The position numbers and the translations under genes are program-made. Shown piece after piece: positions 1 to 48,429 of a DNA stretch of 48,429 nucleotides. Origin of the DNA: Bacteroidetes Order II. bacterium (GTDB lineage Bacteria; Bacteroidota; Rhodothermia; Rhodothermales; UBA2364); the NCBI GenBank assembly GCA_016788705.1, contig JAEUSQ010000013.1, forward strand, positions 1 to 48,429. The letters run 5' to 3'. Under the pieces are notes generated by a model that saw nothing but the letters and a program-made list of their open reading frames with translations, ran no database searches and was not told the DNA's origin. Each line of letters starts with the position of its first letter. Position 1 is the first letter of the stretch.

Positions 1-13
1 AACGCAACCTCCG

Positions 14-184
14 TCACCAAAGCACCTCAAACGTAAAAGGTTCAGTTTTGATTTGCGCGGGGTTATGCATCCATGCAAAAAGCTGTTGCCCAACGGCATC
101 CGTATCATCGGAGACAAAGGTGGCTTGCGGAAACCATTTGAACTTGGATATTGCCTTTAAAGGATGTGCTGGTCTTTTCGGCAC
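14..184 (-). CDS. 56-residue reading frame after an in-frame UGA; C-terminal half of a split gene or a separate small protein
   Basis: No function recognised. This short frame starts with GTG (184-182) and ends with TGA (16-14). An AGGAG-type ribosome binding site lies 8 bases before the GTG, which favours independent initiation. It is in exactly the same phase as the gene ending at 209: nine codons separate that gene's TGA from this GTG, with no other stop. The two may therefore be one frame of about 162 codons broken by a UGA. Composition looks coding: it holds several aromatic residues (KFKWFPQ, FAWMHN) and ends TFEVLW. It sits third in line behind the PARP gene. A sequencing error, a nonsense mutation, readthrough or true separate translation all remain possible. 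That the frame is coding is moderately supported; its independence is uncertain. Confidence 0.5.
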   Translation of the reverse strand: MPKRPAHPLKAISKFKWFPQATFVSDDTDAVGQQLFAWMHNPAQIKTEPFTFEVLW

Positions 185-208
185 TTTATAATCTCCTCTT
201 CCAGAGCC

Positions 209-499
209 TCAGTTCAAAAACAAAAACCGAATGGTCTCGGTTCCATGCACCATAGGCGCATAGACATTGGGCATCATTTCTGGATATTGCGCATACTGCC
301 GAAATCGGCCATTACATTGCCAAAACCAACCCTCTTGTGCGGCCACTTTCTCGATGATGGCAGAAACTTCTGTCTGAACCGCCCAAAAACCGCGTTCTCG
401 GAGCGCCAACTTTACTTCTAATGTGGTGGTAATTCCATTATCCTGCATCAACTGATAGGCGGCTTTCCGTACCGCCGATACCGAAATTTTTTTGTTCAT
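209..499 (-). CDS. Hypothetical 96-residue protein downstream of the WGR-PARP gene
   Basis: Function not recognised. Residues 1-70 look like a small alpha-rich, winged-helix-like domain: KISVSAVRKAAYQLM, then TTTLEVKLALRERGFWA, then EVSAIIEKVAAQEGW, ending in an aromatic NGRFRQY. The last 25 residues (after QYAQYPEMMPN) are less ordered and end at a UGA, after which the same frame continues for another 65 codons. The gene starts 21 bases after the PARP stop codon and is almost certainly co-transcribed with it. The context suggests a partner or accessory protein of the ADP-ribosyltransferase, for example a DNA-binding or substrate subunit, but this is inference. It may be the N-terminal half of a longer protein. 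Confidence 0.6.
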   Translation of the reverse strand: MNKKISVSAVRKAAYQLMQDNGITTTLEVKLALRERGFWAVQTEVSAIIEKVAAQEGWFWQCNGRFRQYAQYPEMMPNVYAPMVHGTETIRFLFLN

Positions 500-520
500 G
501 GTCGTATATCTATAAGTGAA

Positions 521-1750
521 TTAGTGTGCAACTTCTATTAGGTATTTGATGGTGCTTTGTGTCTCTTTATAGACGATGTACTCGTTGTTGATTAAATCCG
601 CACCTCCTTTGGCAAAAACCGAATCGTAGCGCCGCCGCAGGATGCCACGTGCTTTCAGATTGTCAGCGTCTAATTGGTAGCACCACGGCTGATGGCGCCG
701 GATGGTGAGTGCACGCCCTGTATGCACTTCGTATAAGGCCAAATATCCCCGATCGGCTTTACCACCCGCCCAGAAGGAGCCAGAAAGCGAACTATAATTC
801 AGTGATTTTTGAAACTTATCTGCAAAATACAGCCCGTACCCAAACATCTTCCCTGTGATAATGGCATTGCTTGGGCGTAATACCAAGCCACTTCCAAGGA
901 TAGACATCCAATTTTCGTTCCGGCTACCGTGCCAGAGTAGATGCGTGGCTTGGTTATCGGCATGTTGTACATGGTTTTGGAAACGATCCCGTTGTTCGAG
1001 ATGTGTAACCTCGAAAGCCCGCACCATTTTGGGCGCATGTTCTTGCATCTTCGACCGGATCTGTGCAAGTTCCGACTCGTTTTCCACCATTCGGATTTGT
1101 ATGCCCAGCATTGCAAGCAGATCGGTTTGTCTAGTGGTGGACGTGTTATCCGAAAGTTTTACTTGTCCGGCCATTACATCTAAGGTGGCTTGTTCTTGCG
1201 CCAGCATTTTACAAATCGCGGCTTCCTCGGTGCTGGGCTGTACGAGGTGATCCCGCACATTGGTCATTCTTCGGGGTATAATGGCATACAGCCGGATCAG
1301 TTGACGATTGAGGACTTCATTTGCAGTTCCCGCTTCAAAATCCTTAACTACTTTATTAATCAATCCTTGTGCTTCGGTGATTTGTGTAGTTGTCACCTCA
1401 TTAGATCCAACTAAATAATTGGCCAGTATGGAGCGATTTGCATAATTCTGTAAACGGTTCATTAAGCCATCTATCCAGACATTTCCGGTGTCGCAATGCT
1501 CAGCTATGACTTTCTTATCAGTAAACAAATAGCTCACATCTGTATAGCCTTTTCGGATTTTCTCATGGTATTTTTTTTCCCACAGCGCCATATCATAGGT
1601 GGCGGTTGTCGCACGGCCTCCTATACGGCCATATGCTACCGCAAAGGTTCCGTCCGCAAGGGCGTTCATATGGTAATATTTGTTGTTGTTGGCATCCGAA
1701 ACCATGATGAGCCGTGCATTACGTGCCAAGGAAGGAGAAGCATCTTGCAT
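521..1750 (-). CDS. WGR-domain poly(ADP-ribose) polymerase (bacterial PARP)
   Basis: Transfers ADP-ribose from NAD+ to protein or nucleic acid and can probably extend chains. Residues 10-75 form a WGR domain, with YGRIGGR at 40-46 in place of the usual WGR. Residues about 85-200 match the helical PARP regulatory domain (NVWIDGLMNRL, then PRRM). Residues 230-409 are the ART catalytic domain: LLWHGSR carries His274, GYGLYFAD carries Tyr308, SLNY carries Tyr319, and NNEYIVY carries Glu390. The H-Y-E triad that marks true poly-polymerases is therefore complete. The C-terminus resembles the human PARP1 end closely. No zinc fingers, BRCT domain or signal peptide are seen, so the enzyme should be cytoplasmic, with WGR as the DNA-sensing part. 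It leads a small operon with the 96-residue gene. Bacterial PARPs are uncommon and patchily distributed, which suggests horizontal acquisition. No PARG or macrodomain hydrolase lies in this window. Confidence 0.93.
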   Translation of the reverse strand: MQDASPSLARNARLIMVSDANNNKYYHMNALADGTFAVAYGRIGGRATTATYDMALWEKKYHEKIRKGYTDVSYLFTDKKVIAEHCDTGNVWIDGLMNRLQNYANRSILANYLVGSNEVTTTQITEAQGLINKVVKDFEAGTANEVLNRQLIRLYAIIPRRMTNVRDHLVQPSTEEAAICKMLAQEQATLDVMAGQVKLSDNTSTTRQTDLLAMLGIQIRMVENESELAQIRSKMQEHAPKMVRAFEVTHLEQRDRFQNHVQHADNQATHLLWHGSRNENWMSILGSGLVLRPSNAIITGKMFGYGLYFADKFQKSLNYSSLSGSFWAGGKADRGYLALYEVHTGRALTIRRHQPWCYQLDADNLKARGILRRRYDSVFAKGGADLINNEYIVYKETQSTIKYLIEVAH

Positions 1751-1815
1751 TTTTGTTGTGTTTTATGAATTCCAAGTGGCTATGTCGAAGTACTCCGTGT
1801 TGAACCGATAATACC

Positions 1816-1851
1816 AAAAAAGGTGTGACAGCATTGTGCCACACCTTTTTT
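1816..1851 (-). terminator. Rho-independent terminator of the nirK-nirV-SCO unit, probably bidirectional
   Basis: A 7-bp stem AGGTGTG (1821-1827) / CACACCT (1840-1846) with a 12-base loop is flanked by A5 on the left and T5 on the right, so the hairpin works in both directions. It lies 27 bases beyond the stop of the SCO gene and upstream of the PARP gene, separating the two minus-strand units. Confidence 0.8.
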
Positions 1852-1877
1852 GCTGTTTCACCTTTTTTATTATTAAC

Positions 1878-2474
1878 CTATCTGAGTTTTCGGGCAGTTT
1901 GTTGCATCACAGACACCACCTCGTCTGGATTGGTGCCAATGCCTTCTTGTTGGAAGACCATTTCGCCTTGGGGATTAAACACCGTAAGCAGGTTGGAATG
2001 TGCAAAATCTATCGGGCTGATTTTCTGGAATCGGAAACCGAGTACTGCGGAGAGTTCCTCCAAATCGGACTGTGATCCCCGCATAAGCGTCCAATAAGCC
2101 AAATCTAATTTATTATCAGCCGCAAACTGTTTTAGTTTTTGGGGCGTATCCCGTTCTGGGTCTATACTGATCAGGATAAAGCGCATGTTAGATCGTTCGG
2201 AAGTAGGAATTTTGGCCTCTATCCGTCTCATGTCTGCCAATAGTCGTGGACAGGCAAAAGTGCATGAGGTATAGATCATAGCCAATAGAGTGGTTTTTCC
2301 TTTTAAGGAGCCCAATTGGGTGGAGATTCCTTCTTGTGTCGCCCACGTACCGGGTAACTGGAAGATTGACTGACCTTCGCCTTGCTTCATCGTTATGGTT
2401 TTTGCTGGTGGAAGGCTTTCTTCTTTTTTGCATCCTACGATAAATAATAGACAGAATAAGAGTAACTTTTTCAT
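1878..2474 (-). CDS. SCO1/SenC-family copper chaperone lipoprotein
   Basis: A periplasm-facing thioredoxin-fold protein that binds and delivers copper, or reduces the target cysteines, during assembly of copper oxidases and reductases. The N-terminus is a lipoprotein signal (LLFIVGC, Cys15). The metal site is complete: TSCTFACP gives Cys71 and Cys75, and FAHSNL gives His159. The length of 198 residues is normal for the family. It is the third gene of the nirK-nirV unit, starting 10 bases after nirV. In this context the likely client is the copper nitrite reductase NirK rather than the Cu-A site of an oxidase; that assignment is inferred from position only. Confidence 0.92.
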   Translation of the reverse strand: MKKLLLFCLLFIVGCKKEESLPPAKTITMKQGEGQSIFQLPGTWATQEGISTQLGSLKGKTTLLAMIYTSCTFACPRLLADMRRIEAKIPTSERSNMRFILISIDPERDTPQKLKQFAADNKLDLAYWTLMRGSQSDLEELSAVLGFRFQKISPIDFAHSNLLTVFNPQGEMVFQQEGIGTNPDEVVSVMQQTARKLR

Positions 2475-2484
2475 CTCTAAATCC

Positions 2485-3330
2485 TCAAGATGTTTTGGAT
2501 TTGGCGCACCTAAATCCTAAATTCTGAATGGTATATCGGGCTTTGAGGCTTCCACGGAAGGCATACCGCATAAAAGCAGCGTAGTTTTTGAGGTCTTCTA
2601 CGCCCACCGACCCACCCGAACAAAATAGCCCCCGGTCATCTACTTTGGCATCTTTCCGCGACTCACCGGAAATCAGCACGGCGTTGAAGTCAGACACCCA
2701 TTCCCAAACCAATCCATATTGGTCATACACGCCCCAGTAGTTGGGTTTGGTGTGTCGGATATTGGGCAGAACAGTTTTTTTTGCTTCGGAATACCAGTCT
2801 AACCACCTTTGATAAGCGGCAGGGTTGTTGCGGGCATCCGGTTGCTTCTCATCGGCCCTGGCCACAAATTCCCATTCATCCATTGTGGGCAATCGTTTTC
2901 CCATACAAGTACAATAGGCTTTTGCTGCAAACCAAGAAATATTTACGACGGGAGCATTGGGCGGGGCTTTTTCTCCCAGTACGAGCGGGTCTGTCCATAG
3001 TGCCAGATATGATGAATCTGCCCGAATAGAGGCAATCGCTCCTTTTCCCCACTCTGGGAATTGTTCCACAAAGCGTAGATATTGGGCATTGGTAACGGGT
3101 GTTGAGTCTAGCTCAAAGTCTTGGACCGTCACCAATGCTGCGTCTTTTCCGTAAAATGCCCGATATTTCCCACCTTTTATAGGAACCATCTCCACACGAT
3201 TGTTTTGTGTCAAATAGGCACTTTCTTTGGCTTGAGATAGCACATGGATCATGTGGCCTTTGGTCTTCTTTTCCTCTGGCGTCTGACAAGAAGACCAAAG
3301 TATTAATCCAATCAAAAAAAGGTATTTCAT
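2485..3330 (-). CDS. nirV: NirV-like SUMF1/formylglycine-generating-enzyme-fold lipoprotein
   Basis: A member of the SUMF1/FGE-sulfatase fold found next to nirK in many denitrifiers and called NirV; its exact role is unknown, and maturation or accessory function is assumed. The signal peptide ends in a lipobox (LWSSC, Cys15). The fold is visible from VPIKGGKYRAF (about residue 50) through DSTPVTNAQYLRFVEQFP, APVVNISWFAAKAYC, GKRLPTMDEWEFVAR, GLVWEWVSDF and the closing NLGFRCAKS. It starts 15 bases after nirK and is followed 10 bases later by the SCO gene, so the three are one operon. Several cysteines remain (YCTCMG, LFCSGG), but I cannot say whether the copper-binding pair of active FGE is present. 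Confidence 0.88.
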   Translation of the reverse strand: MKYLFLIGLILWSSCQTPEEKKTKGHMIHVLSQAKESAYLTQNNRVEMVPIKGGKYRAFYGKDAALVTVQDFELDSTPVTNAQYLRFVEQFPEWGKGAIASIRADSSYLALWTDPLVLGEKAPPNAPVVNISWFAAKAYCTCMGKRLPTMDEWEFVARADEKQPDARNNPAAYQRWLDWYSEAKKTVLPNIRHTKPNYWGVYDQYGLVWEWVSDFNAVLISGESRKDAKVDDRGLFCSGGSVGVEDLKNYAAFMRYAFRGSLKARYTIQNLGFRCAKSKTS

Positions 3331-3345
3331 ATCGGTTATTGGGTA

Positions 3346-4767
3346 TTATTTCCGAATGGATTTCACTTGGGTAGGCGTAATTTCTCCGCCCTTGTTACCC
3401 CAACTATTTAGGACAAACGTGAGGATATTCGCCGTCTGCTCGTCATTAAGAGATAACTTTGGCATGATACCATCATAGTGCTCGCCATTGACAACTATTT
3501 TGCCGTTCAAGCCATTTACCACTGCATGAATCCCACGCTTGGGATCTGCGTTCAAATAATCGGACTTAGCCAGTGGCGGGAAGGCGCCCTTAATCCCCTG
3601 TCCTTCTGCCTGATGACATGCTTGGCAATTGGCGGAATACAGGGATTTACCCATTGCAATGCGCTCTTGTAAGTTTTTAGCTAAAGGTGCAACGGGTTTA
3701 TCCGCAGTTATGGTTTGGATCACTCCTCCTTCGGGTTGATAAATCCGGTCGTCTTGTTTGCCGGAGTAGATGGTTTTATCCTCCTGACCTTCAACTTTCA
3801 ACATACCCAAGGCTCCTTTATTGAAGGCCCTAAAGATGGAGTGATCCACCAGAATAAAGGTACCGGGTACGTCCACCTTAAATTCTGCAATTGCCGAGCC
3901 ACCTGCCGGAATAAGCGTTGTTTGAATATTGTTGTTGATGGTATCGCCCCCTTCTATATATACCTTGTCGAAAATCTCGCCAATGACATGAAAAGAGGAA
4001 ACCATGTTCGGGCCACCATTGCCAATGTACAAGCGTACGGTTTCGCCCACATTTGCTTTAAGTGCTTTATCACCTGTCAAGGCTCCAACCGAGCCGTTAA
4101 ACACCACATAGTCTGGTTTTTCGGCAATGGCTTTTTCCATATCAAAAGGCTGAAGTCCTGATTCGCCATAAGCACCTTTGGTATAAAAATCGCCTTGCAT
4201 TACGTAGTATTCTCTATCCACTTTCGGTAAACCACCTTTTGGCTCTACCAGAATAAGGCCATACATCCCATTTGCAACGTGCATCCCAACCGGGGCCGTA
4301 GCACAGTGATACACATACAAGCCCGGATTGATGAGCTTAAAAGAAAATACGGACTCGTGCCCCGGTGCAGTAAAAGAAGCGGCAGCTCCCCCGCCCGGTC
4401 CTGTGACGGAGTGTAGATCTATGTTGTGCGGTAACTTGCTACTCGGATTGTTCTTTAGATGAAACTCCACCTCGTCTCCTACACGGGTACGGATGAATTT
4501 ACCGGGAACAACCCCACCAAAGGTCCAGAAGGTATATTCCACCCCATCGGCCATACGTGCGGTCTTTTCGATAACCTCCAGGTCCACCCGCCACTTGATA
4601 GGGGCGCGGTCGCCAATATCGGCCTTTGGGACAAATGGGGGATCGGTCAGCTCTGCATTGATCATTTTACCCGAACTGGTTTCGTTCGTATTGGATGAAC
4701 ACCCCATGAAAGAGAGGCTAAAGCCTGATATACCCAAGCATAGAACGAGTGTTGTTAAGTATTTCAT
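3346..4767 (-). CDS. nirK: Copper nitrite reductase NirK fused to a C-terminal cytochrome c domain
   Basis: Reduces nitrite to nitric oxide in the periplasm. Two cupredoxin domains span about residues 50-330. Type 1 copper ligands are His114, Cys155, His163 and Met168; type 2 ligands are His119, His154 and His309; the catalytic pair is Asp117 and His260. All are present in their expected contexts ([31 protein letters not shown]). Residues 365-460 add a class I cytochrome c with CQACH (381-385) and a candidate axial Met435 (GIMPKL). The fusion supplies an internal electron-entry haem. The N-terminus has a hydrophobic segment ending FMGC, probably a lipoprotein anchor although the lipobox is not ideal. 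First gene of the nirK-nirV-SCO unit, divergent from the Rrf2 regulator at 4962. The ATG start gives a good signal peptide. Confidence 0.96.
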
Positions 4768-4847
4768 AGTAAATTAAGGATTAGGTGAATTTTATTCGAT
4801 GAGTAGGCACAAGTCCTCTTCGTTGCGTTCTTCTCCAAAACAATTGG

Positions 4848-4919
4848 TTAAGGATTTGTTATTTTTCAAACTCAGTACGGTATTAATTAAAAGATAAAAA
4901 AGTCTTTTATTATTTTTTT
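4848..4919. promoter_or_regulatory. Candidate operator region between nirK and the Rrf2 gene (box A and box B)
   Basis: Two elements lie in this divergent intergenic region. Box A is TTAAGGATTTGTTAT (4848-4862). Box B is AAAAGTCTTTTATTATTTTT starting at 4898, which contains the short inverted repeat AAAAG-T-CTTTT and belongs to a wider repeat AAAAGA (4889-4894) / TCTTTT (4903-4908). Both boxes recur in the same order in front of the second Rrf2 gene and the nor operon. They are candidates for the binding site of an Rrf2 (NsrR-like) repressor. This is a pattern seen by eye; no binding data are implied. Confidence 0.4.
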
Positions 4920-4961
4920 CACGCCTTCTCCTTAACCCTGTGTAGTGAAAACACCTACAAA

Positions 4962-5411
4962 ATGTTCTCAAACTCGTGTATCTACGCCTTGCGTGCGGTA
5001 TTGTATTTGGCCGATCAAGCGTCTGCCCAGAATCGGCTGGGCGTTAAAAGCATGGCAACAACTTTAGAAATTCCAGAACCTTACTTGGCAAAAGTCTTAC
5101 AAATTTTGGCGCGGTTTGGGGTTGTCACGTCTGTTAAAGGCCCAGGCGGGGGGTTCTATCTAACAGAAGAGCAGTTAGCAATGCCCATTTTACGGGTTGT
5201 GGAGGTAACAGACGGCTTGGGTGAGTTGATGCGCTGCGTGATGGGCTTCACATCTTGCTCTACAGATAATCCTTGTTTTCTACACAACAGCTTCTCTACG
5301 GCGCGTCATAAGGTGATGCACCAGCTAAGCCATCACTCCATCCGAGAGAGTGCGCAAAATCAGGTAGCGTTATTGGTCAACCAAAAGATGGCTCAAACAG
5401 AAAGCAACTGA
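4962..5411 (+). CDS. Rrf2-family iron-sulfur transcriptional regulator (NsrR/IscR-like), first copy
   Basis: A small winged-helix regulator of the Rrf2 family, which in NsrR senses nitric oxide through an Fe-S cluster. The N-terminal wHTH covers residues 1-65 (SCIYALRAVLYLA, then PEPYLAKVLQILARFGVV, then GPGGGFYL). The cluster ligands are Cys92, Cys99 and Cys105 (spacing CX6CX5C). The gene is divergent from nirK and 320 bases upstream of a second Rrf2 gene that leads the nor operon. The most likely job is NO-responsive control of nirK and nor, inferred from position and the three cysteines. It does not obviously belong to an isc/suf locus, which argues against an IscR role here. Confidence 0.88.
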   Translation: MFSNSCIYALRAVLYLADQASAQNRLGVKSMATTLEIPEPYLAKVLQILARFGVVTSVKGPGGGFYLTEEQLAMPILRVVEVTDGLGELMRCVMGFTSCSTDNPCFLHNSFSTARHKVMHQLSHHSIRESAQNQVALLVNQKMAQTESN

Positions 5412-5418
5412 ATAAACG

Positions 5419-5440
5419 CCTCTCAGAATAGAGGTTTTCT
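5419..5440 (+). terminator. Weak intrinsic terminator after the first Rrf2 gene
   Basis: Stem CCTCT (5419-5423) / AGAGG (5430-5434) with a six-base loop, followed by TTTTCTT. It starts 8 bases after the stop codon. The short stem means termination may be partial. Confidence 0.5.
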
Positions 5441-5730
5441 TATCAAGCGGCGAATAGTCTGGTTTTTAAAAGATCAGGTGTCATATCTACAGACGGTCAA
5501 AAACCATATACCAAATCCTTATTTTGTTGAACAACGATTTAAGGATTTTTTATATGTGCATTTGATGCGATATATCTTTTTTAAACGCTAAAAAGTACTA
5601 AAAGGTCTTTTATTCTTTTTTATTGAATATCGGACTTGCGAATCCTAAATTGAATTTGGGTTTCATATTTTCTGTACATCAGGCGTTGACCTATTGATGC
5701 CCTACTGGTAAGGTACTAACTCTCTATGCC
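5441..5730. promoter_or_regulatory. Promoter region of the second Rrf2 gene and nor operon, with repeated boxes A and B
   Basis: No gene is seen in this AT-rich stretch. It contains box A as TTAAGGATTTTTTAT (5539-5553) and box B as AAAAGGTCTTTTATTCTTTT (5600-5619), the same two motifs, in the same order, as in the nirK/Rrf2 intergenic region. Box B again holds an AAAAG..CTTTT inverted repeat. A further small inverted repeat TTGTTGAACAA lies just upstream of box A. I found no classic TTGAT-N4-ATCAA FNR/Dnr site. These boxes are the best candidates for coordinated control of nitrite and nitric oxide reduction. Confidence 0.4.
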
Positions 5731-6156
5731 ATGTTTGCCAAGGCAACCACTTATGCCATTAAGGCCATGTGTTTTTTGGCTTTACAGCCTGATCAAGAAG
5801 GGTGGGTAAGCCTTGTAACCATTGCGTCTGGGATACACACGCCTATAGCCTATACCGCTAAAGTTCTGCAACGTTTGCGGAAGGCGCATTTGGTGACTTC
5901 TCTAAACGGGCCAAAAGGTGGTTTTAGATTGCCCTTGGATAGACGCATCAATCTGAAAGAAATCGTGGTGGCCATCGAGGGTGTTGGCTTGTTCGAGCGA
6001 TGCGGCTTAGGCTTAGAACGTTGCTCCTCCGAGTCCCCATGTCCTATCCATCCATACTACGAAGGGCTGAAGGTTGATCTAAACCGGATACTGATCGAAA
6101 CCTATGTAGATGAGCTTACTTGGGACTTGGTGAGTAAGAAAATTGGATTTGAATAA
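5731..6156 (+). CDS. Rrf2-family iron-sulfur transcriptional regulator (NsrR-like), second copy heading the nor operon
   Basis: A second Rrf2 regulator of 141 residues. The wHTH is at residues 1-68 (TTYAIKAMCFLAL, then TPIAYTAKVLQRLRKAHLV, then GPKGGFRLPL). The ligands Cys91, Cys98 and Cys104 have the same CX6CX5C spacing as the neighbouring copy, so the two form a paralogous pair, though much of the rest differs. It lies directly before norC, and its promoter shares two boxes with the nirK/Rrf2 region. A role as NO sensor and repressor of nor is likely; whether both copies bind the same site is unknown. Confidence 0.87.
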   Translation: MFAKATTYAIKAMCFLALQPDQEGWVSLVTIASGIHTPIAYTAKVLQRLRKAHLVTSLNGPKGGFRLPLDRRINLKEIVVAIEGVGLFERCGLGLERCSSESPCPIHPYYEGLKVDLNRILIETYVDELTWDLVSKKIGFE

Positions 6157-6218
6157 TAAAACTACATGGATTGTCGGTTGACGGTCCGAAATATGCACAC
6201 CCTAAACATTCAGACGCT

Positions 6219-6911
6219 ATGCTTTCAAAATCTCAGGCAAGGCTGTTTTTTATTGTTGGTACCATTTTTTTCTCCGGTGTTTTCCTATGGCTTACGGTAG
6301 ATACCATACGACAGGTGCCTAATCAGACACGAGCCGCCAATATTACGCCTGCTGTAGATCGGGGCAAAAAAATTTGGGAAGCCAATAACTGCATGGGATG
6401 TCATACCATCTTTGGAGAAGGTGCTTATTATGCACCGGAACTAACCAAAGTAGTGGAAAGGCGTGGAGAGGTTTGGCTAAAAACATTTTTGAAGGATCCT
6501 GAAGCCATGTATCCCGGAGAGCGGAAGATGACGAATTATCATTTTTCGGACAACCAAATTAACGATGTAATTGCTTTTTTAAAATGGGCAGGCGAGGTGG
6601 ATTTGAATGGTTTTCCGGCGAAGCCCACCTTATCTGCCACCACGGCATCTGCCCCCGCCTCTAATCTGGATTTGTTAAAAGGCGCTCCGGCTACGTTCTC
6701 GCAATTATGCACGGCGTGTCATAGTGTTGGAGGCAAAGGCGGCAATGTTGGCCCGGCCTTAGACGGAGTAGCCAGCCGCATGAGTGTGGAGGAGATGACA
6801 AAGCGCATCAAAGACCCTATGTCGGTAAAACCAGACTCCAAGATGCCAAAATTAGGCTTACCAGACGGGGACATTTCCCAACTTGTGGCTTTCCTTCAAA
6901 CCCTAAAATAA
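6219..6911 (+). CDS. norC: Nitric oxide reductase subunit C with an extra C-terminal cytochrome c domain
   Basis: Membrane-anchored cytochrome c that passes electrons to NorB. From the ATG at 6219 the protein begins MLSKSQARLFF, a single membrane anchor typical of NorC. A TTG at 6171 in the same frame would add 16 residues; I prefer the ATG because the family starts just before the anchor. Using the longer numbering (subtract 16 for this start), the NorC haem motif is CMGCH at 74-78 inside the family signature NNCMGCHTIFGEGAYYAPEL, with Met120 (ERKM) as likely axial ligand. A second haem domain follows a Pro/Ala/Thr linker: CTACH at 180-184 with Met225 (SKMPKL). Ordinary NorC has one haem, so this is a dihaem fusion. 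norB follows 20 bases later. Confidence 0.94.
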   Translation: MLSKSQARLFFIVGTIFFSGVFLWLTVDTIRQVPNQTRAANITPAVDRGKKIWEANNCMGCHTIFGEGAYYAPELTKVVERRGEVWLKTFLKDPEAMYPGERKMTNYHFSDNQINDVIAFLKWAGEVDLNGFPAKPTLSATTASAPASNLDLLKGAPATFSQLCTACHSVGGKGGNVGPALDGVASRMSVEEMTKRIKDPMSVKPDSKMPKLGLPDGDISQLVAFLQTLK

Positions 6912-6931
6912 TCCTTTAACAGGTCTTAACT

Positions 6932-8287
6932 ATGAAATACGCCTCTCAGAAAGTAGCTTTTTGGTTTTTTGCAACCTGTATGCTGCTTTTTTCTCTCCAA
7001 CTAATTTATGGCTTCATTATGGGTTTTGCCCATATGGGGTTTGATGTTTTACACGATTTGATCCCATTTAATACAGCCCGTGCGGTGCATACCAACCTTT
7101 TGGTTGTGTGGTTATTAACAGGCTTTATGGGAGCAGCGCATTACATTATTCCAGACGAGGTACAGCGCGAGCTTTATTCCGTTAAGTTGGCCTACATTCA
7201 ACTTGCTTCATTGGTTGTGGTTGGCGTAGTTGCGCTGATTGGCTTCCATGTAAACTGGTGGGAAGGTCGCAAGTTTTTGGAAATTCCACGCCCATTAGAT
7301 TATTTAGTGGTTGTGAATGTTCTCACGTTTCTGTTCAACATCGGGATGACGGTATTCAAGGCGAATCGAGCCTCCACCACTTCGATCGTTCTTTATACGG
7401 GCTTGGTGGCAGCAGCCTTGCTATATTTGCCCGGCATGATATATTTCGAGAACCAGACGATGGACTCCTATTTTCGTTGGTGGGTGGTGCATCTTTGGGT
7501 AGAAGGGGTTTGGGAGTTAATCATGGGTGGCATTTTGGCTTATTTATTAATCAAACTAACCGGCGTAGATCGCGAAGTAATAGAAAAGTGGTTGTACATC
7601 ATTGTGGGGCTTACCTTCTTATCGGGTATTTTGGGAACGGGCCATCACTATTATTACATTGGCGCGCCGAAGTACTGGCTCTGGGTGGGCGGTATTTTCT
7701 CTGCGTTAGAGCCTTTGGCATTTCTGGGAATGGCATTGTTTGCGATCACCATGTACCGTCGGAGTGGTCGTGAGCACCCTAATAAATTGGCTTTGATGTG
7801 GACTATTGGGTGTGCCATTATGTCTTTTGTAGGTGCAGGATTTTTAGGGTTTGCACATACATTACCACAGGTTAACCTCTATACGCATGGTACGTTAGTG
7901 ACGGCCATGCACGGACATTTGGCGTTTTGGGGGGCATATGCCATGATTGTTCTGGCCATTATTAATTATTCGATGCCGCTCATGACAGGCCGTAAGAATT
8001 ATGGAAGCATGACGGGTAATCTGGCCTTTTGGTTATCCAATATCGGTATGCTGGGTATGACGGGTGCTTTTGCGGTTGCAGGTATTGCCCAAGTGTATTT
8101 AGAGCGGAAGATGGGTATGGACTTTTTGCAGGTTCAGCGCGAGGTAGAACCTCATTTCTTGGGGTTGGTATTGGCAGCAAGTCTGTTTACGGCGGGAATT
8201 GCCCTATACATTTTCGACTTCACCAAGTTCGGCTTCCCGTCGGATGAAGCGCTTGGCGTTTCCGAAGATACCGCAGTTGTGGTATAA
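6932..8287 (+). CDS. norB: Cytochrome c-dependent nitric oxide reductase subunit B
   Basis: Catalytic subunit that reduces 2 NO to N2O; a haem-copper-oxidase relative with about 12 membrane helices and a non-haem Fe-B site. Ligands are visible: His53 (RAVHTN) and His329 for haem b, His327 (TAMHGH) for haem b3, His187 (VVHLW), His238 and His239 (GTGHHYY) for Fe-B, plus the conserved Glu191 (HLWVEGVWE). The length of 451 residues and the lack of the N-terminal quinol-binding extension place it in the cNor class rather than qNor. It pairs with the norC just upstream. A strong hairpin terminator follows before norQ. Confidence 0.97.
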   Translation: MKYASQKVAFWFFATCMLLFSLQLIYGFIMGFAHMGFDVLHDLIPFNTARAVHTNLLVVWLLTGFMGAAHYIIPDEVQRELYSVKLAYIQLASLVVVGVVALIGFHVNWWEGRKFLEIPRPLDYLVVVNVLTFLFNIGMTVFKANRASTTSIVLYTGLVAAALLYLPGMIYFENQTMDSYFRWWVVHLWVEGVWELIMGGILAYLLIKLTGVDREVIEKWLYIIVGLTFLSGILGTGHHYYYIGAPKYWLWVGGIFSALEPLAFLGMALFAITMYRRSGREHPNKLALMWTIGCAIMSFVGAGFLGFAHTLPQVNLYTHGTLVTAMHGHLAFWGAYAMIVLAIINYSMPLMTGRKNYGSMTGNLAFWLSNIGMLGMTGAFAVAGIAQVYLERKMGMDFLQVQREVEPHFLGLVLAASLFTAGIALYIFDFTKFGFPSDEALGVSEDTAVVV

Positions 8288-8298
8288 ATTTTCACCTT

Positions 8299-8335
8299 AA
8301 AGGGTTCTGCCCGCTGCGGAACCCTTTTTTTTTTT
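8299..8335 (+). terminator. Strong intrinsic terminator between norB and norQ
   Basis: Nine-base-pair stem AAAGGGTTC (8299-8307) / GAACCCTTT (8319-8327) with an 11-base loop, followed by a run of T to 8335. It sits only 12 bases before the norQ ATG. Because there is no room for a promoter after it, norQD must be made by readthrough or from a promoter inside norB. This would keep the activator proteins at a lower level than the NorCB subunits. Confidence 0.85.
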
Positions 8336-8347
8336 CTGGCTTAACCT

Positions 8348-9145
8348 ATGGAAGTGTTGTTCTCGTCCACTATCGAACAAGTTTATTATAAGCCTATTGC
8401 CCGCGAGGTCGAGGTTTTTGATCATTGTTTTCGAAATCGTCTCCCACTTTTATTAAAAGGTCCCACAGGGTCGGGCAAGTCACGGTTTGTGGAATACATG
8501 GCCCAGAAGTTGGATTTACCTTGTATAACGGTTATGTGCCACGAAGAGACTTCTACAGTGGACTTATTGGGCCGCTATATTATCAAAGGAAATGATACCG
8601 AGTGGATAGATGGCCCGCTCACGAGTGCTGTTCGGGGAGGTGGAATTATCTATTTGGATGAAATTGCCGAAGCTCGCCCCGATGTTATGGTGGCGATTCA
8701 CTCGCTTACCGACCATCGCCGGATGCTGTACTTAGATCGGCATCACGAAAACCTGAAGGCTCCAGATCATTTTATGCTCGTGGCTTCTTTTAATCCGGGG
8801 TATCAGAAGGGATACAAAGAATTGAAACCTTCCACTCGTCAGCGGTTTGTCACGCTGTCTTTTCAGTATCCCGCCAAAGAACTTGAAATGGAAATCATCC
8901 TCTCGGAGACCAAGGTGGAGAAAAATGTGGCGCAAAAATTGGTGGCCATCGCAGCCAAAATTCGTAACAGCGTAGAATTGGGCCTTACCGAAACAGTTTC
9001 TACGAGGTTGCTGGTGGATGCGGGAAAGTTGATTGCCAGTGGTTTACCACCTCGGTTGGCCTGTACCGTTTCGATTGCCGAAACCCTGACCGACGACGAA
9101 GATGTGAAGGCTTCTCTGAAAGACCTAATTGCGATGATTTTTTAG
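8348..9145 (+). CDS. norQ: NorQ/CbbQ-type MoxR AAA+ ATPase
   Basis: AAA+ chaperone that works with NorD to activate NorCB, probably by inserting or remodelling the Fe-B site. Walker A is GPTGSGKS at 38-45 and Walker B is GIIYLDE at 99-105; the arginine-finger and sensor region (SFNPGYQKGYKELKPSTRQRF) matches the CbbQ/NorQ group. The size of 265 residues is typical. It lies directly before norD with a 9-base gap, the normal arrangement of this ATPase/VWA pair. Confidence 0.94.
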   Translation: MEVLFSSTIEQVYYKPIAREVEVFDHCFRNRLPLLLKGPTGSGKSRFVEYMAQKLDLPCITVMCHEETSTVDLLGRYIIKGNDTEWIDGPLTSAVRGGGIIYLDEIAEARPDVMVAIHSLTDHRRMLYLDRHHENLKAPDHFMLVASFNPGYQKGYKELKPSTRQRFVTLSFQYPAKELEMEIILSETKVEKNVAQKLVAIAAKIRNSVELGLTETVSTRLLVDAGKLIASGLPPRLACTVSIAETLTDDEDVKASLKDLIAMIF

Positions 9146-9154
9146 GCGATTATT

Positions 9155-10948
9155 ATGGAATGGGATCAATTCGTCTTCAAAAAAATCCACCGTTTGGTCA
9201 CGTTTGTCAGATCGGAGAAACCTGATCCCGAACGAGTGGCACGGGCGGTTGCTTTAGAGGAAATCTCACCTCGTCTTACGTCGCTGGCACGGCTTTTATG
9301 TGGAAAGGCCATTACCTTACATCCCTCGGAAGACGTGGGTGGCTATAAGGGCACCTCCTTTTTTCTACCGCGCCTCTATGACCGCGGCGATTCTCGCGAG
9401 GCAAACGAAGCCTTTTTCCTATTCCGAACCCTGTTTTTGTATGGGCAATATATGCTCCGGCATGTTTGGACAGACCACAACAACCATACCTACGAAGCAT
9501 CGGTGACAAAGGCACAGGAACAAGCCGAGGAGGTCATTCATTTCCTGAGCAAGGAGTTTGCGGCATTTCCAGACCTATATCGTTCGGTGCTCAATCAGGA
9601 AAAATCATTTCAACGAAAGCAAAAAAAAAATGGGATCGAAGAAATGCGCTTCGACACCTCTTTCGTGTACGGGAAATGGCTATATACGAGCATAGACGAG
9701 TTGGAGGTGTTGGAGGCGCTAAAAGGAGTGGTCAACCGAAATACCGTGGCCGATGATAAGGATAAAGAAGGCTATACGGAACATCAAGCCCCCGCCAAAG
9801 AACAAACCGAGTTGCTAAAGGTGGATACCCGAGAACAGGAGAATTATACTCTTACACATAATTTCGAGAAAATTGAGACCTTAGACGAGTTCTCAGGGCG
9901 GTGGCGAGACTTTGATGGCAGCGACGATTTGGAGGAACACAGCGAGGCACTACGCGACTTGGACTTGAGGCATGTGGTACGGGTGGATAACCCGGTTCAC
10001 TCCATTTATAAATCGGAATTTGTGGATTCGCTTGGCTTGATCGAGGTTCATGCACCAGGGCAAACGGCTTTCCATTTACAATACGACGAGTGGGATCGGA
10101 ATAAAAAGCAGTATAAATTAGGGTTTTGCAAGGTATTTCCCGCTTTTATAAAAGAGAAAAAACTTTTATATACCCAAAAAATCATCCATGAAAATCAAGG
10201 GCGCATCCGCCAAATGTTAAAACATGCCGAACGGTTTCTTACCGATTATCATGTAAAGAAAAGGCTGGCATGGGGAGACGAACCAGACCTAGATGCCACC
10301 GTAGAAGCCTTTGTTGATAGACGATGCGGCATTACACCGTCAGAAAATCTTTATAATGCAAAGCGAAAACGAACCAAAGAAATTGCCATTCTGGTTCTGA
10401 CTGATGTAAGCCTAAGCACAGATGGGTATAGCAACAACAAACGGATTTTGGATACCGAAAAAGAAGCATTGGTTATGGTATCGGAGGTCTGGCAGCAATT
10501 AGAAGTGATATTTCAGTTAGACACCTTCTCCAGTCGGACGCACAACCATTGTTATTATCATACGGCCAAAGCCTTTCATCACACATGGGAAGCCAGTCGC
10601 GACCATATTGGTGCCATCGAAAGTAGTGGTTACACAAGAATCGGGCCGGCTATTCGTCATGCCACTTATTTACTTTCCCAAGTGCGGGCAGATACCAAGT
10701 GGTTGCTACTATTAACCGATGGGAAACCGAATGACTATGATACCTACGAGGGGCAATATGGCATTTACGACACGCAAAAAGCGATTAGCGAGGCACGAGA
10801 AAAACAAATGCACGTCTCTGCAATCGCCATTGACGAAACGGCCAAGTTCTACCTCCCACAAATATTCGGACGCGGTGGGTACCAAATTCTGCGACATGCC
10901 AACCAATTACCCGATGCCTTGCTCAATTGCTATCTCAATATATTTTAA
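9155..10948 (+). CDS. norD: NorD, von Willebrand factor A-domain protein for nitric oxide reductase activation
   Basis: Partner of NorQ in maturing nitric oxide reductase. The first 370 residues form the NorD-specific helical region. The C-terminal third is a VWA domain with a metal-ion-dependent adhesion site: DVSLS at about 417-421, a Thr in GYTRIGPA, and LLLTDGKPND with Asp522. The middle (about 200-270) is acidic and of low complexity. The gene contains an uninterrupted A10 tract at 9621-9630 (…KQKKNG…), a possible slippage site, but the frame is intact. It is the last complete gene of the nor operon. Confidence 0.92.
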   Translation: MEWDQFVFKKIHRLVTFVRSEKPDPERVARAVALEEISPRLTSLARLLCGKAITLHPSEDVGGYKGTSFFLPRLYDRGDSREANEAFFLFRTLFLYGQYMLRHVWTDHNNHTYEASVTKAQEQAEEVIHFLSKEFAAFPDLYRSVLNQEKSFQRKQKKNGIEEMRFDTSFVYGKWLYTSIDELEVLEALKGVVNRNTVADDKDKEGYTEHQAPAKEQTELLKVDTREQENYTLTHNFEKIETLDEFSGRWRDFDGSDDLEEHSEALRDLDLRHVVRVDNPVHSIYKSEFVDSLGLIEVHAPGQTAFHLQYDEWDRNKKQYKLGFCKVFPAFIKEKKLLYTQKIIHENQGRIRQMLKHAERFLTDYHVKKRLAWGDEPDLDATVEAFVDRRCGITPSENLYNAKRKRTKEIAILVLTDVSLSTDGYSNNKRILDTEKEALVMVSEVWQQLEVIFQLDTFSSRTHNHCYYHTAKAFHHTWEASRDHIGAIESSGYTRIGPAIRHATYLLSQVRADTKWLLLLTDGKPNDYDTYEGQYGIYDTQKAISEAREKQMHVSAIAIDETAKFYLPQIFGRGGYQILRHANQLPDALLNCYLNIF

Positions 10949-10960
10949 TGCTAATCATAA

Positions 10961-11095
10961 ATGATAAATAAAATTGCTCTTTTCCTTCACCTACTTGGTG
11001 CAACCGTCTGGGTAGGTGGACACCTAACTTTCATACTGGTTATAAACTATTTTTCAAAAAATTTCATTACCCTAATAAGCCGAAGGTCTTGCTGA
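10961..11095 (+). pseudogene. Truncated N-terminus of a CopD-like membrane protein
   Basis: A 44-codon frame starts at ATG 10961, 12 bases after norD. It begins with a hydrophobic stretch containing LHLLGATVWVGGHL, the characteristic first helix of CopD-family haem/copper membrane proteins that often accompany denitrification genes. The frame then runs into an unrelated tail and stops at TGA 11093, inside the next terminator. A full member would need well over 100 residues, so this is the 5' stump of a deleted gene. The upstream position fits a former last gene of the nor operon. The alternative, a functional single-span mini-protein, cannot be excluded. Confidence 0.6.
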
Positions 11096-11109
11096 CTTCC
11101 GGCTTATTA
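11073..11109. terminator. Convergent terminator between the nor operon and the ABC exporter genes
   Basis: Perfect 10-bp inverted repeat TAATAAGCCG (11073-11082) / CGGCTTATTA (11100-11109), extendable by AAG/CTT across a bulge. It lies between two converging units and overlaps the end of the CopD-like stump. There is no long T tract, so its strength is uncertain. Confidence 0.6.
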
Positions 11110-11130
11110 GATGCCATGATGCTTGCATGA

Positions 11131-12483
11131 TCAGTCTGCGAGGGTCTGTGCAATGTCGGTCCGATATGCTTGAAATGCAGGTATCAGGGCTGCGAGAACG
11201 CCCGTTCCTAGGGCTGCGAGTATTACCCAAAATTCTCCAGGTACAAAGCGAAGCCCGGTCAATTCCACCTGATTGGCCGTCGAGAGCACTTGGCCGATGA
11301 TTTCGGTGATACCATGTCCTAATAATACACCGACGGCAATTCCCATGATGGCGTAAATCAATCCTTCCAAGAGCACATGGAGAAAGATTTTTTCACGAGA
11401 AGCACCCAACGCTCGCATCATCGCCAAGTCGTAACGGCGCTCCTGAATGGCATTGTAGAGGGCAATAAACACCCCCAACAAGGCTGCAAACATGAGGATA
11501 AAACCAAAAACCCGAATGGTGCTAATACCCACGCCCACCAATTGTAACAGGTTTGCCAACTGTTGCGCGGGGGTTGCTGCCTGAAGTTTCGTTTGGCTGT
11601 TAATGCTTCGGGGCAGCATAACGGTGGCAATTGGACTGGCAAATTTTACAAGGGCAACAGTTACTTCCGGGCCGCTTTCAGTTATTGTGCCCGAAGGCAA
11701 CATCCCTCCCATAACCGCAGGGGCACCAGTAATCGCAGGGACTGGTAAGGGTTTTATCTCTTCGGTAACCTTGGCGGCAGAATCTGGCTTGGCCTTGATT
11801 TCCTCTTCATGATCGTGTACTTCGTCAGCATGGTGTTCGTCTTCGTGTTCATCGGCCTTGTCGTGTGGTAAACCGTGTACATCCCAGACAGAAGCAAGGC
11901 TGGTGAGGATCAGCCGGTCCATCACGGTATTGGTCGGTGCCAGTATCCCCACCACCTTGTAGGGGTGTTGGTGATGGCCTTCACCGCCTTGTACTAAGCC
12001 GTGTGCGCCTACAAAAGTATCCCCCACCTTAAGGCCCGCTTCTTTTGCCACTTGTGCGCCTATGGTGGCCTCGGAAGTGCCACCAAACATTTTACCAGAG
12101 GCCACCTTGGCCTCGTAATGGGCCGGATAGGCTTCGGTGGTTCCAACAATACGGAATTGCTTGTAACTATCCCCAAGGGAGAGTGGGATTACCTCTTTTA
12201 CCATTCGGTTGGCCTTGAGTTTTTCCACTTCAGAAAGGGGTATATTGCCTGTCGGAACGTCTAAATGATAAATACCAGAAAGGATTAACTGGAGAGGGCT
12301 TCCTTTGGCCCCAACCACCATGTCTATTCCTTTTGCATCACGCTCCATTTTCTCTCCGAACTGTGCACTAAACAACAAGAGGAGAAGGATGGTAGCAATA
12401 CCAATCCCCAGCAAAAATGTATTGAGCAGCGTGGTCAGTTTTTGCCGTCGGATATAAGACAGGCTTAGTTTTAATAAATTCAT
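11131..12483 (-). CDS. FtsX/MacB-type ABC transporter permease with a His-rich periplasmic loop
   Basis: Membrane subunit of a MacB/LolE-like ABC system. Topology is one N-terminal helix (residues 20-40), a large extracytoplasmic domain, and three C-terminal helices (about 320-345, 370-395, 415-440), with the FtsX signature RRYDLAMMRALGASREKIF before the second. The periplasmic domain has two histidine clusters: GEGHHQHPY at 167-175, and an acidic His-rich stretch at 203-225 with seven histidines. Such loops suggest metal binding, and His-rich permeases of this type are known in zinc-regulated operons of other bacteria. It follows its ATPase (12510-13136) with a 26-base gap. The substrate is unknown; lipoprotein release is an alternative. 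Confidence 0.85.
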   Translation of the reverse strand: MNLLKLSLSYIRRQKLTTLLNTFLLGIGIATILLLLLFSAQFGEKMERDAKGIDMVVGAKGSPLQLILSGIYHLDVPTGNIPLSEVEKLKANRMVKEVIPLSLGDSYKQFRIVGTTEAYPAHYEAKVASGKMFGGTSEATIGAQVAKEAGLKVGDTFVGAHGLVQGGEGHHQHPYKVVGILAPTNTVMDRLILTSLASVWDVHGLPHDKADEHEDEHHADEVHDHEEEIKAKPDSAAKVTEEIKPLPVPAITGAPAVMGGMLPSGTITESGPEVTVALVKFASPIATVMLPRSINSQTKLQAATPAQQLANLLQLVGVGISTIRVFGFILMFAALLGVFIALYNAIQERRYDLAMMRALGASREKIFLHVLLEGLIYAIMGIAVGVLLGHGITEIIGQVLSTANQVELTGLRFVPGEFWVILAALGTGVLAALIPAFQAYRTDIAQTLAD

Positions 12484-12509
12484 GGGTGTATGCAGGCTGA
12501 TGGGTGGGA

Positions 12510-13136
12510 CTACAAATTAAACTGGTTACCAAAAGCATCTTTGATGCGCTGATCGTGTGTGGTTATGACCAATGTTGCTTTATGCGTTTCTGCCTGTTTT
12601 TTGAGCAGTTCCAACACCTTGTCACAGTTCTGATCATCCAAAGCGGAGGTTGGTTCATCCGCTAGAATTACTTTGGGCCGATTGATCACAGCACGTGCAA
12701 TAGAGACACGTTGCGCCTGTCCTACGCTCAGTTGTGCGGGGTAGGCGAATTTTTTGGTTCCAATGTCTAATCCTTCCAGCACTTCATCCACCCGCTCCTC
12801 GCTTTGCGGTTCCCCCGCCACAAATTGGGCCATTAACAAATTTTCGCGTACAGTTAATGTACCAAACAGGTGCATTCTCTGAAATACGATGCCAATATTC
12901 TGTCCACGAAAGCGGTCTATCTGTGCCACACCCAAAGTGCCCAGATTCTGGCCTGCAATGGTTACGTTTCCACTGGTGGGCTTCAATAGGCCCGCCAAAA
13001 TGTGGAGAAGCGTGGTTTTTCCGGAGCCAGAAGGGCCCAGCATGATCCATTGCTCACCTTGATCCGCCTTCCACGAGGGCATATCCAAAACGGTTTGGCC
13101 GTCGTATTGATGAGTTACATTTTCCAATAAAAACAT
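12510..13136 (-). CDS. LolD/MacB-type ABC transporter ATP-binding protein
   Basis: Energises the neighbouring FtsX-type permease. Walker A is GPSGSGKT at 34-41, the Q-loop follows in IVFQRMHLF, and Walker B is VILADEPTSALD. The signature motif reads LSVGQAQR instead of LSGGQ, which is common in this subfamily. The size of 208 residues is typical for LolD/FtsE proteins. It is the first gene of a two-gene exporter unit and lies 29 bases after peptide deformylase, so it may be transcribed with def and ruvX. Confidence 0.9.
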   Translation of the reverse strand: MFLLENVTHQYDGQTVLDMPSWKADQGEQWIMLGPSGSGKTTLLHILAGLLKPTSGNVTIAGQNLGTLGVAQIDRFRGQNIGIVFQRMHLFGTLTVRENLLMAQFVAGEPQSEERVDEVLEGLDIGTKKFAYPAQLSVGQAQRVSIARAVINRPKVILADEPTSALDDQNCDKVLELLKKQAETHKATLVITTHDQRIKDAFGNQFNL

Positions 13137-13165
13137 ATGTTTACCATTCTTATGAAGAGAAAGAC

Positions 13166-13747
13166 TTAAGCAGACAATTTGGCCATAGGATACTTGGTTT
13201 CCAGAACACCGCGCTGAATGTCGCGAAGTTTCCGTTGAAGCATTCGGCGTTTAAAAGCGCTCATATGGTCTAAGAATAAAATGCCTTCTAAATGGTCGTG
13301 CTCGTGTTGAATAACCCGTGCCACCAGTTTATCCACCTCCATTGTCTGAGGCGCGAAATTCCGGTCTAAATATTGAAGGCTAATTTTGCTGGGCCGTGTC
13401 ACCATCTCGTGGATGTCGGGTACAGAAAGACAACCTTCTTCATACTCGGATTCCTCGTCGCTTTCTGCTATGATTTCTGGATTGATAAAAACCATACATT
13501 CTTTCCAGGCATCAGGGAAAGGTTCTCCGGTTTTTTCTTGATAGTCTTCTTCGTAATGACGAACATCTACCACAAACAGTCGGATACTTTCGCCTATTTG
13601 CGGTGCAGCCAAGCCAACGCCATCTGCATTCTTCATGGTCTCAAACATGTTGTCTATAAGCGTCTGAAGTTCCGGTGTGTTTGAGGTTATTGCTTGCGCT
13701 TCTTTGCGCAGCACCGGATCACCGTAACGTCTAATGGGCAAAATCAT
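13166..13747 (-). CDS. def: Peptide deformylase
   Basis: Removes the formyl group from the initiating methionine of new proteins. All three family motifs are present: GVGLAAPQIG at 43-52, EGCLSVP with the metal ligand Cys106, and QHEHDHLEG with His148, Glu149 and His152. The length of 193 residues and the acidic insert (SDEESEYEE at 96-104) fit Bacteroidota-type enzymes. It lies 59 bases after ruvX in a minus-strand cluster of housekeeping genes. Confidence 0.97.
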   Translation of the reverse strand: MILPIRRYGDPVLRKEAQAITSNTPELQTLIDNMFETMKNADGVGLAAPQIGESIRLFVVDVRHYEEDYQEKTGEPFPDAWKECMVFINPEIIAESDEESEYEEGCLSVPDIHEMVTRPSKISLQYLDRNFAPQTMEVDKLVARVIQHEHDHLEGILFLDHMSAFKRRMLQRKLRDIQRGVLETKYPMAKLSA

Positions 13748-13806
13748 AAGCGTTATTTCGAAGTTTGGTTTAAGTAAGAATATTACGGGGCGTGTAGGTA
13801 GAAGAA

Positions 13807-14220
13807 TTAGCGCAGTTCCATAAAGTCACGAAGTAGAATGGCGGCTGCCGTTCTGTCCACCCGCGATTTTTCGCGCCGTGCCTTCATGCGTAATCCCGAA
13901 GCCCGAATGCTTTCAATGGCCATTTCGGAGGTATATCGTTCATCTATTTTGTGAATCGGAATATCAGCAAATTTTTCGGATAGCTGTTGGATAAATGTCG
14001 CCACCCTAAAGGTTGCAGCCCCTTCGGAGCCGTCTTCTTGCAAGGGCCATCCCACGACAAAGGCCTCCACACCCGGTTCTTCCTGCACCATTTTGGTCAA
14101 AACCGACCAGAGTTCTGCTTGGTGATAGGTACCATGTGGCTGGGCAATCAACTGTAATGGGTCGGTGATGGCCACGCCAATTCTTTTTTCGCCGAAGTCT
14201 AATCCAATCAATCGAGGCAT
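13807..14220 (-). CDS. ruvX: RuvX/YqgF-family putative Holliday junction resolvase and rRNA-processing nuclease
   Basis: RNase H-fold nuclease linked to pre-16S rRNA processing and Holliday junction resolution. The N-terminal GLDFGEKRIGVAITD carries the catalytic Asp8; VVGWPLQEDGSEG and HKIDERYTSEMA supply the other family motifs, and the C-terminal VDRTAAAILLRDF gives the last acidic residue. The length of 137 residues is standard. It precedes def on the same strand. Confidence 0.95.
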   Translation of the reverse strand: MPRLIGLDFGEKRIGVAITDPLQLIAQPHGTYHQAELWSVLTKMVQEEPGVEAFVVGWPLQEDGSEGAATFRVATFIQQLSEKFADIPIHKIDERYTSEMAIESIRASGLRMKARREKSRVDRTAAAILLRDFMELR

Positions 14221-14321
14221 GGGTATAAGGGGGGGGATGCGTTTAGGCTTTACTATAATACAGAAAACGTTTTTGGTTCACAAGTTCTGTTGGGTTTTCT
14301 AAATCAGTTATAATACAAAAC

Positions 14322-14353
14322 AAAGCCCCAACCGCATGGTTGTACGATTGGGG
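14322..14353 (-). terminator. Intrinsic terminator of the small secreted-protein gene
   Basis: Stem of nine positions with one mismatch, CCCCAACCG (14326-14334) / CGATTGGGG (14345-14353). On the minus strand it is followed by CTTTGTTTTG. It lies 18 bases beyond the stop codon at 14371. Confidence 0.65.
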
Positions 14354-14370
14354 AATCAAAAATGCGAAGG

Positions 14371-14808
14371 TTATTGACAAGTGGTGGTGTGGTATGCATC
14401 TGATTTCCCGCGCCCTTCCGCACACCGCCAAGCGGTTTCTACTTTTTCGGGAATCCATACTCGGCTGATTTGCCGAAAGCGGATTTTTTTTACTTCGCCG
14501 GCCACACTGTCGTCTTCCAAGCCTTCGAGTCTAAACGTGCAGACTTGGCTATTGCCTTGTTCGGTGGGCGCTGCACACCATACAAGTGGTCTTGCGCCAG
14601 ATTCCATCGTCAAGGACCGTAACATGGCTTCCGGCGTTTGAAGTTGCGGACTTCGCACTTCCGTGAGGAGTTCGTCGAAGGCGTCTTTTTCGATTGCAGA
14701 AACAGGAACCATTTTCAAGATTTTATAGGATAGAATTTTCGGCGAAGACTGCGCCCAAGTAAAAGGGGTCATCACTGCGATAAGGTAAATCCAAAAATAC
14801 TTTTTCAT
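14371..14808 (-). CDS. Hypothetical secreted protein with four cysteines
   Basis: Family not recognised. A Sec signal peptide is evident (MKKYFWIYLIAVMTPFTWAQ), so the mature protein of about 125 residues is periplasmic or secreted. Cysteines occur at VWCAAP, QVCTF, WRCAEG and at the C-terminus (TTTCQ), which suggests two disulfide bonds. The gene has its own terminator and stands between ruvX and an alpha/beta hydrolase on the same strand. Nothing indicates a specific role. Confidence 0.7.
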   Translation of the reverse strand: MKKYFWIYLIAVMTPFTWAQSSPKILSYKILKMVPVSAIEKDAFDELLTEVRSPQLQTPEAMLRSLTMESGARPLVWCAAPTEQGNSQVCTFRLEGLEDDSVAGEVKKIRFRQISRVWIPEKVETAWRCAEGRGKSDAYHTTTCQ

Positions 14809-14912
14809 AGCTTTTATTCTTTTTTAGGGTGATATGGATATTGGTGGCAACATCGGGAATTTCCCTGTATGAATCAAGCAGAAAATATTTTTTATTTACA
14901 AATTTAGCTATT

Positions 14913-15908
14913 TTAGGCGCTCAGATGTGTCATAAAGTCATGGACAACCTGCCGCCATCGTTCGCCATCGGCGAGCATAAAGTCGGAATGGGCTGCATGG
15001 GGTAAGCAACACAACTGTTTAGGGCCTGCGAGGTTTTTGTACACCGCCTCCACCTCTTCTCGGCGGACGTGTGGGTCTTTTTCGCCCCAAATGAGCAACG
15101 TTGGAACTGAAACCCGTTTTGCATAGTCGGTTGGGCGATGTCTAAAGGCCCAAAAGCCGTTTTGTACACCTCCCCAAAATACCATCAGGGCAGCAACCGG
15201 AAAGGTGGGAATGCCGATATTCTCAAACCGATTGGCAACGGCACGATACATAGAGCCAAATGGGCATTCCAGAATGAGGGCACGGGGTTGGTTTTTGAGG
15301 CTGCTTAATTCTTCGGTGGCCAGCGCCTTCAAAATGGCAACTGCTCCCATCGAAGTGCCAAAAAGTATTATGGGTGATTTGCTTGTTTCTTCGAGATACC
15401 GACAAACCGCCGCCACTTCGTGCGCTTCGTAGTAGCCTATACTGGTTTGGGACCCACCCGATCCTCCCGATCCTGAAAAGTCCACCAGTATAACCTCATA
15501 GCCTGCATCATGAAAAAACAATGCTTTATCCAGTAAGTCGGATTTTTTGCTGGTGTAGCCATGAAAAAGCGCAACAGTCCCCAGCGCCTGTTCTGCGGGT
15601 AGAAGCCACGCTTCCAAAGTGTGCTCCTCTCCCGGAATTTCGATGGTTTTATAGGGGCGTTCTGGAAACTGGTCGTTTTGCGGGCGCGGATTTCCGATTC
15701 CTTTGAGCGCGGCCTGAAACCGCTCGGCCGACGTCAGCTCGGCAGGATGTTTTTTCAACCCCCGTGGTGCCTCCACATATCGGGTCAGCAGATGTGCATG
15801 ACGGTATGCAAGAGCGTTCAAGGCAGCGACGGTGGCCGCTCCAAGAGCAAGGGCCGAGTTCCGAATTACCTTGGCGACGGTATTGGAGGGGGAAGTGGGT
15901 GTTTCCAT
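14913..15908 (-). CDS. Membrane-anchored alpha/beta hydrolase
   Basis: Serine hydrolase of the alpha/beta fold with an intact triad: Ser186 in GTSMG, Asp278 in GEKDPHV and His307 in HAAHSDF. The oxyanion segment is LFHGYTSKKSDLL. An N-terminal hydrophobic stretch (residues 17-35) probably anchors it in the inner membrane. It resembles the group of hydrolases with a Ser-Asp-His triad and no lid insertion; the substrate cannot be predicted. It is apparently a single-gene unit. Confidence 0.88.
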   Translation of the reverse strand: METPTSPSNTVAKVIRNSALALGAATVAALNALAYRHAHLLTRYVEAPRGLKKHPAELTSAERFQAALKGIGNPRPQNDQFPERPYKTIEIPGEEHTLEAWLLPAEQALGTVALFHGYTSKKSDLLDKALFFHDAGYEVILVDFSGSGGSGGSQTSIGYYEAHEVAAVCRYLEETSKSPIILFGTSMGAVAILKALATEELSSLKNQPRALILECPFGSMYRAVANRFENIGIPTFPVAALMVFWGGVQNGFWAFRHRPTDYAKRVSVPTLLIWGEKDPHVRREEVEAVYKNLAGPKQLCCLPHAAHSDFMLADGERWRQVVHDFMTHLSA

Positions 15909-16213
15909 AGTGAGTTATGGATAAGAGGAAGGGCCTTTATTGATGCATGGTTATTAATTTATACATTCTTCAACGAATCATCATGCAAAATGGTTGCAGT
16001 ATCTGCCATTAATTGTGCTATGCCATAGAAGGGTACATAAAAAACTTGTTGGATTATTTTTTCGCCTCCGGTAGAAATCAGGATGGTTTTATGGTAACTT
16101 CAAATTGCTATAGCCCTTTTAAAACATCTCTGGATGACCTTCCTCATGTTTTTAGGGCCAAAAACGCTTTTCATATAACCCATAAACTTCATTCACTAAC
16201 CTTACGTAAAGTC
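15909..16213. other. Gene-free AT-rich divergent intergenic region
   Basis: This 305-base stretch lies between two divergently transcribed genes and should carry both promoters. I see no coding signature, hairpin or repeat in it. A plus-strand frame running from 16013 into the next gene is open, but its translation upstream of 16214 has no signal peptide and looks non-coding. Confidence 0.5.
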
Positions 16214-16885
16214 ATGCAAAAAAAACTTCTCTTAACCCTTTGCTTCTGCTGGATATTTGGACTGGCACAAGCCCAAGACGAAGATATTCGGACACTTAGC
16301 TGGGATGATGTGGCCCAGGAAGGCATGAATATCGGTGATTTTGTGCCGGAAGGCTGGACTTTGGAAGAACAAGCTACCGGAGACCTCAACAAAGACGGGC
16401 GTATAGATGCGGCGCTTCAGTTGGTTGAAGACATCGCCGCCGAAGACGAAAACGGTGCGCCTACTACCCGTTACCGTGCCTTGGTTATCATTTTTCGGAA
16501 AAAAAATGGTAACGGTTTTGAATTGAATACCGTCGGGCACTATGTGTTACAGTGTACTACCTGCGGTGGTATGCTTACATCGGTGAAAACAGAAATTAAA
16601 AATGGTGTGGTAATTGTGGATCAATTGATGGGATCTCGTGAAGCGACCAACCTAACCCAACGGTTTCGCTGGGAGTCGCTGTTTAAGCGTATGATGTTGA
16701 TTGGGGAAGACCGAGTGGACTACGACCGTGCAAATGGCGATAGTAAAAAAGTGAGTAAAAACCTTCTGACGGGGAATCAGGTTACTGAGACGTCTAAAGG
16801 GGGCAAAAAACCAACCATCGTGCGAAAAAAAATCCCCAAGAATATGATCCCAATGGATGAGATCAATATCTATGAAGGGGAATAA
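16214..16885 (+). CDS. Secreted protein with a calcium-type DxNxDGxxD motif
   Basis: Family not recognised. The start at 16214 gives a clear Sec signal peptide (MQKKLLLTLCFCWIFGLAQA); the frame upstream does not look coding. After the signal, WDDVAQEGMNIGDFVPEGW leads into GDLNKDGRIDAALQ, an EF-hand-like loop (Asp57, Asn59, Asp61, Asp65) as in FG-GAP/VCBS-type repeats. A CTTCGG pair lies in the middle. The C-terminus is strongly basic (KKPTIVRKKIPKN). Similar single-motif proteins are common secreted hypotheticals in Bacteroidota. It is followed by its own terminator. Confidence 0.75.
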   Translation: MQKKLLLTLCFCWIFGLAQAQDEDIRTLSWDDVAQEGMNIGDFVPEGWTLEEQATGDLNKDGRIDAALQLVEDIAAEDENGAPTTRYRALVIIFRKKNGNGFELNTVGHYVLQCTTCGGMLTSVKTEIKNGVVIVDQLMGSREATNLTQRFRWESLFKRMMLIGEDRVDYDRANGDSKKVSKNLLTGNQVTETSKGGKKPTIVRKKIPKNMIPMDEINIYEGE

Positions 16886-17006
16886 CACCCCACTGGTAGA
16901 ACGTTTGACGGCTTGATACCGAATGCTTCTATCTTTACTCGAACATGTTGTTCGTGTAGAAATGAAGTGTATCTCCGAAAGAAAGGTTGAACTTTTATAC
17001 AATTGG

Positions 17007-17040
17007 AAGGCATCGGGTAAAGCACATCTGATGCCTTTTT
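17007..17040 (+). terminator. Intrinsic terminator after the plus-strand secreted-protein gene
   Basis: Stem AAGGCATC (17007-17014) / GATGCCTT (17030-17037) with a 15-base loop, followed by a T run to 17040. It is 120 bases past the stop at 16885. Confidence 0.75.
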
Positions 17041-17062
17041 CGTTGTTTTCCCCGATGGCCTC

Positions 17063-17100
17063 AAAACAACAAAACCCGCAAAGCATATGCTTAAACGGGT
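17063..17100 (-). terminator. Intrinsic terminator of the BlaI/M56 cassette
   Basis: Outer stem ACCCG (17074-17078) / CGGGT (17096-17100) encloses the perfect palindrome AAGCATATGCTT (17081-17092). On the minus strand the hairpin is followed by TTTTGTTGTTTT. It lies 26 bases past the stop of the M56 gene. Confidence 0.75.
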
Positions 17101-17125
17101 CTGTTGTTGAAGGAGGATTGATCTG

Positions 17126-20026
17126 TTATTCTTTAGGCAGTCTATTGCGCTGTTGACCTGAGGTTGTTGCACCCGTGCCACCTGATGCACAAGGTAGATT
17201 GACTGGGCAAGGCTTTGAGGCTTTGTTACCGTCTTTTTCTGTTGCCCGGTTGAGTGGGCTGGTACTAAACGTGGCGAACCCGTTACAGTTTTTATTCTCC
17301 GTACACGATGTGGTGACGGAGCAATCATTTCCGGCCTCGCACACAAAGGTATAGCCATTGGAACTGGTCACACTCGTACCTCTCGCAGGCTGCGCCACTC
17401 GCTGTCCGTTGAGGGTTCTCGCCGGGGTGGCGCCTGACGTACTACTTGGCGCACGTGCCGGACGGGTGTCACTGGGACCGGAAGGCCAAGCCGGTAAGGT
17501 CCCAGCACCATTGGGCGACCATGCGGGCGCATTCCCCGATTCATCACCGCCCCTGCTCCCCGAACTGGAACTACGCAAGCGAGAAGCCGGAGCTTTCGGC
17601 TTGCGGCGTTTCAACGTTTCGATTTCATTGCGTAATTGTTCCACTCTTTGTTCAAATTCCTGTAGCCTTTGAGCATTATACACCGCTTTTCCACGTACAT
17701 ACAAGTCTTCTTGCTGCCGTAATTGGGACTGTAGCAACGCAAGGCCACTTTGTTTTTGACTAATACGAGCACCATATTGCCAGATTTGCTCGCCATACTC
17801 GGTGTTTGCACGGTTATACTGATTATACAGGTCTTGTGCCTGATAATTTTCCCATTGCAGCTGTTCGCTTTGTTGCTCCAAAAGAGTGCCTAATTGAGAT
17901 AGCCGACCACTCACGTCGCCGGATAGGTTGACGTCTGCTGGGCTTTCAGCGAAACGTGCGCTACTGGTTTCGGGGGTACCGCCATGGGCGCTGGCACTAC
18001 CCGAACTGTTTGGGTAACTTCCTGCGCGTGCGAAAGCATTTCCCCCAATGTAATTATCCTCCTCGGTTGTGAAGGTGCCAGCGTTATTGACTTGTCCACG
18101 CCGGAATGGGACACGATCTATCTCTTCGAGGGTAGTGGCAGTTCCGCTTGAATCGTGAAGGGGATTAGGCTCTATTTGCACCCAAAGTTGTCCACTACGA
18201 CGGTCTCGGAAAAAATTGTGTTCCATCTGGACATTGTAAACCTTTCCCTTATAACGAATCTCCATGTTTTTTCCGTTTACTTCTGCCGTCAATACCGCAC
18301 CTCGAAACTTCGTTTCCGAAAACACAATCCGGCCAATCCCTTCAACGTACCAGAAAAGCAGTCGGTCTCGGAGGCTACTCATCGTGAAAACATTGCGGGT
18401 TACGGATTTTCCGTTCATCATTCTTGGCGAGAAAATGACACCGTGATCGAAACCTGCTACCGTTAAATTAGCCTGTTCCTCTTCTTCAGGCGGCATTTCG
18501 GCCTCCAAGCCAAAGTACCACTGCGGATTAGAGAAACGCTCGAAACTACCCTCCGGACGGTTGTTGCGCCAGTTTTCCGGTTGAATGTACGGGTAACGTG
18601 CCCCATAGAGCGGTTGGCGGTTGGGGTTTGCTAAAATGGCTTGCTGAGAAGTAATCGCAACCTGAACACCATCTATCGAAAGCCGCAACAAGCCTTTGCT
18701 CACACTGCCAACTCTTTGGGCATTCAGAAACGGAACCGTAGAAAACCGAATCAACCCCGTTTGTGGATGCAGGATAATACCAGAACAAAAACCCTTATGG
18801 GAACGATAAGTCTCCTCTACCTCCAAATCTTCGTTGCCATATAGGCTAATCTGCCCGCTTTCAAAAGATAGCTTACAGTCTTCGTTTGTTGCATTCACGT
18901 GACTGGTAACAGGAAGATGCCTTTCTGGCTGGTGGAATTTGGTTCCGGCAAGGGCGATAGTGGTCAAGGTTAAAAAAGCAAAACTCATCAGGCTGCCCAA
19001 TCGGTTGGCACGCCGGATATGATTTTGCGAATGAACCGTTTCTTTCATGGCTTCGAGGCGGGCTTTGAGGCTCATAAACGTATCGGCCATTTGCAAGGCC
19101 GGGCGATGCGCTGGAGCCGCCGAAAGTTGGAACAACAAACGGGCATACGCCTCCGCCGGATAACATCCAATGCTTAGAACCGTGGTGTCACACACTTGTT
19201 CGCGGGTCTGCGCAATCCGGTTGCGAATCAGGTACATTAATGGATGAAACCAGAAAGCCAGATTCAACACCCGTTCTACCCAATTCCATACAAAGTCGTG
19301 TCGGCGAATGTGTACCAATTCATGGAAAATGGCCATTTCTGCCTCCAACGGTTTTTCCAATAAGGAGGCGGGCAGCACAATCATGGGCCTCCGCCACCCA
19401 AAGGTCATAGGGACGGTTTCGGTGGGGATTGTTGCCAACATCACCCGATTCTGGCGAATGCCCAATTGCTGTGATAACGCACTGAGCATGTCCTGAAAAT
19501 CTGGGTGTAACGAGACCTTCAGCCCACGCCGAAAACGCCGGAGTAGCGCGGTTTCGTACACAAATTTTCCCATCTGAAACAGCAACAACATCCCCAGTCC
19601 TAAACTGCCGATGATCCATATCAGAGAGGTGACGTCGGTACGAGGAGGCGTAGCAAACAAGTGGTTGGTAGGCAAACTGGCAGCGGCTTGCGTTTCGGGT
19701 GCTGGTGTGGGTACGGTGGTTGCCTGTGCAGAGGGGGGAACAGGATCAGGTAAAACTGTTTTGGTGTTTGGCGAGTCCGCCAGATTTTCGGTTTTTGTCA
19801 ATCCCTCTACGGGCATCATGACCGGAAAACCAAGTGCACCCATAGAAATTCCTAACGGCAAAGCGACCATCACAGCCCGATAAAGACCCGTTCGTAGAAC
19901 CGGATGCCAATTTTGTTTGACCTCAAGGATACCCCACATCAACAAAGCAATCATGCTCCAGACCAAGAGAACAAGCCCAGCATTTGCCCATGCCTGAAGT
20001 TCGGGAGAAAAAGAAAAAGTTGTCAT
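17126..20026 (-). CDS. M56-family (BlaR1/MecR1-type) membrane metallopeptidase with a long extracytoplasmic tail
   Basis: Zinc peptidase of the BlaR1 type, which in resistance systems cleaves or relieves its partner repressor after an external signal. Membrane helices are at about 14-34, 50-72, 133-152 and 343-361. The catalytic motif HELVH is at 235-239 with a likely third ligand Glu276 (REQVCD). After the last helix come about 600 residues outside the cytoplasm. They consist of a beta-rich part (365-640), a long Gln/Glu-rich coiled coil (about 725-835), and a Pro/Ser/Gly-rich C-terminal segment with several cysteines (CEAGNDC, TSCTENKNC, PCPVNLPC). There is no penicillin-binding sensor domain, so the signal is probably not a beta-lactam. 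It is the last gene of a BlaI, outer-membrane protein, M56 unit. Confidence 0.9.
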   Translation of the reverse strand: MTTFSFSPELQAWANAGLVLLVWSMIALLMWGILEVKQNWHPVLRTGLYRAVMVALPLGISMGALGFPVMMPVEGLTKTENLADSPNTKTVLPDPVPPSAQATTVPTPAPETQAAASLPTNHLFATPPRTDVTSLIWIIGSLGLGMLLLFQMGKFVYETALLRRFRRGLKVSLHPDFQDMLSALSQQLGIRQNRVMLATIPTETVPMTFGWRRPMIVLPASLLEKPLEAEMAIFHELVHIRRHDFVWNWVERVLNLAFWFHPLMYLIRNRIAQTREQVCDTTVLSIGCYPAEAYARLLFQLSAAPAHRPALQMADTFMSLKARLEAMKETVHSQNHIRRANRLGSLMSFAFLTLTTIALAGTKFHQPERHLPVTSHVNATNEDCKLSFESGQISLYGNEDLEVEETYRSHKGFCSGIILHPQTGLIRFSTVPFLNAQRVGSVSKGLLRLSIDGVQVAITSQQAILANPNRQPLYGARYPYIQPENWRNNRPEGSFERFSNPQWYFGLEAEMPPEEEEQANLTVAGFDHGVIFSPRMMNGKSVTRNVFTMSSLRDRLLFWYVEGIGRIVFSETKFRGAVLTAEVNGKNMEIRYKGKVYNVQMEHNFFRDRRSGQLWVQIEPNPLHDSSGTATTLEEIDRVPFRRGQVNNAGTFTTEEDNYIGGNAFARAGSYPNSSGSASAHGGTPETSSARFAESPADVNLSGDVSGRLSQLGTLLEQQSEQLQWENYQAQDLYNQYNRANTEYGEQIWQYGARISQKQSGLALLQSQLRQQEDLYVRGKAVYNAQRLQEFEQRVEQLRNEIETLKRRKPKAPASRLRSSSSGSRGGDESGNAPAWSPNGAGTLPAWPSGPSDTRPARAPSSTSGATPARTLNGQRVAQPARGTSVTSSNGYTFVCEAGNDCSVTTSCTENKNCNGFATFSTSPLNRATEKDGNKASKPCPVNLPCASGGTGATTSGQQRNRLPKE

Positions 20027-20059
20027 GGCTTATTGGGTTAATGCTAACAAAGCAAGGCG

Positions 20060-21340
20060 TTAATAGGAAATGTAAAAACCACCACTTTCATCAAAGCGAG
20101 AGTTGACGATACTATTGGTCAATGCTCCAAAACGGTACGAAAGCCCCATAAACGTCCAATACCGGAAATTTGTTTTTTGTTGCTTAAAGCGCGTCAGGAT
20201 ATCTTCGCTGGAGGGATCGTTTTTGGGCAAGCTGATTTGATCGTTGATGGAAGCAAACGAACCGCCTACACTAAAAGACAAGCCTTTGGTAATGCGCCAT
20301 TCCACATTACCCATCAGCGAGAGTTGCCAAAACTTGGTGTCGTGCAGATAATGTGATCCGGTAAGCGTCAGCGAGGCCGAACCCCAAGGTTGTTGCTGCG
20401 ATAAAATGGCGCTTAATTGGTTTTGGAAAACCGTTTCTTTGGTTTTGTCGAACAACGTGATTTCGTCATAGGTCACAAACTGAACATTCGGATTCCATTG
20501 TAATTTAAAAGCACGGCGAGTGGACTCTTCGTAGGGCATAAAACTGTACTCGAAGCCCGGACTGATGCGAAAATTGCGCAAAACATTGTTGTAGGTGGAG
20601 CCAAAAACCGAGACCGAAAGCCGACCAGAAGTTTGTTTGGCCACTGTTCGGATGCCAGAAGTACTTAGCGACCAATTGTCGTTGATGTTCACCAATGTGG
20701 TATCTCGATTGTTGCTGTTAACGTAGGAGTATTCGTTTCGGTTTTGGTTTAGGTTTAACGAAACGGCGGTTTTCCATTTATTAGACGTTCTTGTGGCACT
20801 AAAACGCCCCCCATAATCAGCTGATTTGTAGCTGCTCTCGGCTTGGATATTGGCATTTGTCCCTAAGCGGAAATTCCACAAATTCCATTTATCCACCACA
20901 GATACTGGTGGCTTATTCTCATCTATTGCTGGTGGCGTGTAGCTGATTTGGAGATTGGCAAAGGCTGGCGTCTTGGAGACAAACGGCATCAAGGCGGCCT
21001 TCAAGTGTTGTACCAACTTCTTCCGAACTTGGTCTTGTGTATCTGTACCAGATGTGCTGAACTTGAGTACTTGTCTTTGGGATTCAAAACGTTTTTGACC
21101 AATTAGCTCTGTCGTATAAGTATCACCACCACTTCCGTTGGTTTCGGTAGTAATAAGCGCATGAATATCCGATATGGTACGATCGGTCACATAATCCACA
21201 AAGCGGATTTCGGTCCGGATAAAGTCACCATCACAAAACATACAATCTAAAAAAACCTGTGGCTGAGGCGGTGGGTTTTGTGCAAAAACAGAGGGGCCAA
21301 GTGGGATAAAAAGCAGTAGAAGGCCAAGGAAATAGCGCAT
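20060..21340 (-). CDS. Outer-membrane beta-barrel protein between BlaI and the M56 peptidase
   Basis: A Sec signal peptide (MRYFLGLLLLFIPLGPSVFA) precedes a distinctive N-terminal domain with CMFCDGDFIRTEIRFVDYV (Cys33, Cys36) and DRTISDIHALITT, a pattern I associate with hypothetical surface proteins of Bacteroidota and relatives. The rest is rich in alternating aromatic and polar strands (for example SLNLNQNRNEYSYV, YWTFMGLSYRFG) and ends in an aromatic residue (FYISY), as outer-membrane barrels do. I cannot name the family. It lies 33 bases before the M56 gene and 100 bases after BlaI, so it is likely under BlaI control and may act with the peptidase in sensing or repairing the envelope. 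Confidence 0.75.
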   Translation of the reverse strand: MRYFLGLLLLFIPLGPSVFAQNPPPQPQVFLDCMFCDGDFIRTEIRFVDYVTDRTISDIHALITTETNGSGGDTYTTELIGQKRFESQRQVLKFSTSGTDTQDQVRKKLVQHLKAALMPFVSKTPAFANLQISYTPPAIDENKPPVSVVDKWNLWNFRLGTNANIQAESSYKSADYGGRFSATRTSNKWKTAVSLNLNQNRNEYSYVNSNNRDTTLVNINDNWSLSTSGIRTVAKQTSGRLSVSVFGSTYNNVLRNFRISPGFEYSFMPYEESTRRAFKLQWNPNVQFVTYDEITLFDKTKETVFQNQLSAILSQQQPWGSASLTLTGSHYLHDTKFWQLSLMGNVEWRITKGLSFSVGGSFASINDQISLPKNDPSSEDILTRFKQQKTNFRYWTFMGLSYRFGALTNSIVNSRFDESGGFYISY

Positions 21341-21440
21341 AGTGTTGTGGTTTTTTGGGGGGTAAAAAGAGCATGAACAGGTGAACGCTGAGAAGACGAG
21401 TTAAGGTGTAAAAGTGTGACAAAGGTGTGCAAAAAATGGT

Positions 21441-21818
21441 TCAAGGCTTTAGTTGTTCAATAATCGCAAGCAGTTCCTCGCGCTGTGCTTCGCTCATATT
21501 GCCTTGTTCTACCAACGTTTGTACCAAGGCAATAGGCGAGCCACTAAAGACTTTTTCTACTACTTCTTGCAAGACCTTCCCTTGCATTTCGGCAGCTGGC
21601 TCGGCAGACCAATAAACATAGGCATTGCCCTCTTGCTGGAATTTTAGGTAGCCTTTATCGGCTAATTTTTTCATGACGGACATAACGGTCGTATAGGCCA
21701 CAGGGCGGTATTTCATGACAGCCTTATGAATATCAGCAACGGTACAACGTCCGGCCTCCCATACGTGCCGGAGCAATTCCATTTCGGTTTCGCCCAGTCC
21801 GGTATAAGTTCGTTTCAT
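21441..21818 (-). CDS. blaI: BlaI/MecI-family transcriptional repressor
   Basis: Winged-helix repressor of 125 residues: LGETEMELLRHVWEAGRCTVADIHKAV is helix-turn-helix region one and AYTTVMSVMKKLADKGYL is the recognition helix, followed by a C-terminal dimerisation helix pair. I start it at the ATG at 21818 (MKRTYTGLG). A longer frame to 21932 would translate the operator repeats and is unlikely. In BlaR/BlaI systems the repressor is inactivated through the M56 peptidase, which here is encoded two genes downstream. The operator array just upstream suggests autoregulation of the whole unit. Confidence 0.93.
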   Translation of the reverse strand: MKRTYTGLGETEMELLRHVWEAGRCTVADIHKAVMKYRPVAYTTVMSVMKKLADKGYLKFQQEGNAYVYWSAEPAAEMQGKVLQEVVEKVFSGSPIALVQTLVEQGNMSEAQREELLAIIEQLKP

Positions 21819-21830
21819 ATCTTTTTTTAT

Positions 21831-21896
21831 TACGATGATAGAAGTACGATGATAGAAGTACGATGATCGTCGTAATAAATATACTACGATCATCGT
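21831..21896. promoter_or_regulatory. Candidate BlaI operator array of repeated ACGATGAT boxes
   Basis: TACGATGATAGAAG occurs twice in exact tandem (21831-21844 and 21845-21858). It is followed by the near-palindrome TACGATGATCGTCGTA (21859-21874) and, 10 bases further, by ACGATCATCGT (21886-21896), a palindrome containing the inverted box. The array starts 13 bases upstream of the blaI start codon. Dimeric BlaI proteins bind short dyads such as these; here three direct boxes and one inverted box may hold several dimers. The exact tandem copy may be a recent duplication. Confidence 0.6.
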
Positions 21897-22012
21897 TTCG
21901 ATGTCAAGAGGCAAGAAGTTTTTATTTGTCACTAACGGATAACGGGGTCTTCAGCCAAGCAGTAACGATACAAACCATCCCTAATAACAAAATTTGACAA
22001 GTTGCAATAAAT

Positions 22013-22032
22013 TTTTTAGATTATACTAAAAA
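22013..22032. promoter_or_regulatory. Candidate DtxR/MntR operator in front of the MntR-like gene
   Basis: Inverted repeat TTTTTAG (22013-22019) / CTAAAAA (22026-22032) around ATTATA, ending 8 bases before the ATG. Its core TTTAGATTATACTAAA closely matches the palindrome TTTAGATTGAATCTAAA before the FbpA-like gene at 34280. This suggests autoregulation by the metal-dependent repressor and a shared regulon. Confidence 0.5.
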
Positions 22033-22040
22033 TATTTTTA

Positions 22041-22709
22041 ATGCTAAGTCAAGCCACTCAGGATTACCTGAAACTCATTTACCGCCTTGAGACAGAAGGC
22101 AGACGCCCCTCTACCAACGACCTAGCAAAGGGGATGGACGTTGCGGCTGCATCCGTGACCAATATGCTTAAACGCCTTGCAGACCTAAAATTGGTGACCT
22201 ATACCTCGTATCGTGGGGTTTCCCTCACCGACTCTGGCCGATTGATTGCATTAGAAATGTTGCGCCATCATCGGTTGATCGAAACTTATCTGGCACAGGC
22301 ACTGGGGTACTCGTTAGATCAACTACACGACGAGGCCGAGCATCTGGAGCACCACATTTCCGAACAATTTGAAGAGCGCATAGATGCACTATTGGGATAT
22401 CCTCGGTACGATCCTCATGGAGACCCTATACCTTCCAAAGAGGGCCTGATTCCGCCGAGATGTAACAATGCCCTTTCCGAAGCTGCCTTAGAAGTGGATT
22501 GGGTGGTTCGTCGGATTTCAGATCACAGCAAAGAACTCCTTCGATATTTGATGCAGTGCCATTTGGTTCCGGAAACCAAGGTAAGGATTATGGACAAGGC
22601 GCCTTTTGAGGGTCCATTAACCTTGCGCATTGGGGAAAACGAGGTTGTGGTGGGGTATAAGGCTGCTTGCTATGTCTTTGTAGAACAAGTGGATAGGGAA
22701 TTTTTATGA
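22041..22709 (+). CDS. DtxR/MntR-family metal-dependent transcriptional repressor
   Basis: N-terminal wHTH (residues 5-65: PSTNDLAKGMDVAAASVTNM, then YTSYRGVSLT), a dimerisation and metal-binding domain (70-120), and a C-terminal SH3/FeoA-like domain (about 150-222). The metal residues resemble manganese MntR rather than iron DtxR: Asp8, His77, Glu100, Glu103 and His104, with Glu100 where iron regulators have Cys. Position 11 is Lys where Bacillus MntR has Glu, so selectivity is not certain. Its stop overlaps the start of the binding-protein gene by four bases, so it is the first gene of the metal import locus. A palindrome just upstream is its probable operator. Confidence 0.92.
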   Translation: MLSQATQDYLKLIYRLETEGRRPSTNDLAKGMDVAAASVTNMLKRLADLKLVTYTSYRGVSLTDSGRLIALEMLRHHRLIETYLAQALGYSLDQLHDEAEHLEHHISEQFEERIDALLGYPRYDPHGDPIPSKEGLIPPRCNNALSEAALEVDWVVRRISDHSKELLRYLMQCHLVPETKVRIMDKAPFEGPLTLRIGENEVVVGYKAACYVFVEQVDREFL

Positions 22710-23617
22710 ACAAGTTATTGTATTTTGTTTTGGGGGTAATTTTTGTTGGATGCACCAGGCCGCAAGCCGATGATCAGGAAAAATTCCGTGTGGTGACCAC
22801 CACGGGCATGATCGCCGACGCAGCAAAGGAAATTGGACGGGAGCATGTCTCGGTGAAGGCGTTGATGGGGCCGGGCGTAGATCCGCATTTATACAAGGCC
22901 ACCCAAGGTGATCTGCTTAGCCTGATGAACGCAGATTTGGTGTTGTACAATGGCCTTCATCTGGAAGGAAAAATGGGCGAGGTTTTAGAGAAATTGGCCC
23001 GCCGAAAACCAGTGATGGCTTTAGGACAAATGATTCCATCAGAAAAACTTCTTCATGTATCTGACGCAGAAGAGGCAATCTATGACCCCCATATTTGGTT
23101 TGATGTATCGTTATGGCAAAGGGTAGCCGAAGCGGTTGGACAGAAGTTGGCAGAGATGCTCCCGGATAAACAACTGGAAATCCGTACCAATACCACAACC
23201 TATCTAGCGCACCTCCGGGAATTGGAGGACCATATGCGTAGCCGAGTGGCCGAGATTCCCCAAGAGCATCGCATTTTGCTCACCGCGCACGATGCTTTTG
23301 GCTATTTTGGCCGCGCTTATGGTTTTCGGGTGGTAGGACTTCAGGGCATCAGTACAGCAGGGGAATATGGCCTGGGAGACATTCGGCGAGTGGTGCAAAT
23401 CATTACCCAAAACCGGATAAAAGCAGTTTTTGTGGAGTCGAGCATCTCGCCCCGTGCGATAGAAGCCGTCGTGGAAGGAGCAAAACAACGAGGACAAGCA
23501 GTACACATTGGCGGGCACTTATTTTCGGATGCGATGGGGCAACCTGGAACTTCCGAGAGTACCTACGTGGGGATGATGCGTTACAACATAAATACCATCG
23601 TACAGGCACTGAAATAG
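22706..23617 (+). CDS. TroA/ZnuA-like metal ABC transporter substrate-binding lipoprotein
   Basis: Periplasmic metal-binding protein for Mn2+, Zn2+ or Fe2+ import. The signal ends in a lipobox (IFVGC, Cys16). The cluster A-I metal ligands are His61 (DPHLY), His129 (DPHIWF), His195 (TAHDAFGYF) and Asp275 (LFSDAMG), the set seen in TroA. No His-rich loop of the ZnuA type is present, which mildly favours manganese or broad specificity. It overlaps the repressor gene by four bases; the ATPase gene follows after a 259-base gap. Confidence 0.93.
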   Translation: MNKLLYFVLGVIFVGCTRPQADDQEKFRVVTTTGMIADAAKEIGREHVSVKALMGPGVDPHLYKATQGDLLSLMNADLVLYNGLHLEGKMGEVLEKLARRKPVMALGQMIPSEKLLHVSDAEEAIYDPHIWFDVSLWQRVAEAVGQKLAEMLPDKQLEIRTNTTTYLAHLRELEDHMRSRVAEIPQEHRILLTAHDAFGYFGRAYGFRVVGLQGISTAGEYGLGDIRRVVQIITQNRIKAVFVESSISPRAIEAVVEGAKQRGQAVHIGGHLFSDAMGQPGTSESTYVGMMRYNINTIVQALK

Positions 23618-23757
23618 GAGAACAGGCCCGTATAGGGTCTTAATGAGTGGACTTTTACACCCATAATATATACCTAAAATTATCTTAAACAACTATGTAT
23701 TAGTCATTTTTAAGAATAAGGGCCAAATTTTATTTTTCATCCTCAAATGCGTCGTAA

Positions 23758-23842
23758 AAATGATCATTTGTTTCGTGTGTCGCTTCGCTCGGCTCGACTC
23801 TGCTCAATGCCCAGAAAGTTGACTATTTTGAGTTCCGCTTAA
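23758..23842. repeat. Palindrome and probable decayed intergenic repeat before the metal ABC ATPase
   Basis: AAATGATCATTT (23758-23769) is a perfect 12-base palindrome and a possible operator. It is followed at 23781-23842 by GC-richer sequence in which TCGACTCTGCTCAAT and TTGAGTTCCGCTTAAT look like diverged copies of one unit, separated by CCCAGAAAGTT. This pattern resembles dispersed intergenic repeats seen in Bacteroidota genomes. The rest of the 259-base gap (23618-23876) is AT-rich with no gene. Confidence 0.3.
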
Positions 23843-23876
23843 TTTTTGACCAACATATAGAATAAATACTTAAAAC

Positions 23877-24695
23877 ATGAAATCATCCGATATCCGACGA
23901 TCCGAGGGACAAATCATTGCCTTAGAAGTGCATGATCTGACGGTGGCCTACCGAGATAAACCCGTAATTTGGGGGGTTGATTTTGCCTTGCCCGAACGCC
24001 AACTTGCCGCCATTGTAGGGCCTAATGGTGCGGGGAAATCTACGTTGCTCAAAGCCATCATGGGGCTAATTACCGCAGCATCCGGACAGGTTCGGGTTTA
24101 TGACCAGCCCTTGGAGGCCGTGCGTAAAGAAGTGGCTTATGTACCTCAGCGGGAGTCGGTGGACTGGGACTTTCCGACCAATGTACTGGATGTTGTGATG
24201 ATGGGTCGCTATGGCCAAATGGGCCTGTTCCGACGTCCGGGGAAGGCAGACCGAGAAGCTGCTTTGGGCGCATTAGAAAAAGTGGGTATGGCGGAGTTTG
24301 CTAAACGGCAAATCTCACAACTTTCGGGAGGGCAGCAACAACGCATTTTTTTGGCCCGCGCTTTGGCCCAAGAAGCCCGCTTATACTTGATGGACGAGCC
24401 TTTTGCAGGGGTAGATGCGGCAACCGAAGCGGCCATTCTGGAACTCTTGCAATCCCTGCGTGCCGAAGGCCGAACGGTCTTGGTGGTCCATCATGACCTG
24501 CAAACAGTAGCTGATTATTTTGACTATGTGCTGATGATCAACATGCGGCTTATTGCTAATGGACCAATGGAGGACACCTTTACCACCGAAAACCTCCAGA
24601 AAACCTATGGTGGACGTCTCAACCTGCTTTCGGAAGTAGCGCATCTGGCTACCCGCCATAGCCACATTATCCACGCCGAAAAAAAACCGGAATAA
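23877..24695 (+). CDS. Manganese/zinc/iron ABC transporter ATP-binding protein
   Basis: ATPase of a TroB/MntB/ZnuC-type importer. Walker A is GPNGAGKS at 48-55, the Q-loop is in YVPQRESVDWDFP (the WDFP stretch is typical of this metal-transport group), the signature is LSGGQQQR, Walker B is LYLMDEPFAGVD, and the switch His is in VVHHDL. A basic N-terminal leader of 12 residues precedes the domain. The stop codon overlaps the start of the permease gene (TAATG), so translation is coupled. Confidence 0.95.
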   Translation: MKSSDIRRSEGQIIALEVHDLTVAYRDKPVIWGVDFALPERQLAAIVGPNGAGKSTLLKAIMGLITAASGQVRVYDQPLEAVRKEVAYVPQRESVDWDFPTNVLDVVMMGRYGQMGLFRRPGKADREAALGALEKVGMAEFAKRQISQLSGGQQQRIFLARALAQEARLYLMDEPFAGVDAATEAAILELLQSLRAEGRTVLVVHHDLQTVADYFDYVLMINMRLIANGPMEDTFTTENLQKTYGGRLNLLSEVAHLATRHSHIIHAEKKPE

Positions 24696-26002
24696 TGAAC
24701 GAACTACTTGATTTTATGCTGCTTCGCGAAGCCAATACCCGTTATGTGGTGGCTGGAACGATGTTGTTGGGGCTGACAGCGGGCATGTTGGGCAGTTTCA
24801 CCGTATTGCGCAGGCGGGCATTACTGGGAGATGCTATTGCACATGCGGTTCTGCCGGGCGTGTGTCTTGCTTTTATGTTCACGGGTACCAAAGATCCATT
24901 TATACTATTGGTAGGTGCTTTACTATCGGGTGGATTGGCCACTTTTTTCATGGATTTGGTGCAACGAAATACCAAACTTCCGGCAGATGCGGTATTGGCG
25001 TTGGTCTTGTCTGTATTTTTTGGGATCGGGATATTTTTGCTTACCATGATCCAACAATCTGGTATGGCTGCCCAAACAGGGTTGGATAAGTTTCTCTTTG
25101 GACAGGCGGCTTCCCTGTTGGGACGTGATGTGATCTTGTTTGGGCTAATTGGAGCAAGCGTCTTATTCACGTTATTCATTTTCTTTAACCCCTTAAAATT
25201 AATAAGCTTCGACCCCGCTTTTGCGTCTTCGGTGGGCTTTCATGTTTTTCGCTACGATGCCTTGCTGACCGCTTTGTTGGTGGCTGCCATCACCGCAGGT
25301 ATTCAGGCGGTTGGCGTGGTACTTATGGCGGCTCTTTTGGTAACGCCCGCCGTCGCTGCTCGGTACTGGACGGAGGACCTCCGGGTGATGATGTGGCTGG
25401 CGGGCGCCTTCGGGGCCTTGAGTGGTTGGCTGGGGGCATTGGCCTCCTATTATATTCCGGGCTTGCCCACCGGGCCATGTGTTGTGGTGGCCGCCACCTT
25501 CATTTTTGGAACTTCTATGTTTTTTGCACCCGAACGCGGCATGATCGTCAGATGGCTGCGACATAAGCAAACAAAGCGGCGTATTATGCAGGAAAATGTC
25601 TTAAAAACACTCTATCAGTTACATGAAGAAATTCCAGAAAAACAACTATTTACGCTTTATGATATTTCAGAAAAACGGTTCTTTGTTCCCCAAGAACTGG
25701 CCTTATGTCTGAGGCACTTGGCAAAAGAAGGATATGTGAAACAAAATAAAAAGGGCTATTTTTTTCAAAAAAAAGGCTGGGACGAAGCCATGCGGATTAC
25801 GCGACTACACCGACTTTGGGAGCTGTATCTTGCCGAGCACTTGGCCTTTCCTGATGACCATGTACATGCCGATGCCGAGGCGATGGAACACATGATTACC
25901 CCTGAACTGGAAGAAAAACTGCGCCAAACCCTAAATCACCCGTTACATGATCCACATGCCTCTCCCATTCCCTACAACAATCCAACGGGTACAATTGCGT
26001 AA
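24695..26002 (+). CDS. Metal ABC transporter permease fused to a C-terminal DtxR-type regulatory domain
   Basis: Residues 1-285 are an ABC-3 family permease with about eight helices (LRRRALLGDAIAHAVLPG and FDPAFASSVGF are family signatures). After the last helix the chain continues for 140 residues. First comes a winged-helix-like part (ENVLKTLYQLHEE, then ELALCLRHLAKEGYV, then KKGYFFQKKG), then the DtxR/MntR metal-binding dimerisation helices (TRLHRLWELYLAEHL, then EAMEHM). The second keeps the E-x2-E-H ligand pattern of the MntR-like protein at 22041. Fusions of this kind are known, for example chlamydial YtgCR, whose repressor part is released by cleavage. The fused domain may sense imported metal at the transporter or regulate transcription. 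Confidence 0.92.
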   Translation: MNELLDFMLLREANTRYVVAGTMLLGLTAGMLGSFTVLRRRALLGDAIAHAVLPGVCLAFMFTGTKDPFILLVGALLSGGLATFFMDLVQRNTKLPADAVLALVLSVFFGIGIFLLTMIQQSGMAAQTGLDKFLFGQAASLLGRDVILFGLIGASVLFTLFIFFNPLKLISFDPAFASSVGFHVFRYDALLTALLVAAITAGIQAVGVVLMAALLVTPAVAARYWTEDLRVMMWLAGAFGALSGWLGALASYYIPGLPTGPCVVVAATFIFGTSMFFAPERGMIVRWLRHKQTKRRIMQENVLKTLYQLHEEIPEKQLFTLYDISEKRFFVPQELALCLRHLAKEGYVKQNKKGYFFQKKGWDEAMRITRLHRLWELYLAEHLAFPDDHVHADAEAMEHMITPELEEKLRQTLNHPLHDPHASPIPYNNPTGTIA

Positions 26003-26066
26003 CCATTTCGCAGGTGGCTGGGTCTGATGGAGATCCCAAAACTCTGTACCCAAACCCTCAAACACC

Positions 26067-28208
26067 ATGAAGCGAATTTTCACTCTTGTTTTGCTTACCA
26101 GTCTGCACCTGTTGCAGGCACAGACTCCTCAGCCCCAGATAACCGCCCATTTTACAGAAGAAAAAATTACGGTAGATGGTCAACTTAATGAAGCCATCTG
26201 GCAATCTATTGCCCCAGAAACGGATTTCCGCCAAAGACAACCTTCCGAAGGACAACCCGGAACCGAAAAATCGGAACTCCGCATTGCTTATGACCGAGAC
26301 AACCTCTACTTTGGTTTGGTTTTTTACGACAAAGAACCCCACCTTATCCGTGCAAACGTCTTTGACCGAGGCGGACGTATAGACAAGGACGACAACATTC
26401 AAATTGGTTTGGATACCTATTTTGATGGCCGAAACGGCTATATCTTCGAGATGAACCCGCTGGGCACACAGGACGACGCCCTAATCTCTGATGAAAAAAC
26501 ATATAACTGGGATTGGAACGGCGTGTATTATAGCGAAGGCCGCGTCACCGATTTTGGCTGGGTTTTGGAAGTAAAAATCCCATTTAAAACCATCCGTTTT
26601 AGCAAAGACGACGAGTTGGTAATGGGGGTGGCCGTTCAGCGGGTCATTAACCGCAAAAACGAACGCCTCACATTTCCATTTATCCCGCTTAATTATAAAT
26701 CGGAATTACTGTCTGTATCGCAATATGCCAAATTAGTGGGCATTAAAAATGTACACCGTGGACGAAATTTACAGATTAAGCCCTACGCCATTGCAGGCGC
26801 TCAACGCAATCTGCAAACGAACAATACGTTTAAAAACGAGATCGTCCGCAATACAGGTGTAGATATGAAGTACGGCCTATCGTCTAACCTAACGCTAGAC
26901 CTGACATACAATACGGATTTTGCACAAGTTGAAGCCGACGCCGCCCAAATCAACCTTACCCGCTTTAATCTCTTTTTACCCGAAAAGCGGGAGTTCTTTT
27001 TAGAACGCAATGGTTTGTTTGAATTTGGCAATACGGGCGAAACGGAGACGTTTTTTAGTCGGAACATCGGCATTACCAATGATATTCTGGCAGGAGCAAG
27101 GATAACCGGACAACAAGGCAAACTCTCGGTAGGTCTCCTGAATATCCAGACAAAGGACAATGACACCCAAAAAGGCCAAAATTATGGCGTAATGCGCCTC
27201 AGAGCGGAAGTGATGCCCCAACTTAGTATGGGGACCATCTTTACCAATGTACAGAACAAAGAGACCTATAACCGCGTGGCCGGAGTGGATGCCAGTTACC
27301 GGTTCTGGGGTGCGAGTGAGCTTAGCGGCTGGTTCAATGCCGTGTGGGATTCTCCGAAAAACCAAAATACCACCGCCGGAAACCTGTCTTTGCTCTTTCT
27401 GAAAGACCTATATAATGCCAAGTTGCAATACACAAATGTGGAGGCAGGGTATAATCCCGGATTAGGCTTTGTGGAACGAGACAACGTGCGGCGTTATGCT
27501 GCGAATGCCTCTTATAATCCCTACATCAGCCGGACAGGCCAGAAAAAAGTCCGACGACTTTCCTTTACTGGATCGGGCGAGTACCTCACGAACCAAACAG
27601 GTATGTTAGAATCCTCGGAGGTTTTTATTAATGGAACAGTCTTGTTTGTCAAACGCGACCGACTTGGCCTGAAAGCGACATGGGCGTTCGAAAACCTGAT
27701 TACACCTTTTGCCATACGTCCCGATGTGGTGATCCCTGCCGGAGAATATCACTTCAACTTTGCGGCATTTACGGCTTCGAGCGACCAGAGCCGGCCATTT
27801 TATATCACTGCTACGGCACAAACAGGTGGTTTTTATCATGGAACCCGCACCCTCCTCCAAAACCTGATTGGCTATCGCTTCTCGAAACACCTAAAGGCAG
27901 AGCAAACCATTAACTACAACATCATAGATCTACCCGTAACCAATGGCCGTTTTGATGCCACGACCTATGGCCTCACGGTGCAGGCTGCTACCAGCCGAAA
28001 ATTATTCGCCAATGCCCTGATTCAGTATGATAACTTCTCGCACCGATTCCGTTCAAACATCCGCATTAATTGGATTCATCGGCCCGGTAGCGACCTGTTT
28101 TTGGTGTTTAATACGGGTTATTTCTTCCAAGACCGCCTACAATTCCGAGAGGATGACCTCTTTAACCGCTTGGGAGTGGCCAAACTGACCTATTTATTCC
28201 AGTTATAA
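26067..28208 (+). CDS. CBM9-like/DUF5916 outer-membrane barrel protein inside the metal import operon
   Basis: A Sec signal (MKRIFTLVLLTSLHLLQAQ) is followed by a carbohydrate-binding family 9-like domain (about 30-195: ITVDGQLNEAIWQ, LRIAYDRDNLYFGLVFYD, DDNIQIGLDTYFDGRNGYIFEMNP). Next comes a DUF5916-type region (about 225-713) with the signature FNLFLPEKREFFLERNGLF. The C-terminal half consists of amphipathic strands ending in LTYLFQL, so it should form an outer-membrane barrel. Members usually stand alone or near TonB systems. Here the gene is inserted between the two permease genes, 64 bases after the first and 14 before the second. A role in metal passage across the outer membrane is an inference from position. 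Confidence 0.88.
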   Translation: MKRIFTLVLLTSLHLLQAQTPQPQITAHFTEEKITVDGQLNEAIWQSIAPETDFRQRQPSEGQPGTEKSELRIAYDRDNLYFGLVFYDKEPHLIRANVFDRGGRIDKDDNIQIGLDTYFDGRNGYIFEMNPLGTQDDALISDEKTYNWDWNGVYYSEGRVTDFGWVLEVKIPFKTIRFSKDDELVMGVAVQRVINRKNERLTFPFIPLNYKSELLSVSQYAKLVGIKNVHRGRNLQIKPYAIAGAQRNLQTNNTFKNEIVRNTGVDMKYGLSSNLTLDLTYNTDFAQVEADAAQINLTRFNLFLPEKREFFLERNGLFEFGNTGETETFFSRNIGITNDILAGARITGQQGKLSVGLLNIQTKDNDTQKGQNYGVMRLRAEVMPQLSMGTIFTNVQNKETYNRVAGVDASYRFWGASELSGWFNAVWDSPKNQNTTAGNLSLLFLKDLYNAKLQYTNVEAGYNPGLGFVERDNVRRYAANASYNPYISRTGQKKVRRLSFTGSGEYLTNQTGMLESSEVFINGTVLFVKRDRLGLKATWAFENLITPFAIRPDVVIPAGEYHFNFAAFTASSDQSRPFYITATAQTGGFYHGTRTLLQNLIGYRFSKHLKAEQTINYNIIDLPVTNGRFDATTYGLTVQAATSRKLFANALIQYDNFSHRFRSNIRINWIHRPGSDLFLVFNTGYFFQDRLQFREDDLFNRLGVAKLTYLFQL

Positions 28209-28222
28209 AATCGCCATCGCAC

Positions 28223-29122
28223 ATGAGCATGGAATTTGAAATCATCTTTACGGCTGCCATGGTGGCCACGGCCTGCGCCCTTGTCGGAACATTCATGATG
28301 TTGCGCAAAATGACCATGCTGGCTGATGCCATTAGCCACGCTGTTTTGCCGGGCATTGTGCTGGCTTTTTTACTGACAGGTAGCCGTAACATCCTACCCA
28401 TGCTCATCGGGGCGGGACTTCTGGGGTTATTAACCACTTGGCTTACCGAACTACTCCGGAACCGAGGGCGGGTGAATGAAGACGCAGCGATGGGAACGGT
28501 TTTCACCTTCCTCTTTGCTGTTGGGGTTATCCTTATTTCGCTGTTCAGCCGACAGGTGGATCTAGACCAAGACTGTGTGCTCTATGGCGAGATTGCCTAT
28601 GTGCCTTTAGACGTCGAGACCTATTGGGGTTTCACCCTGCCTCGGGCTTTTTGGCAAACGGGCGGGGTCCTACTCTTTGTCTTGGCATTTGTGGGATTGG
28701 GATACAAAGAACTCAAGCTCTGCGCCTTCGATCCGGCCTATGCGGCATCTGTTGGAATCTCGACGGTCTTCTGGCATTATGCCCTCATGAGTGTCGTTTC
28801 GTTGGTCACGGTTTCTTCGTTCGAGAGTGTGGGGGCCATTTTGGTGGTGGCCCTCATTGTAGCCCCGCCAGCGACAGCCTTCTTGCTTACCGATAAATTG
28901 GGTTGGCTATTGGGCATTGCCATCGGAATTGGTAGCCTCTCATCCGTATTGGGATATTATATGGCTGCTTATTATAATGCCTCTATTGCTGGCGGGATTA
29001 CCGTTGTGCTGGGTGCGTTGTTTCTGTTAGCCTTCTTGTTCGCTCCCGAGAACGGACTGTTTATCCGATGGCGCAAAGACCGTAAGACACCGCCAAACCT
29101 CGTCGCAGAACCTTCACGCTGA
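28223..29122 (+). CDS. Metal ABC transporter permease, second subunit
   Basis: ABC-3 family permease of about 299 residues with eight predicted helices and the family pattern LRKMTMLADAISHAVLPG and FDPAYAASVGIS. It lacks the DtxR-like extension of the other permease, so the importer is probably a heterodimer like TroCD or MntCD. It is the last gene of the metal locus, starting 14 bases after the DUF5916 gene. Confidence 0.93.
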   Translation: MSMEFEIIFTAAMVATACALVGTFMMLRKMTMLADAISHAVLPGIVLAFLLTGSRNILPMLIGAGLLGLLTTWLTELLRNRGRVNEDAAMGTVFTFLFAVGVILISLFSRQVDLDQDCVLYGEIAYVPLDVETYWGFTLPRAFWQTGGVLLFVLAFVGLGYKELKLCAFDPAYAASVGISTVFWHYALMSVVSLVTVSSFESVGAILVVALIVAPPATAFLLTDKLGWLLGIAIGIGSLSSVLGYYMAAYYNASIAGGITVVLGALFLLAFLFAPENGLFIRWRKDRKTPPNLVAEPSR

Positions 29123-29222
29123 ATCAACGTGGCTTTCGTAAGGGCTTCCGTAACTTTCTCTTTCAGAAATTACTTACAAACCAAGCGAACCCTTTAATCT
29201 TGTTCATAAATAACATACATTT

Positions 29223-30434
29223 ATGTCTGTCAAATTTAATGCGGAAGACGTCTATCAATTTGAGTCGTTATTGTCTGAAGAGCAAAGCCTGATTATGCAG
29301 GCCGCCCGCGATTATGCCCAGCAGTATTTAGAACCTCGTGCACTGAAAGGCAATCAGGAGGGGTATTTTGATCCCGAAATTCCAAAAGAAATGGGCGAGC
29401 GCGGCTTGCTCGGGGCCACCATTCCCGAAACTTATGGAGGCTTGGGCGCGGGTTATACCGCCTATGGCCTGATTGCACGTGAAGTAGAACGGGTGGACTC
29501 CGCGTACCGGAGCTTCATGTCTGTACAATCTTCGCTGGTGATGTGGCCGATCTATAAATTCGGGACGGAAGAACAAAAGCAACGCTTTTTAACCAAACTC
29601 GCAACGGCGGAACTGATTGGCTGTTTTGGTCTTACGGAACCGGATCATGGTTCCGATCCCGCTTCGATGGTGACAAATGCCCGTAAAACCGAGGGTGGAT
29701 GGCGGCTTAATGGAGCCAAAATGTGGATCACCAATGCGCCCATCGCCGATATTGCGGTGGTCTGGGCAAAGGCCAAGGAGCATGAAAACGATCCAGGGGT
29801 GATTCGTGGATTTATCGTAGAACGTAGTTTTAAAGGATTTTCTACCCCAAAAATCCAGCATAAAATGTCACTTCGTGCCTCCGAAACAGGCGAAATTGTC
29901 CTCGAAGACTGCTTTGTGCCCGATGAAAACGTGTTTCCAGAGATCCGTGGCCTCAAAGGGCCTTTTACCTGTCTAAACAGTGCGCGTTACGGCATCGTTT
30001 GGGGCACCCTGGGGGCAGCAGAAAACTGTTATTTCCGTGCCAAAAAATACGTCTCCGAGCGCCACCAATTTGGATACCCGCTTGCAGCAAACCAACTCGT
30101 CCAAACCAAATTGGCGAACATGGCCACCGAGATCACGGCCATGCAATTGTTCGCCTGGCGCTTGGGCAATCTCCACGACCTAGGCCAAAGTACACCGCCA
30201 CAAATCTCGTTGGCCAAACGCTATAACTGTGGAAAAGCCCTCGAAATTGCCCGTATCTCCCGAGACATGCTCGGCGGAAATGGAACCAGCGGCGAGTTCC
30301 GGGTGATTCACCACGCCGTTAACCTCGAAAGTGTCAATACCTACGAAGGTACTTACGACATACATGGATTGATTTTGGGGCGCGAAATTACGGGCATCCA
30401 GTCGTTTCAACCGCGCGGAAATGATGTAACATAA
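29223..30434 (+). CDS. gcdH: Acyl-CoA dehydrogenase, glutaryl-CoA dehydrogenase type
   Basis: FAD-dependent enzyme that oxidises and decarboxylates glutaryl-CoA to crotonyl-CoA in lysine and tryptophan breakdown. The chain follows GCDH closely: YRSFMSVQSSLVMWPI, then CFGLTEPDHGSDPASM, then KMWITNAPIADIAVVWAK, then ARYGIVWGTLGAAE, and the end NTYEGTYDIHGLILGR with the catalytic base Glu375. The length of 403 residues is normal. It is a monocistronic gene with its own terminator. Distinguishing it from other acyl-CoA dehydrogenases rests on the C-terminal motif and the substrate-pocket stretch. Confidence 0.92.
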   Translation: MSVKFNAEDVYQFESLLSEEQSLIMQAARDYAQQYLEPRALKGNQEGYFDPEIPKEMGERGLLGATIPETYGGLGAGYTAYGLIAREVERVDSAYRSFMSVQSSLVMWPIYKFGTEEQKQRFLTKLATAELIGCFGLTEPDHGSDPASMVTNARKTEGGWRLNGAKMWITNAPIADIAVVWAKAKEHENDPGVIRGFIVERSFKGFSTPKIQHKMSLRASETGEIVLEDCFVPDENVFPEIRGLKGPFTCLNSARYGIVWGTLGAAENCYFRAKKYVSERHQFGYPLAANQLVQTKLANMATEITAMQLFAWRLGNLHDLGQSTPPQISLAKRYNCGKALEIARISRDMLGGNGTSGEFRVIHHAVNLESVNTYEGTYDIHGLILGREITGIQSFQPRGNDVT

Positions 30435-30455
30435 TTCCCATAACCACACGCTTTC

Positions 30456-30485
30456 AAGTCCTTTGCCTTGCAGAGGACTTTTTTT
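30456..30485 (+). terminator. Intrinsic terminator of the glutaryl-CoA dehydrogenase gene
   Basis: Stem AAGTCCT (30456-30462) / AGGACTT (30474-30480) with an 11-base loop, followed by T7, 22 bases after the stop codon. Confidence 0.85.
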
Positions 30486-30615
30486 ACACCTTTAAAATTC
30501 GTATAACAAAATGTGGCTACAATTGAGGCAAATACCAAAAAAGCTATCGTATGGTCTTTTTAGGACATAATGACAAATTACCCATCCATAGAAAAAACCC
30601 ATACGGTGTAATCAA

Positions 30616-31120
30616 CTAAATTTTCTCTCCAAAAGTCTTCAAAAGTGTACCCGGTCGGCTCCGTAATTTAGCCGTACCGTCTTCGCTGGAGGTCAATATA
30701 AACCTGTTATCGAAAGAGGATTTCGCCTGATTGATCTCGTCAGAATGCCCCGACAGCATAGTAACAGATTTTCCGTTTAGGTTTCATAATACCACCGTAT
30801 GAATGTACCCTCGGAGCCGACTGTGATAAAACGACGATTATCCAGCGAAAAAACCACCTCATTAACCCTCTTTACGTGTACGTAAATGGTGTCAAGTATT
30901 TCACCTTTTTCATTCCATAAAAAAACCAGATTATCACCACTACCCGAAAGCACGTATTTTCCATTAGAGAATTATGTAATGCCTAAGATGTGGGTTCTTT
31001 GTACTCTATTAAACGTTTGGCAATGACACAAAATTGACTCTTTACTGAACCAAGTGCCAAGACGGTCATCACAAGAAATGGTATATTTTCTTCATCATAT
31101 TGGTTTATATGGCTATCTGA
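30616..31120 (-). pseudogene. Decayed WD40-repeat gene fragment
   Basis: Reading the minus strand across this gap shows several WD40 blades broken by stops and frameshifts. From the 5' side: SDSHINQYDEEN (from 31120), then in another phase RKYTISCDDRLGTWF, then THILGIT, an in-frame TAA, FSNGKYVLSGSGDN, FLWNEKGEILDTI, VVFSLDNRRFITVGSEG and IRWYYET with a stop. After a further shift it continues as MLSGHSDEINQ, FILTSSEDGTAKL, ending at TAG 30616. The repeats GxYxLSGSxDxxxxLWN are typical of bacterial WD40 propellers, often C-terminal to NACHT or caspase-like domains. The N-terminal effector part is absent. It accounts for most of the 750-base gene-free stretch between 30486 and 31232; the remainder is AT-rich with nothing recognisable. 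Confidence 0.75.
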
Positions 31121-31167
31121 GTAATGACAAATTTGATTTACGATATATTGGAAAAATATTAGGTATA

Positions 31168-31205
31168 AACGCCTCGTTGGTATTTAAACTAACGAGGCGT
31201 TTTTT
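31168..31205. terminator. Bidirectional terminator next to the propeller-protein gene
   Basis: Perfect 11-bp stem AACGCCTCGTT (31168-31178) / AACGAGGCGTT (31191-31201) with a 12-base loop and a T6 tract on the plus strand; on the minus strand it is followed by TATACC. It lies 28 bases past the stop of the gene ending at 31233. Confidence 0.75.
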
Positions 31206-31232
31206 ATATAGGAAGCGTTTCAGGGCTTTTAT

Positions 31233-33611
31233 TTATTTAGCCAAACTAACTTTTCGGGTGGCGTTAAAGGACTCGCCTAAGATACGGATAAAATACAAGC
31301 CCGAAGCCCAAGCGCTTCCATCCAACCGAAAGGCATGGGTTTCCTGCCCCGCCAAACGTCCACTAAAGACCTGTCCAACTTCCCGCCCCAGCAGGTTATA
31401 GACCCGAATTTGCACGTTTTGGGTACGGGCAACCGTTAAGGTAAACTGGGTTTGGGGATTAAATGGATTGGGGTAAGCTTCCGAAAGGGCAAACGTATCT
31501 GCAAGTTGGATACGCACCTCAAAAGGTCTGCCATGCGTAGCCACGCCGTTTAAGCTATATTCTGTAATGCGAAACGCATGCGTCCCATAAGCCAAGTTTG
31601 GAATAGACAGTTGGTAGTCTTGGGGCCTATGGGGGTTACCTGCGCTTTGAATTCGTTGCAAAACTTCCCAGCCCGTCGCTGTTTGGCGCTCTATTACAAA
31701 GTAGTCGCTATTGATTTCTTGGGCGGTTCGCCACGAAATCGTGGCCGTTTGCCCTGTAATCTGCGTTTGAACTGCTGTAAAGGTGACAGGTAGCGCCGCA
31801 TCTGCAATGTAAAGCATCAAACCGCCATCTCCTGTAGCCGTTGCATAATAATCAACAGCCGTTTTAGCGAGAACCACTGCCAGATCGCCACTCGAAACAT
31901 CAATACTGCGTAAGGTTTGTGTAGTACCAGAAGTCATGGTTCCCCATGCCGTATCCAACCAGCGAACAATCGTCCCATTTTCGCCAACGGCCATACAAAG
32001 ATTGGCGGAAACACAATCCACATCTAATAGGGTAGCCGTTGTTGTAGAAGTTTGGGCGGTCCAATTGGTGCCATTCCACTTTAGAATCGTTCCACCAGCC
32101 CCTACAGCGAGGCAATACGTACCATTCAAACAATGTACCCCATATAAGTTTTGTGTAGAACCCGTACTTTGAACATTAAAAGAACTGGTATTGCCCCTTA
32201 AAACGACCCCGTTATCTCCCGTTGCCACACAAACAACGGGCGTACCAGAACGACAGAAAACGCCGTTTAGATTTGCGGTGCTAGGCGAAGAAAGTAAGCT
32301 CCAAACCCCACTAGACATCCGAACAAGCGTACCGTTATCTCCAACAGCCACGCAGGAACTGGACGAAATGCAAGAGATAGCCTTTAGGTTTTCGGTGGTA
32401 AGGTTGGCCTCTACCCTCTCCCAACTAAAACCAACGCCACTCCATCGCGCAATCTCGCCGCCGTTGCCGACGGCAAAGCAAACCGAGTTTGTACAAGCAA
32501 CGGAGTTCCATGTTGCAGCTGATACAGGCACTTCATGCAACCACTCATTATTATTTTTGTAAAAAACACGTCCATCATCACTAACCATGACACAAGTATT
32601 TGCATCTGGGCAAGAAGAATCTCGTAGATTTTGGACAATACCCCCCGTTGCATATTTCCACGCGTTACCACTATCAGACAAAACCGCTACCCCGCTTTCA
32701 CCAACCCCAATGCAAAGACTATTTGCCCCCTCATCATGCGTACAAGAAACCCCATATAGATTCGTGCTTGTCAGGTTGTCAATCAGCGTCCAATCAATGC
32801 TATTCCAGTCCATAATGTTTCCACCTGCTTGTACCGCCACACACCAGCTTGCGTTCGCACAAGAAACATCTAAAAAATGGGAGATACTTCCAGAGGTTTG
32901 GCTGGCCCATACACTGCTTTCCCACCTTAGAACGGTTCCATTGTCCCCTACGGCTGTACAAGCGGTATCAAAACATGAAATTCCATTGAGGGCCTCTGTA
33001 GTACCTGTTGTGGAGGCACTCCATGCGGTACCATTCCAAAAAAATGCCTTACCATTTCCACCGACAGCCATACAAGCGGATGCACTGGTACAATCTAGGC
33101 CGAAGAGCGATTCCGTAATACCCATAGATTCATCGCTCCATGCCGTGCCATTCCATGATAAAAGGGTACCGCTTGCACCTGTTGCTTTGCAAAAATTAGC
33201 ACTTAAACACGCTACGCCATTTAGGTGATGGGCCGTAGGCGTTGCAGCAACCGTCCAAACGCTCCCATTCCAATACATCGTTGCCCCATTATTCCCCACA
33301 GCCATACAAAACGAGGGGGTTGGGCAATCTATATGATTCATACTGCTTGTGGTTGGGCTAACGACATGTTGCAACTCCCAACGATTGTCGGTTTCATCAA
33401 AAGAGGCTTTGACCAGAGTACCTGATCCACCTACAGCAAAACAGGTTGGCAAGCTATCGGTATTCGGATCAATGCAAGACACCGATTGTAACGTATTGCC
33501 TGCTGCCGCAGGATTTGTAATGGTCCATTGGGCTTGGCTACTTGGGCTTGTTAGAAACGCAAAAAAACTACTTACGAGTAGGATTTTGAAAAGGTAAAGG
33601 CCAGGTCTCAT
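31233..33611 (-). CDS. T9SS-exported repeat protein with a cysteine-paired beta-propeller
   Basis: Surface or secreted protein. I start at the ATG at 33611 because it gives a clean signal peptide (MRPGLYLFKILLVSSFFAFL…SSQAQ); a longer frame to 33698 adds residues without a signal. About 13 repeats of roughly 40 residues follow, each of the form SC-x(5-9)-C-x-AVG-x2-G-x4-WNG-x-W. The two cysteines in most repeats probably form one disulfide per blade, so this is likely a disulfide-stabilised propeller of the BNR/Ycf48 kind. Then comes an Ig/FN3-like segment (VTFTAVQTQITGQTATISWR) and a type A sorting domain (YPNPFNPQTQF, then LLGREVGQV, then WASGLYFIRI, ending KVSLAK). The ligand is unknown. 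Confidence 0.88.
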   Translation of the reverse strand: MRPGLYLFKILLVSSFFAFLTSPSSQAQWTITNPAAAGNTLQSVSCIDPNTDSLPTCFAVGGSGTLVKASFDETDNRWELQHVVSPTTSSMNHIDCPTPSFCMAVGNNGATMYWNGSVWTVAATPTAHHLNGVACLSANFCKATGASGTLLSWNGTAWSDESMGITESLFGLDCTSASACMAVGGNGKAFFWNGTAWSASTTGTTEALNGISCFDTACTAVGDNGTVLRWESSVWASQTSGSISHFLDVSCANASWCVAVQAGGNIMDWNSIDWTLIDNLTSTNLYGVSCTHDEGANSLCIGVGESGVAVLSDSGNAWKYATGGIVQNLRDSSCPDANTCVMVSDDGRVFYKNNNEWLHEVPVSAATWNSVACTNSVCFAVGNGGEIARWSGVGFSWERVEANLTTENLKAISCISSSSCVAVGDNGTLVRMSSGVWSLLSSPSTANLNGVFCRSGTPVVCVATGDNGVVLRGNTSSFNVQSTGSTQNLYGVHCLNGTYCLAVGAGGTILKWNGTNWTAQTSTTTATLLDVDCVSANLCMAVGENGTIVRWLDTAWGTMTSGTTQTLRSIDVSSGDLAVVLAKTAVDYYATATGDGGLMLYIADAALPVTFTAVQTQITGQTATISWRTAQEINSDYFVIERQTATGWEVLQRIQSAGNPHRPQDYQLSIPNLAYGTHAFRITEYSLNGVATHGRPFEVRIQLADTFALSEAYPNPFNPQTQFTLTVARTQNVQIRVYNLLGREVGQVFSGRLAGQETHAFRLDGSAWASGLYFIRILGESFNATRKVSLAK

Positions 33612-34236
33612 ACATGACCCTCCCAAAATGATCGTGGAAGATTCCATAAGAGGTGGTTTTAAAGTTTTAAAGTAAGGTTGAGGTAAAGCCTCATCCAAAA
33701 GAGAAAAGTCTTATTTTGTGATTGAGGATACGATTTGATAAGCATAAAGCCTTTCTCACAATGAGAGTATAAGATAAAGAATATTTCTTAATGAACATAG
33801 CAATATAGATGCAAGCTATTTCGATATAAAGTTGACATTAAGCATGTGTGTTAGATATACCAAATCCAGAAAATCGTCAAATATTCATAAAAGATAAAAG
33901 TTTGAGGCTTTTCATTTTTTATTGGTCCATATCTTTTTCTTCACTTTTCTATATGCAACAGATGGCTTCATTCTTTCTGGGGGTTGGTTTTAGGTATAGT
34001 AGGACCATAGACCGATAAAGAAAAAAACCTTCTCGTTATAAGAAAGGGTATTCATGATACTATGTAAAAAATTAGGCATACAACTCAGTTTTATGTAAAT
34101 TTGTTTCAGATACAATCATCTGGTTTATAAATGTCGGTTTGTCCGCTTTGGTTTTTGGCTACATAGCAGCGAACGCAGCCAACCTTCTCTGATTATTGAT
34201 TTTTTTGTATGCCCGTTGGTATTTTGGCTCATTTAA
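33612..34236. other. Long gene-free AT-rich region
   Basis: No coding frame, RNA gene or mobile element is recognisable in these 625 bases. It is markedly more AT-rich than its surroundings and separates the divergent propeller gene and ferric-iron operon, so it should carry both promoters. The only structures seen are small hairpins such as TGAGG/CCTCA near 33673-33688. A decayed gene beyond recognition is possible. Confidence 0.45.
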
Positions 34237-34253
34237 TTTAGATTGAATCTAAA
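34237..34253. promoter_or_regulatory. Perfect 17-base palindrome, candidate metal-repressor operator of the ferric iron operon
   Basis: TTTAGATTGAATCTAAA is a perfect 8-1-8 palindrome 26 bases upstream of the fbpA-like ATG. It shares the whole left arm TTTAGATT and the right CTAAA with the inverted repeat at 22015-22030 before the MntR-like gene. It has the size and spacing of DtxR-family operators. The likely meaning is metal-responsive repression of ferric iron uptake. Confidence 0.6.
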
Positions 34254-34279
34254 CAAAAAACATTCAAACCCGCACCGTC

Positions 34280-35290
34280 ATGAAGCGATACATTTTATTC
34301 CTTAGCCTAAGCCTCGTCCTTCTCTCCGGCTGCAAGCCAGCCAGCCAAACAACCGAAGAAAAAACATTGATCCTTTATGCTGGACGTGGCAAAGAATTGG
34401 TGGATGGCATTATCGAACGCTTTATGAAAGAATCTGGGATTAACGTACAAATCAAATATGGTAAAACGGCAGAATTGGCGCTGATGCTCCAACAAGAAGG
34501 CGTCAATAGCCCTGCGGATGTTTTTTGGGCACAAGACGCTGGCTCTTTGGGTGCAGTGATGCAAGCCGGACTATTGACCGAACTTCCGCAAGACCTCACC
34601 GGAGCCGTTTCCAAAACTTTCCGGAACCCACACCATCAATGGGTGGCCCTTACTGGCCGCGCCCGCACCCTTGCGTACTCCCTCAAACGAGTTTCCTCTG
34701 CCGATCTACCACAAAGTATCTTTGATCTTTCCAATCCGAAATGGAAAGGGAAGATTGCTTGGTCTCCTGATAATGCCTCGTTTCAGTCTTTTCTAACCGC
34801 GCTCCGCAAAACGCAAGGCGAGGAAAAAGCCCGCGCTTGGCTCTTGGCCATGAAAGCCAATGAACCCAAAGCCTATGCCAATAATGCGGCCATTATAGAG
34901 GCGATCGCCGCTGGAGAAGCCGATCTGGGCTTGCCCAACCATTATTATTTATTATCTTTTACCGATAAAGACCCCAATTATCCAGTGGGGCAAACGGTGT
35001 TTAGGGCGGGAGATGCCGGCAATCTTGTGAATGTTTCGGGGGCGGGCATCCTCAAATCCGGTAAAAACCCAGAGGCCGCAAAAACCTTCTTAAAGTTTAT
35101 TTTGTCGCAAGCAGGACAAACCTACATGGCCAACGACGAATTTGAATACCCGGTTACAGAGGGCGTAAAACGCCATCACAAACTGATGTCAATGGACGAG
35201 TTAGACAAATTAAAACCATCGGTTGACCTTAATTCGCTCGCAGACATAGAGGGCACGCTTGCCCTACTCAAGACCACTGGCATTTTATAA
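34280..35290 (+). CDS. fbpA: Ferric iron ABC transporter substrate-binding lipoprotein (FbpA/FutA-like)
   Basis: Type II periplasmic binding protein for Fe3+. The signal peptide ends in a lipobox (LLSGC). The iron-binding tyrosine pair is at Tyr222-Tyr223 (GLPNHYY), and the opening LILYAGRGKELVDGIIERF and GKTAELALMLQQEG match the FbpA/Idi group. It starts 26 bases after a putative metal-repressor operator and leads a three-gene importer. Confidence 0.92.
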   Translation: MKRYILFLSLSLVLLSGCKPASQTTEEKTLILYAGRGKELVDGIIERFMKESGINVQIKYGKTAELALMLQQEGVNSPADVFWAQDAGSLGAVMQAGLLTELPQDLTGAVSKTFRNPHHQWVALTGRARTLAYSLKRVSSADLPQSIFDLSNPKWKGKIAWSPDNASFQSFLTALRKTQGEEKARAWLLAMKANEPKAYANNAAIIEAIAAGEADLGLPNHYYLLSFTDKDPNYPVGQTVFRAGDAGNLVNVSGAGILKSGKNPEAAKTFLKFILSQAGQTYMANDEFEYPVTEGVKRHHKLMSMDELDKLKPSVDLNSLADIEGTLALLKTTGIL

Positions 35291-35296
35291 GTTATC

Positions 35297-36841
35297 ATGC
35301 AAAACCGGAGCCTTTCCGCCATTTGGTTATTTTCCGCCATACTGACGGCAGGCATGTTGCTCCCATTGCTTTTTTTGCTGTTTAATACCCTTCGTGCAGA
35401 TGAAATCGCATTGGCCGAAGTGTTCACTGTAAGGACCTGGCTGTTGTTTCGGGATACCTTTCTGCTTATGCTGGCAGTGGTGGTTTTGGTGATGGTTTTG
35501 GCATTCCCCCTCGCTTGGATTACAACCCGCACCAATATGCCCGGAAGACAGATACTCACTTGGCTGGGCGTCTTGCCACTGGCCTTCCCTGGATATGTGA
35601 TGGCGTATGCCCTTTTGGCAATTGGTGGGGACTATGGCATGTCCGCCCGACTCTTCGACGTTTCGGTCCCTCGGTTTTACGGGTTTTGGGGCGCATGTTT
35701 GGCCCTTACCATCACCCTATATCCTTATCTTTTTTTAAACCTGCGTACTGCCTTGATCGGTTTAGACCCTTCGGTTGAAGAAAGTGCGCGGTCATTAGGG
35801 ATGAGTGTTCAACAATCTTGGTTTCGGATCATATTGCCGCAGTTACGTCCTGCCCTTTTATCCGGCGGTCTCTTGGTGGCACTCCATGTCTTAGGAGATT
35901 TTGGAGTAGTTTCGTTGATGCGCTATCGCACCTTCAGTTTTGTACTGTATCAAGCCACCGAGATGAGCAATCCGGCAGCGGTTGCCTGCCTCGCCCTTAT
36001 TCCCCTCGCCATCACATTGGTTTTATTGTGGATAGAAGCCCGACAACTCAAAGGACTTCGCTTAGACACCTCCCCACGTGCCGCCAAACGCCGTTTCAGG
36101 TTGCACGAAATAGGATACCTCCAATGGATCCTCTGGATGTTTTACATTATAATGACGTTTATAACAGTTTTACTACCCCTTTTATGTATTGGGTTCTGGG
36201 CTTTCCAGTCGAATAATACTACCCATTGGAAAGAGTTACTGACCTCGTTATGGGCCTCAACTTCTGTGGCCTTCCCTTCTGCCGTGGGCGCTGCGTTGTG
36301 TGCGCTTTTGTTGACCTATGGCGCAGTCCGTCATCCTTCTTTTCAAACCCGCTTATTCGAGCGACTGGCCTATACGGGTTATGCCACACCGCCCGTCGTT
36401 TTTGGTCTGGCCTTTATCGCCTTTGCACTAGGGGCCGTTCCCTTTTTATACCAAACCATGCTTCTATTGGTATTCGCTTACGTTTTTCATGCCCTTGCCG
36501 AGGCGATTGGCCCTGTCCGCTCTGCTCTTTTTCAGGCATCACCCCATATTCAAGAAGCAGCACGTTCTTTGGGTATTTCGGGCTTTTCGGCCTTCCAAAA
36601 GGTGACACTGCCCCTGCTTAAACGGGGTTTACTGACGAGTATGGCTTTCGTCTTCTTGTCTATCATGAAGGAATTGCCCATCACCCTGTTGTTGGCCCCC
36701 ATCGGCTTTGAGTCTCTTGCGATGAACGTCTGGCAATATACCGCAACTGCCAATTTTTCAGCCGCGGCACCATATGCCATCACCATCGTGACGCTTTCCT
36801 CGACTTTTGTAGGCTTACTCCTACACCGCGAAAAAGCCTGA
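35297..36841 (+). CDS. fbpB: Ferric iron ABC transporter permease, fused double-length (FbpB-like)
   Basis: Inner-membrane channel with about 12 helices in two homologous halves. The two coupling (EAA) motifs are EESARSLGMSVQQSWFRIIL in the first half and QEAARSLGISGFSAFQKVTL in the second. This two-in-one arrangement is normal for FbpB. It starts 6 bases after the binding-protein gene. Confidence 0.94.
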   Translation: MQNRSLSAIWLFSAILTAGMLLPLLFLLFNTLRADEIALAEVFTVRTWLLFRDTFLLMLAVVVLVMVLAFPLAWITTRTNMPGRQILTWLGVLPLAFPGYVMAYALLAIGGDYGMSARLFDVSVPRFYGFWGACLALTITLYPYLFLNLRTALIGLDPSVEESARSLGMSVQQSWFRIILPQLRPALLSGGLLVALHVLGDFGVVSLMRYRTFSFVLYQATEMSNPAAVACLALIPLAITLVLLWIEARQLKGLRLDTSPRAAKRRFRLHEIGYLQWILWMFYIIMTFITVLLPLLCIGFWAFQSNNTTHWKELLTSLWASTSVAFPSAVGAALCALLLTYGAVRHPSFQTRLFERLAYTGYATPPVVFGLAFIAFALGAVPFLYQTMLLLVFAYVFHALAEAIGPVRSALFQASPHIQEAARSLGISGFSAFQKVTLPLLKRGLLTSMAFVFLSIMKELPITLLLAPIGFESLAMNVWQYTATANFSAAAPYAITIVTLSSTFVGLLLHREKA

Positions 36842-36933
36842 TCCAATGAAATTTAAATGATCCGACAACCCATTGGTTACATTATGGTCATCTTCAAGGC
36901 TAAATTATAGACTCCTTAATAACCTCCTTTTTT

Positions 36934-37980
36934 ATGGACGCAACACCCCTACTATTAGTACAAGACCTGCATAAATGTTATTGTCCTACTGAAGGCAAAG
37001 TGGTAGCGCAGGTTTCTTTTGCGGTGCAAGAAGAGGAGATTTTTGCCCTCTTAGGCCCAAGTGGTTGTGGAAAAACCACCATTTTACGGATGATTGGGGG
37101 GTTTGAACGACCAGACCAAGGACGGATTATACTAAGGAGCCGCACCCTTTCGGATGCGCATACATGGATTCGGCCAGAAAAGAGGGGCATTGGCTTTGTC
37201 TTTCAGGAATATGCCCTATTCCCGCATTTAGATGTTCGGGCAAATGTAATGTTTGGCTTGCACCACCTCCCCAAATCTGCCCGCCCCGACCGTGCCGACG
37301 AAATGCTCCGGCTTGTAGGCTTGCAAAAACTGGCTCACCGAAAACCACACGAACTTTCTGGCGGACAACAACAACGAGTAGCCCTTGCCCGCGCAATGGC
37401 CCCCAAACCACAACTCATTCTGTTAGACGAACCCTTCTCGAATTTAGACGCCGTCCTTCGCAACGAAACACGCGACGAATTGCGCCTTTTATTGAAAGAA
37501 GCCAAAATGAGCGCCATTCTGGTAACACACGATCAAGAAGAAGCTTTTTCATTTGCAGACCGAATCGGGGTAATGCAAGAAGGCCACCTCGAACAATTGG
37601 GGACTCCCGAAGAACTCTATTACGAGCCCAATACCTTGTTCGTCGCCCAGTTTCTCGGCAAGACCAACTTGTTCTTTTCTGAGGCAGCCGGAAATATGGC
37701 CGAAAGCCCGGTTGGAACCATTTCCCTAAAGCGTGCTGCCAAAGGCGATGTTTTAGTCGCACTCCGACCAGAGCACTTAGACATTCGTTTGGTGAACGAA
37801 GGGGATCCGATACAAGCCGAAGTCATCTCTAAGGATTTCCGTGGCCACGACATCACCTACCGCCTCCGTCAAAAAGGGCTGGAATTTTTGGTACATACCG
37901 ATAATCGCCACCGCTTTAATGTCGGTGATCGGGTTTCCGTAAAACCGGTTGAACCCGGTGTGGTCCTTAAACGCGCATAA
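36934..37980 (+). CDS. fbpC: Ferric iron ABC transporter ATP-binding protein (FbpC-like)
   Basis: ATPase with Walker A GPSGCGKT (41-48), Q-loop FVFQEYALFPH, signature LSGGQQQR, Walker B LILLDEPFSNLD and switch His in VTHDQEEA. A C-terminal TOBE-like domain (about 240-348) follows, ending in DRVSVKPVEPGVVL. The permease precedes it by 92 bases, a gap with no gene, so it is probably in the same transcript. The assignment to ferric iron rests on the operon partner. Confidence 0.93.
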   Translation: MDATPLLLVQDLHKCYCPTEGKVVAQVSFAVQEEEIFALLGPSGCGKTTILRMIGGFERPDQGRIILRSRTLSDAHTWIRPEKRGIGFVFQEYALFPHLDVRANVMFGLHHLPKSARPDRADEMLRLVGLQKLAHRKPHELSGGQQQRVALARAMAPKPQLILLDEPFSNLDAVLRNETRDELRLLLKEAKMSAILVTHDQEEAFSFADRIGVMQEGHLEQLGTPEELYYEPNTLFVAQFLGKTNLFFSEAAGNMAESPVGTISLKRAAKGDVLVALRPEHLDIRLVNEGDPIQAEVISKDFRGHDITYRLRQKGLEFLVHTDNRHRFNVGDRVSVKPVEPGVVLKRA

Positions 37981-38122
37981 ACCAAAAACCCAGCAACGGT
38001 TCATGCGTTAACTGTCCGTGAATAGTAGATACACATACCCTATTTCGGTAAACGGCATGAACCTTCCGGGTGGTTTCGGGTTTTTAATTTTTATAAGCAC
38101 CGAACATCCCCAAACCCCGCCT

Positions 38123-39640
38123 ATGAATCCTCCTCCCATCCAAACCCTTGGCGAATTAAAAAAGTCCGGATACGTCTTCCGAACGGTTAAAGAAGAATTA
38201 CGCCATAACCTGATCCTAAAGCTCAAGGCAAAACAACCTGTCTTCGAGGGGATGATCGGCTATGAACGAACGGTCATTCCACAAATTCAGAATGCACTCC
38301 TTGCCCGTCACGACCTTATCCTACTAGGCCTACGCGGACAAGGCAAGACCAGGCTCATACGGATGCTGGCTTCGCTCTTAGATGAATATATCCCTTTTAT
38401 CGAAGGCAGCGAACTCAATGAAAACCCACTGAACCCCATCACAAAGTATGGGAAAAACTTGGTAAATGAAAAAGGCGACGAAACCCCCATCACTTGGCTA
38501 CACAGATCGGAACGATACACTGAAAAACTCGCCACGCCGGATACCAATATGGCAGACCTGATCGGGGATATTGACCCCATCAAAGCCGCTACCCGACGAT
38601 TGACCTATGCCGACGAAGAAGTGATCCATTTTGGATTAATCCCACGCGCCAATCGGGGAATCTTTGCGATCAATGAATTACCAGACCTCCAGCCACGGAT
38701 CCAAGTGGGGCTTCTGAACATTATGGAAGAGCAAGATGTCCAGATACGGGGCTTTAACCTCCGTATTCCACTAGACCTGCTGCTGGTTTTTACTGCCAAT
38801 CCCGAAGACTACACCAATCGTGGCAGTATCATTACCCCCCTTAAAGACCGGATTGACAGCCAGATCATTACCCACTATCCTAAGAACTTAGAAACGGGGA
38901 TCGAAATTACCCGCCAAGAAGCTTGGCAAGAACGAGGTGGTGGCGTACAAATAGAGGTGCCACACTTCTTTCGGGAAATCATTGAACAAGTAGCTTTCGA
39001 GGCCCGTACCAGCGAATACATAGACCAGAAGTCCGGCGTTTCGGTTCGGATGACACGCTCCGCACTCGAAGCCCTGATCTCCGCTGCCGAAAGACGCGCC
39101 CTCTTCCACCATGAACAAAAAACCACTGTACGGATATCAGACTTGTTGCAAGTTGAACCAGCCATCACCGGAAAAGTGGAATTGGTATATGAAGGAGAGC
39201 AAGAAGGAGCCCAAAATGTCGCTCGATTACTCATCGGAAAAGCCGTAAAGGCCATTTTTCTGCGTTACTTCCCCGATCCAGCAGATAAAAAATCAGGGAA
39301 AGCCGCTTATAAAGAAGTCCTGAACTGGTTTGCGAAAGGAAATAGCCTTACTTTTCGGCACGACATGGACCAAGCAGATTATCATAAAGCCCTCACAAAG
39401 ATCCATGGACTCGAAGAAATGGTACAAAAAACCATCCAAACCCACCGAGAGGCGGACAAGCTGGTAATGATGGAGTGGGTACTGGAAGCGTTGCACCAAC
39501 ATTCCCTCGTCGGAAAAGACTATTCGGAGTTCTTTGCTTCCTATAGCGACATCGTGGGGTCTATGTTATCTGGCATTGGGAATTTATCCGACGAAGACGA
39601 AGATTGGGACGACGACACCTATCGCCGCCCCCGAAAATAA
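38123..39640 (+). CDS. MoxR-type AAA+ ATPase (magnesium-chelatase-like)
   Basis: AAA+ protein of 505 residues, started at ATG 38123; a GTG at 38018 in frame would add 35 residues that look non-coding. Walker A is GLRGQGKT at 69-76. The Walker B region reads GIFAINELPDL at 179-189, with Asn where most ATPases have Asp; this is a feature of the subgroup. RIQVGLLNIMEEQDVQIRG and NPEDYTNRG are typical sensor stretches. A helical C-terminal half ends in a very acidic tail. MoxR ATPases usually work with a VWA protein; none lies next to it here, though NorD is in the window. Function unknown. Confidence 0.85.
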   Translation: MNPPPIQTLGELKKSGYVFRTVKEELRHNLILKLKAKQPVFEGMIGYERTVIPQIQNALLARHDLILLGLRGQGKTRLIRMLASLLDEYIPFIEGSELNENPLNPITKYGKNLVNEKGDETPITWLHRSERYTEKLATPDTNMADLIGDIDPIKAATRRLTYADEEVIHFGLIPRANRGIFAINELPDLQPRIQVGLLNIMEEQDVQIRGFNLRIPLDLLLVFTANPEDYTNRGSIITPLKDRIDSQIITHYPKNLETGIEITRQEAWQERGGGVQIEVPHFFREIIEQVAFEARTSEYIDQKSGVSVRMTRSALEALISAAERRALFHHEQKTTVRISDLLQVEPAITGKVELVYEGEQEGAQNVARLLIGKAVKAIFLRYFPDPADKKSGKAAYKEVLNWFAKGNSLTFRHDMDQADYHKALTKIHGLEEMVQKTIQTHREADKLVMMEWVLEALHQHSLVGKDYSEFFASYSDIVGSMLSGIGNLSDEDEDWDDDTYRRPRK

Positions 39641-39684
39641 CGGCTATGTAGGCATTTGACGTACAACACATTGCGCAAAAGCCT

Positions 39685-39749
39685 ATTGAACGAAATTCAA
39701 TGAACGGAATACCTTAATCAATTAATGCTTGCTGCCTCACAATGAGGCA
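39685..39749 (+). promoter_or_regulatory. Operator-like dyad and 5' UTR stem-loop before the HiPIP gene
   Basis: ATTGAA-N5-TTCAAT (39685-39701) is a 17-base dyad resembling CRP/FNR-type sites, although the spacer is five rather than four. Downstream, TGCCTCA (39733-39739) / TGAGGCA (39743-39749) forms a perfect 7-bp stem with a three-base loop, 28 bases before the ATG. No T run follows, so it is not a terminator; it may stabilise the mRNA or bind a protein. Confidence 0.4.
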
Positions 39750-39777
39750 ACCCTCTTACACTTAAACACAAAATCTC

Positions 39778-40110
39778 ATGCAAGAAAAACTCAACCGCAG
39801 AGACTTCTTATTTAAGGCTGCCATGGTTGGCGCTGTCGCACCTGCCTTAGCAGGAACGTTAGCTGCCTGTGGCGGTGGTGGCGATACCGCAGCAGCGGGT
39901 TGTAACGACACAACGGGCCTTGCACCTGCGGACATCACCATGCGTCAAACCCTGAAGTACGTAGATGTAACAACCGATCCGACGAAGGCTTGTGACGGTT
40001 GTCAACTCTATATTGCAGCAACCGGCGGTGCGGCTTGTGGCAAATGCAGTGTGGTCAAAGGACCGATCGCACCCAAAGGATACTGCACCAGTTGGGTTAA
40101 AAAAGCCTAA
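39778..40110 (+). CDS. High-potential iron-sulfur protein (HiPIP) with a Tat signal
   Basis: Small periplasmic [4Fe-4S] electron carrier. The N-terminus carries a twin-arginine motif (NRRDFLFKAA) and then LAAC, a possible lipobox at Cys31. The cluster ligands are Cys72 and Cys75 (CDGC), Cys90 (CSVV) and Cys103 (GYCTSW); Cys87 is an extra. Length and end (CTSWVKKA) match the family. In related bacteria HiPIPs donate electrons to terminal oxidases and can serve nitric oxide reductase, so it may feed the NirK/NorCB chain encoded here; that link is inferred. Confidence 0.93.
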   Translation: MQEKLNRRDFLFKAAMVGAVAPALAGTLAACGGGGDTAAAGCNDTTGLAPADITMRQTLKYVDVTTDPTKACDGCQLYIAATGGAACGKCSVVKGPIAPKGYCTSWVKKA

Positions 40111-40127
40111 TCATAGCCCATTTTATA

Positions 40128-40161
40128 AACCTGTCTTTCCTGCCCGAAGGACGGGTTTTTT
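40128..40161 (+). terminator. Intrinsic terminator of the HiPIP gene
   Basis: Eight-base-pair stem AACCTGTC (40128-40135) / GACGGGTT (40150-40157) including one G-T pair, followed by T4. It lies 17 bases after the stop. Confidence 0.75.
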
Positions 40162-40433
40162 AATGTCTTAAAAATAATGCTTATTTAGACTAATTCCAAA
40201 TAGAAAACAAAATTTTTACAAACCCGTCCCAAAAAATATTTCCCTTCCCATATTCAGATAGAAAATCGCTTACAGAATTTTAACCTGCCAGTGGTATTCG
40301 TGATGGATCTACATACTAATTGGTTCGCTAAGAAAATTGGCACGTGTAACCGTAAAGTGATGTCATAAGATATTGGCAGGATCATCGGTTTTGTGCAAGA
40401 CAAACAACTAACGTTAAAGATCGCATGGCGACT

Positions 40434-41033
40434 TTAGGCCGCATTTTCACGTTGTTCTAACCAGCCCACCACATATTTTCCAAGTAGGTCAAACTCTATA
40501 TTAACCATCGTACCCACTTGCCAATCGGAGACCACCGTATGATGAAAGGTATAGGGAATAATCCCGATGGTCAAGACCTCTTCCGACAAACGTGCCACAG
40601 TTAGGCTGATCCCATCAATGGCAATAGAACCTCTTGGGATCACCAATGCTTTATGCTGCAGCCCAAAACGGATGGTAAACAGCCATCCCGTTTCTTCCGA
40701 GACCACACTTTCTATGGTTCCAGTTGCATCCACATGGCCTTGAACAATATGACCATCCAATCGTGCAGACAACAACATGGCCCGTTCCATATTCACCCGT
40801 TGTCCAACTTCCCATCCACCCAAGGTGGTTTTTCGCAAGGTTTCTTCGATCGCTTCTACAAAAAACACCTGTTCTTCCAGCGCCACCACCGTTAAACAAA
40901 CCCCATTACAGGCGATGCTCTGGTCCACTTTAAGCATTGGCACCACATCGGACTGAATCCCAAAACGGCGCCCACCACCCAATTTGGTGATGCTTTGAAC
41001 GGTTCCAACGGTTTCAATAATACCAGTAAACAT
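40434..41033 (-). CDS. ribE: Riboflavin synthase, alpha subunit
   Basis: Converts two 6,7-dimethyl-8-ribityllumazine molecules to riboflavin. Starts with the invariant MFTGIIE and contains two lumazine-binding repeats (about 1-97 and 98-199) with IACNGVCLTV, DGHIVQGHVDATG and AIDGISLTV. The length of 199 residues is standard. No FMN riboswitch is seen nearby. It follows a lipoprotein gene with an 18-base gap. Confidence 0.96.
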   Translation of the reverse strand: MFTGIIETVGTVQSITKLGGGRRFGIQSDVVPMLKVDQSIACNGVCLTVVALEEQVFFVEAIEETLRKTTLGGWEVGQRVNMERAMLLSARLDGHIVQGHVDATGTIESVVSEETGWLFTIRFGLQHKALVIPRGSIAIDGISLTVARLSEEVLTIGIIPYTFHHTVVSDWQVGTMVNIEFDLLGKYVVGWLEQRENAA

Positions 41034-41051
41034 GAGGTCAGTCTTTCCATT

Positions 41052-41561
41052 TTAAGGGTTAAACGTAAACGATTTAGCAAAGGGCTTCGTCGCTCCTGGT
41101 TCAAAAACATGAAGAATGACTTCCTTGCTTGGTTTTAATACGGCAGCCAGCGGCTCCAAGTCAAACGTAAGGGTTTCGTAAAGCATCGCTTCGCAAAGAT
41201 CGCCATTGGCATTATGTGTGAGGAAGAGGTTGTTTTGGGGCGGTAAAGACTTGGCAATGGCCGGACTTCCGGCAAGCCCCCAAACATGCGTTCGACATCC
41301 GCCACTACTGGCCACTTTAAGGGTTAAGGTATGGCCCTTCAAAGACCCACCCTCGATACCTGCCGGATCATGCGGTAAGTCATCCGGATTTAGGTGATCG
41401 TACACCTGAATTTTGCGAGATTCTTGCAGGCTTCTACCCGAAATAGGGAACGGTTCATCCGATACTACAGGTGAACAATCTTTTACCCCTAAGCACAGGA
41501 TGGGCATGTCGCAAGAAGCAAGAATTAAAGCAGAAAGCAGAAATGCAACAGCGGTTTTCAT
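41052..41561 (-). CDS. Hypothetical lipoprotein
   Basis: Family not recognised. The signal peptide ends in a lipobox (LILASC). The mature part of about 150 residues has several cysteines (LCLG, KDCS, GGCRTH, DLCEAM) that may form disulfides, and a beta-rich composition. It lies between a HAD phosphatase and riboflavin synthase on the same strand. Its role is unknown. Confidence 0.7.
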   Translation of the reverse strand: MKTAVAFLLSALILASCDMPILCLGVKDCSPVVSDEPFPISGRSLQESRKIQVYDHLNPDDLPHDPAGIEGGSLKGHTLTLKVASSGGCRTHVWGLAGSPAIAKSLPPQNNLFLTHNANGDLCEAMLYETLTFDLEPLAAVLKPSKEVILHVFEPGATKPFAKSFTFNP

Positions 41562-41635
41562 AACGATACTTCGGTTGAAAGTCAGAAGTCATTTAAAGAG
41601 GATACACCGTTTGTGGGTGCTTCAACCAATCCGAA

Positions 41636-42406
41636 TCAAACCCCGACGGGCAAGGTGTCGCGTCCGTATTGCTTCATCCGGTTCCACGAAACACACCAAT
41701 CGTATGCCTCCAAAACACCCTCCACATAGCTTCCGGTTGTAATTTGGATGCCCAATGCTTTTACCGATTCGTGGGCATTGGCAGGTGCAAAAGGAAAACC
41801 GACCAATTTTAGGGCCCCAATATCCATCCCAGCATCCCCGATATAAGCCATTTTGTGCAATGGAATGCCTGTTATCCGAGAAAGCCACAAGATTCCATCG
41901 GCCTTTGTAGTGGCTTTCGGGATTACATCTACCGAATAAGGGGTTTGGAATGCCACCAGATTCGGATAATGCTGGAGAATATGTTGCTCCACAATGGGGA
42001 AAAACCGCGCTAAAGCGGCTCGGTCTGGACAAACCACGCCCGCTTGTGTACGCTTTCCATAATCATATACGATGGGGGAGCCAATGATCGCTTGTTGAAG
42101 CCAACGTTGAACCTCCTGAATGTCGAGATTTACCCCTTCTTCAAAAGCGGGATGCCATTGCACGTGTCCGGTGGTAAGATGCAACATACCAGCCCCTCCT
42201 TCAAAGAGCACCGGCTGGGTTAGCCCGAACAGTTGGGCCATGGCCTCCACATACGGCCCCGATCGTCCAGAGCATAATGACCACTTCGGAAATACAGCAT
42301 CTTCTCGTACAACAAAATCTGTTATGCGCTGGAATGCACCCAACTTATGCGGACGATAAACCTCCGAAAGACAGCCGTCTATATCCGAGATAAAAAGTTC
42401 AATCAT
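41636..42406 (-). CDS. HAD-superfamily phosphatase (Cof/phosphoglycolate phosphatase-like)
   Basis: HAD hydrolase with DIDGCL at 8-13 (nucleophile Asp8, acid Asp10), motif II CSGRSG, Lys in PKATTKADGI and motif IV GDAGMDIGAL. The cap between motifs II and III is of the C2 type. It resembles archaeal-type phosphoglycolate and sucrose-phosphate phosphatases; the substrate is uncertain. It starts 7 bases after fabI, so the two are co-transcribed. Confidence 0.85.
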   Translation of the reverse strand: MIELFISDIDGCLSEVYRPHKLGAFQRITDFVVREDAVFPKWSLCSGRSGPYVEAMAQLFGLTQPVLFEGGAGMLHLTTGHVQWHPAFEEGVNLDIQEVQRWLQQAIIGSPIVYDYGKRTQAGVVCPDRAALARFFPIVEQHILQHYPNLVAFQTPYSVDVIPKATTKADGILWLSRITGIPLHKMAYIGDAGMDIGALKLVGFPFAPANAHESVKALGIQITTGSYVEGVLEAYDWCVSWNRMKQYGRDTLPVGV

Positions 42407-42413
42407 GCAATGA

Positions 42414-43256
42414 TTAACCCAGATTCCCTTCGTCCTTTGTCAGTGCTTCTGCCAACATCAGAATAAGCTCGTCCGACATGCCCGTAGAACTAAACCCTCC
42501 GTCGTGAAAGAGATTTTGCATCGTCACCATGCGGGTCAGGTCCGAGAGCAACGAAACCGTATAATCGGCACACGAAGCGGCATCGGCATTACCAAGTGGC
42601 GAAACCCGATTGGCAAACTCGAACATGGCATCGAAGCCTTTCAGGCCCTGTCCTGCAACCGTAATAGTTGGGCTTTGGGAAATGGTGTTCACCCGGATTT
42701 TCCGCTTACCGAGGTTGTAGCCGTAGGTACGAGCAATAGACTCCAACAATGCCTTTGCATCATTCATCTCGGAGTATTTTGAGAACGTACGCTGTGCCCC
42801 AATATAACTGAGGGCCACCACCGAAGACCCGTCTGCCAATGCCTCGGTATCTAAAGAGGCGCGGATGACACGATGCAGGCTAATCGCGGAAATATCTAAC
42901 GTTTTGTGCATGTTCTCATAGTCCAACTCGGTATAAGCAAGCCCTTTACGGATGTTAATGCTTTGCCCAATGGCATGAACGATAAAATCAATTTGACCGC
43001 CAAAATGGAATTTGGTTGCTTCGAAGAGCGCTTTCAGGTCTTCATCACTGGTGGCATCCGCATAGATAACAGGGCTATTTCCTGTTATTTCAGACAGTTT
43101 GGGCAAATTTCCAAATCGCTTAGTAACGGGCGCATTGGAAAGCACAAACTGTGCCCCTTCCCGATGGGCCGCTTCGGCAATGGCCCAAGCAATGGAGGTT
43201 TCAATCATGGCCCCAAAGATGACGCCTTTTTTCCCTTTTAAGAGTCCGTAACTCAT
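42414..43256 (-). CDS. fabI: Enoyl-[acyl-carrier-protein] reductase, FabI type
   Basis: NADH-dependent last step of fatty-acid elongation. I start at ATG 43256 (MSYGLLKGKKGVIFG), which gives 280 residues; an open frame upstream to 43502 overlaps no promoter logic and does not look coding. SIAWAIAEAAHREGA forms the nucleotide-binding region; the catalytic residues are Tyr151, Tyr161 and Lys168 with the FabI spacing, in YIGAQRTFSKYSEMNDAKA. Triclosan-type inhibitors act on this family. Confidence 0.95.
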   Translation of the reverse strand: MSYGLLKGKKGVIFGAMIETSIAWAIAEAAHREGAQFVLSNAPVTKRFGNLPKLSEITGNSPVIYADATSDEDLKALFEATKFHFGGQIDFIVHAIGQSINIRKGLAYTELDYENMHKTLDISAISLHRVIRASLDTEALADGSSVVALSYIGAQRTFSKYSEMNDAKALLESIARTYGYNLGKRKIRVNTISQSPTITVAGQGLKGFDAMFEFANRVSPLGNADAASCADYTVSLLSDLTRMVTMQNLFHDGGFSSTGMSDELILMLAEALTKDEGNLG

Positions 43257-43365
43257 AATCTGTATTTTCTTGAAGGGGTTGGGTGTACACCGGAGATACA
43301 TATTGGATATCCTCCGGACACAAAAACGGCCCGAATATACTAAAACTAAGCGGTATGAAAACGAC

Positions 43366-43737
43366 TTATGTGCGGGCAAGGGTATAAGATAACCACTTTT
43401 CGAGCGAAGCGATGATTTGTTCCTGTGAAAAAGGTTTAGGTACAAAATCAGTATAACCAACGTCACGACAAATTTCACGATGACGCTTAAATACATAACC
43501 ACTCAGGGCGATTATTGGAAGGTGTGGATGGGTCCGCCTTAGTTCCAGAACGGCTTCATCTCCATCCATCCCCCCGCCAAATCCAACATCCATGATCACA
43601 GCATCAGGTGGATTTGCACGGACATATTCTATGGCCTCTTCAGCAGAAGCCAGCGTCACGACCTCATACTGGTCTTTTAGAAAAAAATACAACAATCGGC
43701 GAAGAGAGGGATCGTCATCCACAGCCAGAATTTTCAT
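43366..43737 (-). CDS. Single-domain response regulator (CheY-like receiver)
   Basis: Receiver of 123 residues with the acidic pocket Asp7-Asp8-Asp9, phosphoacceptor Asp50 (VIMDVG), Ser79 (ALSGY) and Lys101 (PKPF). It has no output domain, so it works by protein contact or phosphotransfer. A glycine-rich stretch (GFGGGMDGD) follows the phosphoacceptor. No histidine kinase is adjacent. It lies 109 bases upstream of fabI. Confidence 0.93.
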   Translation of the reverse strand: MKILAVDDDPSLRRLLYFFLKDQYEVVTLASAEEAIEYVRANPPDAVIMDVGFGGGMDGDEAVLELRRTHPHLPIIALSGYVFKRHREICRDVGYTDFVPKPFSQEQIIASLEKWLSYTLART

Positions 43738-43820
43738 ACTATTTGGGTCGTTATAGGAGGGCTACATGAAAATAAAGCAATAATCATACCAAAAAAATCA
43801 ATTATTTCACACACAGAAAA

Positions 43821-43842
43821 GCCCCTTTTATAAAAAAGAGGC
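43821..43842 (-). terminator. Intrinsic terminator of the T9SS metalloprotease-like gene
   Basis: Imperfect stem from GCCCCTTTT (43821-43829) to AAAAGAGGC (43834-43842) with one mismatch; on the minus strand it is followed by TTTTCTG. It lies 27 bases past the stop at 43869. Confidence 0.65.
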
Positions 43843-43868
43843 CCTCATCAGAATCAGCATTAAAGACA

Positions 43869-46325
43869 TTATTTAATCAATATCATTCGCTTAGAAAAGC
43901 GCTGCGAGCCAGATTCTATCGTATAAAAATATAAACCACTCGGCCAGTTTTTGGCTTGGAGTTGTACGGAATACGTTCCGGCTACTTGTGGTTGATCCAC
44001 CATTGTTTCTACCAATCGTCCCAAAGTGTCATAGACCAAAAGGCGAACATGCCCGGATGTGGGCAAGTGGTATTGAATAGTCGTTGTGGGATTAAAAGGA
44101 TTCGGATAGTTTTGCAAAAGTTCTATCTGCTCTGGTAAGGTGGTTTCGTCGTCTATCGCCACAATTTTTCGGGTTAGGAATGTGGCGCGTATGGGCAAGG
44201 TAGCATTGGTAACGGTGGTAGTGGCGGATAGTTGGGTTCCATTGAGTTCCCGCCATGCTTTGGTACTCCCCATAAAGAAGGAGGTGTTTTCTCCTGAAAA
44301 ATAGGAAGCAGCCAATAACATATAATTTTGGTCGTTTCCGGCTTCACGATAGCCTATAAAAACGGTATCGGGCAAGGCATTTAATTTAGATTCATGGGCC
44401 GTCAAATCTATTTCAAAAAAATTAAATCCAACGCGGGGCACATCATAAGCACGGGGATCGGTCACATCCAACTCGAATAAGACATCGCCCGGTAATCCTT
44501 GGCTATTGCTTTGCCAAACCGTTAGCTTAATGTCTCTTGGCGCATCTGCGGAAATTCCAAAACTACTATCTTGACTACGATAGTAGGGAGAAACAGATAC
44601 TTTTTGTAATCTTACGGCATTGGTGGGTTTTAGGAATCTTGTAGCGGCGGCATTGCTTTCATTCCCGCCCAATGCAAAGAAATAATAGGCTCCAGAGTCC
44701 GTATCTTGGTGTACCAAGGCATTTTCCCCATACTTCACCTCGGTGGAAGCGGTGGCAAGTTCCGAAGACCACGAGGTAACAAACCGAACAGCGGGCGTAT
44801 ATCCGGATCCTCGACTGGGATTTACGTTGCTAATGAGGAGTGACACCGATGTAAACTCGCCCGTAATGGTCTCGGTGGCCGTGCCCAATGTCAGGTCTTT
44901 AACCTGCGTTGTCCCCCCTACTGCTTTCAAAATGAGACGGGCACGGGTCACGCTCCGATAATCACTGAGCGTTCCGCCAGCATCTGCTACGGGGTCTATC
45001 TGAATTTTAAAGTCTTTCACGGTATTCCAGCGAAAATAGGTTACGCCACCGGGCTGGATTTTGGCCGTGGTTTGGGTTTTTTCGGTTGCGGATGCCCCGT
45101 CAAAATCGCCATCGTAGGTTACATTTCGGAAAAAACTCCGGCGGTATCGGTTTTGATAGCCAAATCGCGGGTCTAAGGTATAGGAATTTACCAAATTGGC
45201 GGTGTGCCAGTTGTGTACCAAGGTTTCTAAGCTGAGCGTAGTGGCATTTTTGGAGAGGGCATTCCGATAGCCGCCAAGCCCTGTCGCTGTGTCTCGCGTG
45301 ATGGCTCCCGTATTTTCCGCACCAACTTGCTCGGCCATATAGGTGGTAAACAAGCCTGCTCGTTGATAATCATTCTGGGTAAGGTTATCATTTCCAGAAG
45401 AAAGAGTACGCCAATCTAATAAGTAAACATTATTTTCGGCCACTTGCGAAAAACCAATAGTTGGAATAGAGAACGTGCTGAGGTAGTAAATCAGTCGTCC
45501 GGAAAAGCCGTTATACAACTCGGCCCATTCCGAGAGGCCCTCATCCACAAAAGTAACTTCGAGGTTGTCATAGTTGATGCGGATCAGGTGTTGGTACTCG
45601 TGTGCCGCAGTGGCCATCAACTCTGCAATCCCATTATTTAAACTGGGATAGGTATCTAAATGGATAATGTCGCGGTTATTACCATTTCCGCCGGCTCCGG
45701 GCAAGTCTTGCGGCGACACATATCCCGCAATCGCGGATGCATTGCCTTCCGGATCATAATTATCGGGGATGTTATACAGCAGCGCGTCTAATTTTCCATC
45801 ATTATCACTATTGGGCGGCTGTCCAAACAAGGCTTGATCGGTTTGAATAATGCCTTTATCCGTAAATGCCGGTGTTTTGGCGGTCATATAGGCCACGACC
45901 GAGTCTAAGGCCGTACTCCGAATACGTTTTGCGGCTATTTCCCCCAATTCTACCCAAAAATTAGCCTGATCGTGGACTCGCTCTAACCGGAATTTTAGGG
46001 TGATATTGCGGTTATTCTTGAAGTCTCGTACCCGAAACGCCAAGGTATCGCCTAATTTAGCCGGAGATTCTTTCTTAAGCAAAGCCTGTCCGCCATTCTT
46101 TTTCCACTCCCGGAATCCTGCAAGGGTACGTTGTCCTTCTTCACTGTTCACCAACTGATCCGTAATATGCAGACTTTTTATCATCTTCGTTTTAGGGAAC
46201 CCCATCTCTGCTTTTTTGGCTAAAACAGTTGGGGTGCCATGTAGGGGTAGCAGTTGTTCTTGTGCAAAACCAACGCTCGCCCCCCCTCCAATCAAACACA
46301 TTAGGAAGAACGCTTTTTTCAACAT
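43869..46325 (-). CDS. T9SS-exported zinc metalloprotease-like protein
   Basis: Signal peptide MLKKAFFLMCLIGGGASVGFAQ, a propeptide-like region, then a zinc-peptidase domain with AAHEYQHLI (His242, Glu243, His246) and, 16 residues after the motif's last His, DEGLSEWAE, where Glu262 or Glu266 could be the third ligand of a gluzincin. A calcium-type stretch NSDNDGKLDALL (172-183) precedes it. Beta-rich domains fill residues 420-730. The end is a type A sorting domain (QNYPNPFNPTTTIQY, DTLGRLVETMV, GLYFYTIESG, SKRMILIK). It is probably secreted or surface-bound; the substrate is unknown. Confidence 0.87.
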   Translation of the reverse strand: MLKKAFFLMCLIGGGASVGFAQEQLLPLHGTPTVLAKKAEMGFPKTKMIKSLHITDQLVNSEEGQRTLAGFREWKKNGGQALLKKESPAKLGDTLAFRVRDFKNNRNITLKFRLERVHDQANFWVELGEIAAKRIRSTALDSVVAYMTAKTPAFTDKGIIQTDQALFGQPPNSDNDGKLDALLYNIPDNYDPEGNASAIAGYVSPQDLPGAGGNGNNRDIIHLDTYPSLNNGIAELMATAAHEYQHLIRINYDNLEVTFVDEGLSEWAELYNGFSGRLIYYLSTFSIPTIGFSQVAENNVYLLDWRTLSSGNDNLTQNDYQRAGLFTTYMAEQVGAENTGAITRDTATGLGGYRNALSKNATTLSLETLVHNWHTANLVNSYTLDPRFGYQNRYRRSFFRNVTYDGDFDGASATEKTQTTAKIQPGGVTYFRWNTVKDFKIQIDPVADAGGTLSDYRSVTRARLILKAVGGTTQVKDLTLGTATETITGEFTSVSLLISNVNPSRGSGYTPAVRFVTSWSSELATASTEVKYGENALVHQDTDSGAYYFFALGGNESNAAATRFLKPTNAVRLQKVSVSPYYRSQDSSFGISADAPRDIKLTVWQSNSQGLPGDVLFELDVTDPRAYDVPRVGFNFFEIDLTAHESKLNALPDTVFIGYREAGNDQNYMLLAASYFSGENTSFFMGSTKAWRELNGTQLSATTTVTNATLPIRATFLTRKIVAIDDETTLPEQIELLQNYPNPFNPTTTIQYHLPTSGHVRLLVYDTLGRLVETMVDQPQVAGTYSVQLQAKNWPSGLYFYTIESGSQRFSKRMILIK

Positions 46326-46600
46326 GCCATTTTGTTTTTTTGATCAAAAATGGTAAGATACTCCACGCCCACGTTTTTTCCACTACAGCTACCATATTTT
46401 GTTTGTAGAGCCGCTACAAACGCTCAGAACGCCACAGAAACCAAATGCGCAGGGTGCGAGAAACCCTTGACCGCAGAAAGGAATGACTGTAATAACCGAT
46501 GTGCTGAATACCGCAAAATTATCTTTGCCCATAAGTATTCGTTTAACGACAAAAGTCCACGATAATAATCGTAGGCTTTTGTTTGACCGAACAGGGAGAA
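46326..46600. other. Intergenic region before the metalloprotease-like gene, including a terminator hairpin
   Basis: No gene is seen. The left part should carry the promoter of the gene starting at 46325. A hairpin CAAAAG-N3-ACGAT-AATA-ATCGT-N3-CTTTTG (46550-46581) lies 20 bases past the stop at 46601 and probably terminates that gene; its internal loop makes it weaker. Confidence 0.5.
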
Positions 46601-48298
46601 TTATTTCACCAACATCAATTTTCCCGACAGAATCTGATCACCGATAACAAGTTTATAAAAGTACACACCGCTCGCAAACGAAGAGGCTTGCCACATAACT
46701 TGGTGCATACCTTGGGATTGCTTTTGATTGACCAACACCGACACTTCACGGCCTGTAACATCATACATGGTGAGGCGCACATTCGCTTCTTGTGGTAAGC
46801 TATACGATAGTGTTGTACTTGGATTAAACGGGTTTGGGTACGTCGTAATGTGTACGGCTTGGCTCGTATTTGAATAAGTAACCCTTTCCCTGTCGTCAAG
46901 ACGCATATCCTTCCTGTTATTCGGTACTTTGGTTTCGCCCAATGTAGCCAAGAGCATGGCCAAATCTTGTTCTTGGTATTGGCTTTGTGGTTTTGCACTT
47001 GCCAAAGTTGCTTTTGCCTTGTTGATATCGCCCATTTGGTGATACAACTGCGCCATATTGAGTTGTGCATAGAAACCTGCTATGCCTTTGTCTGCATTGG
47101 CAAGTGTTTTGAGTGTGTTGATGGCATCTGCCGTTTTGCCTTCGCTCGCGTCCAAAAGTGCCGATGTCTCCAATGCCGTCACGTACAATGGATCGCTTTT
47201 CTTAAGTTTCTGTATTACGAAGCCACGTTGTTCTTGCCCTTTTTGGTATCGTGCTGAAAGTTGTCCAATTTGGGTCAGCGCGATTTGTGCATCTGGCATC
47301 TTCCCACTATGCACCACCACTTGCAGATCGGCGAGTGCTTCCTCTATCTTGCCTTTGCCCACTTTGCTCAAGGCCGAGAGCAACGAAACATCTGGCAATT
47401 GGTCGGCGTTTGCGGATGTGCTTAGGCTTGTATTGGCATTTGTGTCTATACCTTGCGCCTGCACGGCTGTTTCTCTGGCCCGTGCGAGTGCTGTGCTAAC
47501 GTCTGCACAATTTGGTGCCCCCAATGAACCGTCATAATAAATAGGCGAACCGCTCATGGTAGGGGTATTGTTCCAATAATTGCTATTGGCAAAGATATAG
47601 CCACCACCCGATACTTCTAAGGACGAACTTGCTGCATCGCAAAAATGATTGTGCGAGCCATGGCCAGCGTACAACCCACCTAAAATGCCACCATTATACC
47701 CTGCGCTTAACTTTCCGCCTTTGATCTTGTCGTTGCCTAAATAACTCGTTGTAGCACTATTCCTAAAAGCCGTCTTTCCATTCGTTTGTACAACTTGGCT
47801 ATACCACAAAGAAACAGGCAAGCCGTAGGTTACAATGGCACTTTCGGACGCACTTTTGATCTTGGAATGGCTGATGCTTACCGAATTGCTTCCCCCATAC
47901 TGACTTGCATACAAACCATAGACTGCACCACCCGAAGGCACATCAATCTCGCTGTTGTTAAACGTGAGGCTTGCACTATTGACACTCAAGGCCGTACCCC
48001 CCCAAGAGCCACCTACATTCAAGATTTTGGAACCATCGAAGGTCGCACTGCTGCCCGGGTTCATGGTGATACCTTTCCATGTCCCGCCATTTTGGGAGGT
48101 GAATGTGGCTTGCTGGAAATTTACTCCCGCACCATTGATATACAGGTATGAACCATTGCCAAAAGACACCGTTAAAGGATTGGGGGATGTGGACACATTT
48201 GTTCCATTTAACGTCATGTTGCCATTAATAGCCCAATTGTTATTCCGTCCAATACTAGTAGGACTGTTCCCAAAATTATAAAACGTTGCTAAGTACAT
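46601..48298 (-). CDS. T9SS-type surface protein with beta-helix and TPR regions, apparently lacking its 5' end
   Basis: Residues 1-260 look like a right-handed parallel beta-helix (repeated short strands: NGTNVSTSPNPLTVSFGNG, SGGAVYGLYASQYGG). Residues about 300-455 are helical TPR-like repeats (KGKIEEALADLQVVV, GKTADAINTLKTLA, GDINKAKATLASAK). The end is a type A sorting domain (YPNPFNPSTTLSYSLP, GREVSVLVNQ, ASGVYFYKL, KLMLVK). There is no signal peptide at the first ATG (48298) and an in-frame stop lies 33 bases upstream, so the beginning of the gene is missing or shifted. As T9SS cargo must first cross the inner membrane through Sec, this copy may not be exported. Confidence 0.75.
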   Translation of the reverse strand: MYLATFYNFGNSPTSIGRNNNWAINGNMTLNGTNVSTSPNPLTVSFGNGSYLYINGAGVNFQQATFTSQNGGTWKGITMNPGSSATFDGSKILNVGGSWGGTALSVNSASLTFNNSEIDVPSGGAVYGLYASQYGGSNSVSISHSKIKSASESAIVTYGLPVSLWYSQVVQTNGKTAFRNSATTSYLGNDKIKGGKLSAGYNGGILGGLYAGHGSHNHFCDAASSSLEVSGGGYIFANSNYWNNTPTMSGSPIYYDGSLGAPNCADVSTALARARETAVQAQGIDTNANTSLSTSANADQLPDVSLLSALSKVGKGKIEEALADLQVVVHSGKMPDAQIALTQIGQLSARYQKGQEQRGFVIQKLKKSDPLYVTALETSALLDASEGKTADAINTLKTLANADKGIAGFYAQLNMAQLYHQMGDINKAKATLASAKPQSQYQEQDLAMLLATLGETKVPNNRKDMRLDDRERVTYSNTSQAVHITTYPNPFNPSTTLSYSLPQEANVRLTMYDVTGREVSVLVNQKQSQGMHQVMWQASSFASGVYFYKLVIGDQILSGKLMLVK

Positions 48299-48429
48299 GA
48301 CAAAAAAGCTTTTCCGCCATGTTGCCTATCTTGTGGGTTCTGACATCTACAAGATTATGGCAACAAAAGCGAAAAAGCTGGCTCAATATAGTGAGCTACA
48401 AGATTTTTTTAGTAAAGAACTTCGGCTCA
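48297..48429 (+). CDS. Possible gene start running off the window
   Basis: A plus-strand frame opens at ATG 48297 and stays open to the window end (about 44 codons, MTKKLFRHVAYLVG…, rich in Lys). It is divergent from, and overlaps the first bases of, the truncated T9SS gene. I do not recognise it. If real, it may belong to whatever sequence replaced the 5' end of that gene. Confidence 0.3.
   Translation, partial: MTKKLFRHVAYLVGSDIYKIMATKAKKLAQYSELQDFFSKELRL

Follow-up and report, generated by a model that had tools for sequence, protein, structure and literature searches.

A BlaR1-BlaI-like cassette of Bacteroidota with an outer-membrane barrel as its apparent output

The DNA analysed here, a stretch of 48 429 nucleotides referred to as the window, holds three genes on the minus strand that lie behind one promoter in the transcription order BlaI, barrel, M56: a BlaI/MecI/CopY-type winged-helix repressor of 125 aa (21441..21818), an outer-membrane barrel protein of 426 aa (20060..21340) and an M56 (BlaR1-like) membrane metalloprotease of 966 aa (17126..20026). 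Coordinates of cassette features are for the minus strand unless noted. The genes are separated by 100 bp (BlaI/barrel) and 33 bp (barrel/M56), and as the downstream neighbour is convergent and the upstream neighbour divergent, they constitute the whole unit. A first-pass annotation made from the sequence had placed a BlaI, an outer-membrane barrel and an M56 peptidase at this locus, and all three are present at those positions. The cassette recurs in two congeners; one of them, the metagenome-assembled Bacteroidetes bacterium UBA2364, is assigned by NCBI to unclassified Bacteroidota Order II. Elsewhere in the window, an ABC-3 metal permease carries, as a fusion, the metal-binding domain of an iron-dependent (MntR-type) repressor (24695-26002, plus strand). 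It adjoins a complete MntR-like repressor (22041-22709) and a protein of the ZnuA-like binding type (22706-23617).

The repressor matches the Pfam family Penicillinase_R (PF03965) over its full length (E = 4.4e-26, model positions 1-115 of 115, spanning the winged helix and the dimer domain), and its structure matches are MecI and BlaI. Known BlaI proteins are cut at an Asn-Phe bond, with a near-invariant Phe at P1'. The window protein has Thr-Leu at this site, and P1' is Leu in 45 of the 52 BlaI proteins of the order. With Leu instead of Phe at P1', the sequence alone does not establish that this BlaI is cleaved, and with Thr-Leu here and Leu as the rule in the order, the specificity of the protease must differ somewhat.

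In the M56 protein (Pfam PF05569; BlaR1 structures 8exp and 8exs), the Peptidase_M56 family covers residues 114-326 only (E = 2.7e-31), and Pfam and NCBIfam searches of the remainder returned no penicillin-binding or other convincing known domain, with no penicillin-binding sensor at E<=1. The NCBIfam blaR1 equivalog has a cut-off of 400; the protein scores 76.9 with it, and the match is confined to residues 133-358. When aligned with BlaR1 (8exp), the HELVH zinc-binding motif (residues 235-239; 19310..19324), Asp244, Glu276-x3-Asp280 and Tyr294 coincide with the zinc-protease residues, whose motifs have been described (PMC9834060), and judged by this alignment the M56 catalytic residues are intact. 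BlaR1 itself cuts its repressor directly (PMC9834060). Four hydrophobic segments lie at residues 10-38, 51-73, 130-157 and 343-362; motif alignment and domain searches agree with the first-pass description of a BlaR1 core, with HELVH and four helices (here hydrophobic segments), that lacks a penicillin-binding domain. In one other genome, BlaI (residues 9-123) and M56 (261-483) are fused in a single 752-residue frame (L088:5080-7335, G036:C108), so that the repressor is tethered to the protease expected to cut it. At a further locus of the window genome (L072, G000:C38:93190-94850; same gene in G001:C87 and G002:C3:110937), the M56 frame stops at about 300 residues in all three species; in the window genome the next frame begins 12 bp on with a hydrophobic stretch near its start, which would fit either a split receptor or a genus-conserved frameshift.

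The last hydrophobic segment of the window M56 protein is followed by 604 residues (363-966; 17129..18940), a predicted extracytoplasmic tail and probable sensor. It contains a probable coiled coil (residues about 716-810; 17597..17881), read from the sequence with only weak matches to coiled-coil models and 73% and 49% identical to the congeners, and ends in a Cys-rich region with six Cys (residues 896-946; 17189..17341). These six and two further Cys, at 384 and 414, are all conserved in the three species, in keeping with the roughly 600 extra residues, coiled coil and Cys-rich end first noticed. By sequence comparison the tail is recognisable only in the same gene of the two congeners, with 48-72% identity over its middle part. 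The concern, raised with the initial proposal, that the tail might be poorly conserved therefore applies in part: it is conserved within the genus, but not beyond it.

The tails of other barrel-linked M56 proteins, namely those of a second cassette of the genus (cassette B), of genome G029 and of the group G030/G074/G088, are unrelated to the window tail and to each other. The G030/G074/G088 tails carry carbohydrate-binding-like repeats with a weak GH115_C match. Tails of this family are also present in G008 and G047, genomes in which no full barrel was found. Since barrel-linked tails are mutually unrelated and one of their families lives in genomes without a full barrel, comparison of the sequences makes a general sensing contact between barrel and tail unlikely, and we rejected the tail as a conserved barrel-binding domain in any general sense. 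For the carbohydrate-binding-like tails of the relatives, as opposed to the window protein, envelope or extracellular polysaccharide is a reasonable first guess at the signal. Across the order, M56 tails differ in their modules, which include carbohydrate-binding-like repeats (weak GH115_C), HEAT repeats, a toastrack DUF4097 domain and an S41 protease domain (loci L070, L105, L116, L158, L159; L095, L102, L103; L109).

The barrel protein has a signal peptide, read from the sequence, and matches no Pfam or NCBIfam family, DUF481 included, although DUF481 (PF04338) is touched by 2 of 24 homologues (best E = 4e-4). AlphaFold2, run on a 24-sequence alignment, predicts a 12-stranded beta-barrel over residues 150-426 (20063..20893; mean pLDDT 79.7), which VIA-align aligns best with CymA (Z 15.6, rmsd 4.3, 219 residues) and also with OmpG, TamA and other outer-membrane barrels. 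The signal peptide together with the closed antiparallel barrel of the model argues for an outer-membrane beta-barrel. Ahead of it, residues 22-140 (20921..21277) are modelled as a periplasmic alpha/beta domain (pLDDT 90.9), with best alignments to TolB domain 1, a Neisseria protein (3bf2), LptE, PelC and PqiC. At Z 6.7-7.9, a range that common arrangements also reach, this likeness between model and known structures is suggestive only, and we rejected a firm domain assignment; Foldseek gave no match to the domain below E 0.001. The first-pass annotation had described this domain as containing a CxxC. Both Cys (C33 and C36) are indeed present and invariant across 55 homologues. Their spacing is not fixed, however, ranging from 2 to 6 residues; a structural disulfide accounts for this better than a redox CxxC, and the latter is unlikely. 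Plasmid records contained no relative of the barrel.

The cassette promoter reads TTGACA-18-TATATT (21878-21907), with a -35-like box at 21902..21907 and a -10-like box at 21878..21883, and is overlapped and then followed by palindromes. Directly downstream of the -10 box lies a predicted palindromic operator, TACGACGATCATCGTA (21859..21874), kept in the three species. A second copy (21882..21897, not assigned to a strand), imperfect here and perfect in G002, sits between the two boxes, and two more half-sites ATCATCGTA follow at 21845-21853 and 21831-21839 (within 21831..21853). In all three congeneric genomes exact TACGACGATCATCGTA is found at the cassette promoter only; the window genome has one further site with two mismatches, no more than the control. 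The predicted arrangement is that of a BlaI/MecI/CopY regulator, with a palindromic operator over its own promoter.

Other cassettes appear to carry motifs of their own. At the promoter of cassette B, GTGTTAAAAAATTAACAC occurs twice, and the three genomes have no copy at any other place. In G074, GTGAAATTATTTCTTCAC precedes BlaI and each of barrels 1 and 2 and is confined to these sites, and G088 has an exact copy at its barrel promoter; the syntenic BlaI-M56 pair of G047, which has no barrel, lacks GTGAAATTATTTCTTCAC. The barrel is the sole non-regulatory gene common to the operator-marked regulons. Because the operators are private to their cassettes, stand before barrels in relatives and are lost with the barrel, the barrel looks, in the most direct reading of these sites, like the regulated output of the switch. 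The other two BlaI-M56 pairs of the window genome (L071 and L072) also have promoter palindromes upstream of BlaI, each with its own sequence, and it seems that each BlaI-M56 pair has its own DNA code.

Of 114 genomes from the order, 75 contain the barrel by profile search; its distribution across the phylum is thinner. Positions of M56 and BlaI were determined in this same set of genomes. Adjacency of BlaI and M56 is near universal in the order, the two genes usually overlapping. Barrels are linked to such pairs in three layouts: BlaI-barrel-M56 in the window and the two congeners; BlaI-M56-barrel in the second cassette of the same three genomes and in G030, with G029 more doubtful; and barrel divergent from BlaI-M56 in G074 (two barrels) and G088. 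Altogether 11 linked barrels from about five lineages were seen, against about 0.27 expected by chance (an approximate rate obtained by simple arithmetic), and the link is not due to chance. We downgraded G029 as independent support, as its barrel, where no operator was found, lies 529 bp from M56, and in G103 the orthologous BlaI-M56 pair stands without a barrel. About 80 of the 90 barrel homologues in the order are not near BlaI or M56, so the barrel does not need BlaI/M56 control, and none of those checked outside the order was linked (72 barrel-positive genomes). The barrel as a family-wide M56 partner was consequently rejected (11 of about 90 linked in the order). The conserved triplets envisaged in the first-pass annotation thus exist as recurrent links within the order, but most barrels stand apart; its grouping of the three genes as one regulatory cassette holds up, and the barrel accompanies BlaI/M56 at further loci, where the arrangement differs and the sensor pairs are unrelated.

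The history of these links differs between barrel and sensor. Placed on a 59-barrel tree, linkage requires 5 changes, and the barrels of the two genus cassettes (A, that of the window, and B) are sisters (SH-aLRT 99). The M56 proteins of the same two cassettes belong to separate deep regions of the M56 tree, where a single clade is rejected (p-AU 0.0085), and their BlaI proteins are 23% identical. We therefore rejected a common origin of the two sensor pairs; as the M56 tree has long branches, we draw this claim from the AU test and from the BlaI identity, and do not rely on exact positions in the tree. Sister barrels with unrelated M56 and BlaI proteins mean that related barrels have come under two unrelated sensor-repressor pairs in one genus. 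Our best reading is a switch of the BlaR1-BlaI type whose sensor domains can be exchanged and which has repeatedly been recruited to govern a single envelope barrel.

For the window, the three neighbouring genes would form a self-contained on/off switch in which the M56 protease probably responds to something in the cell envelope and destroys the repressor. We think it likely, with some reserve, that this is a one-operon switch of the BlaR1-BlaI type whose output is the pore-like outer-membrane barrel and not a gene for antibiotic resistance. At rest, a BlaI dimer would occupy the palindromes straddling the -10 box and keep blaI, barrel and M56 off, while the M56 protein would hold its zinc protease at the cytoplasmic face and extend its long sensor tail into the periplasm. 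Once an envelope signal reaches the tail, the protease would cut BlaI and the operon would be derepressed; the barrel, with its TolB/LptE-like N-terminal domain in the periplasm, would be made and inserted in the outer membrane, and newly made BlaI and M56 would reset the circuit. Tail orientation, BlaI cleavage and derepression are inferred by analogy with BlaR1, and the intact catalytic residues and operator layout lend support to a BlaR1-BlaI-like circuit.

The first-pass annotation had suggested that the signal could run the other way, with envelope state sensed through the barrel and relayed to BlaI; in such a model the barrel, or its N-terminal domain, would contact the M56 tail. The barrel gene does sit between repressor and protease with short gaps, the coiled coil can be inferred to be long enough to reach far across the periplasm, and tail and barrel are both kept in the three congeners. 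The operators nevertheless mark the barrel as product, the tails differ from cassette to cassette, and the tail family shared by G030, G074 and G088 turns up in G008 and G047 without a full barrel; the proposed direction of signalling is probably wrong, and we give this mechanism a low probability. Slightly better placed, though still unlikely, is a circuit in which the barrel, besides being what the switch regulates, dampens its own sensor; it might, for instance, ease the envelope condition or, in this genus only, bind the M56 tail. Co-transcription of the barrel with its sensor and the genus-specific conservation of a tail with coiled coil and Cys-rich end would both suit such a circuit, and the operator data are compatible with a regulated gene that feeds back on its sensor, but cassette B pairs the sister barrel with an unrelated, shorter tail.

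It is very improbable, in our estimate, that an ordinary outer-membrane protein has merely come to lie beside BlaI-M56 by drift, with no functional meaning. Most barrel homologues are unlinked, and G029, with its distance, its barrel without an operator and the barrel-less G103 pair, looks like just such a case. Chance neighbours would not be expected, however, to show several independent associations at operon or divergent-promoter distance, nor private operators that disappear along with the barrel.

Returning to the switch with the barrel as output, a broader proposal, which we put forward tentatively and hold slightly more doubtful than not, is that the BlaI-M56 pairs of the order serve generally as a module for transmembrane signalling in one step, into which different periplasmic sensors can be plugged (carbohydrate-binding-like repeats, HEAT repeats, toastrack, S41 protease, or a coiled-coil/Cys-rich tail), and that they have been captured repeatedly to control outer-membrane barrels. 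This would be a proteolytic envelope-response route that dispenses with sigma/anti-sigma pairs and two-component kinases. DUF5916/CBM9-type proteins adjoin BlaI-M56 pairs in six loci (L089, L094, L100, L110, L112 and L114; Pfam confirms DUF5916 for L094 and L112) and may be a second envelope family under BlaI-M56 control. A DUF5916 protein is also encoded in the window (26067-28208).

To our knowledge, BlaR1-BlaI has been described almost exclusively as a switch for antibiotic resistance. Here this machinery lacks a drug-binding domain and appears to operate private outer-membrane protein circuits, with sensors and repressors swapped around the same barrel. If true, this offers a way to learn what most BlaR1-like proteins of environmental bacteria respond to, and it singles out one operator, one target and one protease that can be put to the test. 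The open-access literature contained no paper joining M56/BlaI with Bacteroidota regulation or outer-membrane targets, which, given that scope, is weak evidence of novelty.

Among systems already described, we know of no outer-membrane barrel client of Mycobacterium tuberculosis BlaI (Rv1846c), and the envelope there is a different one. Two reports give that repressor a role wider than beta-lactamase control, so that BlaI can serve other regulons (PMC8265638, PMC12565901). The window barrel shares the outer-membrane barrel fold, in its model, with DUF481 barrels and with the solved CymA, OmpG, TamA and PelB, and differs from them by its TolB/LptE/PelC-like N-terminal domain with two invariant Cys. 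The closest parallel is BlaR1-BlaI and MecR1-MecI of Staphylococcus and Bacillus, which likewise combine a BlaI-family repressor with an M56 gluzincin bearing HExxH, ExxxD and the conserved Asp and Tyr, four transmembrane helices (four hydrophobic segments here, putatively in the same N-out/C-out topology), a C-terminal extracytoplasmic domain (predicted here) and an autoregulated promoter with palindromic operators (predicted here from sequence). In contrast to BlaR1 and MecR1, the window M56 protein has an unrelated 600-residue tail in place of their class D-like penicillin-binding sensor domain, the cassette contains no beta-lactamase or PBP and close operator matches occur at its promoter only, and its BlaI, unlike BlaI and MecI, has Leu rather than Phe at P1'. 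Whereas BlaR1-BlaI guards against antibiotics, the regulated gene of the window cassette, going by the operators, would be an outer-membrane barrel placed between repressor and protease.
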